Of a stretch of DNA of 64,000 nt, positions 1-64,000 are shown one piece after another. The stretch is from Asanoa hainanensis. GTDB lineage: Bacteria > Actinomycetota > Actinomycetes > Mycobacteriales > Micromonosporaceae. A program made the translations under genes and the position numbers. The first letter of the stretch is position 1, and every line of letters begins with the position of its first letter. The notes beneath the pieces are model-generated. The model was not told the DNA's origin, did no database searches, and worked only from the letters and a program-made list of their open reading frames with translations. The stretch lies in the NCBI RefSeq assembly GCF_900188485.1, contig NZ_FZPH01000003.1:434001-498000 (forward strand), read 5' to 3'.

Positions 1-110
1 CGCGGGCACGATCGCCGCCGTCACCCGCCGCAACGCCCGGGCCCGACGATGGTGACAAGGCGCGCGGGCGGGCACGAACGGACGTCCCCGACATGCACAA
101 TGGAGCGATC

Positions 111-830
111 ATGCCGACCGACGTGCATTTTCTGGTGGCCGACGACGATCCGTATGCGGTCGTCCAGCTCCAGGGCGTGCTCGACCAGCGGTCGGCCGAG
201 GCGTTGCGGGGTGCCCTGCTGTCCGTCGTCGCCGACCGCACGCCGGCGGTGATCGAGGTGACCGGCCTGCGGATCGACGACCCGACCGTGCTGTCGACCT
301 TCGGCGAAGTGGCCCGGGAGACGGCCGACTGGCCCGCCGGCCAACCGGTGATCAGCGTGCCGCCGGCGGTCGCCGACCCGTGGCGGGGCGTGGGCTTCCG
401 GCTGGCCGACGGCGACCGGCGCGCGGCCGGCTTCTCCACGGAGACCTTGCTCCGCGCCGGCCTCGACCCGGTGCCGGGCGCCGCCCGACGCGCCCGCGAG
501 CTGGTCACGGAGGCGTGCGCCCGCTGGGAGCTACCGGAGGTCGCCGGGCCGGCCTGCATCGTCGTCACGGAGCTCGTCAACAACGTGGTCGCACATGCCC
601 AGACCGCGATGACGGTCCTGGTCGGCCGCGGCACGGACGGCGACACCCTGCACCTGTCGGTCCGCGACTGGTCGCCGGCCCTACCGGTCTACGGCGGCCC
701 GGTCCCGACCACCGCCTACGGCGGCCGAGGCCTCCTGCTGATCGAAGCGGTAGCCCTACGCTGGGGCGTCAGCGACCTACCCGACGGCAAGGTCGTCTGG
801 TCAGTCGTCGCCCCCGACGACGACGAATGA
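111..830 (+). CDS. STAS-HATPase fusion protein (anti-sigma/anti-anti-sigma type)
   Basis: Residues about 1-90 look like a STAS domain and residues about 115-239 are an RsbW-type HATPase_c fold: an N-box with ELVNNVVAHA, followed by a glycine-rich GGRGLLL lid. Proteins of this kind act in partner-switching control of sigma factors in the cytoplasm. The STAS half has DPT where RsbV proteins have the phosphorylatable DSxG, so it may not be a normal phosphorylation target. I chose the ATG at 111 because GGAG lies five bases upstream; an ATG at 93 would add six residues. It faces the SigB-STAS gene tail to tail with a gap of six bases, which suggests it acts on that sigma factor. The fold assignment is firm; the partner is inferred. 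Confidence 0.8.
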   Translation: MPTDVHFLVADDDPYAVVQLQGVLDQRSAEALRGALLSVVADRTPAVIEVTGLRIDDPTVLSTFGEVARETADWPAGQPVISVPPAVADPWRGVGFRLADGDRRAAGFSTETLLRAGLDPVPGAARRARELVTEACARWELPEVAGPACIVVTELVNNVVAHAQTAMTVLVGRGTDGDTLHLSVRDWSPALPVYGGPVPTTAYGGRGLLLIEAVALRWGVSDLPDGKVVWSVVAPDDDE

Positions 831-836
831 AGCGCC

Positions 837-1985
837 TCAGTCGTGCGGGGCGGCCATGATCGGGGTTAGGCCGGCTACGCGTAGCGTGCGGCGCACGTAG
901 ACCTGCATGTCGCCGATGCGCAGCCGGACGCCGGCCGCGCGGGCCGCTTCCAGACCCGCCAGCAGGGCCGAGACCCCGGCCGCGTCGATGATCGGCACGC
1001 CGGCCAGGCTGACCGCGACCTCGCGTGGCCGCGGGCGGTCCGCCACCAGGTCGACGGCTTCCAGCAACGCCGCGCGCAGTGGGTCGGCGGTGTCTCGGTC
1101 GACCTCGCCGGTCACGTCCAGGCGGACCAGGCCGCCCTTGTCGCGCCGGGTGACCGTGATCTCGTGGTGGTCGCCCGGGCCCATGCCGGCCTGCCACTGC
1201 TTGGGTGCGTCGCTGAGCATCGCCTCGCGCAGCCAGGTGAGAGCGCGCGACAGCAGGCGCGACACGTGCATCTGGGAGATGCCGAGCTCGGTCGCGATCT
1301 CCGTCTGCGTCTTGTTGCCGTAGAAGCGCAGCGCCAGGATCCGCCGCTCGCGTTCCGGTAGCCGGCACAGCAGGCTCGCGACCGTCAGCCGGTCGTCGAC
1401 CGCCTCCAGGCCCACGTCGGCGCCGCCGATCAGGTCGCCCAGCTCCGCCTCGCTCTCGGCTCTGGCCGGCATGTTCAACGACAGCGGCGTGTACGCGGCC
1501 GCCGTCTCCAGCGCCGCCAGCACATCTTCCTCGTCGACCCGCAGGCGCTCGGCCAGTTCGGGGACCGTCGGCGAGCGGCGCAGCTTGGCGGTCATCTCGG
1601 TGGACGCCCGGTTGACCTCGATGCTGAGCTCCTGCATCCGCCGCGGGACGTGGACGCCCCAGGTGCGGTCGCGGAAATGCCGGCGAAGCTCGCCGATGAT
1701 GGTCGCCGCGGCGAAACCCGTGAATGCCCCACGTTCAGGGTCGAAGCGGTCGACTGCCTTCAGCAGCCCCAACCGCGCCACCTGTTCCAGGTCGTCCATC
1801 GGTTCACCGCGGCCCCGGTAGCGCCGCGCCAGGCGGCCGGCGAACGGCATCGCGGAACGGACCAGCCGTTCCCGTGCCTCCCGCCGCGCATCATCTCCCG
1901 AACGGTGGGCATAAGACATTGCGACCGCGTCGAGAGCCGGCAGGTCCAGTTCACCAGAAGCGGGCATGCCGCTTTGGAGGGTCAT
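837..1985 (-). CDS. SigB/SigF-family RNA polymerase sigma factor with C-terminal STAS domain
   Basis: A 382-residue protein. Region 2 is at about 40-115 (core-binding DLEQVARLGLLKAVDRFDP), region 3 at about 118-190 and region 4 at about 210-262, with the helix-turn-helix TQTEIATELGISQMHVSRLL. The extra C-terminal part, about 275-375, is a STAS domain, which sigma factors normally lack. Where RsbV proteins carry DSxG, this domain has DAAG, so the usual phosphoserine is absent. The start at 1985 follows GAGGAGG with a seven-base gap. Neighbouring anti-sigma ATPases, STAS proteins and a PP2C phosphatase fit control by partner switching. The sigma family and fusion are clear; the effect of the fused STAS domain is inference. 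Confidence 0.9.
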   Translation of the reverse strand: MTLQSGMPASGELDLPALDAVAMSYAHRSGDDARREARERLVRSAMPFAGRLARRYRGRGEPMDDLEQVARLGLLKAVDRFDPERGAFTGFAAATIIGELRRHFRDRTWGVHVPRRMQELSIEVNRASTEMTAKLRRSPTVPELAERLRVDEEDVLAALETAAAYTPLSLNMPARAESEAELGDLIGGADVGLEAVDDRLTVASLLCRLPERERRILALRFYGNKTQTEIATELGISQMHVSRLLSRALTWLREAMLSDAPKQWQAGMGPGDHHEITVTRRDKGGLVRLDVTGEVDRDTADPLRAALLEAVDLVADRPRPREVAVSLAGVPIIDAAGVSALLAGLEAARAAGVRLRIGDMQVYVRRTLRVAGLTPIMAAPHD

Positions 1986-2211
1986 CGCGCAGCCTCCTCG
2001 TTCGCCTCACTACCACCCTGGTGGGGCGGGAGAGAGTCGGCACCGGTTTGGAATGTGCTGGCTGATGCCCGCGTGTTGAGCACCCCCGGAGACCGCCGCT
2101 GTAGTACGGCCGTCCCCTCAACGTGACCATACGTCGGTGCGCGCGAACGGAGCAATGAAAAACAAAGCGGAATGCTTGCTCCGAGGCATCTATCACATCG
2201 GGACACCCCCG

Positions 2212-2235
2212 GTTGTCCTGGCCGAAGAGGGGTAG
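2212..2235 (+). promoter_or_regulatory. Candidate SigB-type promoter for the DUF5709 gene
   Basis: GTTG at 2212-2215, a 14-base spacer and GGGTAG at 2230-2235 resemble the SigB/SigF consensus (GTTT or GnnT, 14-17 bases, GGGTAT). The ATG follows nine bases later. It lies beside a SigB-type sigma gene, so direct control is plausible, but the match is imperfect at both boxes. Confidence 0.4.
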
Positions 2236-2244
2236 AACCGCCGT

Positions 2245-2844
2245 ATGCGCCGCGAAGACGAGTACCCAGAGCCCTGGTCGGACCCGGAGGCCGAAGGCCT
2301 GCCCGGCACCGCCGACGACGACTCCACCGCGTACGACGACGTCGAGTCGGAGCGGGAGATCCAAGGGCCGGACCCGGCCGCGCTGCCCGTCGACTCACCA
2401 CTCGCGGTGGACCGCTTCGGCACCACCGGTGAGGAAGCTGAGCAGGGTGAGTCGCTCGACTACAAGCTGGCCCGGGAGAACCTCCCCGAGGATGTCGACG
2501 ACCCGCTGGCCACGCCGGCCGACCCGCAGATCCGCGACGAGGAGGACCTGGGCACCCCGACGGCCCAGTCGCAGCTCGACGCCGACGTGCTGGACGACGG
2601 CCCGACCGGCGACCCGGACTCCGAGGTCTCGCTCTACGACACCGACGGGCTCGAGCTCGACGGCGGTGGCGCACCCATAGGGCGCCTGGTCGACCCCAAC
2701 CAGCTCGCCGGCGAGGAGGAGCCCGAGGGCGCGCTCTTCGACGACGAGGGCGACTCGATCGCCGAGGACGCCGGCGCGGCGGGCGGCGGCGCCACCGCCG
2801 AGGAGCTGGCGATGCACGAGACCGAGGAACCGCCGTACGAGTAA
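2245..2844 (+). CDS. DUF5709 family acidic protein
   Basis: A 199-residue, very acidic protein with no membrane segment or signal peptide. The segment from LDYKLARENLPED to about ASP/GLU-rich residue 190 matches the actinobacterial DUF5709 family as I recall it; its function is unknown. Repeated Asp/Glu runs and Pro-Asp turns suggest an extended, partly disordered cytoplasmic protein. It starts nine bases after a possible SigB-type promoter and has no clear ribosome site, so the message may be nearly leaderless. Its position between the sigma gene and the NarL regulator suggests a stress-response role, which is inference only. Confidence 0.75.
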   Translation: MRREDEYPEPWSDPEAEGLPGTADDDSTAYDDVESEREIQGPDPAALPVDSPLAVDRFGTTGEEAEQGESLDYKLARENLPEDVDDPLATPADPQIRDEEDLGTPTAQSQLDADVLDDGPTGDPDSEVSLYDTDGLELDGGGAPIGRLVDPNQLAGEEEPEGALFDDEGDSIAEDAGAAGGGATAEELAMHETEEPPYE

Positions 2845-2847
2845 GGG

Positions 2848-3489
2848 TCAGTCAAGCCCCTGCTCGATGGCGTACCGCGTGAGCTCCACCCGGTTGTGCA
2901 GTTGCAGTTTGCCCAGGGTGTTCTGCACGTGGTTCTGCACGGTGCGGTGCGAGACGCCCAGCCGCTCGGCGATCTGCTTGTAGGACAGTCCCTTGGCGAC
3001 CAGCCGCAGGACCTCGGTCTCGCGCTCGGTCAGGGCCGGCGGTCCCGGGTCCGGCGCCGCCGCCAGCCGCCGGTACTCGCCCAGCACCAGCCCGGCGAGC
3101 CCGGGCGTGAAGACCGCTTCCCCGGCGGCGGTACGCGCGACCGCGGCCAGGAACTCGTCCGGCGCCGCCGACTTGAGCAGGTAGCCGGCCGCGCCCGCCT
3201 TCACCGCGTCGAGCACGCTCTGCTGCTCGCCACTGGCCGACAGCATCAGCACGCGCACGTCCGGCAGCGCCGCGCGCAGACCCTGGACCACCTCGACGCC
3301 GGAGATGTCGGGCAGCTGGAGGTCGAGCACGACCACGTCGGGTCGGGTCGCGCCCGCGATCCGGATCGCCTGGCGCCCTTCCCCGGTCGTCGCCACCACG
3401 TCGTAGCCGGCCTCCGCGAGATCGCGGGCGACCCCCGTGCGCCACATCGGATGGTCGTCGACCACCATCACCCGGATCCGCTCGCTCAT
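2848..3489 (-). CDS. NarL/FixJ-family response regulator
   Basis: A 213-residue two-domain regulator. The receiver has the acidic pair DD at 11-12 and the phospho-acceptor Asp56 in VVVLDLQLPD. A LuxR-type helix-turn-helix lies at about 150-205 (LTERETEVLRLVAKGLSYKQIAERLGVS, given here in part). Its ATG overlaps the TGA of the upstream kinase gene by four bases, so kinase and regulator form a translationally coupled pair. The kinase gene in turn overlaps the phosphatase gene, so three signalling proteins share one transcript. DNA targets cannot be read from the sequence. Confidence 0.93.
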   Translation of the reverse strand: MSERIRVMVVDDHPMWRTGVARDLAEAGYDVVATTGEGRQAIRIAGATRPDVVVLDLQLPDISGVEVVQGLRAALPDVRVLMLSASGEQQSVLDAVKAGAAGYLLKSAAPDEFLAAVARTAAGEAVFTPGLAGLVLGEYRRLAAAPDPGPPALTERETEVLRLVAKGLSYKQIAERLGVSHRTVQNHVQNTLGKLQLHNRVELTRYAIEQGLD

Positions 3490-4619
3490 ACGGACACCTT
3501 AGGAACCACCATCTCGATTTCGGTGCCCTGCCCCGGAGCCGAGTGGATCCGCACGGTCCCGCCGAGGTCGGTGATCCGGCCGCGGATCGCCTGCGCGACA
3601 CCGAGCCGGCCCTCCCGCTCCGCGGCCGCGAGCCGGCCAGGCTCGATCCCGGTGCCGTCGTCGCGCACGGTCACCGTCACGGCGTCCGGCTCGTCCTCGA
3701 CGAGCACGAAGACGCCGGCGTCCGGGCCCGCGTGCCGGGCGGCGTTGTCGAGCGCCGCGCCGACGGCGGCTGCGATCTGCGCCGCGACCGCCGAGGGCAG
3801 CGGCACGGCCGTCGCGGGTGTGGCCACCGAGACCAGGTCGCTGGCGTACGCGGTGACGAGCGCGCCCAGGTCGACGGCGCCGCTGGCGGACGGTGGCGGC
3901 GCACCGGTCGCGATCAGCCGGCGCAGCGCGGCCTCCTGCTCCCCCGCCAGCCGGGCCAGCTCGCGGGCTTCACCGTCGAGGCTGGCACCGCGCCGACGGA
4001 CCAGCGCGAGCACCTGGAGCACGGAGTCGTGGATGTCCCGGGCCAACCGCTCCCGCTCGCGGGTGGCCGCCTCGAGCTCCACCGCCCGCTGCAACCGTGC
4101 CTCGGCGATCGCGGCCAGCCGGGTGACGTGCCCGACCCCGAGGGCGGCCAGCAGCATCAGGCTGGTGCCGGTCAACGACGCCTGGTTGAGCTGCGGTCGG
4201 ATCACCAGGTCGGCCGCGCCGAGCAGCAGCGCGGCCACCACGCCAAGCCGCCGGCCGCCGGCGACCGCCCACGCCAGCACCGGCGCGGCCAGCCAGGCGA
4301 CGGCCAGACCCGGGGTGCCGTTGCCGAGCGCGTCCCGGCCGATCACCAGGTCCGCGGAGAGCACCACCGCGGCGGTCACCACGAGGTCGGCGTTCAGCAG
4401 CCCCCAGCGGCGCCGCTCGGGCCGGGCGAACAACCAGCTCGCGGCGATCGTCCAGCCGATCATCACGACGGCGACCGGGATCACCGCCAGCGGGTGCGCG
4501 TAGTCGCGGACGTTGCCGGCGATCAGCGCCAGCGCCCAGGCCAACGAGGCGAACCGGAAGACCACGATCGCCCGCCACAGCGGCGTCTGCAGCCCACCGG
4601 CGCTGGCCGGCGCCGTCAC
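3486..4619 (-). CDS. Membrane sensor histidine kinase, NarX/DesK-like (MacS type)
   Basis: A 377-residue protein with five or six hydrophobic helices in the first 165 residues and no large external domain, followed by a HisKA_3 dimerisation helix with His197 in RDIHDSVLQ and a HATPase_c domain (ALDNAARHAG N-box, DDGTGIEPG). It should autophosphorylate and pass phosphate to Asp56 of the regulator encoded just downstream. The arrangement resembles actinobacterial MacS kinases. It starts with GTG inside the TGA of the phosphatase gene and ends inside the regulator start. The signal is unknown; the short loops suggest sensing within or near the membrane. Confidence 0.9.
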   Translation of the reverse strand: MTAPASAGGLQTPLWRAIVVFRFASLAWALALIAGNVRDYAHPLAVIPVAVVMIGWTIAASWLFARPERRRWGLLNADLVVTAAVVLSADLVIGRDALGNGTPGLAVAWLAAPVLAWAVAGGRRLGVVAALLLGAADLVIRPQLNQASLTGTSLMLLAALGVGHVTRLAAIAEARLQRAVELEAATRERERLARDIHDSVLQVLALVRRRGASLDGEARELARLAGEQEAALRRLIATGAPPPSASGAVDLGALVTAYASDLVSVATPATAVPLPSAVAAQIAAAVGAALDNAARHAGPDAGVFVLVEDEPDAVTVTVRDDGTGIEPGRLAAAEREGRLGVAQAIRGRITDLGGTVRIHSAPGQGTEIEMVVPKVSV

Positions 4620-6859
4620 GCGGGTCGCAGCCGGAGCGCGACGACGCAGGTGTCGTCACCGGGGTTGGCCGGCTGGAGCCGGCCGATCAGCTCGTCGACC
4701 GGCAGATGGCCGGTGCCGGTCACGCCGCGCAGCAGCGGGCCCAGCCAGTCGCTGTCGTAGCCGTCCCGGCGCTCGATCAGGCCGTCGGTGTAGAGCAGCA
4801 CCGTGTCCCCTTCGGCCAGCGTCGTCGTGACGGTCTCGTACCTGCTGTCGGGTCGGGCCCCGACGATCATCCCAGGTGGCCGGGTGAGCGCCGCGGCGCT
4901 GCCGTCGCCCGAGACCAGGATCGGCGGCGGGTGGCCGGCCTGGGCCCAGGTGAGCTCCCGGGTCTGCGGATCGAAGTGTGCCACCACGACGGTCGCCGTG
5001 GGTTCACTGGCGTCGTCGTGCACGATCCGGTTGAGGTACGCCAGCAGCTCACCGGGCTCCGTGCTGGTCACGGCCAGCGCGGCGACCGAGTGGCGCAGCC
5101 GGGCCATCGTGGCCGCGGCGGCGATGCCGTGCCCGGCGACGTCGCCAACCGCGAGCAGGCTGCGGCCGTCGGGCAGCTCGACCACGTCGTACCAGTCGCC
5201 GCCGACCCGGCTGACCACCTCGGCCGGCAGGTAGCGGACGGCGACGTCCAGGCCCGGCAGGTGCAGCACGCCGGTCGGGATCGGCAGGATGATCTGCTGC
5301 AACGCGACGACCAGCCGGTGCTCGGTCTGCTGGCTGCGCAGCCGCTCGGCGAGCTCGGCCTCCACGTCGACCAGCCGGGCCCGGTCGCGGGCGGCGGCCT
5401 CGTTCGCCGTCACGTCCTGCACGATGCCGTAGACCTTGAGCACCCGGCCCGTCCGGTCGCGGATGGTCTCGAACCGGGCGCGCAGGTAGCGGACCTCGCC
5501 GCGGACCAGGATGCGGTAGTTCAGGTCGGCCGACTGGCCGTGCTCGAAGACCCGGGCGAGCTGCGGCGCGATCCGTGGCGCGTCCTGCGGGTGCAGCTCG
5601 CCGGCCGCCTCCTCCAGGCTCGGCGGGCCGCTCTCGGGGTCGTGGCGGAAGATCGAGTAGAGGCCTTCGGACCAGTAGACGCTGCCCGTGCCCAGGTCCC
5701 ACTCGCCGTAGCCGAGCCGGCCGAGCCGTTCGGTCTGCGCGATCCGGGCGGCCAGCCGGCGCTCCTCGTCGAGCCGGGTCCAGGTGAGCAGCACGCCGCC
5801 ACCGAACCGGGAGATCCGCACGGTGAACACCGCGGTCTCGACACCCGCGGTCTGCGGGGTGTACGTGAACGGACCGATCTCGCGCGGCCGGCCGGAGTCG
5901 AGCACCTGGGCCAGCGAGTGCCACAGCTCGGTGCCGACGATGCTCGGGTAGCGGGTGGCCGTGCTGCTGCCGACCAGCTCCCGCCCGCGCAGCCCGGTCA
6001 CGTCGGTGGCCTCCGGGCTGGCCGCGACCAGCACCCAGTCGACGATCTCGCCAGCCGCGTCGCGGATCGGCACGGAGACACCGACCGCACCGGGCAGCGC
6101 GTCGAGCATCGACTGCGCGTCGGTGATCCAGCCGGCCTGGTGCGGGTGGGCCCGCAGCCGCCTGGCGATCTCGCCGGTGACCTCGCCCACCACCGTGCTC
6201 ACCGTGTCGCGGACGGCGGCCGGGAACGTCTGCTGCTTGACGAAGAACGCGACGACGACGGCGACGGCGCCCGTCTCGCCGACCGGCACCACCGCCCGCG
6301 ACGGCCACTCCGCACCTGGCCCGCCGACCAGCAGGTAGTGCGGCGGCGTCGCGGTGCGATCGGGCAGGAAGAGCGGTTCCCCCGTACGCGCGACGTAGCC
6401 GGCCTCGGTCGGCGGGTGCGCCGGCACCCGGCTCCAGGCGTCGACCACCGCCGGCGGCACCCCGGCCGCGCCCACGAGCTGCAGGGAGGAGTCCGGCTCG
6501 ACCGCGTACACGGCGACCGCGTCGGCGCCCACGTCGTGCGCCAGCCGCCGCTGGAGCGTGCCGGCGAGATCGGCCAGGGGTTCCTGGCCCGGCGCGGCCA
6601 GCGCCCGGGCGGCCATCGCGGCCGCGTCGGCGGCAGCGGCGCTGGCCATCCGGCGCACCTCCTCGAAGGGCGCCGGCGAGCTGGGGCGCGCACTGTCGAG
6701 GATCGCCGAGGCGGCCTCGGCCACGGGCACGCCGGAGCGGTCGGCGAGCCCCTGCAACCGTTCTCTCGCCTCTCCCGGTGAGCACTCCAGTCGCTCCGCC
6801 AACACCGCCACGGCGGCGTCGATCAAGGCGGCCAGCGGGCCGTCCGCTCCGGGGGCCAT
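4616..6859 (-). CDS. ANTAR-GAF-PAS-PP2C (SpoIIE-type) protein phosphatase
   Basis: About 747 residues. An ANTAR-like three-helix domain comes first (about 5-65), then a GAF domain (about 80-250), one or two PAS segments (about 270-510) and a PP2C/SpoIIE phosphatase (about 550-745) with the metal-binding GGDWYDV and GDVAGHG motifs. SpoIIE-type enzymes dephosphorylate RsbV-like STAS proteins and so release sigma factors. I prefer the ATG at 6859, just before the ANTAR domain; a start at 7024 would run through the divergent promoter region. It leads an operon with the kinase and regulator. ANTAR domains usually bind RNA, so its presence on a phosphatase is a point of interest. Confidence 0.88.
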   Translation of the reverse strand: MAPGADGPLAALIDAAVAVLAERLECSPGEARERLQGLADRSGVPVAEAASAILDSARPSSPAPFEEVRRMASAAAADAAAMAARALAAPGQEPLADLAGTLQRRLAHDVGADAVAVYAVEPDSSLQLVGAAGVPPAVVDAWSRVPAHPPTEAGYVARTGEPLFLPDRTATPPHYLLVGGPGAEWPSRAVVPVGETGAVAVVVAFFVKQQTFPAAVRDTVSTVVGEVTGEIARRLRAHPHQAGWITDAQSMLDALPGAVGVSVPIRDAAGEIVDWVLVAASPEATDVTGLRGRELVGSSTATRYPSIVGTELWHSLAQVLDSGRPREIGPFTYTPQTAGVETAVFTVRISRFGGGVLLTWTRLDEERRLAARIAQTERLGRLGYGEWDLGTGSVYWSEGLYSIFRHDPESGPPSLEEAAGELHPQDAPRIAPQLARVFEHGQSADLNYRILVRGEVRYLRARFETIRDRTGRVLKVYGIVQDVTANEAAARDRARLVDVEAELAERLRSQQTEHRLVVALQQIILPIPTGVLHLPGLDVAVRYLPAEVVSRVGGDWYDVVELPDGRSLLAVGDVAGHGIAAAATMARLRHSVAALAVTSTEPGELLAYLNRIVHDDASEPTATVVVAHFDPQTRELTWAQAGHPPPILVSGDGSAAALTRPPGMIVGARPDSRYETVTTTLAEGDTVLLYTDGLIERRDGYDSDWLGPLLRGVTGTGHLPVDELIGRLQPANPGDDTCVVALRLRPA

Positions 6860-6961
6860 CCGGTTGTCCGGCACGCTCCGACGATCCCACAGTCCCGGCG
6901 CCCGTGGCGCGGCCTTGCGACGCGCGCCACCAGGGGCGGGGCAGGGTTGTCGGTCGGATGC

Positions 6962-7003
6962 GGTACTGGCCGGCAGGACGTAGTGTGATTGGGGGCCAGT
7001 ACC
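6962..7003. promoter_or_regulatory. Inverted repeat in the divergent signalling promoter
   Basis: GGTACTGGCC at 6962-6971 and its exact complement GGCCAGTACC at 6994-7003 lie 22 bases apart. They sit between the divergent starts of the PP2C phosphatase (6859) and the free anti-sigma ATPase (7039). TAGTGT at 6981-6986, between the arms, could be a -10 element for the rightward gene. The layout fits a dimeric repressor or a looping site; the binding protein is unknown. Confidence 0.45.
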
Positions 7004-7038
7004 ACGCTGAGCGCCCGCTAGCACCTCCGAGGCGGCAC

Positions 7039-7524
7039 ATGACCGACGACGGGCACCATCGACCGGACGCGGTTGTGCCCGCTGCCGGGCAACAGTTGCT
7101 CGCCGAGACGTTCGCCCGGGGCCAGGTGACCGACCTGCGACACGCCTTCGCCGCCTGCGCCGAAGCGGCCGGCCTGCGCGACCAGCGGCTCGACGACTTC
7201 GTCCTCGCCGTCAACGAGTTGATCACCAACGCGGTGCGGCACGGTGGTGGCGCGGGCGAGCTGCGGCTCTGGCGCTCCGACGGCACGCTGGTCTGCGAGG
7301 TCTCCGACGGCGGCGGCGGCATCGGCGCGGAGCGGCTGGCCAACCAGGAACGTCCCGCTCCCGACGTGGCCGGCGGCTGGGGGTTGTGGCTCGCCGGCCA
7401 ACTCAGCGACAGCATGCGGGTGGCGACCGGCCCGGCCGGCACCACCGTGCGGATCAGCACCGGGCTGGGCGGCGTGGACGGCCGGTTCGCCGCCGGAGCC
7501 GGGGCCGGGGAGCGGGTGGAGTGA
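7039..7524 (+). CDS. Anti-sigma factor serine kinase, RsbW-like HATPase
   Basis: A 161-residue single-domain GHKL ATPase with an N-box (FVLAVNELITNAVRHG), a G1 box around VSDGGGGI and a G2 lid GGWGLWLAGQL. Such proteins bind and inhibit a SigB/SigF-type factor and phosphorylate the paired STAS antagonist. The ATG at 7039 follows GAGGCGG; upstream in-frame codons run into the divergent control region. Its last codons overlap the GTG of the following STAS gene (GTGA), the usual RsbW-RsbV coupling although here the kinase comes first. Confidence 0.87.
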   Translation: MTDDGHHRPDAVVPAAGQQLLAETFARGQVTDLRHAFAACAEAAGLRDQRLDDFVLAVNELITNAVRHGGGAGELRLWRSDGTLVCEVSDGGGGIGAERLANQERPAPDVAGGWGLWLAGQLSDSMRVATGPAGTTVRISTGLGGVDGRFAAGAGAGERVE

Positions 7525-7904
7525 ACACCGACCCGGCCGCACCGAGGCAGGCCACGGGCGGCCCCCGGATCGAGGAGACCGAGCTGGTCGCCCCGCTGGT
7601 GGTGACCGCCGAGCCGGCCGGCGAGCTGGTGCGCCTGCGGCTGGCCGGCGAGCTCGACATGTCGACGGCGCCCGACCTGCTGAGCCGGATCACCGCGCTG
7701 GCGGCCGGCGGCACACCCCGGCTGGTGGTCGACCTCGCGGCGCTGACCTTCTGCGACTCGGCGGGGTTGACCACGTTCGTGCGCGGCGACCGGCGGTGTG
7801 CCGAGGTCGGCGGTTGGCTGCGGCTGACCGGCGCGTACGGGCACGTGGCCCGGGTGATCGAGATCAGCGGGGTGGCGGACTCCCTGGGCTATCGCCCGTC
7901 TTGA
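7521..7904 (+). CDS. STAS-domain anti-sigma factor antagonist, RsbV-like
   Basis: A 127-residue protein with a STAS fold after an N-terminal tail of about 25 residues. LTFCDSAGLTTF carries the intact DSxG site, so the Ser is a likely target of the neighbouring kinase and of the PP2C phosphatase upstream. It starts with GTG in a four-base overlap with the kinase gene. Its 3' end overlaps the convergent SsgA-like gene by 16 bases. Of the three STAS domains in this cluster it is the only one with a clear phosphorylatable Ser, so it may be the regulated switch. That role is inference. Confidence 0.87.
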   Translation: MNTDPAAPRQATGGPRIEETELVAPLVVTAEPAGELVRLRLAGELDMSTAPDLLSRITALAAGGTPRLVVDLAALTFCDSAGLTTFVRGDRRCAEVGGWLRLTGAYGHVARVIEISGVADSLGYRPS

Positions 7905-8407
7905 TCGAGGTCGGGATCGGCCTGGTCTGGCTCCGGCAGCAACTGCCCGCTCAGCCACGCGTCGGCGTCGATGTCTAGTCGCTCCGACTCGCGACCCCGC
8001 GGCACCTGGGCATAGGTGTCCTCCAGGAAGGCCGCGACCGTCGCCCGCGGCGCCTCGAGCAGGGCCTGACCGTCGGGCGAGCTCAGCGCCAGCGCGACGG
8101 CGTCGCCCTGGGTCGTGCGCCACGGCCAGACCCGCACGTCACCGAGGCCGCTGGGCTCGTGGAGGCCCGCCGCGAGCAACTCGCGGGCGAACGACCAGAG
8201 CACCGCCTCGCGCCGGCGCCGATCCAGAAAGAAGCGGACCTGCACCGCGTATGGATCTCCCGGGTCGTAGTGCAGCCCGCAGCGCACCGGCACCCCCGAC
8301 GCATCCGGTGCGAGGAGGCGGACCACCGTCTCCACCGCGACCCCGGCCGGCTGCCGCGACTCTTCTCCGCCCGGCCCGTCGACCGCCGGAACCGGCTCGC
8401 GCCCCAT
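7889..8407 (-). CDS. SsgA-like sporulation/cell-division regulator (SALP)
   Basis: A 172-residue protein matching the SsgA family. It has the conserved CGLHYDPGDPYAVQVRF strand region, a basic turn, WSFARELLAAGL and the GLGDVRVWP segment, then a C-terminal helix. SALPs direct septum placement and peptidoglycan remodelling in sporulating actinomycetes and act in the cytoplasm with the division machinery. The family does not extend past about 150 residues here; the last 20 are acidic. GAGGGGG precedes the ATG. A possible promoter lies about 60 bases upstream. Being next to sigma-control genes fits a developmental setting. Confidence 0.87.
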   Translation of the reverse strand: MGREPVPAVDGPGGEESRQPAGVAVETVVRLLAPDASGVPVRCGLHYDPGDPYAVQVRFFLDRRRREAVLWSFARELLAAGLHEPSGLGDVRVWPWRTTQGDAVALALSSPDGQALLEAPRATVAAFLEDTYAQVPRGRESERLDIDADAWLSGQLLPEPDQADPDLDQDGR

Positions 8408-8460
8408 GCCGTCCCCCTCTCACCCGGTCGTGCACCACGCCGATCGGAGGCTCACCCGAT

Positions 8461-8489
8461 CGTGTTGCGTGAATGGTGCCGCCTGTCAA
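8461..8489 (-). promoter_or_regulatory. Candidate promoter for the SsgA-like gene
   Basis: On the minus strand, TTGACA (8489-8484) is a perfect -35 box. Seventeen bases on, AACACG (8466-8461) is a poor -10. Start of transcription would fall near 8453, leaving a leader of about 46 bases with the GAGGGGG ribosome site. Confidence 0.35.
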
Positions 8490-8573
8490 GAGGGTGGGGT
8501 CGCACACCGCGTGCGCGCAACCCGTCGTTTTTTAGTCCCGCCGGAGGGACCGTCGCGGATGGACCCGGCGAGG

Positions 8574-9170
8574 TCAGGCCCACAGCAGACCCACAGCGAT
8601 CGCGACCATGATGGTCGCGACGAGGCCGTCGAGCACCCGCCAGGCCGCCGGACGGGCCAGCACGGGCGCCAGTTTGTGCGCCGCACCGCCCAGCGCGGCG
8701 AACCAGACCACGCTGGCCGCGACAGCGCCGGCCGCGAACACCCACTGGTAGCGGTGCTGGCTGGCGACCGCGCCGAGCAGCAGCACGGTGTCGAGATAGA
8801 CGTGCGGGTTGAGATAGGTGAAGGCGAGGCAGGCGACCAGCGTGGCGCGCAGCGTGGCCGGCCGGGCCGCACCCGGGTCCAGCACGGCCGGCCGCATCGC
8901 CCGGCGCGCGGCGAGCACCGCGTAGCCGAGCAGGAACGCGGCGCCGCACCACTTCGCCACCTGGAGCAGCACGGGCCGGTCGGCGATCGCGGTGCCCATG
9001 CCGGCGACCCCGATCGAGATCAACAGCGCGTCGGACAGGGCGCAGACGACCACCACGGCCCACACGTGCTCGCGGCGCAGCCCCTGGCGGAGCACGAACG
9101 CGTTCTGGGCGCCGATCGCCGCGATCAGGGCGATCGAGTTGGCGAAGCCGGCGAGCACGGAGGTCAGCAT
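8574..9170 (-). CDS. LysE/ArgO-family amino-acid exporter
   Basis: A 198-residue membrane protein with six predicted helices and the family signature near the start (GAQNAFVLRQGLRREHV) plus FTYLNPHVYLDT in the middle. LysE and ArgO export lysine or arginine across the inner membrane when the cytoplasmic pool rises. It is transcribed away from a LysR-type gene 71 bases away, the standard lysE-lysG or argO-argP arrangement. No ribosome site is visible, and TACGGT ends six bases before the ATG, so the message may be leaderless. Lysine versus arginine cannot be decided from this sequence. Confidence 0.92.
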   Translation of the reverse strand: MLTSVLAGFANSIALIAAIGAQNAFVLRQGLRREHVWAVVVVCALSDALLISIGVAGMGTAIADRPVLLQVAKWCGAAFLLGYAVLAARRAMRPAVLDPGAARPATLRATLVACLAFTYLNPHVYLDTVLLLGAVASQHRYQWVFAAGAVAASVVWFAALGGAAHKLAPVLARPAAWRVLDGLVATIMVAIAVGLLWA

Positions 9171-9241
9171 GGGCGAACCGTACGTGCGCCGCCGACCGTG
9201 CTCCAGCTCAGGTTTTTCATGGTTGTTTAGAATCTTTCATC
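9171..9241. promoter_or_regulatory. Divergent lysE-lysR control region
   Basis: An AT-rich island lies in otherwise GC-rich DNA. TTTCAT occurs twice (about 9214-9219 and 9235-9240), 21 bases apart, on one face of the helix. TAGAAT at 9228-9233 is a good -10 for the regulator, eight bases before its ATG. TACGGT on the other strand (9182-9177) could serve the exporter. The regulator probably binds here. Confidence 0.5.
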
Positions 9242-10120
9242 ATGACGCTCGACTCGACGCAGCTCGCGACGTTCGCCGCGGTGGTCGACGAGGGCAGCTT
9301 CGAGGCCGCGGCGCGGGTCCTGCACGTCACCCCGTCGGCGGTCAGCCAGCGGGTCAAGGCGCTGGAGCAGGCGGTCGGCCAGGTCGTGCTGCGCCGGGCC
9401 AAGCCGTGCCGGGCCACCCCGGCCGGGCGCCCGCTGCTCCGGCTGGCGGGCCAGATCGCCGTGCTCGAACGCGAGGCGCTGGCCGCGGCCGCCGACCGCG
9501 ACGGCCCCTGGTCAAGGGCCGCCGTCGTGGTCAACGCCGACTCGCTGGCCACCTGGTTCCTGCCGGCCCTGGTCACGGCCGGCGACCGGATCCTCTTCGA
9601 CGTGCGCGAGGACGACCAGGACCACACCACGGAGCTACTCCGCGACGGCACGGTGATGGCCGCGGTCACCGCCCAACGCGAAGCGGTCCAGGGCTGCCGG
9701 GCAGAGCGCCTGGGCGCGATGCGCTACCTGGCGGTCGCCGCACCCACCATCGCGACCAGCTGGTTCCCGTCAGGCGGCACGCCAACCGAGTTCGCCGCGG
9801 CCCCGATGCTCGTCCTGGACCGCAAAGACCGCCTACAACACAAGTTCCTGCGCACCTTGACCCCGCGCCCACCCGAGCCCCCGGTCCACTACATCCCGTC
9901 GGCCTGGGGCTTCACGGAAGCCATCCGCCTGGGCGTCGGCTGGGGCCTGATGCCGGAACAACTCGCGGACAAAGACCTGTCAAGCGGCCGGGTGGTACGC
10001 CTCGCCGCGGCTCATCACCTGGACGTCCCGCTCTACTGGCAACACTGGAAGCTCAACTCAACCGTTCTCAGCGCCTTGACCACCGCGGTTCGCGCCGCCG
10101 CGGCAGCAGCCCTCCGCTAA
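9242..10120 (+). CDS. LysR-family regulator, ArgP/LysG type
   Basis: A 292-residue protein with an N-terminal winged helix (ATFAAVVDEGSFEAAARVL, then HVTPSAVSQRVKALEQ) and a periplasmic-binding-like effector domain from about residue 90. ArgP/LysG proteins bind lysine or arginine and activate the divergent exporter. The ATG at 9242 has no ribosome site and follows TAGAAT by eight bases, so the mRNA is probably leaderless. Its stop codon interlocks with that of the convergent PRPP synthetase gene (CTAA). Family and target are well supported by arrangement; the effector is not known. Confidence 0.9.
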   Translation: MTLDSTQLATFAAVVDEGSFEAAARVLHVTPSAVSQRVKALEQAVGQVVLRRAKPCRATPAGRPLLRLAGQIAVLEREALAAAADRDGPWSRAAVVVNADSLATWFLPALVTAGDRILFDVREDDQDHTTELLRDGTVMAAVTAQREAVQGCRAERLGAMRYLAVAAPTIATSWFPSGGTPTEFAAAPMLVLDRKDRLQHKFLRTLTPRPPEPPVHYIPSAWGFTEAIRLGVGWGLMPEQLADKDLSSGRVVRLAAAHHLDVPLYWQHWKLNSTVLSALTTAVRAAAAAALR

Positions 10121-11052
10121 GCGAAAAGCGCGCTTACCGACTCTCCGTTGTGGATGCGCCGCATCGCCTCTGCCAGGGCGGGGGCGACCGAGAGCACCGT
10201 CAGTTGCGGGATGCGCTTCTCGATCGGGATCGGGACCGTGTTCGTGCAGATGATCTCGGTGACGCCCTCCAGGGCGGCCAGCCGGTCCAGGGCGTCCTCG
10301 GCGAACAGGCCGTGCGTGCAGACCAGCCGGATCGAGCGGGCCTTGAGCTGGTGCAGGTGGTCGACCAGCTCGATCACCGTGCTGCCCTTGGCGATCTCGT
10401 CGTCGAGCACGATCACGTCGCGGTCGGTCACGTCGCCGATCACCGCGCTGATCCGGACCTTGTCGTGGAAACGCTGCTTGGCGCCCGCGGCGACCGGGGT
10501 GCCGAGCATCCGCGCGAACGCCGCCGCCTCCTTCGCGTTGCCCAGGTCGGGGGATACCACCACGGTCTCGCTCAGGTCCTCGCCGCGGAAGTGGTCGGCG
10601 AGTTCGCGCAGGGCGTGCAGGTGGTCGACCGGCACGCTGAAGAAGCCGTGCACCTGTGGCGAGTGCAGAGTCATCGCCAGCACCCGGTGGGCGCCCGCGG
10701 AAACCAGCAGGTCGGCGACGAGCCGGGCGCCGATGGAGATGCGCGGAGCGTCCTTCTTGTCCGATCGGGCGTACGCGAAGTGCGGCAGGACCACCGTGAT
10801 CCGCCCGGCGGAGGCACCCCGGGCCGCGTCGATCATGAAGAGCAGCTCGACCAGGTTCTCCTGGGTCGGTGCGACGATCGGCTGGATCAGGAAGACGTCG
10901 CGCTCGCGGCAGTTGGCCTGCAGCTGCACCTCGAGGCAGTCGTTGGCGAACCGCGAGATCCGGGTCGGCCGCAACGGCACACCCAGGTGTTCACAGATGT
11001 CGGCAGCCAGTTCCGGATGGGCACCACCGCTGAATACCGCGATCTCGCGCAC
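10117..11052 (-). CDS. prs: Ribose-phosphate pyrophosphokinase (PRPP synthetase)
   Basis: About 311 residues. It makes PRPP from ribose 5-phosphate and ATP for nucleotide, His and Trp synthesis. The catalytic-loop region reads [22 protein letters not shown] and the ribose-phosphate loop reads [11 protein letters not shown], where housekeeping enzymes usually have DDMIDTAGT. This may therefore be a paralogue rather than the main Prs. I chose the GTG at 11052; an ATG at 11091 would overlap the divergent glycerol kinase start. TAGGAT ends seven bases before the GTG, so the message may be leaderless. Confidence 0.88.
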
Positions 11053-11099
11053 GATCCCAATCCTATTCGGGCGCCCTTTCGGCCGGCACAATGGCCCGC

Positions 11100-12557
11100 A
11101 TGCCCTACGTCGCCGCGATCGATCAAGGCACTACCTCGTCCCGGTGCATCGTCTTCGACGAATCCGGCGGGATCGTCGGCACCGCGCGGCGCGAGCACCG
11201 GCAGCGCTACCCGCGCCCGGGCTGGGTCGAGCACGACGCCGCCGAGATCTGGGCCAACGTGCAGGCGGTGGTCGACGAGGCGACGGCCGGCTACGACGTC
11301 GCGGCCCTCGGCATCACCAACCAGCGCGAGACCACGGTCGTGTGGGACCGGGCCACCGGCGCGCCCGTGCACAACGCGATCGTCTGGCAGGACACCCGCA
11401 CCGAGCCGATCCTTCGCACGCTGGCCGACCGGGAAGACGACATCAAGCGGATCACCGGGCTGCCGCTGGCCACCTACTTCGCCGGGCCGAAGCTGCGTTG
11501 GCTGCTCGACAACGTCGACGGGCTGCGCGACCGGGCGGGGCGCGGTGAGGTGCTGTTCGGCACCGTCGACAGCTGGCTGATCTGGAAGCTGACCGGCCGG
11601 CACGTCACCGACGTGACCAACGCGAGCCGCACGCTGCTGATGGACCTGCGCACCCTGGACTGGAACCCGGACCTGCTCGACGCGCTCGGCATACCGGCGG
11701 CGATGCTGCCCGAGATCCGCCCGTCGGCCGAGGTCTACGGGACCGTGCGGGGCGGCCGGATGGACGGCGTGCCCGTGGCCGGTGCGCTCGGTGACCAGCA
11801 GGCGGCGCTGTTCGGGCAGGCCTGCTTCCAGCCGGGCGAGGGCAAGTGCACCTACGGGACGGGCAGCTTCCTGCTGGTCAACACCGGCGCCACCCCGGTG
11901 GTGTCGAGCCACGGGCTGCTCACCACGGTCGGCTACCAGGTCGGTGCACAGCCACCGGCGTACGCGCTGGAAGGCTCGATCGCCGTCACCGGCGCGCTGG
12001 TCCAGTGGCTGCGCGACAACCTGGGTCTGATCGCCGGCGCCGACGAGATCGAGGCGCTGGCCGCGTCGGTCGCCGACAACGGCGGCTGCTACATCGTGCC
12101 GGCGTTCTCCGGGCTGTTCGCACCGCACTGGCGCGGCGACGCGCGGGGCGTGATCGCCGGGCTCACCGGCTACATCACCAAGGCCCACCTGGCCCGCGCC
12201 GCGCTGGAGGCCAGCGCCTGGCAGACCCGCGAGGTCGTCGAGGCCATGGACGCCGACACGGACGTGGCGCTGCGCCGGCTGCGGGTCGACGGCGGGATGA
12301 CCGTCAACAACCTGCTCATGCAGTGCCTGTCCGACGTGCTCGACCTGCCGGTCGTCCGGCCGCGGGTCACGGAGACCACCTGCCTCGGCGCCGCCTACGC
12401 GGCCGGGCTGGCCGTCGGCTTCTGGCCCGATCTCGACGCGCTGCGCGCGCACTGGCGCCCGGACGCCCAGTGGGAGCCGACGATCGACAAGGCCCGCCGC
12501 GAGCGCGAGTGGACCCAGTGGCGCAAGGCCGTCGCGCGCACGCTGGACTGGGTCTAG
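11100..12557 (+). CDS. glpK: Glycerol kinase
   Basis: A 485-residue FGGY-family kinase. The N-terminal phosphate-binding motif is [14 protein letters not shown], followed by [11 protein letters not shown] and the substrate-proximal ITNQRET. The C-terminal part carries [14 protein letters not shown] and [11 protein letters not shown]. It phosphorylates glycerol to glycerol 3-phosphate in the cytoplasm. The length is slightly below the usual 495-505. I prefer the ATG at 11100; another at 11091 adds three residues. There is no glpF or glpD beside it. Its stop interlocks with the purC stop (CTAG). Confidence 0.92.
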
Positions 12558-13384
12558 AAGGCCTCGCCGGTCAGCCGCTCGTAGATGTCGATGTAGCGCG
12601 CCCGGGTCACCGCGACCACGTCGTCCGGCACCGGCGGCGGCGGTGACTTCTTGTCCCAGCCGCCGTCGGTCGCCCAGTCCCGCACGAACTGCTTGTCGAA
12701 CGAGAACTGGACGCGCCCCGGCTCATAGTCGTCGGCCGGCCAGAACCGCGACGAGTCCGGCGTGAGCACCTCGTCGGCGAGCACCAGCGTGCCGTCGGGT
12801 CCACGACCGAGCTCGAGCTTGGTGTCCGCGATCAGCACGCCCCGCTCGGCGGCCAGGTCGGCGCCGCGCCGGTAGACGGCCATGGTGATGTCCCGGAGCT
12901 CCTCCGCCGTCTCCCGGCCGACCGTGTCGATCACCTGGTCGAACGAGATCGGCTCGTCGTGCGCGCCGGCCGGTGCCTTGGACGACGGCGTGAAGATCGG
13001 CTCGGCGAACTTCGCGGCCTCGACCAGCCCGGGCGGAAGGGCGATGCCGGAGACCGAGCCGGTCTGGTCGTACTCCCGCTTGCCCCCGCCCGTCAGGTAG
13101 CCCCGGGCGACGCACTCGACCGGCAGCATGTCGAGCCGGCGGACCCGGATCGCGCGCCCGGCGAACTCGGCCGGCACGTCGGTGGCCGAGACCACGTGGT
13201 TGGGCACGAGGTCGGCGAGCCGGTCGAACCACCACAGCGAGAGCCGGGTCAGGATCGCGCCCTTGTCCGGGATCGGTGTCGGGAGGATGACGTCGTAGAT
13301 GGAGATCCGGTCGGAGGCGACCAGCAACAGCTCGTCGCCGTCGGCGTACACGTCACGGACCTTGCCCTGATGCACCAGCTCCAC
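12554..13384 (-). CDS. purC: Phosphoribosylaminoimidazole-succinocarboxamide synthase
   Basis: A 276-residue SAICAR synthetase of the ATP-grasp-like fold. It starts with the typical GKVRDVY and has [32 protein letters not shown] and [10 protein letters not shown] with the metal and ATP ligands. It joins CAIR and aspartate in step seven of IMP synthesis. A GTG start at 13384 gives the usual family N-terminus. No other pur gene is adjacent in this window. The 3' end shares CTAG with the convergent glpK stop. Confidence 0.95.
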
Positions 13385-13406
13385 ATTTTCAGTAGATCAC
13401 GTGCAG

Positions 13407-13436
13407 TTGACACCGGTCGGGTACGGGCGGTGTAGT
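13407..13436 (+). promoter_or_regulatory. Candidate promoter of the orphan sugar-binding protein
   Basis: TTGACA at 13407-13412 is a perfect -35. TGTAGT at 13431-13436, 18 bases on, is a modest -10. Transcription would begin about 30 bases before the GTG start and include the GGAG ribosome site. Confidence 0.4.
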
Positions 13437-13472
13437 TGGTGGCCCCGAGACCGACCAGCCAGGAGCCCGTGC

Positions 13473-14735
13473 GTGCGCAGATTCCCCCGCCGGCCGGCGG
13501 TCGCGCTGCTCGCCACGTTCTGCCTCCTGGCGGGCGGCTGCTCGGCCGGCGACTCCGACGGCCGCACCGGCTCGGTCACGCTCTCGGTGTTCTGGTGGGG
13601 TGACCAGGGCCGGGCCGAGCGCACCGAGGCCGCGCTGAAGCTCTACTCGAACCGGCACCCCGGCACCACGTTCAAAGTCACCTGGCAGGGTGAGGCCGGC
13701 TACTACGACCGGCTGGCCACCCAGGGCGTCGGCGGCAACGCACCCGACATCTTCCAGATCGACGACAGCCGGCTCGTCGACTACGCGAGCCGGGGCCTGC
13801 TGCTCGACCTGAGCGAGCCGGTCGCCAGCGGCGAGATCGACGTGACCCGGTTCCCGCCGGGGCTGGCCGACTACGGCACCGTGGGCGGCAAGGTGGTCGG
13901 GGTGGCCGCCGGCGCCGAGACCTCGGCGCTGGTCTACAACCGGTCGCTGGTCAAGGAGCTCGGCGTGGCCGAGCCGAAGACCGGGATGACCTATCCGCAG
14001 CTCCTGGCCTGGGCGGCCCGCGTGACCCGGGAGAGCGGCGGCGAGGTCAGCGGCCTCGCGGACGCCTCCGGTGACCTGGACGCGTTCTGGATGTGGCTGC
14101 GGGCCCAGGGCCGCGAGCTCTACCAGGACGGCGGACCCGGCTTCGGCACCGAGGACGTGATGCGCTGGTTCACGCTCTGGCAGGAGGCGCGCTGGGACGA
14201 CGCGACGCCGTCCACCGGCGGGCCGGACGGCCGACAGGCGCTGCTCGAAGGAAAGGTCGCGGCCGCGTTCAGCTCGTCGGGACAGTTCGCCGGTTGGCAG
14301 GACGGCACCGACGACCAACTCGCGCTGGTCGCCTGCCCGGGCGACACCCGCGGGCAGTGGGCGCGGGCCAACTACTACTGGGCCGGCTTCCGCGGCACCC
14401 GGGAGGCCGGCGCGGTGGCCGACGTGATCGACTTCCTGGCCAACGACCCGCAGGCGGGTCGCACGCTCGGCGACGACCGCGGCTTCGCACCGAACCTCGA
14501 GGTGCGCGAGTCCTATGCCGCGGACCTCGCCGAGGGACCGGCGCGCACCGCGCTCGCCTTCGAGAGCGCGATGAGTGCCCGGATCGGCCGGGCACCGGCG
14601 CCACCCCCACCGGCCCACGCCGAGCTGCGCACCTTGCTGGCCGCGTCGGCCGCCGCCGTGGCCGGCGAGAAGTCGACGCTCGACCAGGCGGCGGTCGACT
14701 TCGCCCGTAAATCGGCGACGGCGCTGGCGCGCTAG
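13473..14735 (+). CDS. ABC transporter sugar-binding lipoprotein (orphan)
   Basis: A 420-residue extracellular solute-binding protein of family 1. The N-terminus is basic (RRFPRRP), then a hydrophobic core and the lipobox LLAGGC, so it should be lipid-anchored outside the membrane. The mature part begins with SVTLSVFWWGDQGRAERTEA and has the usual two-lobe pattern (YYWAGFRGTREAGAVADVIDFLAND near the hinge, given in part). The GTG at 13473 follows GGAG by seven bases. No permease or ATPase gene is adjacent, so it must work with a transporter encoded elsewhere. The ligand is unknown. Confidence 0.85.
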   Translation: MRRFPRRPAVALLATFCLLAGGCSAGDSDGRTGSVTLSVFWWGDQGRAERTEAALKLYSNRHPGTTFKVTWQGEAGYYDRLATQGVGGNAPDIFQIDDSRLVDYASRGLLLDLSEPVASGEIDVTRFPPGLADYGTVGGKVVGVAAGAETSALVYNRSLVKELGVAEPKTGMTYPQLLAWAARVTRESGGEVSGLADASGDLDAFWMWLRAQGRELYQDGGPGFGTEDVMRWFTLWQEARWDDATPSTGGPDGRQALLEGKVAAAFSSSGQFAGWQDGTDDQLALVACPGDTRGQWARANYYWAGFRGTREAGAVADVIDFLANDPQAGRTLGDDRGFAPNLEVRESYAADLAEGPARTALAFESAMSARIGRAPAPPPPAHAELRTLLAASAAAVAGEKSTLDQAAVDFARKSATALAR

Positions 14736-14983
14736 CGGCGCTTGCGGTTGCGGCTGATCAGGACCACCGCGAGCACGATGCCGCCGACGACGACCAGGCA
14801 GCAGAGCAGGCTGGCGACGCCGAAGATGCCGAAGCCACCGCGCCGGCGGCTGCGGGCCGCCTCGACCGCCACGTCGTAGGCCCCGGAGGTGCTGGCCCAG
14901 GCCATGGCGGGCACGAAGACGGCCAGCGAGACGGTGGTGATGACGGCGCCGACCCGGGCGAACCACTTACGGACGAGTTCCAT
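14732..14983 (-). CDS. Small two-helix membrane protein, function unknown
   Basis: An 83-residue protein with an N-terminal hydrophobic stretch (VGAVITTVSLAVFVPAMAWA), which may be a signal peptide, then an Arg-rich linker (ARSRRRGG) and a second helix with two adjacent Cys (LLCCLVVVGGIVLAVVLI), ending in RNRKRR. I do not recognise a family. It could be an exported single-span protein. An AGGATGG ribosome-site-like sequence precedes the ATG, and its stop interlocks with that of the convergent binding-protein gene (CTAG), which supports a real gene. Confidence 0.6.
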   Translation of the reverse strand: MELVRKWFARVGAVITTVSLAVFVPAMAWASTSGAYDVAVEAARSRRRGGFGIFGVASLLCCLVVVGGIVLAVVLISRNRKRR

Positions 14984-15131
14984 GCAGCCATCCTGCGGTG
15001 CGCGCGCAAGTCCTGCCTACCCGGGGTAACGGGGCAGACAAGATCCGTCGATCGTGACAACCTCTCGGAACGGTGGCCGCGTCCACCATGCGGGCCTGCG
15101 CGCCGCAGCCGGGCCCGGGACGGGAGCGGGG

Positions 15132-18100
15132 ATGTTCGGGCTGATCCTGCGGGCCATCGCCAGCCGGCGTGCCCCCTCGATCACCCTGTTCCTGCTCACG
15201 GTACTGTCCGCCGGTGCGGCCGCCGCCGCGCCGCAGTACATCGCCATGACCACCCGCGAGCTGGCCGCCGCGACGGCCGAGGCCGCGCCCGTCGACGCCC
15301 GCACGGTGACGCTGCGGCGCGACCTCGACCAGCGCGAGGTGCGCCCCGACTCGGTCGAGAACGCAGTGCGGGAGGTCAGCGACGCGATCGGCCTGCCGGA
15401 GCTGGCCGTACGCGGCACGTTCCAGGTCAACGGCTCCATCGTGGAGAACGGCCGCAGCACCAACCTGCTGCTCGCCTACCGCACCGGCTTCTGTGACCAC
15501 GTCGTCCTCGCCGGCGCCTGCCCGAGCCGGCCGGGCGAGGTCGCGATCGACGAGGCGACGTCCCGGCGGTTCAAGGTCAAGGCGGGCGACCGGCTGGCGT
15601 ACGCGCCCGGCTTCGAGAAGGAACCGTTCACGGTTTCGGCGGTCTATCGGATCACCGACCCGTTCTCCGACTACTGGGCCGCCTCGCGGCTGCCCATCGG
15701 CGGCACGCCCGTGTTGGCGCCGGTGCTGACCACGCCGGAGACCATCGTCGCCGCGAACCCGCAGTCCAGCACCCTGGTCGTCGACGCGGTGGGCGGGCGC
15801 GACCTCTTCGCGCACGTCGCGCCGCTGACCGTCCGCGACCGGATCGTCCGGGCCAACCCGGTGCTCGGCCAGCGGGGTTACGAGTCACAGACGCCGCTGC
15901 GGGTGCTCGCGGTGAACATCTACAACAGCCAGCTCGACATCGTGTACGCGGTGCCGATCAGCCTGGTCGAACTGCTCGCCTTCTGCTGGATCGCGCTGTT
16001 CCTCGCGGTGCGCCACGGCGCGTTGGAGCGCCACCGCGACATCGGCCTGCTCAAGCTGCGCGGCACCGCCCAACCGCGGATCCTGACGCTCACCCTGGGC
16101 CAGAGCGGCGTGCCGATGCTCGCCGGCGGGCTGGCCGGGCTGGCGGCGGCGATCCCACTGCGGGCCGGCGGCGGCATCGCGAACGCCTCGGCCTCGACCA
16201 CCGACCTGCTGTCCGTCGGCGCGGCAGTGGTGACCGTGCTCGGTGCGATCCTGGCCGCCGCGATCGCCGAGCGGCGCGCGCTGGCCGCGCCCGTCGCGCT
16301 GCTGATGCGCGCCGTGCCGCCGCGCCGGTCCGGCTGGCGCTACGGCGCCGTCGACGGGGTCCTGGTCATCCTCGCCCTGGCCTGCGCTTACGAGGCCTGG
16401 TCGTACGCCAGCCGTGACCCGGTGCAGGGCGTCGCGCAGCAGAGCACCTGGCTGGCCCTGCTCGCCCCGGCACTGCTGGCGTTCGCCCTCGGCGTGGTGC
16501 TGGCCCGGCTCGTCGGTCCGGCGGCCGCCGAAGTGGGCCGGCGGGCCCTGCGCACCGGCCGGCTCGGCGTCGCGTTCACCGCCACGGAGCTCGCCCGCCG
16601 GCCGGCCGTGCCCCGGCTGACCGCGCTGCTGACGGCGGCGGTCACCCTGTTCTGTGTCGCGGTGACCACATCGGACACCACCGCCCGGTCCGGCGAGGAG
16701 CGGGCGGCCACCGAGATCGGCGCCGACCGGGTGCTGCGGGTGTCGGCCCCGAACCGGGCTACCCTGCTCGCGGCGACCCGCGCGATCGACCCGCAGGGTC
16801 GCTTCCTGATGGCCGTCGTCTCGTCGCCCAGGGTGGGCGTGCTGGCCGTCGACGCGACCCGGCTCGCCGCGGTCGCGCGCTGGCGGGGCGAATACGGCGG
16901 CACCGATGTCGCCGCCGTGGCCGCCCGGCTGCGTCCGCCACTGCCGGAGCCGCTGACCGTCACGGGCTCCGAACTGACGCTGACGGCGACCGCGCTCCGC
17001 GGCGGCGCCACCGTGCTGGCCATCCTCCAGGCCGCCGACGGCGCGGAGGTCGAGGTCGACTTCGGGCTGGTCACCGGCGGGCGCACCGACTACCGCCAGC
17101 CGGCACAGGGCTGCGCGGCCGGCTGCCGGCTGGTCTCGTTCGAGATCCTCGGAGTGGGCACGCTTCCCGAAGGTGCGGGCCCGCCGGGGGAACCGCCACC
17201 GGAATATCCCGCGCCCGACGCGGTGCGGTTCTCGGCGCTGCGGGGCACGGGCGGCGGGATCGACACACCGGTGTTCGCCGACCGGGCCCGCTGGCGCACC
17301 CCGAACGGTCTCGGCCAGGTCGCCGCGGCGCTGTCGGTGACGCCGGAGGGCCTGGTGGTCACGCCCGACAATCCGGTCAACAGCGACCCGATGGTGCTCG
17401 TCGACGAGAGCCCCGAACGGCTGCCCGCCATCGCCGCCGGCGTCAAGGGTGCCGAGTTCTCCGCCGCCGACCCGCACCTGCAGGCGTTTCCGGGCAACGC
17501 GATTCCGGTCGCCGTGGCCGGTGCCGCGCACGCGGTGCCGATCGTCGGCCGGGACGCGATGCTGATCGACCTGGAGACCGCCGACGCGATGACCGGCGAC
17601 CTCGGCGGTGGGGAGTCGCTGCAGGTGTGGGCGACCGACGCCGCGCCGGCCGACCTCGTCGACCGGCTCGCGGAGCACCACGTGGAGACCTACGGCAGTG
17701 GCACCATCGCGGAGCTGGCCGACCGCTACGCCCGCCAGGCCCCGCCGTCGACCATCCGGTTCCAGCTCGTCGCCGCCGCGCTGATGGTGCTGTTGGCGGC
17801 GGGCGCGCTCGGCGTGATCGTGGCGGTCGAACGCCGGCCGCGCGGCGCCGAGCTCGCGGCGCTGCGCCAGCAGGGGCTCACGGCCCGCACCGCGCGGCGG
17901 GCGATGTTCGGCGGCTACCTCGTCGTGGCCGCCGTCGCGCTCGTCGCCGGGCTGGTGGCCGCGGTGCCGGCCCGCACGATCCTGGCGGCGCCGCTGTCCG
18001 TCTTCCCGGATCGCTGGGACGTGCTGCCGGCACCCGCCGCGCTGCGCCCCGGCCCGCTGTTCCTCGCGGCGGCCGCGGCCGCTGTGGTGTTCGCCCTGGT

Positions 18101-18152
18101 CGTGCTGCTGGCTTCCGGCCGGCCACGGCGCGACGGTGGGGAGTCGACATGA
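15132..18152 (+). CDS. Large FtsX-like ABC permease, first of a pair
   Basis: About 1006 residues. An N-terminal anchor helix (about 10-35) is followed by an external domain, a block of helices at about 270-470 with an FtsX/MacB-like arrangement, a second long external domain (about 490-870) and a final helix block (about 890-1000). Proteins of this type work with an ATPase in mechanotransmission or in lipoprotein or peptide export. The ATG at 15132 follows GGAG; an earlier start at 15054 would add a non-hydrophobic leader. Its TGA overlaps the ATG of the next, similar gene (ATGA), so they probably form a heterodimer. No ATPase gene is adjacent. Confidence 0.82.
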   Translation: MFGLILRAIASRRAPSITLFLLTVLSAGAAAAAPQYIAMTTRELAAATAEAAPVDARTVTLRRDLDQREVRPDSVENAVREVSDAIGLPELAVRGTFQVNGSIVENGRSTNLLLAYRTGFCDHVVLAGACPSRPGEVAIDEATSRRFKVKAGDRLAYAPGFEKEPFTVSAVYRITDPFSDYWAASRLPIGGTPVLAPVLTTPETIVAANPQSSTLVVDAVGGRDLFAHVAPLTVRDRIVRANPVLGQRGYESQTPLRVLAVNIYNSQLDIVYAVPISLVELLAFCWIALFLAVRHGALERHRDIGLLKLRGTAQPRILTLTLGQSGVPMLAGGLAGLAAAIPLRAGGGIANASASTTDLLSVGAAVVTVLGAILAAAIAERRALAAPVALLMRAVPPRRSGWRYGAVDGVLVILALACAYEAWSYASRDPVQGVAQQSTWLALLAPALLAFALGVVLARLVGPAAAEVGRRALRTGRLGVAFTATELARRPAVPRLTALLTAAVTLFCVAVTTSDTTARSGEERAATEIGADRVLRVSAPNRATLLAATRAIDPQGRFLMAVVSSPRVGVLAVDATRLAAVARWRGEYGGTDVAAVAARLRPPLPEPLTVTGSELTLTATALRGGATVLAILQAADGAEVEVDFGLVTGGRTDYRQPAQGCAAGCRLVSFEILGVGTLPEGAGPPGEPPPEYPAPDAVRFSALRGTGGGIDTPVFADRARWRTPNGLGQVAAALSVTPEGLVVTPDNPVNSDPMVLVDESPERLPAIAAGVKGAEFSAADPHLQAFPGNAIPVAVAGAAHAVPIVGRDAMLIDLETADAMTGDLGGGESLQVWATDAAPADLVDRLAEHHVETYGSGTIAELADRYARQAPPSTIRFQLVAAALMVLLAAGALGVIVAVERRPRGAELAALRQQGLTARTARRAMFGGYLVVAAVALVAGLVAAVPARTILAAPLSVFPDRWDVLPAPAALRPGPLFLAAAAAAVVFALVVLLASGRPRRDGGEST

Positions 18153-21100
18153 TCGGCGTGATCGTCGACCTGCTCCGGGCCGCCCGGCGCCGCACCGGCG
18201 TGCTGGTGCTGCTCGGCGCGCTGCCGGTGGCCGCGGCGGTCGCCGGCCCGGCCTACATCGACGCGGCGCAGCGGACGATCGTGGCCGACGAGGTGGCCGC
18301 GGCCAAGCCCAACGAGACGGTGCTGAGCTTCGTGCCGACCCTGACGGAGGGCGACCTCGGCGACGTCTTCGAGCGGGTCGGCGCCACCGAGTTCGCCACA
18401 CCGGGGTTCGACCTCCACTTCGGCACGGCGTTCGACGTCGCGCCGCGCGACCTCAACCTCGCGTGGAAGCTGTCGTACCGGGACGAGGTCTGCGCGCACG
18501 TGACGCTCGACGCCGGGCGGTGCCCGACCGGCCGCGGCGAGGTGATGATCGGCTTCCAGTCCGCCACCCAGCTCGGTGCCGGGGTCGGCGACGCCATCTC
18601 GTTCCGCCAGTCGAGGTTCGACTCCGTCGAGGGCGCACCCCAGGTCGTGCGGCTGGGCAAGGCGGCGCCGCTGTCGATCGTCGGTGTCTACCGGCCGACC
18701 GACCCCACCGAGGCGTTCTGGGGACCGGTGCCGCCGTTCCCGCCCGGCCTGTTCACCGACCCCAGGGTGGTCACGAACGCCACGTTCAGCCAGGTCGGCG
18801 TCGAGCCGATCTACACCTCCCGGGCCACGACGAAGCTCTACGACAAGCTGGAGGTCAACGAGTCGCAGGTGTACGACCTGGTCGCCGATCCTGACCAGCT
18901 CACGCTCGACTGGGTCGACCACTATCCGGCGGAGGTGGCCCGGATGACGGCCGCGGCGGCCGGGATCAGATCGGGTTTCGTCGTTGGCACCGACCCGCTG
19001 GTGAAGCGGATCGAGCAGAGCCGGGCCGCGGTCACCTCGCTCGTGCCGTGGCTGGCCATGACGGTCGTGCCGCTGTGCTGGTTCGTGATATTCCTGGCCG
19101 CCGCGTCCGGGGCGGAGAGCCGGCGCACCGAGTTGGGCCAGGTCGCGGTGCGGGGCCTGCCCCTGCCGTACCGGTGGTGGCTCGCCGCCGGTCCGGATGC
19201 CATCGCGGTGGTGGCCGGCGCCCCGCTCGGGTGGCTGGCCGGCCAGGTCGTCGGCAGCTACGCCGTGCCTGGCGGCGACGTCGACCTGAGCCTGGGCTCC
19301 GCGCTGCGCCGCTTCGCCGCGGTGGCGGTCGTCGGTGCCGTGCTGGCCGTCGTGCTGGCCTACCGACCGGTGGTCACCGGACGCGCCATCGACCTGGTGC
19401 GCAAGGTGACCCGCCAGGGCGGGGCCTGGCGGTCGGTCACTGTCGACGCCATGGTGGTCGCGCTGGCCGCGTTCGCGGTGGTCGAGGCGCGCGCGGTCGA
19501 AGGACCGGTCCGGGGCGGCCTCGCGACCCTCGCACCTGTGCTGGTGATCCTGGCCGGCGCCCTGCTCGTCGGCCGGCTGCTGGCTCCGGCCGCGCGCCGG
19601 GCGGGCCGCCGGGCGTTGGCCGCGGGCCGGCTGGCCGGCGCGTTGAGCGGCGTCGAGCTGTCCCGCCGAACGGCGCCCCGGCGAGCGGTGACCCTCGCCG
19701 TGCTCGGCGCCGCGCTGCTCTGTTTCACCGTGCTGGCGGTCGACGCGGGCGACGCCGCCCGGGCCCAGCGCGCCGGCATCGAGCTCGGCGCCGCCCGGGT
19801 GCTCGACGTCAACCAGGTCAGCGGGGGCACGCTGCGCGCGGCGGTACGCGCGGCCGACCCCGACGGACGCTGGGCGATGGGCGCGGTCGCCATCCCCGCG
19901 ACCGGCTCCGGGCCGCCGACCGTGGCGGCCGACACCGAGCGGCTCGCGACGGTCGCCTGGCCCGGCTCGGTGCCGGCGGACCTCCTGCACCGCCTACGAC
20001 CCGCGGTGGCGCCGTCCGTCCGGGTGACCGGCAACCGGATCCAGGTGGACGCGACCGTGGTGATGCCCACGTTCGACCCGACCCGCGACACGTTCCGCGA
20101 AGGTTCCGAGCCCGAGCTGTGGATCGTCGTGCAGCCGCCCGGCGAGGGTGAGCGCACGGTGCCGCTCGGCGACCTCCAGTTCGGTCGGCATCGCTACACC
20201 GGCAACCTGCCCGAGTGCGGGGTCGGGTGCCGGCTGGTCGCCCTGGAGGCCCAGCCGGTGCCGGTGGCGCTCGAGCTGACGGTGCACGAGATCAGCCAGC
20301 TCCAGCCCGACCAGGTGGTGGCCGGTGCGGGTCTGCTCGACGACCCGGCACGCTGGCGGGCGACGACCGAGGACCGGAACACGGCGACAGCGCCGAAGCT
20401 GACCACCGGGGCCGGCACGATCACCGTCGAGATGGCGCCCAGTAACTCGGCCCAGCGGCTGGTGGTGGCGGACGTGACCGAGGTCCTGCCGATCCTGCGG
20501 ACCACGTCCAACATCGCCCGGGAGACCGACACCGGCTGGGCGATCGCGTCGCCCGGCCACAGCGACCCCGTGCCCGCGACCGCGGTCGGCGCGCTGTCGA
20601 CGCTGCCCGGCGTCGGCGGCTCCGGCACGCTGGTCGACCTCGACTATCTCGACCGCGCCGCGCCGATGGGCGCCGGCGCCCGGCCGCAGGTCTGGGTCGG
20701 CCCCGACGCACCCGCCGACGCGGTCTCCCGGCTGGGCGACGCGGGCCTGATCGTGCTCGGCGAGACCGTGGCGGCCGACCGGGCGGCCTACGAGGACCGG
20801 GCCGGCGCCGCGCTGGCCGCCCGCTACGAGCTGGTGACGGCCGCCTTCGCCGTCCTGCTGGTGCTGCTGGGCCTGGGTCTGGTCGCGGCGGTCGAGCGCG
20901 CCGACCGCTCGGCCCGGGGCCGCGTGTTGCGGGCCCAGGGGGTGGCGGCGCGGACGTTGCGCGCGTCCGCCCGGTTGCTGGACCTCTGGCCCGTCCTGCT
21001 CGGCGTGCTGCTGGGGCCGCTGCTCGCCCTGACGGCCTGGGCGCTCGCCCGGTCGGCCACCCCGGTGTTCCTCGACGCCGGCTGGCCGATGGCGCTGCCG

Positions 21101-21199
21101 ATCCTGCCCGACCCGGTGACGCTCGGGCTCGTCTGGGCCGGCTGCGCACTGCTGCTCCTGGTCGCGCTGGCCGGGCTGCGCCGCCGGACGCGATTTTGA
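18149..21199 (+). CDS. Large FtsX-like ABC permease, second of a pair
   Basis: About 1016 residues with the same plan as the preceding protein: an N-terminal helix (GVLVLLGALPVAAAVAGPAY), an external domain with a Cys pair around residue 110-120, a helix block near 290-480, a second external domain and a terminal helix block. The shared EVCAHVTLDAGRCP-type segment and GAGVGDAISF show that the two are paralogues. It starts at the ATG overlapping the upstream stop. Substrate and partner ATPase are unknown; the coupled translation suggests equal amounts of each subunit. Confidence 0.82.
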   Translation: MIGVIVDLLRAARRRTGVLVLLGALPVAAAVAGPAYIDAAQRTIVADEVAAAKPNETVLSFVPTLTEGDLGDVFERVGATEFATPGFDLHFGTAFDVAPRDLNLAWKLSYRDEVCAHVTLDAGRCPTGRGEVMIGFQSATQLGAGVGDAISFRQSRFDSVEGAPQVVRLGKAAPLSIVGVYRPTDPTEAFWGPVPPFPPGLFTDPRVVTNATFSQVGVEPIYTSRATTKLYDKLEVNESQVYDLVADPDQLTLDWVDHYPAEVARMTAAAAGIRSGFVVGTDPLVKRIEQSRAAVTSLVPWLAMTVVPLCWFVIFLAAASGAESRRTELGQVAVRGLPLPYRWWLAAGPDAIAVVAGAPLGWLAGQVVGSYAVPGGDVDLSLGSALRRFAAVAVVGAVLAVVLAYRPVVTGRAIDLVRKVTRQGGAWRSVTVDAMVVALAAFAVVEARAVEGPVRGGLATLAPVLVILAGALLVGRLLAPAARRAGRRALAAGRLAGALSGVELSRRTAPRRAVTLAVLGAALLCFTVLAVDAGDAARAQRAGIELGAARVLDVNQVSGGTLRAAVRAADPDGRWAMGAVAIPATGSGPPTVAADTERLATVAWPGSVPADLLHRLRPAVAPSVRVTGNRIQVDATVVMPTFDPTRDTFREGSEPELWIVVQPPGEGERTVPLGDLQFGRHRYTGNLPECGVGCRLVALEAQPVPVALELTVHEISQLQPDQVVAGAGLLDDPARWRATTEDRNTATAPKLTTGAGTITVEMAPSNSAQRLVVADVTEVLPILRTTSNIARETDTGWAIASPGHSDPVPATAVGALSTLPGVGGSGTLVDLDYLDRAAPMGAGARPQVWVGPDAPADAVSRLGDAGLIVLGETVAADRAAYEDRAGAALAARYELVTAAFAVLLVLLGLGLVAAVERADRSARGRVLRAQGVAARTLRASARLLDLWPVLLGVLLGPLLALTAWALARSATPVFLDAGWPMALPILPDPVTLGLVWAGCALLLLVALAGLRRRTRF

Positions 21200-21237
21200 C
21201 GATCACGGATGCCGCACGCATGGCATAGGTTGACGAC

Positions 21238-22155
21238 GTGACGACCTCGCTGCCCGACTCCCCCGGCGCTCTGGCCGACAAGCTGGCGTCCACGGGTTAC
21301 CTCGCCGACGAAGGTCTCGCGACCGCCGGCTTTCTCGCCATGAAGCTCGGGCGTCCGCTGTTCCTCGAGGGCGAGGCCGGCGTGGGCAAGACCTCGTTCG
21401 CGCAGGCGCTGGCGGCCGCGACCGGGGCCACCTTCGTCCGGCTCCAGTGCTACGAGGGGCTCGACGCGGCGCAGGCGCTCTACGACTGGGACTTCCCCCG
21501 GCAGATCCTGCACCTGCGGGCCGCCGAGGCGGCCGCGACCGCGGCCGCCACCGCCACCGGCGCGCCGGTCGACGCCGCCGCGATCGAGGCCGGCCTCTAC
21601 GACCGGCGGTTCCTGATCGCCCGTCCGCTGCTGCGGGCGCTGGAGAGCAGCCCGTGTGTGCTGCTGGTCGACGAGGTCGACCGGGCTGACGACGAGTTCG
21701 AGGCGTTCCTGCTGGAGGTGCTCGCGGAGGCCGCGATCACGGTGCCCGAGCTCGGCCGGATCGCCGCCGAGACGCCGCCGCTCACCGTGCTGACCAGCAA
21801 CCGCACGCGCGAGGTGCACGACGCGCTCAAGCGCCGCTGCCTCTATCACTGGGTCGAGCACCCGGGCTTCGACCGGGAGGTGGCGATCCTGCGGGAGCGG
21901 CTGCCGGAGGTCACCGAGCGACTCGCCGCGGAGGTCGCGACCGCGGCGGGCCGGATGCGCGAGCTCGATCTGATCAAGCCGCCCGGCGTGGCCGAGTCGA
22001 TCGACTGGGCCGGCGCGCTGGTCGCGCTGGGAGCACGGTCCCTCGACCCGGAGCTCGCTGCGGCCACGCTCGGCGCGGTCCTCAAGTACCGCGAGGACGT
22101 CACCCGGGTCCGGGCCAACGGTCTCGACAACCTACTGGTTGCCGGCAGGCAATGA
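21238..22155 (+). CDS. MoxR-family AAA+ ATPase (CoxD-like)
   Basis: A 305-residue MoxR ATPase with Walker [10 protein letters not shown], Walker [14 protein letters not shown] and sensor 1 [10 protein letters not shown]. MoxR proteins act with VWA partners as chaperones that insert or mature cofactors. In the cox cluster of carboxydotrophs, CoxD has this role for the active site of CO dehydrogenase. Here it starts the operon that runs through the VWA protein and three hydroxylase subunits. It begins with GTG, lacks a ribosome site and follows TAGGTT by six bases, so the operon mRNA may be leaderless. The cofactor-maturation role is inferred from context. Confidence 0.9.
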
Positions 22156-23255
22156 CCCTCGACGTGACCGCGCTGCTGGTCGGGTTCGCGCGGACGCTCC
22201 GGCACGCCGGCGTCGACGCCGGCCCCGACCGGGTGCAGACGACGGTGCGCGCGGTCGACGCCCTCGGCGAGGTGACGGCGACCAGCATCTACTGGGCCGG
22301 CCGGCAGACGCTCTGCGCCGAGCCGGACGACCTGGCGATCTACGACGCGGCATTCGTCGCGTACTTCGGCGGGCACCGACCGGCCGGCGGGACGATCATG
22401 AACCCGACGCCGACGCCGCCCAGCATCGCGGCGCCCTACACGTCGGGTCCGCCGGGCGAGTCCACCGACGACGAGTCGTTGGTCCTCGGCCTGTCGGCCA
22501 GCGCCGTCGAGATCCTCCGCCAGCGCGACTTCGCCCTGCTCACCCCGCTCGAACGCGACGAGGTGCGGCGGCTGCTGGCGCTGCTGGGGCCCCAGACCGC
22601 GCTGCGCCGCAGCCGGCGGCGCCGCCCGGCCGGCGGTGGCGACATCGATCCGACCCGGACGGTCCGCGCGGCGCTGCGGCACGGCGGCGAGCCGACCCGG
22701 TTGGCCCGCCGGCGCCGGAGCCACCGCCCCCGGCGCCTCGTGCTGCTGGTCGACGTGTCCGGCTCGATGAGCCCGTACGCGGACGCGCTGCTGCGTTTCG
22801 CACACGCCGCCGTGCGCCGGCGCCCGACCGGCACCGAGGTGTTCACGCTCGGCACCCGGCTGACCCGGGTCACCCGCGCGCTGCGCCACCGGGACCCGGA
22901 CGCGGCCCTGCACGCCGCCTCGGTCGCCATCCCCGACTGGCACGGCGGAACCCGCCTGGCCGACGCGCTCAAGGCCTTCCTGGACCGTTGGGGGCAGCGC
23001 GGCACCGCCCGGGGCGCGGTCGTCGTGGTGTTCAGCGACGGTTGGGAGCGGGGCGACCCCGCCGCGCTGGCCGCCCAGACACACCGGCTGGGCCGGCTCG
23101 CGTACCGGCTGGTCTGGGTCAACCCGCACCGCGGCAAGGCGGGCTTCGCGCCGCTGGCCGGCGGGATGGCAGCGGCTTTGCCCCATCTCGACGATTTCGT
23201 CGCGGGCCACACCCTCGAAGCGCTCGACGAACTCGTGCGGGTCATCGCGAAATAG
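22152..23255 (+). CDS. VWA-domain protein, CoxE-like
   Basis: A 367-residue protein. The first 150 residues match the CoxE-type N-terminal region. A linker rich in Arg follows ([13 protein letters not shown]), then a von Willebrand A domain with a full MIDAS motif, [14 protein letters not shown], and [12 protein letters not shown]. CoxE works with the MoxR-type CoxD in activating CO dehydrogenase. The ATG overlaps the upstream TGA (ATGA), so the two are made together, as in cox gene clusters. It is cytoplasmic. Confidence 0.88.
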
Positions 23256-23274
23256 CGTGGTCCATTTCACACCC

Positions 23275-23303
23275 AGCTCTTGCGGTGTCGCTCATGAAGA
23301 GCT
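23275..23303 (+). promoter_or_regulatory. Inverted repeat in the leader of the 2Fe-2S subunit gene
   Basis: AGCTCTT at 23275-23281 and AAGAGCT at 23297-23303 are exact complements 15 bases apart. They lie in the 128-base gap between the VWA gene and the 2Fe-2S subunit gene, the only sizeable gap in the operon. It could be an operator for an internal promoter or a weak RNA hairpin. Confidence 0.35.
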
Positions 23304-23367
23304 TGGCTGAGGTCAACCGAACCCCGCAGTTGAGCATGCGTGCCGGCCCCCACCGGCCGCAGTGGAG

Positions 23368-23383
23368 CAAGCCGGGAGGCTTG
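23368..23383 (+). promoter_or_regulatory. Hairpin enclosing the ribosome-binding site of the 2Fe-2S subunit gene
   Basis: CAAGCC and GGCTTG pair perfectly around a GGGA loop, and the stem ends on the base before the ATG at 23384. The ribosome-binding GGGAGG is shared between the loop and the 3' arm. Folded RNA would hide part of the ribosome site and crowd the start codon. Confidence 0.5.
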
Positions 23384-23986
23384 ATGACCCGGGTATCGAT
23401 CAAGGTCGACGGTGTCGACTACGAGGACGACGTCGAACCACGCACCCTGCTCGTCCATCACCTACGCGAGAGTCTCGGCAAGGTCGGCACCGTCGTCGGT
23501 TGCGACACCAGCAACTGTGGCGCGTGCACCGTGCTGATGAGCGACGCCGACGGGCACCAGCAGGGCGTCAAGAGTTGTGCCGTCCTGGCCGTACAGGCCG
23601 CCGACCGCGAGATCACCACCATCGAAGGGCTGTCCGGCCCCGACAACACACTGCACCCCGTCCAACGGGCGTTCCACGAAGCGCACGGCCTGCAATGCGG
23701 GTTCTGCACGCCGGGCATGATCATGGCCGCGGTCGACCTGCTGCGGGAGAACTCCGACCCCAGCGAGCAGGAGATCCGCGAAGGCCTGGAAGGCAACCTC
23801 TGCCGGTGCACGGGCTACCAGAACATCGTCCGGGCGGTACGCGCGGCGAGCGAGGAGATCCGGCACGGCAGGGCCGAGGCCGAGCCGGCCCCACCGTCGC
23901 AACTGGCCGGTGAGGACCAGACGCCCGACTCGGGCCTGCCCCGCCAGAGCGTGCCCGACGAGACCATCCCGCAGCCGGTGCCGTGA
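23384..23986 (+). CDS. Aerobic CO-dehydrogenase/xanthine-dehydrogenase family, 2Fe-2S subunit
   Basis: A 200-residue small subunit (CoxS-like). The plant-type [2Fe-2S] cluster sits at [13 protein letters not shown] with a fourth Cys in VKSCAVL. The second cluster motif is [12 protein letters not shown] with NLCRCTGYQ. It passes electrons from the molybdenum subunit to the FAD subunit. The C-terminal 40 residues are an acidic, Pro-rich extension that the core family lacks. It starts at the ATG after GGGAGG and precedes the large subunit gene by ten bases. Subunit order small-large-medium is that of form II rather than form I CO dehydrogenase operons. Confidence 0.93.
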
Positions 23987-23996
23987 GGGAGAACCG

Positions 23997-26357
23997 ATGA
24001 CCACCACCGAGATCGGCAGCCCCCGGCGGCGCAAGGAAGACGCCCGGCTGATCACCGGGCGCACCACGTGGACGGAAAACGTCACCCTGCCCGGCATGCT
24101 GCACCTGGCGATCCTGCGCAGCCCGCTGGCGCACGCCCGGATCACCAGCATCGACGTGTCACCGGCGCTGGAGACCAAGGGCGTGGTCGCCGCGTTCTCC
24201 GGGCGCGACGTGGCCGACGTGCAGGGCTCGCTGCCCTGCGCCTGGCCGGTCACCGAAGACATGGTGCACCCCGACCGGCCGCCCATCGCGGTCGACGAGG
24301 TGCGCTTCATGGGCGAGGCGGTGGCCGTGGTCGCCGCCCGGTCGCGGGCGGCGGCGCTGGACGCCATCGCCGCGATCGAGGTCGACTACGAGCCGCTGCC
24401 CGCGGTGCTCGACATGGAGCAGGCGATCGCCGAGGGCGCCGACCTGGTCCACGCCGGCAAGGGCACCAACAAGGGCTACACCTGGGTGTTCGACTCGGCC
24501 GAGGCGGGCACCGGCGGCGACGCCGGAGCCGCGATCGACGACGCCGAGGTGGTCATCCGCCGCCGCTACGTGCAGCAGCGGCTGATTCCCGCGTTCATGG
24601 AGCCCCGCAGCGTGGTCGTCGACCCGACCGGCGACGTCTACACGATGTGGTCGGCCACCCAGATCCCGCACATCCTGCGTTTCCTGCTCGCCGTGGTGAC
24701 CGGCACTCCGGAGCACAAGGTCCGGGTGATCGCGCCCGACGTCGGTGGCGGCTTCGGCGGCAAGCTGCAGGTCACGCCCGAGGAGCTGATCGCGTTCGTC
24801 GCGGCCAAGCGGCTCGGCAAGCCGGTGAAATACACGGAGTCCCGCTCCGAGAGCCTGGTCTCGGCCCACCACGGCCGCGACGTGATCCAGGACATCGAGC
24901 TGGCCGCCCGGCGCGACGGCACCGTCACCGGGCTGCGGGTCAAGCTGCTGGCCAACATGGGCGCCTACATGGGCCTGGTCGGTCCGGGCGTGCCGATCCT
25001 GGGCGCGTTCATGTACAACGCGATCTACAAGTTCCCCGCGTACCGCTTCGAATGCAGTGGGGTCTTCACCAACACCACGATCACCGACGCCTACCGCGGC
25101 GCCGGCCGGCCCGAGGCCACGTACGCGATCGAACGGATCATGGATGAGCTCGCCGTCGAGCTCGGCCTGGACCCGCTGGAGGTGCGTTCGCGCAACTGGA
25201 TCAACGCCGACGAGTTCCCGTTCACGACCGTGTGCGGGCTGGCGTACGACTCGGGTGACTACGCGAAGGCCACCGACCGGGCCAAGGAGCTCTTCGGGTA
25301 CGACGAGCTGCGCCAGGAGCAGCAGGCCCGGCGCGACAGCGGCGACAGCGTGCAGCTCGGCATCGGCATCTCGACCTACACCGAGATGTGCGGCCTCGCG
25401 CCGTCCCGGGTGCTCGGCGCGCTGCGCTACGGCGCCGGCGGTTGGGAGACGGCGAGCGTACGCATGCTGCCCACCGGCCGGGTCGAGGTGGTCACCGGCA
25501 CGTCGCCGCACGGCCAGGGGCACGAGACGGCGTGGAGCCAGATCGTCGCCGACCAGCTCGGCGTCGCCTTCGACGACGTCGAGGTGCTGCACGGCGACAC
25601 CCGCACCTCCTACAAGGGGCTCGACACCTACGGCTCGCGGTCGCTCGCGGTCGGCGGCATCGCGCTCTACAACGCCTGTCAGAAGGTGATCGAGAACGCG
25701 AAGCCGATCGCGGCGCACATGCTCGAGTGCGACCCGGCCGACCTCGAGTTCACCGGCGGCCAGTTCCGCGTGCGCGGCAACCCGGACGGCGGCAAGTCGC
25801 TGGCCGACTGTGCGCTGGCCGTGTTCGCGGCACACGACCTGCCCGACGGCATCGAGCCGACGCTCGACGCCGACGCGGTCTACGACCCGGTCAACTTCTC
25901 GTTCCCGCACGGCACCCACCTGTGCGCGACGGAGGTCGACACCGAGACCGGCAGCGTGACGATCCGCAAATACGTCGCGGTCGACGACATCGGCCGGGTG
26001 ATCAACCCGCTGATCGTCGACGGGCAGGTGCACGGTGGCATCGCGCAGGGCATCGCACAGGCCCTCTTCGAGGAGGCCGTGTACGACGCCGACGGCAACC
26101 TGATGACCGGCACGTTCGTCGACTACACGCTGCCGACGGCGGCCGACCTGCCGGCGTTCGTCACCGACCGCACCGAGAGCCCGGCACCCGACCATCCACT
26201 GGGCACGAAGGGCGTCGGTGAGGCGGGCACCATCGCCTCGACACCGGCGGTCGTCAACGCGATCGTCGACGCGCTGCGCCCGATGGGTGTCAACGACATC
26301 GCGATGCCGTGCACGCCGGAGCGGGTCTGGCGCGCCGTCCAGGGAGGTGCGGCATGA
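23997..26357 (+). CDS. Aerobic CO-dehydrogenase family molybdopterin (large) subunit, form II-like
   Basis: A 786-residue large subunit. The molybdopterin-binding GGGFGGK region and the C-terminal GVGEAGT with the catalytic Glu (about 742) are present. The active-site loop at about 365-371 reads AYRGAGR. True CO-oxidising form I enzymes have AYRCSFR with a Cys that binds copper, so this is a form II or other hydroxylase whose substrate is unknown. GGGAGAACC precedes the ATG. It is a cytoplasmic or membrane-associated heterotrimer (SLM)2 with its neighbours. The family is certain; CO as substrate is unlikely. Confidence 0.92.
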   Translation: MTTTEIGSPRRRKEDARLITGRTTWTENVTLPGMLHLAILRSPLAHARITSIDVSPALETKGVVAAFSGRDVADVQGSLPCAWPVTEDMVHPDRPPIAVDEVRFMGEAVAVVAARSRAAALDAIAAIEVDYEPLPAVLDMEQAIAEGADLVHAGKGTNKGYTWVFDSAEAGTGGDAGAAIDDAEVVIRRRYVQQRLIPAFMEPRSVVVDPTGDVYTMWSATQIPHILRFLLAVVTGTPEHKVRVIAPDVGGGFGGKLQVTPEELIAFVAAKRLGKPVKYTESRSESLVSAHHGRDVIQDIELAARRDGTVTGLRVKLLANMGAYMGLVGPGVPILGAFMYNAIYKFPAYRFECSGVFTNTTITDAYRGAGRPEATYAIERIMDELAVELGLDPLEVRSRNWINADEFPFTTVCGLAYDSGDYAKATDRAKELFGYDELRQEQQARRDSGDSVQLGIGISTYTEMCGLAPSRVLGALRYGAGGWETASVRMLPTGRVEVVTGTSPHGQGHETAWSQIVADQLGVAFDDVEVLHGDTRTSYKGLDTYGSRSLAVGGIALYNACQKVIENAKPIAAHMLECDPADLEFTGGQFRVRGNPDGGKSLADCALAVFAAHDLPDGIEPTLDADAVYDPVNFSFPHGTHLCATEVDTETGSVTIRKYVAVDDIGRVINPLIVDGQVHGGIAQGIAQALFEEAVYDADGNLMTGTFVDYTLPTAADLPAFVTDRTESPAPDHPLGTKGVGEAGTIASTPAVVNAIVDALRPMGVNDIAMPCTPERVWRAVQGGAA

Positions 26358-27199
26358 TCCCACCGTCGTTCGACTACGCCGCGCCGACCACGGTCGACGA
26401 GGCGGTCGGGGTTTTGGCGGAGGCCGGCGAGGACGCCAAGGTGATCGCCGGCGGGCAGAGCCTGATCCCGTTGCTGCGGATGCGGTTCGCGGCGCCGAGC
26501 ACGCTGGTCGACCTCGGCGGCATCGCGTCGTTGCGGGAGGTCCGCGACGACGGCGACGCGCTGGTCATCGGCGCGATGGTCACCCACGCCGCCGTGCTCC
26601 GCGACCCGCTGGTCAACGAGCACCTGCCGCTGCTCGTGTCGGCCACCGAGACGGTGGCCGACCGGCAGGTGCGCCACCGCGGCACGTTCGCGGGCTCGCT
26701 GGCCCACGCCGACCCGGCCGGCGACCTGCCGGCGGTGGCGTTGGTGCTCGGCGCCTCGATGGAGATCGCCGGCCCCGGCGGCCGGCGGGTCGTGCCGGCG
26801 AGCGAGTTCTTCGTCGACTACCTGACCAGCGCCGTCGCGGCCGACGAGGTGCTGGTCTCGGTGCGGGTGCCGAAGCAGGGCGCCTGGGTCGGCAGCTACC
26901 AGAAGTTCAACCGCGTCGCGCAGGGCTGGGCCCTGGTCGGCGTGGCCGCCATGGTCCGGCGGGAGAACGGCTCGATCGCCGAGGCCCGGGTCGGATTGAC
27001 CAACATGGCCTCGACGCCGCTGCGGGCGACCGCGACGGAACAGGCGCTGGCCGGCGCCGACAGCCGCGAGGCGATCGGCGCCGCGGCGGCCCGGGTGGCC
27101 GAGGGCACCAACCCGAGCGACGACCTGCTGGGCAGCGCCGACTACCGGCGCCACCTGGCCGGCGTACTCACGAAGCGGGCCGTGGCCGGTCTCGTTTGA
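26354..27199 (+). CDS. Aerobic CO-dehydrogenase family FAD-binding (medium) subunit
   Basis: A 281-residue FAD subunit (CoxM-like). The first FAD motif AGGQSLIPLLRMR and the second, TVADRQVRHRGTFAGSLAHA, bind the dinucleotide as in the vanillyl-alcohol-oxidase fold. The C-terminal CO_deh_flav_C domain follows about residue 170. The ATG lies in a four-base overlap with the large subunit stop, with AGGGAGG as ribosome site. It is the last gene of the operon and is followed within five bases by a 48-base perfect palindrome. Confidence 0.92.
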   Translation: MIPPSFDYAAPTTVDEAVGVLAEAGEDAKVIAGGQSLIPLLRMRFAAPSTLVDLGGIASLREVRDDGDALVIGAMVTHAAVLRDPLVNEHLPLLVSATETVADRQVRHRGTFAGSLAHADPAGDLPAVALVLGASMEIAGPGGRRVVPASEFFVDYLTSAVAADEVLVSVRVPKQGAWVGSYQKFNRVAQGWALVGVAAMVRRENGSIAEARVGLTNMASTPLRATATEQALAGADSREAIGAAAARVAEGTNPSDDLLGSADYRRHLAGVLTKRAVAGLV

Positions 27200-27204
27200 T
27201 CGCT

Positions 27205-27252
27205 TTGCTCTGCTTCCATATACGCATCGATGCGTATATGGAAGCAGAGCAA
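27205..27252. terminator. 48-base perfect palindrome between convergent genes
   Basis: Two 24-base arms with no loop, centred between 27228 and 27229, begin TTGCTCTGCTTCC and end GGAAGCAGAGCAA. The arms are about half AT in DNA of more than 70% GC. It lies between the stop of the FAD subunit gene (27199) and the end of the VOC gene (27259), so it can serve as a terminator for both strands. No T-run follows on either side. Extruded as a cruciform or transcribed, it would form one of the strongest hairpins in the window. Confidence 0.75.
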
Positions 27253-27258
27253 GCGGAA

Positions 27259-27675
27259 TCACCCACGTCGTTGGCTGAAGCGGACCATGTTGCCCGACGG
27301 GTCGCGGAACGCGCAGTCGCGCACCCCGTAGGGCTGGTCGATCGGCTCCTGCAGCACCTCGGCGCCGGACCCGCGGATCTTCTCGAACGCCGCGTCGCAG
27401 TCGTCGGTGTCGAAGATCAACGCACTCAGGGCGCCCTTGGCCATCAATTCCCGCAGCGCCGGCTGGTCGGCGGGCGCCTTCGAGGCGATCGTGTCCAGCC
27501 CGATCTCGATGCCGGGCTGGCCCGGCGCGCCGACGGTGAGCCAGCGCCAGGGCATGCCCCAGTCGGTCATGTCGACGTCGTTGCGCACCTCGAGCCCCAG
27601 CACGTCGCGATAGAACGCGAGCGTCTTCTCCTGGTCGTCGACGGTGACGAAGCAGTGCGAAAGCGAAAGGTTCAT
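27259..27675 (-). CDS. VOC (glyoxalase/bleomycin-resistance) superfamily protein
   Basis: A 138-residue protein with two beta-alpha-beta-beta-beta modules: SHCFVTVDDQEKTLAFYRDVLGLEV and IFDTDDCDAAFEKIRGSGAEV, ending DPSGNMVRFSQ. The family binds a metal and acts as lyase, dioxygenase or drug-binding protein; the reaction here is unknown. It lies ten bases downstream of an AraC-type gene and probably shares its transcript, though TAGCGT seven bases before the ATG could also give a leaderless message. AraC-VOC pairs are common in actinomycetes. Confidence 0.88.
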   Translation of the reverse strand: MNLSLSHCFVTVDDQEKTLAFYRDVLGLEVRNDVDMTDWGMPWRWLTVGAPGQPGIEIGLDTIASKAPADQPALRELMAKGALSALIFDTDDCDAAFEKIRGSGAEVLQEPIDQPYGVRDCAFRDPSGNMVRFSQRRG

Positions 27676-27685
27676 GCCACTGACG

Positions 27686-28111
27686 CTAGGCCCGGGCGGC
27701 GGCGGAGCGCTTCTCCGTTCGTGCTCGAGTCGGCCGCGTCAGCCGTTGGGCGAAGCAGGCCGGCACCGCCGCCAGCGGAGCGTGGTCCCGGGCCTTGTAC
27801 GCCGACGGGCTCTGGCCGACGAGCTCGGTGAACCGGGCGCTGAACGAGCCGAGCGAGGTGGCACCGACCGCGACGCAGACTTCGGTGACCGACAGGTCCC
27901 CGCGCCGGAGCAACGCCTGGGCGCGCTCGATCCGCCGGGTCATCAGGTACTGGTACGGCGACTCACCGAACGCCGCGCGGAACTGCCGGGAGAAGTGCGA
28001 CGGCGACATCAGGGCCGCTCGTGCGAGCGCCGGCACGTCGAGCGGGCGCGCGTACTCCCGGTCGATCATGTCCCGGGAGCGGCGCAGGTGCACCAGCTCT
28101 TCCGGGTTCAC
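27686..28111 (-). CDS. AraC-family transcriptional regulator (DNA-binding domain only)
   Basis: A 141-residue protein made almost entirely of the double helix-turn-helix of the AraC family: ALARAALMSPSHFSRQFRAAFG, then a linker and VTEVCVAVGATSLGSFSARFTELVG. There is no N-terminal sensing domain. It overlaps the HMG-CoA lyase gene by four bases and precedes the VOC gene, so the three probably form one operon. The VOC gene is the likely target. The last 25 residues are basic and Ala-rich and may be disordered. Confidence 0.9.
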   Translation of the reverse strand: MNPEELVHLRRSRDMIDREYARPLDVPALARAALMSPSHFSRQFRAAFGESPYQYLMTRRIERAQALLRRGDLSVTEVCVAVGATSLGSFSARFTELVGQSPSAYKARDHAPLAAVPACFAQRLTRPTRARTEKRSAAARA

Positions 28112-29019
28112 GAGGCGAGCCGGGTACGCGGCCCCGCGCGCAGCACCCCCGACGGCAGCTCGCGGCCCACCACCCGCTGGGCCAGCGCCGCCGCCTCGAT
28201 CAGCGCGTCGAGGTCGATGCCGGTGTCTATGCCCATGTCCGCCAGCATGTGCACCACCTCCTCGGTGGCGACGTTGCCGGTGGCGCCGGGCGCGTACGGG
28301 CAGCCGCCCAGCCCGCCCACGCTCGCGTCGAACTCGGTGATGCCCAGGTCCATGGCGGTCAGGATGTTGGCCAGCGCCGTACCCCGGGTGTTGTGGAAGT
28401 GCAGCAGCACCGGGATGTCCGGCTGGCGCTCGCGGACCAGGGTGACCACCTCGGTCACCCGCCGCGGGGTGGCCATGCCGGTGGTGTCGCCGAACGCGAT
28501 CCGGTCGGCACCGTCGGCGACCACCCGGTCGACGATGTCGGCGACCCGCTTCGGGTCGACGTCGCCCTCGAAGGGGCAGCCGAAGCTGGTCGCGATGATC
28601 ACCTCGGCGCTGGCGCCCGCACCGTGCAACTCGTCGATCAACGCGGCGATGTCGTCGAGCGACTCACCGGTGGAGCGGTTGACGTTGCGCTTGTTGTGCG
28701 TGTCACTCGCCGAGACGACCACCTCGACCTCGGTGAACCCGGCCGCCAAGGCTCGCTGGGCGCCGCGCGAGTTGGGCACGAGGGCCGAATATCGGACGGC
28801 CGGCGACTTGCGCACCTGGGCCCACACCTGGTCGGCGTCGGCCATCTGGGGAATCGCCTTGGGGTGCACGAACGAGACCGCCTCGATCCGCCGTACGCCC
28901 GTGCCGGACAGCGCGTCCAACAGCTCGATCTTGGCCGCGGTGGGCACCGGATCCTCGTTCTGGAGGCCATCTCGGGGTGCGACCTCACGGATCGATACAG
29001 AGCCGGGCAACGGGTTCAT
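28108..29019 (-). CDS. Hydroxymethylglutaryl-CoA lyase
   Basis: A 303-residue TIM-barrel lyase. The N-terminal signature IREVAPRDGLQNE carries the metal and catalytic residues, and GGLGGCPYAPGATGNVATE carries the catalytic Cys near residue 253. The enzyme splits HMG-CoA to acetyl-CoA and acetoacetate in leucine breakdown. No other leucine-catabolic gene is adjacent. Downstream AraC and VOC genes overlap or follow closely. It is a cytoplasmic enzyme in this setting. Confidence 0.92.
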   Translation of the reverse strand: MNPLPGSVSIREVAPRDGLQNEDPVPTAAKIELLDALSGTGVRRIEAVSFVHPKAIPQMADADQVWAQVRKSPAVRYSALVPNSRGAQRALAAGFTEVEVVVSASDTHNKRNVNRSTGESLDDIAALIDELHGAGASAEVIIATSFGCPFEGDVDPKRVADIVDRVVADGADRIAFGDTTGMATPRRVTEVVTLVRERQPDIPVLLHFHNTRGTALANILTAMDLGITEFDASVGGLGGCPYAPGATGNVATEEVVHMLADMGIDTGIDLDALIEAAALAQRVVGRELPSGVLRAGPRTRLAS

Positions 29020-29169
29020 GAGGCCAGAATAAGTCGCGTTCGGGTTGCGGGATCCGGCAGCGGAGGGTTACGTGGGTCATGGACGGCCGCAGACCCGCCT
29101 GCCGTGAGGAACGGCCCTGTCAGTTGCGGTCTCAACTTCTCCCCTGCCGCAAATCTGGAGGGTTTCACC

Positions 29170-29454
29170 ATGCTCGCAGTGACTGACAACGCCGTAGCGG
29201 TCATCCGTGACCTCACCGGCCAGCAGAACCTGCCGGACGGCGCCGGTGTGCGCATCGCGTCCGACCCGACGCAGGGCGCGCTGACCATGAGCCTGGCCAC
29301 CTCGCCCCAGGAAGGCGACCAGGTCGTCGACCAGTCCGGCGCCCGGCTCTTCCTCGACGGCGAGGCCGCACGGGTGCTCGACGACAAATCGCTGGACGCC
29401 GCCGTCGACGCCAACGGCGCGGTGCAGTTCGAGGTGGCCGAGCAGCTCAGCTAG
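29170..29454 (+). CDS. HesB/IscA-like fold protein without cysteines
   Basis: A 94-residue protein with the A-type carrier pattern (LAVTDNAVAVIRDL near the start, GVRIAS, then FLDGEAARVLDDKSLDA), where true A-type carriers have three conserved Cys. This protein has no Cys at all, so it cannot hold an iron-sulfur cluster in the usual way. Actinobacterial genomes often carry such a protein under the name HesB or adhesin. GGAGGG lies seven bases before the ATG. Its stop interlocks with that of the convergent pentapeptide gene (CTAG). Function is unknown. Confidence 0.75.
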   Translation: MLAVTDNAVAVIRDLTGQQNLPDGAGVRIASDPTQGALTMSLATSPQEGDQVVDQSGARLFLDGEAARVLDDKSLDAAVDANGAVQFEVAEQLS

Positions 29455-30248
29455 CTCGGCCAGTGGGGCGGGCGGCGCAGCCCGGGTGGCAGCGCCGTCG
29501 CCCCGTCGCCTTTCGCGGAGTCCACCTGGGCCCGCGTGAGGAACAGCGCGGTGCGCAGGCGGGCGCCGCGCAGGTCGGCGTCGCGCAGATCGGCGCCGAT
29601 CAGGTCGGCCCAGCCCAGGTCGGCTTTCCGCAGATCGGCGCCGATCAGGTAGGCGCCGCGCAGGTTGGCCGCCCGCAGGTCGGTGCGCCGCAGGTCCTTG
29701 CCGACCAGGTCCGCGCCCCGGTGCTCGCGGCGCGGGCCCGGCGCTTTCGCGCGGACGGCCGCACTCGCCCGGATCAGCAGGTCGTTGACGGCCGCCCAAT
29801 GGGGTGCCGGGTCCAGCTTGGCCAGCTCGTCCCCGTCGGTGAGCGCGACGATCCGTTGGTGTGCCTCTTCGAGGGCCTTGTGCTGCTTGTCCGGTAGCTT
29901 CAGCGCGAGCGCGGCGGTCAGGTACCAGAGCAGTTCGTGCAGCTCGCGCATGACCGGGAAAGCGTTGAACATCTCGTCGGCGAGGTCCGGTCTTTCGTGC
30001 CAGTCAGCGCCGCCGAAGGTCGCCTGGGTGAGGTGCTGGCCGGCGCCGAAGCAGTCGTAGACGGTGCAGCCGCGGAACCCTTCCGTACGCAGCTTGGCGT
30101 GGATCCCGCACCGCGAGTCCTGCCCGAGGTTCGGGCAGGGCTGCCGGGCCGGCTTGTCGATAGCGAAGTCGACGGACTTGGCGAACGCGGGAACCACGCA
30201 GCACAGGCCGACGCAGCGGGTGCAGTCGGCGGCCAGCTCCAAGCTCAT
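29451..30248 (-). CDS. Pentapeptide-repeat protein with Cys-rich N-terminus
   Basis: A 265-residue protein. The first 75 residues hold nine Cys in CTRCVGLCC, CPNL, RCGIH, RGCTVYDC, a layout like YkgJ-type metal or iron-sulfur modules. A helical middle follows. Residues about 185-245 hold about ten pentapeptides of the A(D/N)LxG type (LRRTDLRAANLRGAYLIGAD), which form a right-handed beta-helix. The ATG at 30248 overlaps the HxlR stop (ATGA), so the two genes are coupled. Pentapeptide proteins can mimic DNA; whether this one does is unknown. Confidence 0.85.
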   Translation of the reverse strand: MSLELAADCTRCVGLCCVVPAFAKSVDFAIDKPARQPCPNLGQDSRCGIHAKLRTEGFRGCTVYDCFGAGQHLTQATFGGADWHERPDLADEMFNAFPVMRELHELLWYLTAALALKLPDKQHKALEEAHQRIVALTDGDELAKLDPAPHWAAVNDLLIRASAAVRAKAPGPRREHRGADLVGKDLRRTDLRAANLRGAYLIGADLRKADLGWADLIGADLRDADLRGARLRTALFLTRAQVDSAKGDGATALPPGLRRPPHWPS

Positions 30249-30592
30249 TCGAGAGCCCGCCGGTCGTACGCGGCCCGCGCCAGAGCGATCTCCGCCCGGT
30301 GCCGCTCGGCCCAGGTGGTCAGCGTGACCAGCGCGTCGTAGATCTCGCGGGACAGATCCGTCGCCAGGTATTCGACCCGCGGCGGAACGGTCGGAAAGAC
30401 GGTGCGCGTCAGCAGGCCGTCGCGCTCGAGGTTCCGCAGGGTGAGCGCCAGCATCCGCCGACTGATCCCGGCGATGGACCGCTCGAGCTCGGTGAACCGC
30501 ACGGGCCCCTGCGCCGCGGCCACGATGATCGCGATGCTCCACTTGCTGCCGACCCGGTCGAGCACCTCACGCGCGGTGCACTCCTCGGTCAT
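30245..30592 (-). CDS. HxlR-family transcriptional regulator
   Basis: A 115-residue winged-helix protein. CTAREVLDRVGSKWSIAI carries the family Cys near the N-terminus, which in related proteins senses reactive species. FTELERSIAGISRRMLALTL is the recognition region, followed by the wing. GGGAG lies very close to the ATG at 30592, and a GTG at 30607 is an alternative. It leads a two-gene unit with the pentapeptide protein. The divergent TetR gene begins 87 bases away. Confidence 0.88.
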   Translation of the reverse strand: MTEECTAREVLDRVGSKWSIAIIVAAAQGPVRFTELERSIAGISRRMLALTLRNLERDGLLTRTVFPTVPPRVEYLATDLSREIYDALVTLTTWAERHRAEIALARAAYDRRALE

Positions 30593-30679
30593 GCTCCCTA
30601 TGGTCACAGAGCCCGGCCGCCAGTTACAACTCGTGCACCAAGGCGGTTCCGAGGTTTTGCACACTTGTACAATCCCCGC

Positions 30680-31225
30680 ATGGGAAACCGGGAAAGCCTG
30701 ATCGCCGGGGCCAAGGCGTGCCTGCACGACATCGGCTACACCCGCACCACGGCCCGCGACATCGCCACGGCGGCCGGGGTCTCACTGGCGGCGATCGGCT
30801 ACCACTTCGGCTCGACCCGGGAGCTGCTCAACCAGGCCCTGATGGAGGCGCTGGCGGAGTGGGGCGCGGAGCTGTCCACCACGCTGCGGGCGACCGACGG
30901 GTCGACCGAGGCGGTCTGGGCCGCGGTCATCGCGTCCGTGCGCGACCAGCGGCCGCTCTGGACGACCCAGTTCGAGCTGGCGGGCCAGGTGGACCGCCTG
31001 CCGGAGATCCACGAGTTCCTGGTCGCGGGCCAGCGCCAGGGCCGCGCTGAGCTCGCGGGCCTGGTGGGCGGGGGTGCGGACGGCGAGGAGGCCCGACTGC
31101 TCGGCGGTCTGGCGCAGGCCCTGCTGGCGGGGCTGGCGATTCAGTGGTTGATCGACCCGGAGGGGGCCCTGACCGCGGCCGACCTGACCGCGGCCCTCAA
31201 GCTCGCCGCGGCGAAGGCTCACTAA
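30680..31225 (+). CDS. TetR-family transcriptional regulator
   Basis: A 181-residue protein with the TetR helix-turn-helix at about 5-50: GYTRTTARDIATAAGVSLA then YHFGSTRELLNQ. The C-terminal part is all helix and binds an unknown ligand. The ATG follows TACAAT by six bases and lacks a ribosome site, so the message is probably leaderless. TTGTACAA at 30665-30672, an eight-base palindrome over the -10, may be its own operator. The nearest gene downstream, dedA, runs the other way. The regulated gene is not evident. Confidence 0.9.
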   Translation: MGNRESLIAGAKACLHDIGYTRTTARDIATAAGVSLAAIGYHFGSTRELLNQALMEALAEWGAELSTTLRATDGSTEAVWAAVIASVRDQRPLWTTQFELAGQVDRLPEIHEFLVAGQRQGRAELAGLVGGGADGEEARLLGGLAQALLAGLAIQWLIDPEGALTAADLTAALKLAAAKAH

Positions 31226-31232
31226 CCCGGAC

Positions 31233-31847
31233 TTAACGACCCCGGTGCTCCCGGACCCGGCGGTAGACCGCCCACGCGATCAGCGCGGCCACCACGACCG
31301 CGGCCACGGCGATCGCGCCCCATTTGCCGACAGTGCCCTCGATCATCTCGTACGAGTTGCCGGCCAGATAGCCGAGCAGCACCGACCCGGCGCCCCAGAC
31401 CAGGCCGCCCGCCGCGTTGTAGGCCAGGAACCGCCGGTAGTGCATGTGGGAGACCCCCGCCAGGAACGGCACGAAGGCCCGCAGGAACGCGATGAACCGG
31501 CCGAAGAAGACCGCCGGCCCGCCGCGTCGCGCCAGGAACGAGCGGGCCGACTCCACCTGTTTCTCGCGTTTCCGCAGCCACTTCACCCCCAGCAGCCGAT
31601 AACCCCAGCGCGAGCCGATCTCGTAGCCCACCGTGTCGCCCAGGATCGCCGCCACCACGACGATCACGCTCATCCAGAGCACCGAGACGTGCCCGAGGCT
31701 GGCCGCGACACCGCCGAGGATCGCCGCCGTCTCGCCGGGCAGGATGAAGCCGAAGAACAACGCGTCCTCGGCGAACACGACGAGGCCGACGATCACGTAG
31801 ACGAGGATCGCGCGCTGGTCGACCAGGCTGTTGAGCAGATCGCTCAC
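31233..31847 (-). CDS. DedA-family membrane protein
   Basis: A 204-residue inner-membrane protein with four to five helices. The family motifs are the acidic GFILPGETAAILGG, the re-entrant region EIGSRWGYRLLG and FFGRFIAFLRAFVPFLAG with two Arg. DedA proteins flip phospholipids or undecaprenyl phosphate and affect membrane potential. The GTG at 31847 follows TAAGAT by six bases with no ribosome site, so it may be leaderless. A basic tail (RRVREHRGR) would face the cytoplasm. Confidence 0.92.
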   Translation of the reverse strand: MSDLLNSLVDQRAILVYVIVGLVVFAEDALFFGFILPGETAAILGGVAASLGHVSVLWMSVIVVVAAILGDTVGYEIGSRWGYRLLGVKWLRKREKQVESARSFLARRGGPAVFFGRFIAFLRAFVPFLAGVSHMHYRRFLAYNAAGGLVWGAGSVLLGYLAGNSYEMIEGTVGKWGAIAVAAVVVAALIAWAVYRRVREHRGR

Positions 31848-31938
31848 CCGGCGATCTTACGCGGAGTGATCGAGTACTCACGTGAAAGCCGACCCGATGC
31901 GGGTAAACCTAGAGGCCGAGGATCACCGAGGAGGAATC

Positions 31939-32286
31939 GTGACCGAACCACTCGTCCGACCCGAAGTGCCCCCGTCCGGTGCCGGCTGCGCGGACTGCCT
32001 GGCCAGCGGAGGTTGGTGGCTGCATCTGCGGCGCTGCGCCACCTGCGGCCAGATCGGCTGCTGTGACAACTCGCCGGCCCAGCACGCCACCGCGCACGCG
32101 ACCAGCGACCAACACTCGATCATCCAGTCGTTCGAACCCGGCGAGGACTGGTTCTACGACTACCGCACCAACGAGTTCCTCGACGGTCCGGAGCTCGCCG
32201 GGCCCGACAGCCACCCGCTCGACCAGCCGGTGCCCGGCCCCAAGGGCCAGGTCCCCAAGGACTGGCAGCGCCACCTGCACACGTAA
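31939..32286 (+). CDS. UBP-type zinc-finger protein
   Basis: A 115-residue protein whose first 75 residues form a UBP-type zinc finger: CADCLASGGWWLHLRRC, CATCGQIGCCDNSP, then AHATSDQHSIIQSF. In eukaryotes this fold binds the ubiquitin tail; in actinobacteria it is common and its ligand is unknown. The rest is an acidic and Pro-rich tail. GAGGA lies before the GTG at 31939. An ATG at 31882 would add 19 residues but has no clear ribosome site. It is convergent with transketolase, eight bases apart. Confidence 0.82.
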   Translation: MTEPLVRPEVPPSGAGCADCLASGGWWLHLRRCATCGQIGCCDNSPAQHATAHATSDQHSIIQSFEPGEDWFYDYRTNEFLDGPELAGPDSHPLDQPVPGPKGQVPKDWQRHLHT

Positions 32287-32294
32287 CGGAACAA

Positions 32295-34160
32295 CTAGCT
32301 CACCAGCGCCCGGGCCGCCGCCGCGATGTGGTCAGCGTCGATCTCCTGCGCCGCGAGCTGTTCCGCGGTCGAGCCCGAGCCCGGCAGGTCACGCACCGCC
32401 AGGTGCGTGAAACGCACCGACGGCGTGCCGGCCGCGAGCAGCGCCTCGGCGACCGCCGACCCGAGCCCGCCCTCGGGATGGTGGTCCTCGGCGACGAGGA
32501 TCCGGCCGTCGGTCGCGGCCACCGCCTCGCTGAGCGTCGCGGTGTCGACCGGCTTGACCGAGTAGAGGTCGATCACCCGCGCGGCGATGCCCTCCGACTC
32601 CAACAGAGCGGCCGCCGCCAGGCACTCGTGCAGCGTGACTCCGGCGCCCACGAGCGTGACCGCGTCCGAGGGCCCCGAGCGGAGCACCTTGCTGCCGCCG
32701 ACCGGGAAAGACGAGTCGTTCTCGTAGAGCACGGGGTACGCGCCCCGCGTCGTCCGCAGGTAGCTGACCCCGTCGAGTTCGACCATGGCCGCGACGAGCG
32801 ACGCGGTGCTGACCGCGTCACTGGGGTAGAGCACCGTCGACCCCTGCACCGCGCGCAGCATCGCCAGGTCCTCGAGCGCCATCTGGGACGGCCCGTCGGC
32901 GCCGATCTCCACCCCCGCGTGCGAGCCGACCAGCCGGATGTCGGCGCGCGAGATCGACGCCATCCGGATGAAGTCGTACGCCCGGGACAGGAACGCGGCG
33001 AACGTCGAGGCGAACGGGATGTAGTGCCGCACGCTGAGCCCGACCGCCGCCGCGATCATCTGCTGCTCGGCGATGTACATCTCGAAGTACCGGTCACCGA
33101 ACGCCTTCGCGAACTCCTCCGAGAACGTCGAGTTGCCGACCTCGCCGTCCAGCGCCACGATCCGGCTGTTGCCACCGCCGAGCGCGGTGAGCGCGTCCCC
33201 GTACGCCCGGCGGGTCGCGATCTTGTCTCCGACCGCGTAGCTGGGCAACGAAGCACCCGTCGTGTACCGGGACACCGGCGCCTCGTCCACCGGCACCGGC
33301 CCGCGCACGACCAGGTCGCTGGAACCGCCCAGCTCGCGGATCGCCCGGTCGGCCATCTCCTTGGGCAGCGGCTTGCCGTGCCACCCCTCCATGTTCTCGA
33401 CCTCGCTGAAGCCACGCCCCTTGAGGGTGCGGGCGAGAATCACGGTCGGGCGGTCGTCCGTGCGATCGGTCGCCGACCGCAGCGCCTCGTCGATCTCCTC
33501 GAGGTCGTGCCCGTCGATCGTCAGCACCCGGGCGCCGAACGCCGATGCCCGCCGGGCGTACGCGTCGAGGTCCCATTGCAGTTCGGTCGGGCCGCTCTGG
33601 CCGAGCCGGTTGACGTCGACGATCGCCACGAGGTTGGACAGCCGGTAGTAGGCGGCCTTGTCGAGCGCCTCCCACATCGAGCCCTCGGCCATCTCGCTGT
33701 CGCCGCAGAGCACCCACACCCGGTACGGCACCTCGTCCAGGTAGCGCCCGGCCAGCGCGACGCCGACCCCGTCCGGCAGCCCCTGGCCGAGCGAGCCGGT
33801 GGCCACGTCGACCCAGGGCAGCACCGGCGTCGGATGGCCCTGCAGCCGCTGCCCGAACCGGCGGTAACCCGACATCAGCTCCGCGTCGGAGACCACGCCC
33901 ACCGCCTTGTAGACGGCGTACAGCAGCGGTGAGGCGTGGCCCTTCGAGAAGATCAGGTGGTCGTTGGCGTCGCTCTCCGGGCTGTCCCAGTCGTAGCGCA
34001 GGTGCCGGGTGACCAGCACGGCGAGCAGGTCGGCGGCCGACATGCTCGACGTGGGATGGCCGGAGCCGGCGCTCGTGCTGGCCCGCACCGAGTCGACCCG
34101 GAGCTGCCGGGCCACGTCTCGGGCGGTGGACAGGTCGGCGAGAGTCGCTGTGGTGGTCAC
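32295..34160 (-). CDS. tkt: Transketolase, animal-type
   Basis: A 621-residue thiamine-diphosphate enzyme that moves C2 units between sugar phosphates. SAGSGHPTSSMSAADLLAVL, GHPTPVLPWVDVATGSLGQG and GDSEMAEGSMWEA give the cofactor-binding half. The middle PYR part has EQQMIAAAVGLS. The short length and motifs such as NLVAIVDVNRLGQS and WHGKPLPKEM resemble animal transketolases rather than the 660-700-residue bacterial type. GTG start with AAGGGGA ahead. It lies 72 bases after the permease gene on the same strand and probably belongs to the sugar operon. Confidence 0.93.
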   Translation of the reverse strand: MTTTATLADLSTARDVARQLRVDSVRASTSAGSGHPTSSMSAADLLAVLVTRHLRYDWDSPESDANDHLIFSKGHASPLLYAVYKAVGVVSDAELMSGYRRFGQRLQGHPTPVLPWVDVATGSLGQGLPDGVGVALAGRYLDEVPYRVWVLCGDSEMAEGSMWEALDKAAYYRLSNLVAIVDVNRLGQSGPTELQWDLDAYARRASAFGARVLTIDGHDLEEIDEALRSATDRTDDRPTVILARTLKGRGFSEVENMEGWHGKPLPKEMADRAIRELGGSSDLVVRGPVPVDEAPVSRYTTGASLPSYAVGDKIATRRAYGDALTALGGGNSRIVALDGEVGNSTFSEEFAKAFGDRYFEMYIAEQQMIAAAVGLSVRHYIPFASTFAAFLSRAYDFIRMASISRADIRLVGSHAGVEIGADGPSQMALEDLAMLRAVQGSTVLYPSDAVSTASLVAAMVELDGVSYLRTTRGAYPVLYENDSSFPVGGSKVLRSGPSDAVTLVGAGVTLHECLAAAALLESEGIAARVIDLYSVKPVDTATLSEAVAATDGRILVAEDHHPEGGLGSAVAEALLAAGTPSVRFTHLAVRDLPGSGSTAEQLAAQEIDADHIAAAARALVS

Positions 34161-34211
34161 GATGTCCCCTTCGCGGCGAAAATCCGGTCCTTGAGGTGCC
34201 GGATACCCGCC

Positions 34212-34232
34212 GCGAAGAGGTTGAACCTCGCG
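34212..34232 (-). other. Intercistronic hairpin between permease and transketolase genes
   Basis: Right after the permease stop, minus-strand CGCGAGGTT pairs with AACCTC and, past a two-base bulge, CGCG. A hairpin here could stabilise the upstream mRNA segment or reduce read-through into the transketolase gene. No T-run follows. Confidence 0.3.
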
Positions 34233-35132
34233 TTACTTGCTGAAACCGGCCGTCAGGCCGCCGAGCAGCTGGCGCCGCCCCACCACGTAGAGCGCCAGGA
34301 TCGGCAGCGTGGTCAGCACCACCGACGCGAGCACCGCCGGCACGTTGATGCTGTACTGCCCCTGGAAGGTCCAGAGCGCCAGCGGCAGGGTGCGCTGGGT
34401 CGGGCTCTGGGTCAGGATCAGCGGCAGCAGGAATCCGTTCCAGATGGACAGTCCGTTGTAGATGGTGACGGTGACCAGCGCCGGCCGGATCAACGGGAAG
34501 GCCAGGTGCCAGAGCGTGCCCCACTCCGAAGCGCCGTCCATCCGCATCGACTCGAACAGCTCGCGCGGCACGTCCCGGATGAAGTTGGAGAGCACCAGCA
34601 CCGACAGCGGGATGGCGAACGCGATCGAGGGCAGGATGATCGCCAGCAGGGTGTCGTACATCTTGAGCCGGATGATGATCAGGTAGACCGGGATGATCAC
34701 CGCTTGCAGCGGGATCGCCAGACCCATCAGGAACACCGCGTTCACCGAGCGCAGGAACCGGCTGCGGTTGCTGGCCCGGACGATGGCGTACGCCGCCATG
34801 AACGAGATGAGCACCGCCGGGATGACCGCGCCAGCCGTCACGATCGCGCTGTTGAAGAAGTAGCGGACGAAGTCGGCCTCGATGACCATCCGGTAGTTGT
34901 CGAGGGTCGGATCGGTCGGCGGCACGAACGGGTTGGTCAGGAAGTAGTTGGCCTGCGTCTTGAGGCTGGTGATGAGGATCCAGTAGAGCGGGATCACCAC
35001 GATCGCCAGCCAGATCAGCCCCGCGAAACCGGCCGGCAGGTTGAACCGCATGCGCCGGCGCCCGGAGCCGGCCCGCTGCGGTGTGCGGGGCGCGGCCGTC
35101 TGGCCGGGAGCTGTCGTCAGAGTCGTCGCCAC
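34233..35132 (-). CDS. Carbohydrate ABC transporter permease, MalG type
   Basis: A 299-residue inner-membrane permease with six helices. The cytoplasmic EAA loop reads ESMRMDGASEWGTLWHLAFPL and contacts the ATPase. The N-terminal 30 residues are basic and Pro/Arg-rich. It begins one base after the stop of the MalF-type gene. It is the third gene of the leftward beta-glycoside operon. No ATPase gene is present, so a shared MsiK/MalK-type ATPase elsewhere is expected, as in Streptomyces. A hairpin (CGCGAGGTT paired with AACCTC plus CGCG) follows its stop and may trim expression of the transketolase gene. Confidence 0.9.
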   Translation of the reverse strand: MATTLTTAPGQTAAPRTPQRAGSGRRRMRFNLPAGFAGLIWLAIVVIPLYWILITSLKTQANYFLTNPFVPPTDPTLDNYRMVIEADFVRYFFNSAIVTAGAVIPAVLISFMAAYAIVRASNRSRFLRSVNAVFLMGLAIPLQAVIIPVYLIIIRLKMYDTLLAIILPSIAFAIPLSVLVLSNFIRDVPRELFESMRMDGASEWGTLWHLAFPLIRPALVTVTIYNGLSIWNGFLLPLILTQSPTQRTLPLALWTFQGQYSINVPAVLASVVLTTLPILALYVVGRRQLLGGLTAGFSK

Positions 35133-35133
35133 G

Positions 35134-36060
35134 TCACACGCCTTCCATCTGGCTCTCGGTCGCGTCGCGGCCGCCGATGCGCCGCAACAGCAACGCGAGG
35201 CCGAGGCCGACCAGCACCAGGATCACCGCGATCGCGCTCGCCGGACCCATCAGGCTGGCCTGGAATCCCCGCTTGTACATGTCGAGCGCGAGCGCCCGGG
35301 TGGCATCTCCCGGCCCGCCGCCGGTGAGCACGAAGATCAGGTCGAAGAAGGTCAGCGAGCCGACCACCATCAGCGTCGACGACGTGATGACCGTGTACTT
35401 GAGCTGGGGCAGCGTGATGCTGAAGAACTGCCGCAACCGGCCCGCGCCGTCGATCTCGGACGCCTCGAACATCGTCTTCGGGATCTGCCGCACGGCGCTC
35501 TGGTAGATCAGCGAGTGGAAGGGGATGAACTGCCAGGAGACCACGAACACCAGCACGCCGAGCGCCAGGTTGTCGCGGCCCAGCCAGTCCTGTTGCAGCA
35601 ACGGGATGCCGAGCCCCGCGCCGAGCCCGAAGTTCGGGTCGAGCAGGGCCTTGTACGTGATGGCCAGGGCGGCGGAGCTGAGCAGCAGGGGCACGAAGTA
35701 GATCACCGCGAGGATCTCGCGATAGCGGCTCTGTGCCGCCAGGTAGACCCCGATCAGCAGGCTCAGCGGGGTCTGGAACGCCCAGGACAAAGCCATGATC
35801 AGGAACGTGACCCAGAGCGCGTGTACGAGGCCCGGGTCGCTCAGCACGCTGCGCCAGCTGTCGAAGCCCGCCGCGTGGATGTCGCCGATGCCGTCCCACT
35901 GCGTGAAGCTGAGCACCAGCACGCCGATCAGCGGGACGACGGCGAACGCCAGGAACATCAGGAACGCGGGTGCGGCCAGCCAGGCGACGGACCCGCTCCG
36001 CCCGCCCTGGGCGGAGGTCGTGGTTCTCCCCCGCGGGGCGGGCGGAGCGAGAGATGTCAT
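35134..36060 (-). CDS. Carbohydrate ABC transporter permease, MalF type
   Basis: A 308-residue permease with six helices. The EAA motif is EASEIDGAGRLRQFFSITLP, and LTGGGPGDATRALALDMYK is the typical MalF-family segment before the last helix. It pairs with the next gene product to form the channel. Its ATG overlaps the TGA of the binding-protein gene (ATGA). The N-terminal 25 residues before the first helix are unstructured. Confidence 0.92.
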   Translation of the reverse strand: MTSLAPPAPRGRTTTSAQGGRSGSVAWLAAPAFLMFLAFAVVPLIGVLVLSFTQWDGIGDIHAAGFDSWRSVLSDPGLVHALWVTFLIMALSWAFQTPLSLLIGVYLAAQSRYREILAVIYFVPLLLSSAALAITYKALLDPNFGLGAGLGIPLLQQDWLGRDNLALGVLVFVVSWQFIPFHSLIYQSAVRQIPKTMFEASEIDGAGRLRQFFSITLPQLKYTVITSSTLMVVGSLTFFDLIFVLTGGGPGDATRALALDMYKRGFQASLMGPASAIAVILVLVGLGLALLLRRIGGRDATESQMEGV

Positions 36061-37394
36061 TGCCCGATGACCCCGTTCATGTTCTCCGCCCACTTCTCGG
36101 GCGAGATCTTCAGCTGGAAGAGCTGCGCGATGTTGTCGAGCAGCTTCTCCGCCGCGGTCGGGCTCAGCGCCTGGTCCCACGACTGCGCGAAGGTCTTGGC
36201 GTTGGCCGAGGTGTTGTAGACGAACTTGAGGAAGTCGGCATCCTTGGACGCGCCGAACGCGCTCTCGGTGCCCTTGACGATCGGGACGGCGCCGGCGTCG
36301 ACCCATTCCTTGACCTCGGCGTCGGCGAGCACCGCTTCCTTGAAGAACTTCTTCGCGGTCTCCTTCTGCTCGGCCGTGGCCTTCGAGGAGATGGAGTAGT
36401 ACTGCCCGGGGTTGCCGACCGTGTCGGACACGTCGCCCTTGCCGCCGTCGATCGGCGGGAAGTTCATGTAGCCCAAGCTGCCGCTGGACACGAAGTCACC
36501 TCCGTCCGCCGCCATGCCGCCGTACGTCCAGGTGCCGTGCAGCATCATCGCCGCCTTGCCCGTGTAGAGCAATGCCTGGTCAGCGTTGGAGTCGGCGGTG
36601 ATCGACGAGAAGCCCTTGATGAAGCCGTTGGCCTTGACCAGGTCCTGCACCATCGTCAGCGCCTGGATCGACGCCGGGTTCGACCAGGCGTCCTTCTGGC
36701 CGTCGAACACGGCCTGGAAGACCTCGCTGCCGCCCAGGCGGTCGAAGAGGAACTCGAGCCACATCATGTTGGTCCAGCGCGACTGGCCGCCGAGCGAGAA
36801 CGGCGCGATGTTCTTGGCGTTGAACTTGGGCACGAGGTCCATCACGTCGCCCCAGGTCTGCGGGGGCTCGGCGCCGATCTTCTCGAACGCGCGCTTGTTG
36901 TAGAACAGGACGATCGGCTGGACCGTCTCGGCCGGCATCGCGTAGATCTTGCCGTCGATGGTGGCCGCGCCGAACGACGACGGGAACAGCCGGTCCTTGA
37001 CCGCCGCGTTCTCGCCGAACCACGAGGTCAGGTCCTCGACCTGACCGGCCTGGGCGTACGTGCGCAACGTGCCGCCGCCCCAGCCCCAGATGATGCTCGG
37101 CGCCTGGCCGGCACCGATCGCCGTCTTGATCTTCGTCTTGTACGCGTCGTTCTGGAACGTCGTCGCGGTGATCTTGCTGTTGGGGTTCGCCTGGTTGAAG
37201 CGGTTGACGGTGTTGGTGCGGATGCCCTCACCAGGTGCGCCGGTCAGGAACCAGTAGCTGGCCGAACCGGCGCTGCTACCGCCTCCGGTGCTGGTGCCGG
37301 GTCCGGAACTGCCACAGCCGGCGAGCGCGACGCCGGCGGCCGCGCCCATGGAAAGACCTAGAAAATTCCGCCGGGACAGGATGCTGCGCTCCAC
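36057..37394 (-). CDS. Sugar-binding lipoprotein of ABC transporter, Tat-type signal
   Basis: A 445-residue family 1 solute-binding protein. The N-terminus has SRRNFLGL, a twin-arginine signal, then a hydrophobic core and the lipobox LAGC, so it should be a Tat-exported lipoprotein. The mature part has WGDVMDLVPKFNAKNIAPF and AAMMLHGTWTYGG, typical of oligosaccharide binders. The GTG at 37394 follows GGAGG by five bases; an upstream ATG at 37538 lies before the likely promoter. It heads the leftward operon. A CebR-like box 78 bases upstream suggests a cello-oligosaccharide or related ligand, which is inference. Confidence 0.9.
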   Translation of the reverse strand: MERSILSRRNFLGLSMGAAAGVALAGCGSSGPGTSTGGGSSAGSASYWFLTGAPGEGIRTNTVNRFNQANPNSKITATTFQNDAYKTKIKTAIGAGQAPSIIWGWGGGTLRTYAQAGQVEDLTSWFGENAAVKDRLFPSSFGAATIDGKIYAMPAETVQPIVLFYNKRAFEKIGAEPPQTWGDVMDLVPKFNAKNIAPFSLGGQSRWTNMMWLEFLFDRLGGSEVFQAVFDGQKDAWSNPASIQALTMVQDLVKANGFIKGFSSITADSNADQALLYTGKAAMMLHGTWTYGGMAADGGDFVSSGSLGYMNFPPIDGGKGDVSDTVGNPGQYYSISSKATAEQKETAKKFFKEAVLADAEVKEWVDAGAVPIVKGTESAFGASKDADFLKFVYNTSANAKTFAQSWDQALSPTAAEKLLDNIAQLFQLKISPEKWAENMNGVIGQ

Positions 37395-37471
37395 GCTGAC
37401 CTCCGTACTCGTGTGCCGCGACAGCCGCGGCGTTTCGATCGGGCGAGTAGCACGAGGGGTCACCGGCCATG

Positions 37472-37485
37472 AGGGAGCGCTCCCA
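37472..37485. promoter_or_regulatory. CebR-like operator upstream of the sugar-binding protein
   Basis: AGGGAGCGCTCCCA contains a perfect 12-base palindrome and differs at one base from TGGGAGCGCTCCCA, the CebR site of Streptomyces as I remember it. It lies 78 bases before the GTG of the binding protein. CebR represses cello-oligosaccharide uptake and beta-glucosidase genes. One of the two local LacI proteins, more likely the one encoded after GH3, could bind it. Confidence 0.7.
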
Positions 37486-37560
37486 CGGCCAAGCAGGGGG
37501 ATGCCGTGGCAGGGAATTTTCGGCCGGTGATCTCGCAAATTAACGTAGAATTTTCAAGTC

Positions 37561-37589
37561 AACGTAGGATTCCGTCATCGGCCTGTCAA
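37561..37589 (-). promoter_or_regulatory. Leftward promoter of the sugar ABC operon
   Basis: On the minus strand, TTGACA (37589-37584) is followed after 17 bases by TACGTT (37566-37561). The hexamers and spacing fit a housekeeping promoter. Transcription would start near 37554 and cross the CebR-like box, giving a leader of about 160 bases. Confidence 0.5.
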
Positions 37590-37662
37590 GGGCTTGATGC
37601 CGACGTTCTGATCGGCGAAAGTAAGGCCAGCGCAAGGCTTGGCCGGTAGGCCGCGAGCACCG

Positions 37663-37683
37663 GAAACTTCGAAAGTTTCGAAG
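37663..37683. promoter_or_regulatory. LacI-type operator upstream of GH3
   Basis: Two overlapping perfect palindromes occur here: GAAACTT-CGA-AAGTTTC (37663-37679) and CTTCGAAA-G-TTTCGAAG (37667-37683). The core CGAAAGTTTCG matches elements known from Streptomyces xylan-utilisation genes. It covers the -35 region of the GH3 gene. A related palindrome lies before the second LacI gene, so that protein is the likely binder. Confidence 0.65.
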
Positions 37684-37718
37684 ACCAACCCCTATCTTGC
37701 GCAAAGGAGGCACGCCCC

Positions 37719-40106
37719 GTGGCAACTCAGCCCGTAGAGGTCGAGACGCAGCCCTGGCACGACGTCAGCCGGCCGGTCGCCGACCGGGTCGAGCTGCTCC
37801 TGGCCGCGATGACCCTCGAGGAGAAGCTCGCCCAACTGGGCAGCCGATGGCTGCGCAAGGACCTCAACGAGGACGAGGCCGAGCAGGTCTTCGCGCCCGA
37901 CCACAACGTGGCGCCCATGCAGGACGTGTTCTCCGCCGGCGACAAGCCGCTCGACGAGGCCAGCCGGCACGGGCTCGGCCACCTCACCCGGGTCTACGGC
38001 AGCGCGCCGGTCACCGCCGCCGAGGGCGCGGCCGAGCTCGTGCGCCAGCACCACGTCGTGCTCGACTCGCACCGGCTGCGCATTCCGGCGCTCGTGCACG
38101 AGGAGTGCCTGACCGGGTTCACCACCTACGGCGCCACCGTCTACCCGGCCGCGATCGCCTGGGCCGCCACCTTCTCGCCCGACCTGGTCGAGCGGATGGC
38201 CGCCGCGATCGGCCGCGACATGGCCGCGGTCGGCGTCCACCAGGGACTGTCGCCGGTGCTCGACGTCGTGCGCGACTACCGCTGGGGCCGGGTCGAGGAG
38301 ACGATGGGCGAAGACCCCTACCTGGTCTCGATGCTGGGCTCCGCCTACGTTCGCGGCCTCCAGAGCGCCGGCGTGATCGCCACGCTCAAGCACTTCGCCG
38401 GCTACTCGGCCTCCCGCGGCGCCCGCAACCACGGCCCCGTCTCGATGGGCCGGCGCGAGCTGATCGACGTGATCCTGCCGCCGTTCGAGGCGGCGGTCGC
38501 CACCGCGGCCGCCGGCTCGGTGATGAACTCCTACTCGGACGTCGACGGCGTGCCCGCCGGCGCCGACCGCTGGCTGCTCACGGAGGTGCTCCGCGACGCG
38601 TGGGGCTTCGCCGGCACGGTGGTCTCCGACTACTGGGCCGTGCCGTTCCTCGCGACCATGCACCACATCGCCGCCGACGACGCGGAGGCCGGCGCACTGG
38701 CCCTGGCCGCCGGCATCGACGTCGAGCTGCCCGACACCATCGGCTACGGCGCGGCGCTGCTGGCCAAGGTGCGGGCCGGCGAGGTGCCCGAGGAGCTGGT
38801 CGACCAGGCCGCCCGCCGGCTGCTCACCCAGAAGGCCGATCTCGGCCTGCTCGATCCAGAGTGGACTCCCGAGAGCTCGGTTCTCGGCGCCGCCACTGTC
38901 GAGCTGGACTCCGCCGCCAACCGGGCGCTGGCCCGGGAGATCGCCGAGCGCTCGGTCGTGCTGCTCGACCCGGGCAGCGTGCTGCCGTTGCCGGCCACCG
39001 GTCGGCTGGCGGTGGTCGGCCCCTGCTCCGCCGAGCCGCGCACGTTCATGGGTTGCTACGCGTTCCCCAACCACGTGCTGCCCCGGCACCCCGGGCTGGG
39101 CCTCGGCATCGAGGTGCCGACCGTGCTCGACGCCCTGCGCGCCGAACTGCCCGATGTGGACATATCGCATGTCGCCGGCTGCGAGATCGAGGGCGACGAC
39201 CGGTCGGGCTTCGCGGCCGCTGTCGCCGCCGCCCGTGACGCCGACGTGTGCGTGGCGTTCGTCGGCGACATCGCCGGCCTGTTCGCGCACGGCACGTCCG
39301 GTGAGGGCTGCGACGCCCCCGACCTGCGGCTCCCCGGCGTGCAGGGCGAGCTCCTGGCGGAGCTGCTGGACACCGGCACCCCGGTGGTCGTCGTCGTGGT
39401 CTCCGGCCGGCCGTACGCGCTCGGCGACGTGCACGGGCGGGCCGCCGGGCTGGTGCAGGCGTTCATGCCCGGTGAGGAGGGCGGCGCGGCGATCGCCGGC
39501 GTGCTCTCCGGCCGGGTGCAGCCCACCGGCAAGCTGCCGGTGCAGGTGCCGCGCGGGCCGGGCGCCCAGCCGGGCACCTACCTCCAGCCGCCGCTGGGTG
39601 CCGAGAGCACCGACATCAGCAGCCTCGACCCGACGCCGCTGTTCCCCTTCGGACACGGGCGCTCGTACACGACGTTCGCGGTCGACGACCTGCGGATCTC
39701 GGCACCGACGGTGCCGACGGACGGCGAGTTCACGGTCGCCGCGCGGGTCCGCAACACCGGCGACCGGGCGGGCACCGAGGTGGTCCAGCTCTACCTGCAC
39801 GACCTGGTCGCCCAGGTAGTCCGTCCGGTCAAACAGCTGGTCGGGTTCGCCCGGGTCGACCTGGCGCCGGGCGCGGCCGCCGACGTGCGCTTCCAGGTGC
39901 ACACCGACCGCACCGCGTTCGCCGGCCGCGACCTGCGCCGGATCGTCGAGGCGGGCGACATCGACGTGCTCGTCGGCACGTCCGCTGCCGACCTGCCGCT
40001 GCACGGTACGGTACGGCTCGTCGGCCCGACCCGCGTCGTCGGGCACGACCGGCACTTCGACACACCGGTCGAGATCGCGCCGGTCCCTGGTGACGCTGGT
40101 CCGTGA
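37719..40106 (+). CDS. Glycoside hydrolase family 3 beta-glucosidase/beta-xylosidase
   Basis: A 795-residue GH3 enzyme without signal peptide, so cytoplasmic. The TIM barrel has RWGRVEETMGEDPYL, KHFAGYSAS and the nucleophile Asp304 in VVSDYWAV. The alpha/beta sandwich (about 390-590) carries GTSGEGCDAPDL-type residues that include the acid/base Glu region. A fibronectin type III-like domain (about 690-780) ends the protein. It cleaves beta-linked di- and oligosaccharides brought in by the divergent ABC system. AAAGGAGG lies eight bases before the GTG. Xylose versus glucose preference is undecided. The LacI gene follows 14 bases downstream. Confidence 0.92.
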   Translation: MATQPVEVETQPWHDVSRPVADRVELLLAAMTLEEKLAQLGSRWLRKDLNEDEAEQVFAPDHNVAPMQDVFSAGDKPLDEASRHGLGHLTRVYGSAPVTAAEGAAELVRQHHVVLDSHRLRIPALVHEECLTGFTTYGATVYPAAIAWAATFSPDLVERMAAAIGRDMAAVGVHQGLSPVLDVVRDYRWGRVEETMGEDPYLVSMLGSAYVRGLQSAGVIATLKHFAGYSASRGARNHGPVSMGRRELIDVILPPFEAAVATAAAGSVMNSYSDVDGVPAGADRWLLTEVLRDAWGFAGTVVSDYWAVPFLATMHHIAADDAEAGALALAAGIDVELPDTIGYGAALLAKVRAGEVPEELVDQAARRLLTQKADLGLLDPEWTPESSVLGAATVELDSAANRALAREIAERSVVLLDPGSVLPLPATGRLAVVGPCSAEPRTFMGCYAFPNHVLPRHPGLGLGIEVPTVLDALRAELPDVDISHVAGCEIEGDDRSGFAAAVAAARDADVCVAFVGDIAGLFAHGTSGEGCDAPDLRLPGVQGELLAELLDTGTPVVVVVVSGRPYALGDVHGRAAGLVQAFMPGEEGGAAIAGVLSGRVQPTGKLPVQVPRGPGAQPGTYLQPPLGAESTDISSLDPTPLFPFGHGRSYTTFAVDDLRISAPTVPTDGEFTVAARVRNTGDRAGTEVVQLYLHDLVAQVVRPVKQLVGFARVDLAPGAAADVRFQVHTDRTAFAGRDLRRIVEAGDIDVLVGTSAADLPLHGTVRLVGPTRVVGHDRHFDTPVEIAPVPGDAGP

Positions 40107-40120
40107 TGGGAGGAAGGTCC

Positions 40121-41158
40121 GTGCCGCCCAAGGTTGGCCGCGCGACGCTGGCTACGGTCGCCAGGTCGGCCGGCGTCTCGGTGACCACTGTGTCCAAGGT
40201 GGTCAACGGACGTTCCGACGTCGGTCCGGAGACCCGCGCGCTGGTGGAGTCGCTGCTCGAACAGCACGACTACATCGGCCGGCGGTCGCCGGCGGCCAAG
40301 GGAAGCCCGGCCACGGCCCGCATCGAGCTGATCTTCAAGGGCGAGCTCAACGCGTACTCGACCGAGATCATCCAAGGTGTGCTCGGCGCGGGTGGCGAAG
40401 CCGGTGTCGCGGTGGTCATCAGCACCCGGCCGCGGACCGCGGCCGGCGCCGACGCCAGCCGCCCGCGCGGCTGGGCCCGCGACCTGGCCGCCGCCGGCCG
40501 GCGTGCGGTGATCGCGGTGGTCGACGAGCTGACCTCGGCCGACCTGGCCGCGCTGTCCCGCGCCCACCTGCCGCTCGTCGTCATCGACCCGCTCAACCTC
40601 CAGCGCGACCGGGTCACCAGCGTCGGCTCGACCAACTTCGCGGGTGGCATGGCCGCCGCGCAACACCTGCTGGCGCTGGGCCACCGGCGGATCGGCTATG
40701 TCGGCGGCTCGACCCGGTCGGCCTGCAACCAGGCCCGGATGCACGGTTACCGGGCCGCGCTGGAGGCGGCCGGGGTGCCGGTGCCCGACGAATACCAGCA
40801 CACGGGCGACTTCCGCTACCAGGACGGCATCACGGGCGGCGCCGCGCTGCTCGACCTGCCGCACCGGCCGACCGCCGTGTTCGCGGGCAGCGACGAGACC
40901 GCGGCCGGCGTGATCGAGGCAGCCCGGGCCCGCGGGCTCCGGGTGCCCGACGACCTCAGCGTGGTCGGCTTCGACGACACCGAGGTCGCCCGCCTCTCCT
41001 CGCCGCCGCTCACCACGGTGCGGCAGCCCTTGCGCGAGATGGGCGGCGTGGCTCTGCGCACCGCACTGCGGCTGGCCGCCGGGGAGAAGCTCGACTCCCA
41101 CCACGTCGAGCTGGCGACCGAGCTGATCGTCCGCGGCTCGACCGCGCGGCTGGCCTAG
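40121..41158 (+). CDS. LacI-family regulator, first of a paralogous pair
   Basis: A 345-residue repressor. The helix-turn-helix is at about 9-35 (LATVARSAGVSVTTVSKVVNG), and the sugar-binding domain ends VVGFDDTEVARLSSPPLTTVRQP. I chose the GTG at 40121 because GGGAGGAAGG precedes it. It is in the same operon as GH3, 14 bases downstream. Its C-terminal half is closely similar to that of the convergent LacI gene, with identical TTVRQPLR and LDSHHVELAT. It probably senses the product of GH3 and controls this locus; the CebR-like box is the best candidate site. Confidence 0.92.
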   Translation: MPPKVGRATLATVARSAGVSVTTVSKVVNGRSDVGPETRALVESLLEQHDYIGRRSPAAKGSPATARIELIFKGELNAYSTEIIQGVLGAGGEAGVAVVISTRPRTAAGADASRPRGWARDLAAAGRRAVIAVVDELTSADLAALSRAHLPLVVIDPLNLQRDRVTSVGSTNFAGGMAAAQHLLALGHRRIGYVGGSTRSACNQARMHGYRAALEAAGVPVPDEYQHTGDFRYQDGITGGAALLDLPHRPTAVFAGSDETAAGVIEAARARGLRVPDDLSVVGFDDTEVARLSSPPLTTVRQPLREMGGVALRTALRLAAGEKLDSHHVELATELIVRGSTARLA

Positions 41159-42192
41159 GCGGGCGGTGCGGTCGACTCGCGGATGACCAGCTTCGTGGCC
41201 AGCTCCACGTGGTGCGAGTCCAGTGGCTCACCCGCGATCAACCGCAACAGGGTACGCAGGGCGACCCGGCCCATGTCCCGCAACGGTTGCCGCACCGTGG
41301 TCAGGGCCGGCGTCGACATCACGGTCAGGTAGGTGTCGTCGAAGCCGACGATGCTGAGCCGCTCGGGCACCCTCAGGCCGCGCGCGACGGCGGCGGCGAA
41401 CACGCCCATGGCGGTGGGGTCGCTGGCCGCGAACACCGCGGTCGGTGGGTCGCCGGAGTCGAGCAGCTCGCCGCCGAGCAGCAGCCCGGACGGGAAGTCG
41501 AACGAGCCGTTGCGGATCAGCGCCGGGTCGGAGCGGATGCCCGCGTTCTCCAGCGCCGCCCGGTAGCCGTGCAGCCGGGCCCGGCTCGGTGAGGACGCGA
41601 CCGGACCGCCGATGAAGCCGATCCGCCGGTGGCCGAGCCGGATCAGGTGGTCGGTGGCCTCCAGGCCGCCGCTCCAGTTGGTCGCGCCGACACTGACCAC
41701 GTCGGTGCGCGGCAGGTTGACCGGGTCGATGACGACGAGCGAGAGCCCCGCGCGGTCGAAGGCGGCGAGCTGGCGCGAGGTCAGCTCCGAGGTGACCACG
41801 ATGAGCCCCTTGCGGCCGGCGTCGGTGAGCCGGCGGACCCAGGCCGCCTCGGTGCGCGGCGGGGACTCGGTCAGCGTGGGCAGCCGGCGCACGACCACGT
41901 CGACGCCGAGCTCGTCGCCGCCGTCGGTGACGCCGTGCAGGACCTCGGTCGCGTACGGGCTGATGATGTCGTCGAAGACCAGCTCGACGCTGCGGACCGG
42001 CGCGGACGTGCCGCGGCTGCGGGCACCCGGCGGGCTGTAGTTGTGTGCCCGCAACGCCTCTTCGACCCGGGCCCGGGTGGCGCTGGCGACATCGGCGCGG
42101 CCGTTGAGCACCTTGGAGACGGTCGGCAGCGAGACACCGCACGATTCGGCAACCATCGCGAGCGTGGCCCGCCGCTCGCCCTCGACCACCAC
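41155..42192 (-). CDS. LacI-family regulator, second of a paralogous pair
   Basis: A 345-residue repressor with helix-turn-helix LAMVAESCGVSLPTVSKVLNG and sugar-binding domain ending VGFDDTYLTVMSTPALTTVRQP. It faces the first LacI gene tail to tail with interlocked stops (CTAG). The GTG start follows GGGAG by six bases. The palindrome CTCGAAA-ATG-TTTCGAG lies directly upstream of the ribosome site and should allow self-repression. The similar palindrome before GH3 makes that gene a likely target. Confidence 0.92.
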   Translation of the reverse strand: MVVEGERRATLAMVAESCGVSLPTVSKVLNGRADVASATRARVEEALRAHNYSPPGARSRGTSAPVRSVELVFDDIISPYATEVLHGVTDGGDELGVDVVVRRLPTLTESPPRTEAAWVRRLTDAGRKGLIVVTSELTSRQLAAFDRAGLSLVVIDPVNLPRTDVVSVGATNWSGGLEATDHLIRLGHRRIGFIGGPVASSPSRARLHGYRAALENAGIRSDPALIRNGSFDFPSGLLLGGELLDSGDPPTAVFAASDPTAMGVFAAAVARGLRVPERLSIVGFDDTYLTVMSTPALTTVRQPLRDMGRVALRTLLRLIAGEPLDSHHVELATKLVIRESTAPPA

Positions 42193-42205
42193 CGGTTTCT
42201 CCCAC

Positions 42206-42222
42206 CTCGAAAATGTTTCGAG
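42206..42222. promoter_or_regulatory. LacI-type operator at the second LacI gene
   Basis: CTCGAAA and TTTCGAG are exact complements around ATG. The site is 13 bases before the GTG start, between promoter and ribosome site, a roadblock position. Core CGAAA...TTTCG is shared with the operator at 37663-37683. Confidence 0.6.
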
Positions 42223-42228
42223 CCGAGA

Positions 42229-43482
42229 CTAACCGGGGTCCGGAGCGGCATCAAGCGGATGCCCGACTGTTCGGCGGGTGCCGCTCCGGCGCACCGACGC
42301 GGCCACCGTGACCAGCGCGGCGGGGATCAGCGCCGGCCCGCAGAAGGCCAGCACCACGGCCACCATGACGCAGGCGATGCCGGCACAGACCCGCGCCGCA
42401 CCGCGCAACAGCCGCCAACCGGCCGCGGTGCAACCCAGGTAGACCACCAGGAAGAACGTGGTGGGCACGTTGACGAGGGTGGCGAGCTCGATCCGCCCGG
42501 TGGCCAACGGCCCGATCAGCACGACACCGGAGACGAGCACCGCACCGGCCAGCCACCGCGGCAGTCCCGTGGCACCGTGCGCTTCCGGGCCGGGCGGGTC
42601 CGGGCGCAGAGCGCGGGCGAGACTGGCCGCCCCGGCCAGGTAGGCCAGCATGGCCCCGATCGTGAGCACCAGCGCGCCGACCGCCGCGACCGTCGTGCCC
42701 AGGTCGCCGAGGCCGATCTGGAGCAGGGCGGCGAGCGGCACCTCGGTCGCGGCCCGCTCCCCCAGCACCGCGACGGTGACGAAGCCCAGCGCCAGGTAGA
42801 CGACGGCGGTGGCGGCGAACGCGATCGCGATCACCACGGGAAGCTGCCGTCGCGGCCGCGCGAACCGGGTAGTGAGCGGCGCGATCGCCTCCCAGCCGAC
42901 GAAGGCCAGCATCAGGGTCGCCGAGGCGGGACCCAGCGCGGCCCAGCCGTGCGGCGCGAACGGGGTCCAGTTGGCCGCCCGGCTGGCCGGCGCGGCGCCC
43001 GCGACCGCGCCGACGACGATCACGAGCAGCAGGGCCACGAGTCCGAACTGGACGGTCGCCGACGTGCGTACGCCGCGCGCCGTGACCGCGAGCGTGCCGA
43101 CGAGCAGCACGGCCGCGGTGGTCGCGGCGACCCGGACCCCGCCACCGGTGAGCTCGGCGACGTAGTTGCCACCGACCACCGAGACCATCGGGGCGCCCGC
43201 GATCACGCCGGCCAGGAAGCACCAGGCCACCACCCGTCCGGCGCGCGGGCCGAGGCCGGCGCTGGCGTAGCCCCACACCCCACCGGCCGACGGGTGGCGC
43301 ACGCCGAGCGCCGCGAACACGACCGCGAACAGGGCCGAAGCGCCGAGCAGCACCACCCACGCCACCATCGAGGCCGGGCCGGCCTGGCCGGCGGCGAGCC
43401 CGGGCAGCAGCAGCAGGCCGGGACCGAGCAGGGCGCCGATGTAGAGGGCGGTGCCGCGGGCGATGCCGATGTCGCTGGTCAT
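42229..43482 (-). CDS. APC-family amino-acid permease
   Basis: A 417-residue inner-membrane transporter with about 12 helices. The first helix carries ALYIGALLGPGLLLLPGLAAG, the unwound substrate-binding GxG region of APC proteins, and FVGWEAIAPLTTRF is the sixth-helix motif. It probably imports or exchanges an amino acid or amine; the lack of cationic or aromatic determinants leaves the substrate open. The ATG at 43482 has GGAG almost adjacent. It is divergent from an Lrp-type regulator that probably controls it. Confidence 0.88.
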   Translation of the reverse strand: MTSDIGIARGTALYIGALLGPGLLLLPGLAAGQAGPASMVAWVVLLGASALFAVVFAALGVRHPSAGGVWGYASAGLGPRAGRVVAWCFLAGVIAGAPMVSVVGGNYVAELTGGGVRVAATTAAVLLVGTLAVTARGVRTSATVQFGLVALLLVIVVGAVAGAAPASRAANWTPFAPHGWAALGPASATLMLAFVGWEAIAPLTTRFARPRRQLPVVIAIAFAATAVVYLALGFVTVAVLGERAATEVPLAALLQIGLGDLGTTVAAVGALVLTIGAMLAYLAGAASLARALRPDPPGPEAHGATGLPRWLAGAVLVSGVVLIGPLATGRIELATLVNVPTTFFLVVYLGCTAAGWRLLRGAARVCAGIACVMVAVVLAFCGPALIPAALVTVAASVRRSGTRRTVGHPLDAAPDPG

Positions 43483-43494
43483 GCTCCGCAGTCT

Positions 43495-43563
43495 GGCAAC
43501 GTTGCCGCCGCACACGATGGCAAACGTGCGCGGTCCAGGCGTCAATGACGCAACTCCGTTGCG
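43495..43563. promoter_or_regulatory. Candidate Lrp operators between permease and regulator genes
   Basis: GGCAAC-GTTGCC (43495-43506) is a 12-base perfect palindrome and CGCAAC-TCC-GTTGCG (43549-43563) has six-base arms. A further CGCAAC follows at about 43580. TAAAAT at 43572-43577 is a -10 for the Lrp gene, and the second palindrome covers its -35 region, which fits self-repression. Confidence 0.55.
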
Positions 43564-43594
43564 GTTCAGCATAAAATCACGCAACAATCCGCCA

Positions 43595-44068
43595 ATGGCT
43601 AAGTACGACAGCACCGATCGCGCGATCCTGGCCCGGCTCCAGCAGGACGGCCGGATCGCCAACGTCGACCTGGCCGAGGCGGTCGCCCTGTCGCCCTCGG
43701 CCTGCCTGCGCCGGGTGCGGGCGCTGGAGCAGGACGGCCTGATCGCCGGCTACCGGGTGGAGCTCGACCGCGCCCGGCTCGGCCTTGACCTCACGGTCTT
43801 CGTCGAGCTCCGCGTCGACCGCCACTCCCGCGACAACGCCAAGCGCATCGAGGCGAAGCTGACCGCCATCCCCGAGATCGTCGCCTGCCACGTGATCTCC
43901 GGCCGCGCCGACATCCTGGTCGAGGCGGCCGTCGCCAACCTGGCGGCGTACGAACATCTGCTCATCGACCAGATCCTCACCATTCCGTCGATCGTCGACG
44001 CACACAGCACATTTGCCATCCGGACGATCAAAACCCGCGGTCCCCTACCCCTGGCCCAGCTCCCCTAG
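43595..44068 (+). CDS. Lrp/AsnC-family transcriptional regulator
   Basis: A 157-residue protein with an N-terminal helix-turn-helix (LARLQQDGRIANVDLAEAVALSPSACLRRVRALEQ, in part) and a C-terminal RAM domain (VISGRADILVEAAVAN). It forms octamers and binds amino acids. The ATG at 43595 has no strong ribosome site. The divergent permease gene is the expected target, with GCAAC/GTTGC palindromes between. The ligand is unknown. Confidence 0.92.
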   Translation: MAKYDSTDRAILARLQQDGRIANVDLAEAVALSPSACLRRVRALEQDGLIAGYRVELDRARLGLDLTVFVELRVDRHSRDNAKRIEAKLTAIPEIVACHVISGRADILVEAAVANLAAYEHLLIDQILTIPSIVDAHSTFAIRTIKTRGPLPLAQLP

Positions 44069-44092
44069 CGTTGATCTTCTAGCGTTCCGACC

Positions 44093-44596
44093 GTGACGGA
44101 GATCCATCCCCAGCTGCTCGCCAAACGCCGCCGCCGGCGCGTCCTCATCGCGGCCGGGGTGACCGCGCTCGTCGTCGTGCTGGCCGGCTGCCTGGGCGTC
44201 ATGTGGCACGTCGACCAGGAGAGCCTGAAACGCACGGACTACCGCCGGGCGGCGGACTCGCTGTTCCTGGGCCAGTGCATCAAGGAGTTCCCGGACGTCG
44301 AGGTGCTGCGCAACGTCACCGCCACCGACTGCGGTGAGCCGCACGAGGCTCAGGTCGTCGGCATCATCACGCTCGACCGCGAGCGGTCCTTCCCGACGGA
44401 CGACGAGCTGTTGGGCCTGCAGGAGGACGAGTGCGCCGAGGAACTGGCGAAGTGGGCACCCGCGTACGCGGATGACGAAACGGTCGTCCTCGGCGTCCTC
44501 CATCCCCTGCGGGACGGCTGGGACAGCGGTGCGCGCTCCATCACCTGCTTCGCCTCGTTCACCGACGGCCCGCGCACCGGCACCCTCTTCCGCTAG
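44093..44596 (+). CDS. Membrane-anchored septum-formation-domain-like protein
   Basis: A 167-residue protein. An N-terminal basic stretch (AKRRRRRVL) and a helix (about 18-38) anchor it, with the rest outside. GQCIKEF, the CGEPHEAQVVGIITL segment and a later DECAEEL give the Cys and His pattern of the septum-formation (Septum_form) domain seen in actinobacterial membrane proteins. Function is unproven. The GTG follows TAGCGT by seven bases without a ribosome site, so leaderless translation is likely. Its stop interlocks with the convergent exoprotein gene (CTAG). Confidence 0.7.
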   Translation: MTEIHPQLLAKRRRRRVLIAAGVTALVVVLAGCLGVMWHVDQESLKRTDYRRAADSLFLGQCIKEFPDVEVLRNVTATDCGEPHEAQVVGIITLDRERSFPTDDELLGLQEDECAEELAKWAPAYADDETVVLGVLHPLRDGWDSGARSITCFASFTDGPRTGTLFR

Positions 44597-47500
44597 CGCC
44601 TCCGCAGCTCCACGGTCGCGGCGGCCTTCACGCCGTTGACCGTCACCGCGAGCGTCACGCTTCCGTCGGCACGCAACGCGGTCAGGCGGCCGGTGGCCGG
44701 GTCGAACCAGGCCCGGTCACCCGGCCGGATCCCGATGGCCGAACCGACGTGCATGTCGGCCGAACCGGACCACTGCGCCGTCACCGGCGGCGCCACCGGC
44801 ACCAGCCGCCCGCCCGGCTGCGTCAGGCTCGCGGACACCACCGCGGGCGTGCCGACCGCCACGGTGGCCGGCGCCGCCAGGGTCACCGCGTCCACGTGCG
44901 GGTTGACCTCCGCCTCGATCCATCGTGGACCCTCGACCAACGGGTCGAGCCGGGCCCGCGCCGCCTCGGCCGGCGTGACCGGGTCGATGCCCAGCATCGT
45001 CCAGCCGGTGAAGCCGCCGAGGTGCGGCGCGGTGGACGGTTCCTTGCCGCTGTTGCCGTTGACCAGGTACGGCACGCCGTCCACCCGGTCGGCGTGGAAC
45101 GTGCCGACGTGCGCGCCGACGAACGCCGCGCCCTTGCCCGTGCGGTGCTGGAAGTCGGCCAGCCACCGCTCGACCAGCGCCGCCTGCTTGCGGTCGCCGA
45201 GCTCGCTCGCCTTCGCCGGCGTCGGGTCGCGTGGCGGATGGTGCTCGAACACGGCGACCGAGCCGACCCGCGGGTCAACGGCGGCGGCGTCCAGGGCGGC
45301 ACGCAGTGCCACCACCTGGTCGAAGCTCAGCGAACCCGCGCTGCTGTCGAGGGTGACCAGCCGCGTCCCGTGGTGGTCGACCACCCGCGACGTGGGTCCG
45401 AACACCGACGTGAAGTTCGTGATCGGCGCGCCCATGACCTCGTGGTTGCCGGGCACGTAGTAGTACGGCAGCGCGCCGCCCAGCTCCTCGTCGAGGATCT
45501 GCTGGGCCAGGGCGAAGTCCGCCGGGTACGCGGTGTCCACCAGGTCGCCGTTGATCACCAGTAGGTCCGGACCGGCCGCGCGGATCTCCCGCAACGTCCG
45601 GCGGGCCCGCTCGACCTGGGTGCTGTCCGGATCCGCGGCCACGAACTGCGCGTCCGAGAGCACGGCCAGCCGCCAGGGCGCGCCGTCGACCGTGCCGTTC
45701 CGCAGCACGACCCGGTCGGTGCGCGGCGGCTCCGGCGGCACGTCCACGGGCGGCGCCACCCGCGCCACCAGGTCGTCGATCACGATGTCGGTCTGGTACG
45801 CCTCGGCCGGATCGGTCTCGGCGACGTAGAACCGGCGGATCCGCACCGGATACTGGACGCCCGGCGGCACCGCCATCTCCACGTAGCGCCAGCCGGTCCA
45901 GGTGACGTACGGGCCGCGCAGCACGTGCTGCTGGTCGAGCGCGTCGTGCAGATGCAGGCTCGGCCACTCCCCCTTGCCGTTGCCGTAGATCCACATCCCG
46001 AAGGCCTGCGGCTGCCCGTCCACCGGGATCCACTGTGGTGGGTCCGCGTACGCCGCCCGGGTGCCGGTCGACTGGCCGAAGTCGTACGCCATCCGCAGCC
46101 CGCCACCGGTGTGACCCGGCGCCGGCGCGACCGACCCGGTGGCCCGCGCGGCGCTGAACCGCCAGGCGGCGGCGTCGTCGAACGTCGCGACCGGCACGTC
46201 GGTCAGGCCGATCGACACCGGCACCACCGTGCTGCGTCCGGCGACGGTCGCGGTGACCAGCCCGGCGCCGCTGCCGGCCACCGCCTTGACGGTGAAGGAC
46301 CCGTTGGCGCCGGCCACCACGTCGACCAGCGCCGGGTCGAAGTCGAGACGGACGTCCGCCGGCTCGATCGGGGCGCTGTTGCTCTCGGCGTCGTAGCCAA
46401 CGACGCCGAACGTCCCGGTCGCCCCGGCACCGTCCAGCGCCACCTTGTCCGCAGTGGCGTCCACCCTGGACAGTGGCCCGAGCACGACCAGGTCGATGTC
46501 CCCGCGCGCACTGCCGCTGGTTGCGGTGACGGTCGCCCGGCCCGGCAGCAGGGCACGGAAGACGCCGGCCTTCGACACGGTCCCATGGGTCGCACGCCAG
46601 CCAGGGGTGCCCGCCGCCGGGCCGTAGGTCTCGTCGTAGCCGGCCGCGGTCAACCGCCGGGTCAGGCCCGGAAAGACGCGGTCCGGCCGGATCCCGGGCG
46701 CCGCCTCCGGGTCGATCGCCGTCTCCACCCAGTACGCCCGCAGCCGCCCGCTGCCCGCCGGGGCGTAGATCGCCAGCCCGTTGGGCACCGGCCGCTCGGA
46801 GCCGTCGGACGGCGCGTTCTCGACCCGCACCGCGGCGGCACCCGGCTCGCGCGCGACCAGCGTCGAGGAACCGCCACCGTCGAGGTTGAGCGCGTCGTGC
46901 GCGCCCAGCGAGGCCATCAGCCGGCCGAGCTCGGTGAGCGTGACACCACGGCTGTCCGCCTGGCGCCCGTCCACGGTCAACATGATCATTTTCTTGCCGT
47001 CGGTGGAGAACCCGACCGCGGTACGCGGCTCCGGCGTCACGTCGCCTAGGTCCTGCGGCACGCCGTCGCGGACCAACACCCGGTTGCCACCGATCGCGGC
47101 CGCGACGGCCCGGTCGTCGTCGGGCCGGGCCCGATAGGTCACCTCGACGGCGTCACCCGGCCGCAGCCCGCCGAGCGCGTCGGCCCCGGCGTCCCGCCCG
47201 AGCAGGACCGTCGTGCCGGCCGGGATCGGACCCTTCCCGGCTTGTCCGGTCACCGCCGCCACCCGGCCGCCGGCCAGCGTCACCTCGGTCACCCGGGCCG
47301 CGCCGGCCACCGCGCGGGCCCGGTCGTAGTCACCCCACAGGGCGGTGAACACGCCGATCCCACCGGCCTGCACGAGGTTGTTGAACTGGGTGAGGGTGAC
47401 CGGCCCACCCGGCAGCGTGGCCGTCCCGTCGAAGTAGAACTGCACGACCCGCCCGACCCCGTCCGGCCCGACGGCGACACCGTCCGGATGCCCGGCGACC

Positions 47501-47925
47501 GGCGACTGCACCAGGGCGCCGTCGCGCACCCCGACGCCCTGCGCGGCCCCGGACTGGTTGATGTCGAAGAAGTCCCCGTTGACCGCGGCGACGGCACCGG
47601 CCTGGTCGGCGACCCCACGCAGGGGTGCGGTGCGGGCCACGGCGCCGGTGTTGAGATAGCCGACGGAGAGCCCCGAGCCGGCGAGGTCGGCGGTCAGGGC
47701 GTCGGCCCGGATCCACCCGCTGGCGTCCAGCCGGTCGAAGGAGGTGAGCTCCAACCCGGGCGCGACGGGCCGCGTACGCCGGTCGGTCTCGATCGAGGTG
47801 GTTATCGCCGGGGCCGCCGCCACCTGGTCGACGGGCGTGGCGACCGCCGGCCCACCCGCCAGCAACGCGGCCAGCAACGGCAGCAGAACCGGCCCGGCCC
47901 GGCGGGCGGATAGACGGATACCCAT
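44593..47925 (-). CDS. Secreted phosphodiester glycosidase and metallophosphoesterase fusion
   Basis: A 1110-residue exported protein. A signal peptide (GPVLLPLLAALLAGGPAVA) comes first. Residues about 60-420 match the phosphodiester glycosidase (NAGPA) domain with AVGFSTDGKKMIMLTVDGRQ and HDALNLDGGGSSTLV. Ig-like strands follow (about 450-590), then a jelly-roll-like module (about 590-720). A calcineurin-type phosphoesterase (about 740-980) has LSDAQF, INGDLVDT, VPGNHEV, FEHHPP and GAHVGTFH. A small C-terminal module ends it. It may attack cell-wall teichoic acid or another phosphodiester polymer. The ATG at 47925 is chosen for the signal peptide; no good ribosome site is seen. Confidence 0.85.
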   Translation of the reverse strand: MGIRLSARRAGPVLLPLLAALLAGGPAVATPVDQVAAAPAITTSIETDRRTRPVAPGLELTSFDRLDASGWIRADALTADLAGSGLSVGYLNTGAVARTAPLRGVADQAGAVAAVNGDFFDINQSGAAQGVGVRDGALVQSPVAGHPDGVAVGPDGVGRVVQFYFDGTATLPGGPVTLTQFNNLVQAGGIGVFTALWGDYDRARAVAGAARVTEVTLAGGRVAAVTGQAGKGPIPAGTTVLLGRDAGADALGGLRPGDAVEVTYRARPDDDRAVAAAIGGNRVLVRDGVPQDLGDVTPEPRTAVGFSTDGKKMIMLTVDGRQADSRGVTLTELGRLMASLGAHDALNLDGGGSSTLVAREPGAAAVRVENAPSDGSERPVPNGLAIYAPAGSGRLRAYWVETAIDPEAAPGIRPDRVFPGLTRRLTAAGYDETYGPAAGTPGWRATHGTVSKAGVFRALLPGRATVTATSGSARGDIDLVVLGPLSRVDATADKVALDGAGATGTFGVVGYDAESNSAPIEPADVRLDFDPALVDVVAGANGSFTVKAVAGSGAGLVTATVAGRSTVVPVSIGLTDVPVATFDDAAAWRFSAARATGSVAPAPGHTGGGLRMAYDFGQSTGTRAAYADPPQWIPVDGQPQAFGMWIYGNGKGEWPSLHLHDALDQQHVLRGPYVTWTGWRYVEMAVPPGVQYPVRIRRFYVAETDPAEAYQTDIVIDDLVARVAPPVDVPPEPPRTDRVVLRNGTVDGAPWRLAVLSDAQFVAADPDSTQVERARRTLREIRAAGPDLLVINGDLVDTAYPADFALAQQILDEELGGALPYYYVPGNHEVMGAPITNFTSVFGPTSRVVDHHGTRLVTLDSSAGSLSFDQVVALRAALDAAAVDPRVGSVAVFEHHPPRDPTPAKASELGDRKQAALVERWLADFQHRTGKGAAFVGAHVGTFHADRVDGVPYLVNGNSGKEPSTAPHLGGFTGWTMLGIDPVTPAEAARARLDPLVEGPRWIEAEVNPHVDAVTLAAPATVAVGTPAVVSASLTQPGGRLVPVAPPVTAQWSGSADMHVGSAIGIRPGDRAWFDPATGRLTALRADGSVTLAVTVNGVKAAATVELRRR

Positions 47926-48054
47926 GCCAGCGAGCCAACCGGAACATGGAGGAATTTTCAAGGGCCGAGTTATTGCATGAAAGAAAACTTCACGTGCCGG
48001 TTGACCCCGCAGGAGCGCCGTCGCCGCGCGCGGGTGGGGGTAACGTCCCGGCTC

Positions 48055-49200
48055 ATGACGGTTTCGGAGTTCCTGGCCAGTCGTGACCTGTTGGCGCTCG
48101 GCGAACCCACCCACGGCGAACCGGCCTTCGCGTTCGCGCGCAACGAGCTCTTCCGGGAACTGGTCGAGGCGGGCTTCCGCTCGTTCGCGTACGAGTCCGA
48201 CCGGCTCGCCGGCCTGGCGGTCGACGCGTACGTCCAGGGTGAGACCGACGAACTGCCGGCCGACGCCTTCAGCCACGGCTTCGGCGCCCTCCCCGGCAAC
48301 GCGGAGCTCGTGGAGTGGATGCGGGCCTACAACGGCGGGCGGCCGGTGGCGGAGCGGCTGGCCTTCCACGGCTTCGACGCGCCGCTGGAGATGACCGGCG
48401 CACCGAGCCCGCGCCGCTATCTGGTGCACGTGCTGGCGTACCTGAGCGAGCACGTGGACCCGCCGGTGGACCTCGACGAGCTGATCGGCGCCGACACCCG
48501 CTGGACCGACCCGTCCGCGATCATGGACCACACCCGCTCGGTCGGCCGCTCACCCGAAGCCCTGCGCCTGCGCGGCATCGCCGACGACCTGCGAACCGCG
48601 CTGTATGCCAACGCCCCGAGCCTGGTCGCCGCCACGTCGTTGGCCGACTGGCGCCGGGCCGACCTGCACGCGGACGTGGCGGTGCGGCTGCTCGGCTACC
48701 ACGCGGAGGCGGCGGCCCCCGCACCACAGGCGGCCCGCACCTCGCGCCTGCTCGGCGTCCGCGACGCCTGGATGGCGCACAACCTGCTGGCCATCCGCGC
48801 CGAGGAACAACACCGCGGCCCGACCCTGGTGTACGCGAACAACCGCCACCTGCAACGCCACCCCAGCACCTGGAACCTGGCCGGCATGGACCTGGAATGG
48901 TCGTCCGCGGGTTCGATCGTCTCGGCCCTGCTCGGCGACCGCTACGCGGTCATCATCGGCAGCCTCGGCGCGAGCACCGCCCTGAACCTGTCGGCCCCGC
49001 CGCAAGGCACCTTCGAGGCCGCCCTGGCCGGGTCGAAAACGACCCTCCTGGACCGCACCGCGATCGACGCGGCCCTGAACGACCGCACCCTGACCAGCCG
49101 CACCGACCCGACCCCGGAACAGGGCTACTTCCCCCTGGACGCGGAGACCGTCGGCCGCTGCGACGCGATCCTGCACGTCACGGCGGCCGATGACGGATGA
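48055..49200 (+). CDS. Erythromycin-esterase family protein
   Basis: A 381-residue protein of the EreA/EreB superfamily. The motif LLALGEPTHGEPAFAFARNE carries the catalytic-site His and Glu, and FAYESDRLAG and YANNRHLQR match other conserved parts. Ere enzymes open the macrolide ring by hydrolysis; many family members have other, unknown substrates. The ATG at 48055 follows TAACGT by eight bases with no ribosome site. An ATG at 47977 would add 26 residues with no family match. Macrolide resistance cannot be claimed from sequence alone. Confidence 0.85.
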   Translation: MTVSEFLASRDLLALGEPTHGEPAFAFARNELFRELVEAGFRSFAYESDRLAGLAVDAYVQGETDELPADAFSHGFGALPGNAELVEWMRAYNGGRPVAERLAFHGFDAPLEMTGAPSPRRYLVHVLAYLSEHVDPPVDLDELIGADTRWTDPSAIMDHTRSVGRSPEALRLRGIADDLRTALYANAPSLVAATSLADWRRADLHADVAVRLLGYHAEAAAPAPQAARTSRLLGVRDAWMAHNLLAIRAEEQHRGPTLVYANNRHLQRHPSTWNLAGMDLEWSSAGSIVSALLGDRYAVIIGSLGASTALNLSAPPQGTFEAALAGSKTTLLDRTAIDAALNDRTLTSRTDPTPEQGYFPLDAETVGRCDAILHVTAADDG

Positions 49201-49208
49201 TCCCACGA

Positions 49209-49400
49209 TCAATCCACAATGGTGTGCAGTAGACCAGCGACCAGGACGAAAGCGGTAATGCCCGCGGCGGGCCCGGCGGCCGCGTTTCCGGCGATTCCCG
49301 CCAGGCACGCCACGGACAGGATCACTGCCCAGCGCAGGGGCAGACCCTTGCGGTCCTCGGGACGTTCTGGTGGCGCCACCGGCGCCGACTTCTTGGCCAT
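49209..49400 (-). CDS. Small membrane protein, function unknown
   Basis: A 63-residue protein. A hydrophilic, Pro/Lys-rich N-terminus (KKSAPVAPPERPEDRKG) precedes two helices, LRWAVILSVACLAGIAGNAA and AAGITAFVLVAGLLHTIV. A clear GGGAGGG ribosome site lies before the ATG. I know no family. It sits just downstream of the Crp-type gene on the same strand, 31 bases away, and may be cotranscribed. Confidence 0.6.
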   Translation of the reverse strand: MAKKSAPVAPPERPEDRKGLPLRWAVILSVACLAGIAGNAAAGPAAGITAFVLVAGLLHTIVD

Positions 49401-49431
49401 GTCGCCCTCCCAGGTTCCGGATCACGAACGT

Positions 49432-50127
49432 TCAGCGGCCGAGCCCGGCGATGCGCCGGAGCGCGTCCGGTTGACGGACGACGACGGACCGGCGCTCATC
49501 GGCGATGACGATCTGCCTCCGTCGCCAGCTGGCCATCGATCGGGTCACCGAGCGCAACGAGGCGCCGATGCAACTCGCGAGCTCCGCCTGGGACAACCTC
49601 ACCGCCGTCCGCCTGCCGTCGACCGATCCGTCGTCGGGCTCTTCCATGACCTTCAGGAGGAGCCTCGCGAGCCGTTCGCTCACCGACAACGAGGCGGTCG
49701 CGATCCGGGTTTCGTCACCGGCGAGCTGGCGGACCGCGATGGCGCGGTGGAAGTCCGCCTGAATGCGGGGGAACTGCGCGAGCCAGGCTCCGAACTCGGC
49801 TCGTCCGATCCGGACCGCTTCCGTCGGCTCCACTGCCACCACCGCCGCCAACGTCGGGCGGCCCGCGAGGTAGGCCGTTACGCCGAGCAACGCGCCGGCG
49901 CCGTGCACTGACAGCAACACCTTCTGCTGCCCCGCCCGGGCAATCGCTTTGACGAGCCCGGAGCGGATCAACAGGATGTCGCCGGACGCGTCGGTTTGCA
50001 GCGCGAGCACATCGTAGATCTTCGCGTTGATCGGCTGCCCCACTGCCAGGAACGCGTCCTGAGCCTCCGCTGGCAGCGTGTCCCAAAAGCGCTGTTGCCG
50101 TCCCTCGTTAGCGTTGGGCTGGCTCAT
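49432..50127 (-). CDS. Crp/Fnr-family transcriptional regulator
   Basis: A 231-residue protein with a cyclic-nucleotide-binding-like beta-barrel (about 20-140; GDILLIRSGLVKAIAR, GAGALLGVTAYLAG) and a winged helix (LSQAELASCIGASLRSVTRSM). No Cys cluster for Fnr-type iron-sulfur binding is seen; the phosphate cassette for cAMP (RxS) is also not clear, so the ligand is unknown. I chose the ATG at 50127 for GGGGAGGA just upstream. The divergent XRE gene shares a control region rich in TTGCA elements. Confidence 0.88.
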   Translation of the reverse strand: MSQPNANEGRQQRFWDTLPAEAQDAFLAVGQPINAKIYDVLALQTDASGDILLIRSGLVKAIARAGQQKVLLSVHGAGALLGVTAYLAGRPTLAAVVAVEPTEAVRIGRAEFGAWLAQFPRIQADFHRAIAVRQLAGDETRIATASLSVSERLARLLLKVMEEPDDGSVDGRRTAVRLSQAELASCIGASLRSVTRSMASWRRRQIVIADERRSVVVRQPDALRRIAGLGR

Positions 50128-50206
50128 CTCGTCCTCCCCACGAAGGTGTTTCACGCGGCGCGACGCGCCGCTCTCCCTGGGACAACAGTCGCAACATCAA
50201 CGGGAG

Positions 50207-50317
50207 TTTTGCAACGCATGCAGACGGCTTGCATCTATGTCATCTGACGTGCAGAGTTGTCGTGCCACCGCAAATGCAACGTGCAATAACCTTGCGGCCT
50301 CGCTTGCAAGGTGCAAT
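50207..50317. promoter_or_regulatory. Cluster of TTGCA/TGCAA elements between Crp and XRE genes
   Basis: TTGCAA (50209-50214), TTGCAT (50229-50234), TGCAA (50275-50279 and 50282-50286), CTTGCAAG (50303-50310) and TGCAA (50312-50316) occur within 110 bases, along with GCATGC (50216-50221). The density and palindromic forms suggest an operator array, probably for one of the two flanking regulators. Confidence 0.5.
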
Positions 50318-50326
50318 CGTGTGCGG

Positions 50327-51154
50327 ATGCCAGCGGACGACCGTGCGCATGCGGCCGATACGGTCGGCTCGGTTCTCAGAGCCCTTCGCCGTCAACGACA
50401 GTTGACGGCGGCTCAGGCTGCGGAACAGCTTGGTTGGTCCGCAGCCAAGATCAGCAGGGTCGAGACGGCAGTCTCGGGTATTCGCACCCCAGACCTGCGA
50501 CTCCTACTTGATCTCTACGAGGCCGACCAGCAGACGCGGGCAAAGGTCCAGTTGCTGATCGAAGCGGCGGCAGCCGAATCGGATTCGAGCGCGGTCGCCA
50601 TCCCCTTCGCGTACGAGAAATACATCGGGCTCGAAGGCCGAGCAACGCGCATGGCACTGTATGGAGCGATCGTGATACCAGGCCTATTACAGGTCCCGGA
50701 GTACGCTTCGGCTCTCGTTCGAGCAACACCGGAAAACGAAGAGGAATACGCCGACGAACGACTCCGGGCCCGCTTCTCGCGGCAGTTGGTGTTTACCCGG
50801 AGTGTCCGGCTCGACGTGGTGATCGACGAAGCGGTCCTGCGCCGATCGATCGGTGATGACAACGTCATGCGGTTGCAAATGCGCCGCATCCTTGAGTTCA
50901 TGGCCCGACCTGCGACAACTGTTCAGGTTCTGCCGCTCTCCGTCGGCGCCCACCCGGGGCTCGGCGGGCCGTTCGCAATCCTCGAGTTCGACGACGGCCG
51001 CACGCCGACAACTGTATTCTGTGATGGCTTGACCGGCGGAGTGATCCGCACGGACCCGAAAGAAGTTGAACGGTACCAGAAAGCGTTTGCGGCCCTCCAG
51101 GAGTTGGCGCTCGACTCTGCCAAGTCGGCCAAAATGATCAACTCCGTGCCGTGA
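50327..51154 (+). CDS. XRE-family regulator with DUF5753 domain
   Basis: A 275-residue protein. The helix-turn-helix at about 15-70 has LTAAQAAEQLGWSAAKISRVE. The DUF5753 domain follows, with YGAIVIPGLLQVPEYASALV and TVQVLPLSVGAHPGLGGPF. Such regulators pair with small DUF397 proteins and control development and antibiotic genes (BldB-like circuits). The TGA overlaps the GTG of the DUF397 gene. Its base composition is lower in GC than the surroundings. Confidence 0.92.
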   Translation: MPADDRAHAADTVGSVLRALRRQRQLTAAQAAEQLGWSAAKISRVETAVSGIRTPDLRLLLDLYEADQQTRAKVQLLIEAAAAESDSSAVAIPFAYEKYIGLEGRATRMALYGAIVIPGLLQVPEYASALVRATPENEEEYADERLRARFSRQLVFTRSVRLDVVIDEAVLRRSIGDDNVMRLQMRRILEFMARPATTVQVLPLSVGAHPGLGGPFAILEFDDGRTPTTVFCDGLTGGVIRTDPKEVERYQKAFAALQELALDSAKSAKMINSVP

Positions 51155-51393
51155 CCAAAGACTTCACTACGAGAGGATTATTCAAGATGGATGGTGCGCG
51201 GAGCGAAGTCTCCTCGCAATGGCGTAAGAGCAGTTACAGCTCCGACACCGCCAACTGCGTAGAGTTCACTTTACTGGCGGGGGCGGACGTTGGCGTCCGA
51301 GACTCCAAGGATCCAACCGGTCCAGTTTTGACGTATTCGCCCGATTCTTGGCAAGCCTTTGTGGACGGGCTGCGCACCGGAGACGACCGATAG
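51151..51393 (+). CDS. DUF397-domain protein
   Basis: An 80-residue DUF397 protein: WRKSSYSSDTANCVEF, VGVRDSKDP and the C-terminal DSWQAFVDGLR. It acts as partner of the XRE/DUF5753 regulator encoded just before it. The GTG at 51151 lies in a four-base overlap. An ATG at 51187, after GAGAGGA, would give a 68-residue protein that still has the whole domain and could be the real start. Confidence 0.9.
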   Translation: MTKDFTTRGLFKMDGARSEVSSQWRKSSYSSDTANCVEFTLLAGADVGVRDSKDPTGPVLTYSPDSWQAFVDGLRTGDDR

Positions 51394-51396
51394 CAG

Positions 51397-52083
51397 TCAT
51401 TTTCCCAGCGGGTAACCATCGGGCGGCGCCTCGGCGCCGCCCGACGCTTCTGTCGACAGGCCGATGATGGCGGCTTGGATCAGGCGCTTCGCGCCGTCTG
51501 GATCGGCATCGACAAGCCGGTCCGCCAACAAGCCATACCGGCGAGCGAGATCTGGCTCGCCGCGCACCAACGTGTTCCCGCGCTGCCACTCGAAGCAGAC
51601 CACGTCCGCGAAGCTATCCGCGGACCGAAGAAGCATGAAAGGGCCGAGCAGTCCTGGATGCAACTCGGACCGAAACGGGATCACGGACAGCACGACAGCG
51701 GGGTGCTCACACATCTCCAGAAGGTGGTTGAGCTGCGATCGCATCGTTTCTGCCGAACCTACTGGCCGGTACAGACACGACTCGTCCAGCAAGAAGATCA
51801 GTCGTCGGCGACCAGCCTCGTCCAATGCGGAGCGCTGTCGCATCATGCGCACCTCGACGAGGCTCTCGATGTCCCGCTCGGACAGATCTTTCAACGACGT
51901 CGACGGAATGAGGGCCTTCGCATACTGCTTGGTCTGCAACAGACCAGGAACGAACGTCGGGTGGAAATGAACGATCTCGGCAGCGTCCTCTTCGGCGGCG
52001 ATGAGGTCAAGGTAGCCACCCGGAACCACCTCGTGATAAGCCTTCCACCAGCCGTTCTGGGGTGTGGCCTCGCGCGCTGCCAT
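51397..52083 (-). CDS. DUF5753 protein lacking the HTH domain
   Basis: A 228-residue protein that begins at the point where XRE/DUF5753 proteins leave the DNA-binding domain (AREATPQNGWWKAYHEVVPG). The full DUF5753 domain follows: FVPGLLQTKQYAKALI, FLLDESCLYRPVGS, SVIPFRSELHPGLLGPF. No helix-turn-helix is found upstream in any frame; only 130 bases separate it from the permease gene. A good AGGGAGA site lies before the ATG at 52083, so it may be a working stand-alone domain and not a pseudogene. It converges on the complete pair next door and may interfere with it. Confidence 0.75.
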   Translation of the reverse strand: MAAREATPQNGWWKAYHEVVPGGYLDLIAAEEDAAEIVHFHPTFVPGLLQTKQYAKALIPSTSLKDLSERDIESLVEVRMMRQRSALDEAGRRRLIFLLDESCLYRPVGSAETMRSQLNHLLEMCEHPAVVLSVIPFRSELHPGLLGPFMLLRSADSFADVVCFEWQRGNTLVRGEPDLARRYGLLADRLVDADPDGAKRLIQAAIIGLSTEASGGAEAPPDGYPLGK

Positions 52084-52213
52084 CCACACTCTCCCTCACG
52101 CCAAACGACCTCGGGAAAACGGTAATGGTACATGGCTAGCAGCGCATATCTCATCGAACAACGCCACCTCACGGCAGGAGCAGGCCGAGATGCTGGCCTT
52201 GGCCGGGCAGTGG

Positions 52214-53029
52214 CTAACCCTTGGTGGACCCCAGGGTCAGACCCGACACGAACTGCCGCTGGAGTACGAAGAAGACCAGCAGCGTTGGCAGCGCCACGAT
52301 GATCGAGCCTGCCGACAGCAGGTTGTAGTCGGTGAAGAACTCGCCGCGCAGGTTGTTGAGCGAGCTCGTGATCGGGAACTTGTCGCCGTCCTGGAGCAGC
52401 ACGGTGGCCCAGAAGAACTCGTTGTAGATCCAGGTGACCTGCAACGTGGTCAGCGCGGCCAGGGCCGGCCGCACGAGCGGCAGGGTCAGCGTGAAGAACT
52501 GCCGGCTGACACCGGCGCCGTCGACCTCCGCCGACTCGTACAACTCGTGCGGGATGGTCTTCATGTAGTTGCTCAGCACCAGCGTGCAGAAGCCCATCTG
52601 GAACGCGGTGTTGATGAGGATCAGCCCGGTGTAGCTGTTGAGCAGCTCCAGCTCGCGGAACGCCCGGTAGACCGGGATCAGCAGCGCCTGCGGCGGCAAC
52701 AGGTTGGCGGCGACGAAGACGCCGAGCAGCGTCAGGTTGAGCTTGAAGCTGAAGCGGGCCAGGACGAAACCGGCACACGCCGAGAGGAACAGCGTCAGCA
52801 CGACGGCCGGCACGGTGATGTAGAGGGAGTTGAGGAACTTCTCGCCGAACTCCGCGCGTTGCCAGGCGTCGACGTAGTTCTGGAAGGTGAAGCCACCGAA
52901 CGAGAAGTAGCCGTGCGTGCCGGTGTAGTCGTAGTCGCGCAGCGAGTTGAACAGCCCCCAGAGCAGGGGCACGAGCCAGCCCACCGCCATCACCGCGAGG
53001 AACGCGTGCAGCACGTACCGGGGCTTCAT
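52214..53029 (-). CDS. Carbohydrate ABC transporter permease, MalG type (alpha-galactoside locus)
   Basis: A 271-residue permease with six helices and the EAA loop ESAEVDGAGVSRQFFTLTLPL. It follows the MalF-type gene with a four-base ATGA overlap and completes the channel. GAGAGGA lies before the ATG at 53029. The genes lie divergent from the GH27 alpha-galactosidase and its binding protein. Again no ATPase is encoded nearby. Confidence 0.9.
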   Translation of the reverse strand: MKPRYVLHAFLAVMAVGWLVPLLWGLFNSLRDYDYTGTHGYFSFGGFTFQNYVDAWQRAEFGEKFLNSLYITVPAVVLTLFLSACAGFVLARFSFKLNLTLLGVFVAANLLPPQALLIPVYRAFRELELLNSYTGLILINTAFQMGFCTLVLSNYMKTIPHELYESAEVDGAGVSRQFFTLTLPLVRPALAALTTLQVTWIYNEFFWATVLLQDGDKFPITSSLNNLRGEFFTDYNLLSAGSIIVALPTLLVFFVLQRQFVSGLTLGSTKG

Positions 53030-53907
53030 CGGTCCTCTCCCCTCGTGGTCGCACGCAGGTGGACGACGACGTACACCGACGAGATGAGCAGCATGATGGT
53101 CGCCAGCGCCGAGCCGAAGCCGATCCGGCTCGCCTCGCCGATGATGTTCTGCGCGACCAGCGCCGCGATCACCTCCAGGCCGTTGCGGCCCTTGTTGACG
53201 ATCCACACGATGTCGAACGCGCGCAGCGACTCGATGATCGTGATGACCAGGACGATCAGGTTGATCGGCCGAAGCACCGGGAAGACGATCGAGAAGAAGG
53301 TCCGCGGCTCGCTCGCCCCGTCGACCCGGGCCGCCTCACGCAACCCCGGATCCACCGCCTTCAGGCCGGCCAGGTAGATCAGCATGATGTAGCCGGTGTG
53401 CTTCCAGCCCGTCGCGACCAGCACCGCCCACAGGTTGACGTTCGGGTCGCCGTACCAGTCGATCTGGGTGCCGAGCACCGCGTTGAGCAGGCCCTGGTCC
53501 CGCGAGTAGATGAGCTGCCAGATGAAGCCGGTCAGCGCCAGCGACAGGATGACGGGCAGGTAGAACGCCGTCTGGTAGAGGCGGCTGCCGCGGATCTCCT
53601 TGTCCAGCAACACGGCGAGGAACATCCCGAGCGGCGTGGGGATCAGGAACAGGAAGCCGACCCAGATCAGGTTGTGCCAGATCGCCGGCCAGAACGGCGG
53701 GTAGATCGTGGCGATGTTCTGGTAGTTGTCGAAGCCGATCCAGTCGATCGAGCTCAGCCCGCCGAAGCCCTCCCACCGCGAGAACGACAGCGCGACCGAG
53801 GAGAGGGCCGGCAACCAGACGAGCAGGACCACGAACACGAGGGGTACGCCGATCATCAGCGTCACGACGATCCGGTCGAGTGGCGTCAACCGTCTTCGCG
53901 AGCGCAT
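53026..53907 (-). CDS. Carbohydrate ABC transporter permease, MalF type (alpha-galactoside locus)
   Basis: A 293-residue permease with six helices. The N-terminal RSRRRLTPLDR precedes the first helix, and EAARVDGASEPRTFFSIVFP is the EAA loop. The ATG at 53907 follows GGGAGG by a few bases; an ATG at 53919 would add four residues. It pairs with the next gene product and with the binding protein encoded at 56095. Confidence 0.9.
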   Translation of the reverse strand: MRSRRRLTPLDRIVVTLMIGVPLVFVVLLVWLPALSSVALSFSRWEGFGGLSSIDWIGFDNYQNIATIYPPFWPAIWHNLIWVGFLFLIPTPLGMFLAVLLDKEIRGSRLYQTAFYLPVILSLALTGFIWQLIYSRDQGLLNAVLGTQIDWYGDPNVNLWAVLVATGWKHTGYIMLIYLAGLKAVDPGLREAARVDGASEPRTFFSIVFPVLRPINLIVLVITIIESLRAFDIVWIVNKGRNGLEVIAALVAQNIIGEASRIGFGSALATIMLLISSVYVVVHLRATTRGEDR

Positions 53908-53939
53908 GGCGCCTCCCATTGATCGGGCCCTTGCATGAT

Positions 53940-53967
53940 CGTAACCATCAATATTTACTGACGTAAC
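53940..53967. promoter_or_regulatory. CGTAAC direct repeats in the alpha-galactoside divergent promoter
   Basis: CGTAAC occurs at 53940-53945 and 53962-53967, 22 bases apart, in the AT-rich 90-base gap between the permease operon and the GH27 gene. TTAC-TGAC-GTAA (53955-53966) overlaps the second copy. A regulator encoded elsewhere may bind here, since none is present in the locus. Confidence 0.4.
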
Positions 53968-53997
53968 GTTGTGGCGGCACGAAGATTGGTGCATATC

Positions 53998-56067
53998 ATG
54001 CGAAAGCCGCTGTCGCTCCTGGCCATCACGCTGCTCGCCGCCTCGACCCTGGTGGCCACCGCGCCCGCCGCGTCGGCGGCGACTCCTGTCGTGCCGATCA
54101 CCGCGCCGCCGATGGGCTGGAACAGCTGGAACCGCTTCGGCTGCGACATCGACGAGAACCTGATCAAACAGACCGCCGACGCGATCGTCGCGAACAACCT
54201 CGACGACCTCGGCTACCGCTACGTCAACATCGACGACTGCTGGATGGCGTCGACCCGCGACGCGCAGGGCCGGCTGCAACCCCACCCGACCCGCTTCCCG
54301 GGCGGCATCAAGGCCCTCGCCGACTACGTGCACGCCCGCGGGCTCAAGCTCGGCATCTACGAGTCCGCCGGCACCGCGACCTGCCAGGGGCTGCCGGGCA
54401 GCCTCGACCACGAGGTGGTCGACGCCAACACGTTCGCCGCCTGGGAGGTCGACCTCCTCAAGTACGACAACTGCAACAACCAGGGCCGCCCGGACGCGGC
54501 CCGCTACAAGGCGATGGGCGACGCGCTCAAGGCCAGCGGCCGGGCCATCGTCTACAGCATCTGCAACTGGGGGCTGGCCGACCCGTGGGTCTTCGCCCCG
54601 CAGGTGGGCGGCAGCCTCTGGCGCACGACCGGCGACATCAGCGACAACTGGGGCAGCGTGCTGTCGCTGCTCGACCAGCAGAACGGCCTGGAGCCGTTCG
54701 CCCGCAACAACGGCTTCAACGACCCCGACATGCTCGAGGTCGGCAACGGCGGGATGACCACGACCGAATACACCGCCCACTTCAGCCTGTGGGCCCTGCT
54801 CAACTCGCCGCTGCTGCTCGGCAACGACCTGCGCTCGATGTCCGCGGCGACCCTGGGCATCATCCGCAACGCCGAGGTGATCGCGGTCAACCAGGACTGG
54901 GGCGGCTCCCAGGGCCGCAAGGTCCGCGACTTCGGCGAGACCGAGGTGTGGGCCAAGCCGATGAGTGACGGCGGCGCGGCGGTCGTGCTCTTCAACCGGT
55001 CCACCGCCACCGCCACCATCACGACCTCCGCCGCGGAGATCGGCCTCGGCGGCTCGTCGTCCTACGCGTTGCGCAACCTCTGGACCGGCGCGACCTCGAC
55101 CTCTACAGGTGCGATCTCCGCTTCCGTGGCGGCGCACGGTGCCGCGATGTTCCGGGTAAACCGCACCGGCACGCCGGCCGCTGCTCCGGCCGCCGGCACC
55201 TACCAGGTCGGCGACCTCGCCTGGCTCACGTCCAGCAACTTCTGGGGTCCGGCCGAGCGCAACCGGGCCAACGGCGAGCAGGCGGCCGGCGACGGCGGCC
55301 CGCTGACGATCAACGGCACCACCTACGCGAAGGGCGTCGGCGTCCACGCCGACAGCGCCGTGCACCTCTACCTCGGCCGCGCCTGCCCGCTGTTCACCAC
55401 GAACGTCGGCATCGACGACGAGGTGACCAACGCGGCCGCGTCGGTCCGGTTCCAGGTGTACGGCGACGGCAAGCTGCTCGCCTACAGCGGGATCAAGCGC
55501 GCGGCCGACGGACCGACCCGACTCTCGGTGGCCACCGGCGGATACACCACATTGGAGCTACGGGTCACCGACGGGCGCGACAACGCCAACTACGACCACG
55601 CCGACTGGGGTGGCGCCACGTTGACCTGCACCGCACCGGGCACCGGCTCGAGCCCCTCGTTCACCGGCTCCAACGGCTGGGGACCGGCCGAGCGCGACCA
55701 GTCCAACGGTGAGCAGGCCGCCGGCGACGGCGCGGTGCTGACCTCGGGCGGCGTCAGCTACGTGCGCGGCATCGGCGGGCACGCGCCCGGCGACCTGACG
55801 GTCAACCTCGGCGGCACCTGCGAGCGGTTCACCGCCGTCGCGGGCATCGACGCCGAGGTCACCTCCGCCACCGCGCGGGTCGTCTTCACCGTGCTCGCCG
55901 ACGGCGTGACGCTTTACACCAGCCCACCCGTGACGCTGGCGTCCGGCCCTGCCACGGTCGACCTCGACGTGACCGGCCGCGGGGCGCTGCGCCTCGTGCT
56001 CGGTGACGGCGGCAACGGGATCGACTTCGACCACGCCGACTGGGCCGACGCCCGCCTCCTCTGCTAA
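53998..56067 (+). CDS. Secreted GH27 alpha-galactosidase with two NPCBM-like modules
   Basis: A 689-residue enzyme. A signal peptide ends near ASAA (about residue 28). The GH27 barrel has APPMGWNSWNRFGCD, the nucleophile Asp157 in LLKYDNCN and the acid/base Asp244 in NDPDML. A beta-sandwich domain follows (about 310-400), then two NPCBM-like carbohydrate-binding modules (about 410-550 and 560-689), each with a WGPAER...NGEQAAGDG core and a HADW ending. It removes terminal alpha-galactose from oligo- or polysaccharides outside the cell. No good ribosome site is seen before the ATG at 53998. The binding-protein gene follows 27 bases on. Confidence 0.93.
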   Translation: MRKPLSLLAITLLAASTLVATAPAASAATPVVPITAPPMGWNSWNRFGCDIDENLIKQTADAIVANNLDDLGYRYVNIDDCWMASTRDAQGRLQPHPTRFPGGIKALADYVHARGLKLGIYESAGTATCQGLPGSLDHEVVDANTFAAWEVDLLKYDNCNNQGRPDAARYKAMGDALKASGRAIVYSICNWGLADPWVFAPQVGGSLWRTTGDISDNWGSVLSLLDQQNGLEPFARNNGFNDPDMLEVGNGGMTTTEYTAHFSLWALLNSPLLLGNDLRSMSAATLGIIRNAEVIAVNQDWGGSQGRKVRDFGETEVWAKPMSDGGAAVVLFNRSTATATITTSAAEIGLGGSSSYALRNLWTGATSTSTGAISASVAAHGAAMFRVNRTGTPAAAPAAGTYQVGDLAWLTSSNFWGPAERNRANGEQAAGDGGPLTINGTTYAKGVGVHADSAVHLYLGRACPLFTTNVGIDDEVTNAAASVRFQVYGDGKLLAYSGIKRAADGPTRLSVATGGYTTLELRVTDGRDNANYDHADWGGATLTCTAPGTGSSPSFTGSNGWGPAERDQSNGEQAAGDGAVLTSGGVSYVRGIGGHAPGDLTVNLGGTCERFTAVAGIDAEVTSATARVVFTVLADGVTLYTSPPVTLASGPATVDLDVTGRGALRLVLGDGGNGIDFDHADWADARLLC

Positions 56068-56094
56068 CCCTCTGCCCAACCTATGGAGGATCGG

Positions 56095-57408
56095 ATGAGA
56101 CATCAGAGTTCACCGGCGCCCTCGGTTTTCGGGTTGCCCGTACCCCGGCGATCCCTGCTCCTCGGTGCCGCCGCCCTCGCGGCCGCTCCCGCGCTCGCCG
56201 CCTGCGGTGACGACGAGGGTGGCGGCACCACCGGCGGCGACGGCACCGGCGAGGTGACCTTCGGCTCCAACGAGGTCGGCTCGACGTTCGCCAAGCAGCG
56301 CCAGGCCGCCGTCGCCGACTTCCAGGCGAAGAACAGCGGCATCACGGTCAAGCTCAACGAGATCGACCACAACACGTTCCAGGAGAACATCAACAACTAC
56401 CTGCAGGGCAGCCCGGACGACGTGTTCTCCTGGTTCGCCGGCTACCGCATGCGGTTCTTCGCCCGGCGCGGGCTGGTCGGCGACATCAGCGACGTCTGGC
56501 CCCTGGACGGCGTCGCTGAATCGTTCAAGACGGCCTCCACCGGCGACGACGGCAAGCAGTACTTCGTGCCGCAGTCCTACTACCCGTGGGCGCTGTTCTA
56601 TCGCAAGAGCGTCTGGGCAGAACGCGGCTACACGCCGCCGACCACCCTCGACGAGCTGTCCACCCTGGCCGACAAGATGAAGTCCGACGGGTTGGTGCCG
56701 ATCGCGTTCGCCGACAAGGACGGCTGGCCCGCGATGGGCACCTTCGACATCCTCAACATGCGGATCAACGGCTACCAGTTCCACATCGACCTGATGGCCG
56801 GCAAGGGATCCTGGGAGAGCGCCGAGGTCAAGAAGGTCTTCGACACCTGGGCGCAGTTGTTGCCGCTGCACCAGCCGGACGCGCTCGGCCGCACCTGGCA
56901 GGAGGCCGCGCAGTCGTTGCAGCAGAAGAAGGCCGGCATGTACCTGCTGGGCACCTTCCTGATCGACCAGTTCCCGCAGGGCGAGCGCGAGGACGTCGAC
57001 CTGTTCACCTTCCCGGCGATCGACCCGGCGATCGGCTCGGACGCGATCGACGCCCCGATCGACGGCTTCTGCATGAGCGCCAAACCCAAGAACGGGGCGG
57101 GCGCGAAGAAACTGCTCGCCTACCTGGCCGCGCCCTCGGCCGCGGCGGAGGCCAGCAAGCTCGGCGAGCCGTTCATCTCGTCGAACACGAAGGCCGACAC
57201 GAGCTCCTACACGACGATCCAGAAGAAGTCGGCGGAACTGGTCGGCAGCGCGAAGAACATCGCCCAGTTCCTGGACCGCGACACCCGCCCGGACTTCGCG
57301 TCGACGGTCATCATCCCGGCGTTCCAGGAGTTCATCCGCAAGCCCGGCGACGCGGCGAGCATCTTGAAGAGCATCGAAAGCCAGAAGAAGACGATCTTCA
57401 TCGATTAG
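56095..57408 (+). CDS. Sugar-binding lipoprotein of ABC transporter (alpha-galactoside locus)
   Basis: A 437-residue family 1 solute-binding protein. The signal has VPRRSLLLGAAALAA and the lipobox LAAC, a twin-arginine-like lipoprotein leader. Features include EIDHNTFQENINNYLQG and SWFAGYRMRFFARRGL. It should deliver galactosides released by the preceding GH27 enzyme to the divergent permeases. The ATG at 56095 follows GGAGG. It shares its stop with the convergent gene (TTAG). Confidence 0.9.
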   Translation: MRHQSSPAPSVFGLPVPRRSLLLGAAALAAAPALAACGDDEGGGTTGGDGTGEVTFGSNEVGSTFAKQRQAAVADFQAKNSGITVKLNEIDHNTFQENINNYLQGSPDDVFSWFAGYRMRFFARRGLVGDISDVWPLDGVAESFKTASTGDDGKQYFVPQSYYPWALFYRKSVWAERGYTPPTTLDELSTLADKMKSDGLVPIAFADKDGWPAMGTFDILNMRINGYQFHIDLMAGKGSWESAEVKKVFDTWAQLLPLHQPDALGRTWQEAAQSLQQKKAGMYLLGTFLIDQFPQGEREDVDLFTFPAIDPAIGSDAIDAPIDGFCMSAKPKNGAGAKKLLAYLAAPSAAAEASKLGEPFISSNTKADTSSYTTIQKKSAELVGSAKNIAQFLDRDTRPDFASTVIIPAFQEFIRKPGDAASILKSIESQKKTIFID

Positions 57409-58373
57409 TACGCCGCGTAGTAAACGGCTTCCAGGAGGTCGGTCGGGGGGTTGCGGACCGTCGAGATCGGCACGCCGATCCAGACGTCGACGAGCTGCCA
57501 GACCGCTTCCCGATCAGGGGTACGCACGACGCGGTGCAGGGTGCGGGCGCCTTCCGGTGCCGAGGACGGCCGGACGACCACTACTGGTCGGCCGTCCTCG
57601 ACCCGGTAGGCGAACGCGTCGATCCGCTGTAGGCCCGCGCCGCGGAGGTGTTCGTAGAGCTCGTCGGTCGCCGGCACCTCCGCTGGGCCGTGGACCACCC
57701 GCGCGAACTGCTCGTGGGCCAGCTCCTCTAGCTCGGCCACCGGTAGCCCGGCTAGCACGGGCCCGCGGTCGACGACCGCTGGCGGCGGCTCTGGTGCCGC
57801 CACGAACGGTGGCACCGCGGTGATCTCCGGGACGGCCACGATCGGGGGCACTGGCACTAGGGCCGGCATGGCCGGCGCCGCCGCCTGGATCGGCACCGGC
57901 ACCCGGATCGGCTCCGCTGCCTGGACGGGCTCCGCTGCCTGGACGGGCTCCGCTGCCTGGACCGGCTCCGCCAACAACACCGGCTTCGCCACCTGGACCG
58001 GCTCTGTCACCTGGACCGGCTCCACCGCCAAGATCGGCTCTGCCGGCTCGGTCGGCTCCGCGGGTGCCGGCTCCGGTGTCGGCGGTGGTTCCACCGCTGG
58101 TGCCACGACCGCTGTCGGGGCGGGTGTCAGCTCCAGCTCCGGGTCGGGTTCGGGCTGCCAATCGGGTTCCGGGACGGGCTCGGCCTCCGGCATGCTGAGC
58201 TTGAGTCGGCGGGCGATCTCTTCCAAACCGCTGTCCGGCAGGTCGGTGAGCATCACGCGGCGGTGGACGGTCGGCAGCGGCTCTTCGCCGGCGTAGTCGC
58301 CTGGCCACTCCTCCGGCGACTCCGAAACCTCGTGCACGGGTCGTGACCCCTTCCCTACGGCATCGCTGTCCAC
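57405..58373 (-). CDS. Pro/Val/Glu-rich repeat protein, function unknown
   Basis: A 322-residue protein. The N-terminal 60 residues are acidic with LPDSGLEEIARRLKL. Residues about 65-215 are a low-complexity stretch of Pro, Val, Glu and Ala with repeated EPVQ(A/V) units, similar in character to TonB-type linkers. The C-terminal 110 residues look folded (LEELAHEQFARVVHG, DAFAYRVEDGRPVVVV, ending EAVYYAAY). There is no signal peptide or membrane helix. I do not recognise a family for the folded part. Confidence 0.7.
   Translation of the reverse strand: MDSDAVGKGSRPVHEVSESPEEWPGDYAGEEPLPTVHRRVMLTDLPDSGLEEIARRLKLSMPEAEPVPEPDWQPEPDPELELTPAPTAVVAPAVEPPPTPEPAPAEPTEPAEPILAVEPVQVTEPVQVAKPVLLAEPVQAAEPVQAAEPVQAAEPIRVPVPIQAAAPAMPALVPVPPIVAVPEITAVPPFVAAPEPPPAVVDRGPVLAGLPVAELEELAHEQFARVVHGPAEVPATDELYEHLRGAGLQRIDAFAYRVEDGRPVVVVRPSSAPEGARTLHRVVRTPDREAVWQLVDVWIGVPISTVRNPPTDLLEAVYYAAY
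57910..57963. repeat. Tandem 18-base repeat inside the Pro/Val/Glu-rich gene
   Basis: Three head-to-tail copies of an 18-base unit beginning GGCTCCGCTGCCTGGAC, the third with one change. On the minus strand each encodes six residues (VQAAEP frame). Diverged copies continue to about 58030. Such a block can change length by slippage without shifting frame. Confidence 0.85.
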
Positions 58374-58431
58374 CGTAGAGCCGGAACCCGGGCCGGCACG
58401 ACGGACGCCGTGTGCGCTTGACCCGTACGTG

Positions 58432-59295
58432 TCATCGATTCAGCAGATCGCGGAGGTCCTTGACGATCTCGGCGGGTGCCTGCTCGGCCATGAAGTGCCC
58501 GGCCGTGGTGGTGCGGTGCACCAGGTCCGGCGCCCAGGCCCGCCACAGTGCCACCGCGTCGTACCCGAGCGCCGCGCCCCAGTCCTGCTGCACGACGGTG
58601 ACCGGCATGGCCAGCCGGCGGCCGGCCGCCCGGTCGGCCCGGTCGTGTTCGACGTCGATGCCCGCCGACGCGCGGTAGTCCGCCACGATCGACGGCACCG
58701 CCGCGCGGGAGGCGGCCAGGTACTCCGCACGTACCTCCTCGGGAATTCCCTCTCCGCCCCACCCGTCCAGGAACGAGCCGAAGAACTCGTCCGCGGTCGC
58801 CGCGATCATCCGCTCGGGCAACCCGGGCGGCTGGGCCATCAGGTAGAGGTGGAACGCGACGGCCGCGTTGACGCCGTGCAGCACGTCCCACATGTCCAGC
58901 GTCGGCAGCACGTCCAGGATCGCCAGCCGGGCGATCGAGTCGGGATGGTCCAGGCCGGCCCGGATGGCCACGAGCGCACCCCGGTCGTGGCCCGCGAGCG
59001 CGAACCGCTCGTGCCCGAGCGCGCGGGCCATGGCCACGATGTCGGCGGCCATCGTGCGCTTCGAGTAGGTGTCGGCGTCCCGCGCCGCGGGCTTGTCGCT
59101 GGCCCCGTAACCGCGCAGGTCGGGGCAGATAACCGTGTGGTCGACGGCCAGGTCGGCCGCCACGTGGCGCCACATCAACTGGGTCTGTGGGAAGCCGTGC
59201 AGCAGCACGATCGGGCTGCCGGACCCGCCCACCGCGACGTTGAGGGCGACATCCGCGTCCGCCGGGACGCGAAGCTGGTCGAAACCTGGAATCAT
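58432..59295 (-). CDS. Alpha/beta hydrolase, haloacetate-dehalogenase/epoxide-hydrolase type
   Basis: A 287-residue protein. The oxyanion-hole motif is HGFPQTQLMW, the nucleophile elbow AGHDRGA puts Asp104 where lipases have Ser, and the catalytic His lies in TAGHFMAEQ. An Asp nucleophile means hydrolysis through an ester intermediate, as in fluoroacetate dehalogenase and epoxide hydrolases. The substrate is not known. GAGGA precedes the ATG at 59295. The divergent BTAD gene begins 86 bases away and may regulate it. Confidence 0.88.
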   Translation of the reverse strand: MIPGFDQLRVPADADVALNVAVGGSGSPIVLLHGFPQTQLMWRHVAADLAVDHTVICPDLRGYGASDKPAARDADTYSKRTMAADIVAMARALGHERFALAGHDRGALVAIRAGLDHPDSIARLAILDVLPTLDMWDVLHGVNAAVAFHLYLMAQPPGLPERMIAATADEFFGSFLDGWGGEGIPEEVRAEYLAASRAAVPSIVADYRASAGIDVEHDRADRAAGRRLAMPVTVVQQDWGAALGYDAVALWRAWAPDLVHRTTTAGHFMAEQAPAEIVKDLRDLLNR

Positions 59296-59381
59296 CTCGA
59301 GGGTCCTCTCCTGATCGATTGGTACGGGTCCAGCGTGCCGATCGCGGATGAGCAACCGATGAGCGCGCTACGTTGACCTGC

Positions 59382-61241
59382 GTGTCTGTCGGTTTCGGCG
59401 TCCTCGGCCCGGTCGTCGCCTGGTCCGCTCCCGGTGCGCCGGTCGACCTGCGCGGCCCCCGGCACCGAGCGGTGCTGGCCCGCCTGGTGGTCGCCCGCGG
59501 CCGGGTGGTCCCGGTCGACCAGCTCGTCGACGACCTGTGGACCAACCCGCCGTCGGGCGCGGTCAGCGCCCTGCGCACGTTCGTCGCCGCCCTGCGCCGG
59601 GCGCTGGAGCCCGACCGCGCACCGCGCACGAAACCAACACTGCTGGTCACCGAGGGCCCGGGGTACGCGCTGCGGGCGGCACCGGACGCGGTGGACGCCT
59701 GGCGGTTCGAGGCCGCGGTCGAGGGGCACGCCGCTCCGGAGCGGCTGGGCGAGGCCCTGGGCTGGTGGCGCGGACCCGCGTACGCCGGACTGGACGAGCC
59801 CTGGGCCCGGGACGAGCGGGCCCGGCTGGAGGAGGTAAGGCTGCGCGCGGTCGAGCTGCGCGCCGAAGCGCTGATCCGGCTCGGCCGGGCCGCCGACGTC
59901 GTGCCCGACCTGGACGCCCACGCGGCCGGCCACCCGTGGCGGGAGGACGCCTGGCGGCTGCTCGCCGAGGCGCTGTGGCGGGCGAACCGCCAGGCGGACG
60001 CCCTCGCCGTGCTGCGGCGGGCCCGCGACCTGCTGCGCGAGCAGCTCGGCATCGACCCGGGCCCGGCGCTGCGGCAACTCGAGTCCGACATCCTCCGCCA
60101 GGACCCACCCGCGCTCGACACCTGGGAGCTGACGGCCGCGGCGTACGAGCGCACCGTCGTCGCCGGCGGCCCGGCCCGGCTGGAGTCGACTGTGGACCTG
60201 CTGCGTGGCCTCGCGGTCGGCGGCGGGTTGGCGGCGGCCCGCGGGCAACGGCTGGCCACCGTCGAGGCGGCCGAACGGCTCGGCGATCCGGAGCTCACCG
60301 CGCGGGTGATCGGCGGCTACGACGTACCCGCGATCTGGACGAGGTCCGACGACCCGGAGCAGGCGGCGGCGATCGTGGCCGCGGCCGAACGGACGCTGGC
60401 CAGGCTGCCGACCGCGGCTCCGGACTTCATCCGCGCCCGCCTGCTGGCAACGGTCGCGGTCGAGTCCCGGGGCACGGACCGGCACACCGCCGCCCGCGAG
60501 GCCGAGCGCCTGGCCCGCCGGCTCGGCGACCCGGCGCTGCTGGCGTTCGTCCTCAACGGTGTCTTCATGCAGTCGTTCCAGCACGCCGGGCTGGCGGCCG
60601 AACGCGACCGGATCGGCGCGGAGCTCACCGAGATCTCGGCCGCCAACGGCCTGGCGTCGTTCGAGATCCTCGGCCACCTCGTGCGGATGCAGGCCCGCTC
60701 GGCGCTCGCCGACTTCACGACGGCGGACGAGCACGCCGCGGCGGCCGACCGACTCGCCGGACGATACGGCCGGCCGTTGGTCGGCGTCTTCACCCGGTGG
60801 TACGCGGCACTGCGGCTGGCCGCGAGCGGAGCCCCGGCAGAGTCCGCCTACCGCGCGGCGGCGACCGACCTGTCCGGCACGGGCATGCCCGGCGTCGAGC
60901 GCGGCCTGCTGCCGCTGGCCCTGCTCTGCCTGCGGGTGTGGCACGACCAGCCGATCCAGTTCGCGGCGGACACCAACTGGGGCCCGTACGGGCCGTGGGT
61001 GCGCCCGCTGATCGACGACGCCGCCCTGGACGCCGCCCCGGAGCCGCCGCACGACCTGTTGTTCGAAGCGCTGTGGTGCCTGCTCGGAGCGGCGGCCGTC
61101 CGGGCGGGCGACCGGGAGTGGGCGCTCCGGGCACACGGCGCGCTGGCCCCGGCGGCGGGCGAACTGGCCGGCGCGGGGAGCGGCATGCTCACGGTGGGCC
61201 CGGTCACCGAGCACCTGGCTCGGCTGGAGGCGCTTCTCTAG
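59382..61241 (+). CDS. BTAD-domain (SARP/AfsR-type) transcriptional regulator
   Basis: A 619-residue protein. The winged helix starts at once (VGFGVLGPVVAW; LRGPRHRAVLARLVV), the BTAD domain lies at about 95-240 with AWRLLAEALWRANRQADALAVLRR, and the rest is TPR-like helices with no NB-ARC ATPase. It binds DNA as an activator, often of secondary metabolism. I chose GTG 59382, seven bases after TACGTT, so it may be leaderless; TTG 59373 is an alternative. Its stop interlocks with that of the CGNR gene (CTAG). Confidence 0.88.
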   Translation: MSVGFGVLGPVVAWSAPGAPVDLRGPRHRAVLARLVVARGRVVPVDQLVDDLWTNPPSGAVSALRTFVAALRRALEPDRAPRTKPTLLVTEGPGYALRAAPDAVDAWRFEAAVEGHAAPERLGEALGWWRGPAYAGLDEPWARDERARLEEVRLRAVELRAEALIRLGRAADVVPDLDAHAAGHPWREDAWRLLAEALWRANRQADALAVLRRARDLLREQLGIDPGPALRQLESDILRQDPPALDTWELTAAAYERTVVAGGPARLESTVDLLRGLAVGGGLAAARGQRLATVEAAERLGDPELTARVIGGYDVPAIWTRSDDPEQAAAIVAAAERTLARLPTAAPDFIRARLLATVAVESRGTDRHTAAREAERLARRLGDPALLAFVLNGVFMQSFQHAGLAAERDRIGAELTEISAANGLASFEILGHLVRMQARSALADFTTADEHAAAADRLAGRYGRPLVGVFTRWYAALRLAASGAPAESAYRAAATDLSGTGMPGVERGLLPLALLCLRVWHDQPIQFAADTNWGPYGPWVRPLIDDAALDAAPEPPHDLLFEALWCLLGAAAVRAGDREWALRAHGALAPAAGELAGAGSGMLTVGPVTEHLARLEALL

Positions 61242-61717
61242 CGGTTGCGCTGGTAGTGCCGGCGGGCCTTCATCCGGTTGCCGCAGACGGCCATCGAGCA
61301 CCAGCGTGCGGTGTTCGTGCGGCTGTGGTCGATCAGGAAGAGCTGGCACTCGTCGTTGGCGCACGGCCGCAGCCGGCCCGGGCTCCCCTTGGCCAGCGCG
61401 TCCCAGGTGAGGACGGCGCGCACGGCGAGGTCGCGGTCGGCCGGGACGTCGGCGTTCCAGGCGATGCCGTCGTCGGTCATCGCGGGCTTCAACGCGACCC
61501 CGTCGAGCAGGGCAGCCAGCGTGGCCGGGGGTCGCGCACCGCGCACGACGTCCTGGAGCGCGGCCCGGGCCGCGACGACGTGCTCGCGCTCCTTGCGGGT
61601 GCCGCGCCCGCCCAGCCCCACCAGCCACTGCGGGTCGGCGAGCTCGTCGCGCTGCTCCCCCTCGACGACCGGCGTGCTGTTGAGGATGGCCAGCAGCACA
61701 GCCTCGTCCGACTTCAT
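61238..61717 (-). CDS. CGNR zinc-finger (ABATE-domain) regulator
   Basis: A 159-residue protein. The N-terminal ABATE domain covers about 1-105. The C-terminal CGNR zinc finger has CANDECQLFLIDHSRTNTARWC, here in two Cys pairs, ending CGNRMKARRHYQR. The family is thought to bind DNA as stress-linked regulators. It is divergent from an alpha/beta hydrolase gene, with AGGTTAG repeats between. The ATG at 61717 is preceded by AGGAGAACG. Confidence 0.9.
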   Translation of the reverse strand: MKSDEAVLLAILNSTPVVEGEQRDELADPQWLVGLGGRGTRKEREHVVAARAALQDVVRGARPPATLAALLDGVALKPAMTDDGIAWNADVPADRDLAVRAVLTWDALAKGSPGRLRPCANDECQLFLIDHSRTNTARWCSMAVCGNRMKARRHYQRNR

Positions 61718-61725
61718 CGTTCTCC

Positions 61726-61810
61726 TAACCTTCGTGAACCGCTTGACAGGTTAGCTGACGCGGTCCTAGGTTGCTAGTTGTAACCATCTTCGCTGCTCAT
61801 GGAGGTTAGA
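61726..61810 (+). promoter_or_regulatory. Promoter and AGGTTAG sites between CGNR and hydrolase genes
   Basis: TTGACA (61744-61749), 18 bases and TAGGTT (61768-61773) form a good rightward promoter. CTAACCT (61726-61732) and AGGTTAG (61749-61755) are an inverted pair spanning the -35, and a third AGGTTAG (61804-61810) lies at the hydrolase ribosome site. The CGNR protein is the likely binder. Confidence 0.6.
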
Positions 61811-61815
61811 AACAC

Positions 61816-62667
61816 ATGCATCACCGGTACGCCACCGTCGACGGTCAGCGGCTCTTCTACCGAGAGGCCGGCTCGCCGGACGCGCCGACAGTGGTGCTGC
61901 TGCACGGCTTCCCGACGAGCTCGTTCATGTTCCGCGACCTGATCCCGCTACTGGCCGACCGCTACCACGTGATCGCGCCGGACCACCTGGGCTTCGGCTT
62001 CTCCGACGCGCCGCCGATCGAAGACTTCGACTACACCTTCGACCGGCTGGCTGACCTCACGGCGGGCCTGCTGGCCACGCTGGGCGTGCAGCGCTACGCG
62101 ATCTACGTGCAGGACTACGGCGCGCCCATCGGCTGGCGGCTCGCCCTGGCGCGCCCGGCCGCCATCACCGCGATCATCACCCAGAACGGCAACGGGTACG
62201 AGGCCGGCCTGGTCGAGGAGTTCTGGGCACCGGTGCGCGAATACTGGCGCGATCCGTCGACCGAAGCCGGCGTCCGGGCCGCGCTGACCCTGGACGCGAT
62301 CCGCTGGCAGTACCTGCACGGCGTACCCGACGAGACCTTGATCTGCCCGGACACCTGGACGCACGACCACGCGCTGGTCAGCCGCCCCGGAAATGACCGG
62401 ATCCAGCTCGACCTCTTCGCGGACTACGCCAACAACCTGCCGCTCTACCCGAAGCTGCACGCGTACCTTCGAGAGAGCGGCGTGCCGGTCCTGGCGACCT
62501 GGGGCCGCAACGACGGCATCTTCGGCCCCGCGGGCGCCGAGGCGTTCGCCGCCGACGCACCCGACGCCGAGATCCACCTGCTCGACGGCGGCCACTTCCT
62601 GCTGGAGAGCCACCTCGACGAGGTGGCCGGCCTGATGCGTGACTTCCTGGGAAGGAGAGTCTCATGA
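61816..62667 (+). CDS. Alpha/beta hydrolase with Asp nucleophile
   Basis: A 283-residue protein. HGFPTSSFMFRDLIP is the oxyanion-hole region, YVQDYGAPIG carries Asp100 as nucleophile and GGHFLLESH the catalytic His. VQDYG is close to the VQDWG of haloalkane dehalogenases, so halide or epoxide chemistry is possible but unproven. GGAGG precedes the ATG. The TGA overlaps the next gene (ATGA). Control by the divergent CGNR protein is likely. Confidence 0.88.
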   Translation: MHHRYATVDGQRLFYREAGSPDAPTVVLLHGFPTSSFMFRDLIPLLADRYHVIAPDHLGFGFSDAPPIEDFDYTFDRLADLTAGLLATLGVQRYAIYVQDYGAPIGWRLALARPAAITAIITQNGNGYEAGLVEEFWAPVREYWRDPSTEAGVRAALTLDAIRWQYLHGVPDETLICPDTWTHDHALVSRPGNDRIQLDLFADYANNLPLYPKLHAYLRESGVPVLATWGRNDGIFGPAGAEAFAADAPDAEIHLLDGGHFLLESHLDEVAGLMRDFLGRRVS

Positions 62668-62945
62668 CACCGGAGTGGAACAAGGTCAGGAACACCGACG
62701 TCGTACGCGCGATGAAGGAATACGACCGGCTGGGCCCGGACACCTTCTTCGCGACACACGGCTTCGCGCCGACCACGACGTACGACCTGGTCAACGGCAA
62801 CAACCACTACCCGCCGAAAGCCATCCTGGGCACGGCCTACGAGTTCGCCACGGGCACCCGCCTGGCCTCGGGCGACTTCGAGGGCGGCAAGACAGGCGCG
62901 GTCAAGGTCCTCGGCGACCTCGGCTTCACGGTCGAACACCGCTGA
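62664..62945 (+). CDS. ScoMcrA N-terminal head-domain-like small protein
   Basis: A 93-residue protein that resembles the N-terminal head of the HNH restriction enzyme ScoMcrA: VVRAMKEYDRLGPDTFF, YPPKAILGTAYEFATG and VKVLGDLGFTVE. In ScoMcrA this head binds a DNA partner site; here it stands alone with no SRA or HNH part. It is coupled by a four-base overlap to the hydrolase gene. GGAAGGAG precedes the ATG. The assignment is by motif memory and is moderate. Confidence 0.6.
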   Translation: MTPEWNKVRNTDVVRAMKEYDRLGPDTFFATHGFAPTTTYDLVNGNNHYPPKAILGTAYEFATGTRLASGDFEGGKTGAVKVLGDLGFTVEHR

Positions 62946-62948
62946 CGA

Positions 62949-62984
62949 GAACGGCCCCCCGGAGAGCTCTCCGAGGGGCCGTTC
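62949..62984. terminator. Bidirectional hairpin terminator
   Basis: Two 18-base arms, beginning GAACGGCCCC and ending GGGGCCGTTC, pair with a single C-A mismatch and no loop bases beyond the central GAG/CTC. It lies four bases after the stop of the small protein gene and ten before the end of metQ, so it serves both convergent genes. No long T-run follows, as is usual in actinomycetes. Confidence 0.88.
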
Positions 62985-62994
62985 CTTCGCGGGC

Positions 62995-63828
62995 TTAGAA
63001 CGCGGGCAGGACCGAGCCCTGGTACTTGTCCTCGATGAACTTCTTCACCTCGGGCGAGTGCAGGAGCCTCTCCAGCTTCACGATCCGCGGGTCGTTCTCG
63101 TCGCCCGTGCGGACGACGACCAGGTTCGCGTACGGGTTGTTCTCGCCCTTCTCCAGCGCCAGCGCGTCCTTGGCCGGGGTCAGGCCCGTCTCGATCGCGT
63201 AGTTGCCGTTGATCACCGACGCGGCGGTGTCCTCCAGGCTGCGGGGCAGCTGGGCCGCCTCGAGCGGCTCGAACTTCAGGTTCTTCGGGTTCGAGGTGAT
63301 GTCGGCCTCGGTGGCCTTCACGCCCGCGCCGTCCTTGAGGGTGATGACTCCGTTGGCGGCCAGCAGGTTCAGCGCCCGGCCCGAGTTCGACGGGTCGTTG
63401 GGAACGCCCACCACACCGCCGACGGGCAGGTCCGCCAGCGACTTGACCTTCTTCGAGTAGACGCCCAGCGGCTCGATGTGGACCGGCTTCAGGGGCGTGA
63501 ACTTGTAGCCCTTGGAGGCGACCTCCTCCTCCAGGTACGGGATGTGCTGGAAGTAGTTGGCGTCCAACTGCTTGTCCTGCAGGGCCACGTTGGGCTGGAT
63601 GTAGTCGTTGAACTCGACGATGTCGAGCTTGAGGCCCTCGGCCGGGGCCAGCTTGTCCGACACGTACTTGAGGATCTCGCCGTGCGGAACCGGACTCACA
63701 CCGACCTTCAGCGGCGCGTCGGCGGCGGAAGCGGAGCCGCCCGCGGAGTCCGAGCCACAGGCGGCCATGCCCAGGCCCAGAACGAGGCTGGCGGTGGCTG
63801 CGGCGGCGATGGCTATGGTGCGACGCAC
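62995..63828 (-). CDS. metQ: MetQ/NlpA-family substrate-binding lipoprotein
   Basis: A 277-residue lipoprotein of the methionine ABC transporter. The signal ends in the lipobox GMAAC. The mature part has LKVGVSPVPHGEILKYV, FNDYIQPNVAL and LDANYFQHIPYLEEE, all typical of MetQ. It binds L- or D-methionine outside the membrane. The GTG at 63828 follows AAAGG. It lies 14 bases after the metI stop, and metN is expected further upstream outside the window. The strong hairpin terminator follows. Confidence 0.93.
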   Translation of the reverse strand: MRRTIAIAAAATASLVLGLGMAACGSDSAGGSASAADAPLKVGVSPVPHGEILKYVSDKLAPAEGLKLDIVEFNDYIQPNVALQDKQLDANYFQHIPYLEEEVASKGYKFTPLKPVHIEPLGVYSKKVKSLADLPVGGVVGVPNDPSNSGRALNLLAANGVITLKDGAGVKATEADITSNPKNLKFEPLEAAQLPRSLEDTAASVINGNYAIETGLTPAKDALALEKGENNPYANLVVVRTGDENDPRIVKLERLLHSPEVKKFIEDKYQGSVLPAF

Positions 63829-63842
63829 GGTGGAACCTTTCT

Positions 63843-64000
63843 CTACCTGTGGGATAGACGCCGAGCGACGAGGTCGCCGAGCATCTGGGCTAGCTGCACG
63901 AAGACGACGAGCAGCACAACGGTGGCGATCATGACTCCGGTCTCGAAGCGCTGATAGCCGTAGCGGATGGCCAGGTCGCCGAGCCCGCCGCCGCCGACCA
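63843..64000 (-). CDS. metI: Methionine ABC transporter permease, C-terminal end (partial)
   Basis: The last 51 codons of metI, cut by the window edge. GGGGLGDLAIRYGYQRF is the typical MetI segment, followed by the last membrane helix (TVVLLVVFVQLAQMLG) and a short basic tail ending in TAG at 63843. It forms the channel for methionine with MetN and delivers substrate from MetQ. Confidence 0.88.
   Translation of the reverse strand, partial: VGGGGLGDLAIRYGYQRFETGVMIATVVLLVVFVQLAQMLGDLVARRLSHR

Follow-up and report, generated by a model that had tools for sequence, protein, structure and literature searches.

A sigma factor fused to a STAS domain with alanine at the classical phosphoserine position in Asanoa hainanensis, and its SipA-family neighbor

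In classical partner switching, an unphosphorylated RsbV protein takes RsbW from the sigma factor, and phosphorylation of RsbV returns RsbW to it. A 64,000-nucleotide stretch of the Asanoa hainanensis genome (here called the window) carries a gene in which a STAS domain of this kind is fused to the very sigma factor that it would otherwise free, and in which alanine occupies the classical phosphoserine position. What might such a tail do for its sigma factor, and which protein might bind it? The initial annotation of this locus had offered two outcomes, a sigma factor that resists inhibition or one that is tethered by its own antagonist, with a local ATPase as the partner in either case.

The fusion gene and its neighbor

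The gene at 837-1985 encodes, as had been annotated, a SigB/SigF-type sigma factor with a C-terminal STAS domain, and it lies on the minus strand (Table 1); the plus strand of this interval contains stops. Pfam finds Sigma70_r2 at residues 41-109 (E 1.4e-16), region 3 at residues 120-186 (E 3.1e-16), and region 4 at residues 206-254 (E 1.1e-16), and NCBIfam places the protein in the SigB/SigF/SigG subfamily (E 6e-79, above the cut-off). Beyond residue 270, where the annotation had expected the STAS domain, there are two Pfam matches, one to STAS_2 (50 bits against a cut-off of 29.2) and one to STAS at residues 283-377 (E 5.7e-9, 36.1 bits against a cut-off of 22.6). The AlphaFold model (mean pLDDT 74.9, pTM 0.38, 30 sequences) predicts strands and helices arranged in STAS-like fashion over residues 277-370, with A335 opening a helix at 335-351, and a low-confidence link at residues 267-273 ahead of the STAS part. 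The 50 rows shown of a fold search with this model are sigma factors, so that search speaks to the sigma part. The source genome is 8.6 Mb in 44 contigs, and an assembly or frameshift artifact as the origin of the fusion is ruled out by the one open frame and by the presence of the fusion in six members of the genus. Nor is the fusion a chance event, because a search of 150 genomes of the family gave 90 sigma-STAS matches at an E value of 1e-75 or lower in 71 genomes, with the six Asanoa members (A. hainanensis included) among them. A role in defense was rejected, as the sole PADLOC match, to MzaA, is made via the sigma regions.

Table 1. Coordinates in the window of the features discussed in the text
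Feature	Position	Strand	Evidence or remark
Sigma-STAS fusion gene, 382 aa, sigma-SsdA type	837-1985	minus	Single ORF, Pfam, NCBIfam, family matches
Sigma regions 2 to 4, residues 41-254	1224-1865	minus	Pfam r2, r3, r4; coordinates computed from residue numbers
STAS domain, residues 289-373	867-1121	minus	Pfam STAS_2, E 3.4e-13; AlphaFold model
DAAG, residues 334-337	975-986	minus	A335 (981-983) is the classical Ser position
SipA-family protein, 245 aa, N-terminal STAS and C-terminal RsbW-like ATPase	93-830	plus	Pfam, fold matches, pairing across the family
RsbW-like ATPase part, residues 116-242	438-818	plus	
Putative promoter and DUF5709 gene region	2211-2844		
SpoIIE-type phosphatase gene with ANTAR, GAF, and PAS matches	4616-7024	minus	Pfam
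RsbW-like ATPase	7039-7524		RsbA-type anti-sigma match, E 8.3e-37, below the family cut-off
RsbV-like STAS, DSAG, GTG start at 7521	7521-7904		Overlaps the 7039 ATPase

The annotated reading of the STAS site as DAAG is correct. In an alignment with PDB 1tid, A335 pairs with the residue that follows Asp in the SpoIIAA chain; this chain reads D-A-S-G, and we take it to be the S58A mutant, with Ser58 as the phosphosite. The tail thus resembles RsbV and SpoIIAA proteins, especially the nonphosphorylatable SpoIIAA of PDB 1tid and 1til, in being a STAS domain with Ala at the phosphoserine site, and like them it would be expected to bind an RsbW-like ATPase. It differs from them in that it has no phosphorylatable Ser in the DSxG motif, the Ala being natural and found family-wide, and in that it is fused to a sigma factor and is not a free-standing single domain. 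Rv1364c of Mycobacterium tuberculosis (PDB 3ke6), which by its title combines RsbU and RsbW domains, is, unlike the Asanoa protein, no sigma factor.

The open reading frame at 93-830 is convergent with the sigma gene and ends 6 bp from it. Its product matches HATPase_c_2 (E 2.7e-9) and, below the cut-off of 29.2, STAS_2 (E 1.3e-4, 22.5 bits); in a structure search both halves match by fold, to RsbW/SpoIIAB and to STAS proteins. Judged by sequence and gene order, it is the likely partner of the sigma-STAS protein. The ATPase motifs were compared among 112 aligned SipA-like proteins. In the N box, Glu160 is present in all 112 and Asn164 and His168 in 111 each; in the G1 box, Asp192 is invariant (112/112), but where DxGxG has its first Gly, 97 proteins have Ser and 3 have Gly; and the glycines of the G2 box are found in 110 and 111 of the 112. 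SipA may bind nucleotide and may act as a kinase on some other STAS protein.

The same architecture has been described in Actinoplanes missouriensis, where sigma-SsdA, a sigma factor with a STAS domain, has the STAS-ATPase protein SipA as its partner (Tezuka et al. 2023, PMC10733313). Sigma-SsdA (AMIS_54240) has 379 amino acids, with the sigma-B/F/G part at 37-260 and the STAS domain at 282-377, and SipA (AMIS_54230) has 243 amino acids, with the STAS domain at 6-103 and the RsbW-like domain at 158-239 (PMC10733313). The domain orders of both proteins, the adjoining genes, and the lengths (379 and 243 versus 382 and 245 amino acids) are alike in Asanoa, so that the Asanoa pair belongs to the sigma-SsdA/SipA kind. 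The authors regard sigma-SsdA as the first known case of a sigma factor carrying an antagonist domain; in their two-hybrid assays, SipA's ATPase domain interacted with the STAS tail as well as with the STAS domain of SipA itself, and the sigma domain gave no signal (PMC10733313). The fusion and the contact between tail and ATPase were thus already published in 2023, and among the open-licence papers covered by our literature search (subscription papers lay outside its scope) this is the only description of such a fusion that we found. What is new here is the lack of Ser in both STAS domains family-wide and the loss of the tail with SipA kept in a Micromonospora/Salinispora group. In the parts of PMC10733313 available to us we found no discussion of Ala at the phosphosite or of tail-less orthologues; its main text contains "serine" 0 times and "phosphorylat" 4 times.

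SipA-like proteins fall into several lineages in a tree of 107 proteins (107 of 134 kept after rows more than 85% identical were dropped). The copy in the window belongs to a lineage of 28 (support 100/100) that lies apart from the sigma-adjacent Actinoplanes copies, and in this respect the Asanoa pair differs from the sigma-SsdA/SipA pairs of Actinoplanes. In that lineage 22 of the 28 members lie far from any sigma-STAS gene, a proportion biased by the fact that these 22 were picked as best matches to the protein of the window; the SipA of A. missouriensis is not in the tree. Several of the far copies share a conserved neighborhood with a DUF5709 gene, often together with a response regulator and a histidine kinase, and in Asanoa the sigma gene sits within this DUF5709/SipA-like neighborhood. 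The protein at 93-830 is thus SipA-like by sequence, and it is perhaps not a direct orthologue of A. missouriensis SipA. At Actinoplanes-type loci such as L106, L111, and L124, two SipA-like genes of separate lineages are found near one sigma-STAS gene, and the farther of the two groups with Micromonospora copies in the tree.

Distribution and the phosphosite across the family

The great majority of the 90 family matches (88) extend to residue 364 or beyond, and 2 end near residue 270. Among the best 80 of 481 loci, Asanoa ishikariensis (97% along the full protein length) and Asanoa iriomotensis (92%), both Micromonosporaceae, are the closest named relatives. Tezuka et al. had named Actinoplanes, Pseudosporangium, Couchioplanes, Micromonospora, and one Nonomuraea strain (PMC10733313); going by record titles, we can add tailed relatives in Asanoa, Plantactinospora, Nucisporomicrobium, Paractinoplanes, Pilimelia, and Amorphoplanes. 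No fusion outside the family was seen at strict thresholds (1e-65, 1e-14, and 1e-62 for phylum, class, and order), at which distant fusions could be missed: matches up to residue 370 were confined to 2 of the 396 genomes sampled from the phylum, and close tails to 3 of the 394 from the class, all of the same family, and among the matches listed for 249 genomes of the order those extending beyond residue 350 all belong to it as well.

Sigma-STAS genes are frequently paired with a SipA-like gene. At least 56 of the 90 have one within 6 kb, downstream and convergent in 45 of these 56, and among the matches listed the other 34 have none within that distance. Conversely, at least 70 of the 151 SipA-like genes listed are near a sigma-STAS gene. 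In fetched flanks of 1.5 to 6 kb, a SipA-like gene accompanies 90 of 130 distinct tailed proteins and is on the opposite strand in 84. Two to four sigma-STAS paralogues each are present in several family genomes (G018, G101, and G136, among others), and some paralogues are directly preceded by a SipA-like gene of the same orientation.

Taking one sigma protein per locus from 205 loci gave 169 distinct proteins, 130 of them with a tail; a separate alignment of 14 proteins left out the loci with a match running past a stop. The phosphoserine position of the 130 tails, which are related rows and not 130 independent events, is Ala in 118, Gly in 7, Pro in 2, and His, Met, and Val in 1 each, and it is Ser in none. 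This supports the initial annotation's view of a tail closed to phosphorylation at the classical site, and the Ala is not a quirk of one strain. The surrounding motif is retained (Asp334 in 124 and Gly337 in 119 of the 130); at the adjoining position 336, two tails have Thr and one has Ser. One would expect drift at a site in decay, but this one stays Ala. In the STAS domain of SipA itself, the matching position among the 112 aligned proteins is Pro in 68, Arg in 30, Asp in 5, Gln in 4, His and Glu in 2 each, and Ala in 1, again with no Ser. Judged from these alignments, neither of the two STAS domains known to bind SipA carries the classical acceptor. Ala at the site is not rare in itself: a control reading by eye of 20 STAS_2 matches of the Asanoa genome found Ser at the site in 13 and another residue in 7, among them the sigma-STAS tail and the protein at 93-830. 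A single such observation is therefore weak, and it is the family pattern that carries weight.

Tail-less orthologues and the promoters of SipA-like genes

Thirteen distinct orthologues end just past the linker and have no STAS domain; their sources are Micromonospora, Verrucosispora, Salinispora, and one family-level record. They branch within the tailed family beside tailed Micromonospora proteins, indicating one or two losses, in a tree that kept 87 of 150 selected rows (tailed rows more than 97% identical and 19 of 26 sigma-only rows were dropped). A profile of 130 tails found no remnant in the 900 nt past the stop in any of the 13 (best 5.3 bits, E 0.095; tailed controls, 136.5 and 134.4 bits), and at the five loci measured (L126, L127, L129, L131 of the soil species M. 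zingiberis, and L138) the next long frame starts 57 to 145 nt past the stop. No tail-like STAS domain was found elsewhere in the six tail-less genomes searched (best E 2.2e-9, as in tailed genomes; tailed controls, 2.4e-50 and 7.2e-48). Gene fission, a recent stop, and relocation can therefore be rejected as causes of the tail-less genes. Two apparent remnants were also dismissed: a tblastn match in L127 (90 residues, 34%), where the profile search found none, and a match in G704 stretched over the stop to residue 359, where the gene ends after the linker.

A full-length SipA gene lies about 2.2 kb away in 8 of the 13. Of the other five loci, L132 has a SipA fragment, and none was found in the flanks of L136 and L138-L140 (three of these are Salinispora); a whole-genome search of six tail-less genomes found SipA in four and none in G730 and G711. 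SipA can thus be lost after loss of the tail, as some tail-less members are without it. Where it is kept it appears to be under purifying selection, according to medians of pairwise Nei-Gojobori dN/dS values, compared without a statistical test between 8 tail-less members (28 pairs) and 20 chosen tailed Micromonospora members (190 pairs; L077 and L085 were left out, as their flanks have no full SipA). The values were 0.20 for tail-less versus 0.29 for tailed members in the ATPase half, 0.59 versus 0.42 in the STAS half, 0.41 versus 0.36 for whole SipA, and 0.011 versus 0.030 for the sigma domain.

A sigma-B-type promoter motif is present in 66 of 109 upstream regions of SipA-like genes, compared with 5 on the reverse strand and a mean of 1.1 after shuffling. 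Such a motif (G.TT, 13-16 nt, nGGGTA; background, 0.033 for a stretch of equal length) precedes SipA at all 8 tail-less loci, at 37 of 47 tailed loci with SipA more than 1.5 kb away, and at 21 of 54 with SipA nearer. This suggests, from sequence motifs, a feedback in which a SigB-type sigma factor would switch on the gene of its own or a sister's anti-sigma protein; as there are several SigB-type sigma factors per genome, the motif does not tell which one reads the SipA promoter. The gene at 93-830 has no such promoter in the 300 nt upstream, a further difference from the A. missouriensis system. Control of the sigma gene by its own sigma-B-type promoter found no support (3 of 130 upstream regions versus 14 on the reverse strand).

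In 8 of 13 tail-less members, then, SipA persists with signs of purifying selection and with a sigma-B-type promoter ahead of its gene. SipA therefore probably also acts on something other than the tail, for which the sigma body would be the obvious candidate, and another STAS protein the alternative. SipA seems to stay useful, and wired to a SigB-type sigma factor, where the tail is gone.

In the window, the promoter of the sigma-SsdA regulon (GnTT-n14-CGGGTA) has 7 matches with at most one mismatch, against 6.06 expected. One of them, at 2211-2234, has one mismatch to the published consensus and stops 10 bases short of the DUF5709 gene at 2245, in a window whose count is at chance. A like motif lies 11-13 bases before the related gene in L243, L245, L284, L276, L278, L281, and L283. 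The DUF5709 gene is probably a target of a SigB-type sigma factor.

How the tail may act

We consider it fairly probable that the STAS tail serves, in cis and free of phosphorylation, as a docking site for the RsbW-like domain of the SipA-family protein at 93-830. With Ala in place of the Ser, the anti-sigma protein cannot be driven off by phosphorylation of the classical position, and the RsbV/RsbW cycle therefore cannot be the switch. An antagonist that is bolted to the sigma factor and locked would, by capturing the anti-sigma protein, bring it to the sigma factor and not away from it; docking would keep the RsbW-like domain beside the sigma body, and the sigma factor would be off. Release would have to come from elsewhere, for example from the level of SipA, from SipA's own STAS domain (which also lacks Ser), or from another ligand or modification.

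Classical logic would predict the opposite, as unphosphorylated RsbV or SpoIIAA frees the sigma factor: a tail that is never phosphorylated would occupy the anti-sigma protein, and its own sigma factor would stay free and active. The tail does read like the SpoIIAA chain of PDB 1tid, presumably a nonphosphorylatable mutant. We nevertheless regard this outcome as improbable, because in A. missouriensis SipA binds the tail and yet behaves as an inhibitor. There the authors see SipA as an inhibitor and the sipA deletion strain as one with a hyper-active sigma factor; 213 genes are up in that strain compared to the double mutant, and suppressor mutations map to ssdA (PMC10733313). The docking model agrees with this role of SipA, and of the two outcomes in the initial annotation the tethered sigma factor is thus favored and the one that resists inhibition disfavored. 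Some results from A. missouriensis stand against docking as well. SipA gave no two-hybrid signal with the sigma domain alone; AlphaFold-Multimer places the two STAS partners of SipA on opposite faces of its ATPase domain, and the authors speculate on a unique mechanism or a posttranslational switch; and the L372P substitution in the tail abolished sigma function (PMC10733313). The missing signal might reflect a contact too weak to register unless SipA is tethered to the sigma body, and in view of the L372P effect the tail may serve the sigma factor itself. The opposite-face model and the L372P effect leave room for SipA to inhibit by covering a tail that the sigma factor needs in order to fold or to engage RNA polymerase, with the sigma body untouched, and a two-hybrid contact with the tail only would fit such masking. 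We find it rather unlikely, as the strong constraint on the tail-less sigma domain indicates that loss of the tail leaves a sigma factor in this family functional, or at least maintained, and as most tail-less orthologues keep full-length SipA.

Other points against docking come from the locus and the family. The Asanoa copy is in another SipA lineage, so the A. missouriensis result may not carry over; the conserved N box would allow kinase action on another site or protein; and about a third of the sigma-STAS genes among the matches listed have no SipA-like gene nearby. A local ATPase as the tail's partner, as annotated, has a precedent in the published relative, where the tail binds a STAS-ATPase protein, and the same proposal for the second local ATPase, at 7039-7524, does not hold up. 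That protein matches an RsbA-type anti-sigma domain, lies about 5 kb away, and is near a SpoIIE-type phosphatase gene, so that it could link the sigma factor to a SpoIIE/RsbV-like module. By its domains, 4616-7904 is a separate, ordinary-looking partner-switching module, in which this ATPase has its own RsbV-like partner, predicted to be phosphorylatable at an intact DSAG. It is an unlikely partner of the sigma tail because its gene overlaps that RsbV-like gene and adjoins the phosphatase gene, and family-wide SipA-like genes are found near sigma-STAS genes. We consider a link of the tail to this module very improbable.

Joining the two parts of the argument, we tentatively propose a partner switching that does without phosphorylation: the STAS domain, locked as Ala family-wide, may be a handle in cis that loads the RsbW-like domain onto its own sigma factor, and SipA might act on the sigma body even where the handle is absent. 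The latter is suggested by the tail-less Micromonospora orthologues, which keep SipA with a constrained ATPase half and a sigma-B-type promoter ahead of its gene. The 2023 study left open how SipA inhibits via the STAS domain and how it lets go (PMC10733313). With Ser missing family-wide, phosphorylation of the classical position would not be the means of release, and the tail-less orthologues that have an intact SipA could show directly whether inhibition acts at the tail or the tail only docks SipA.
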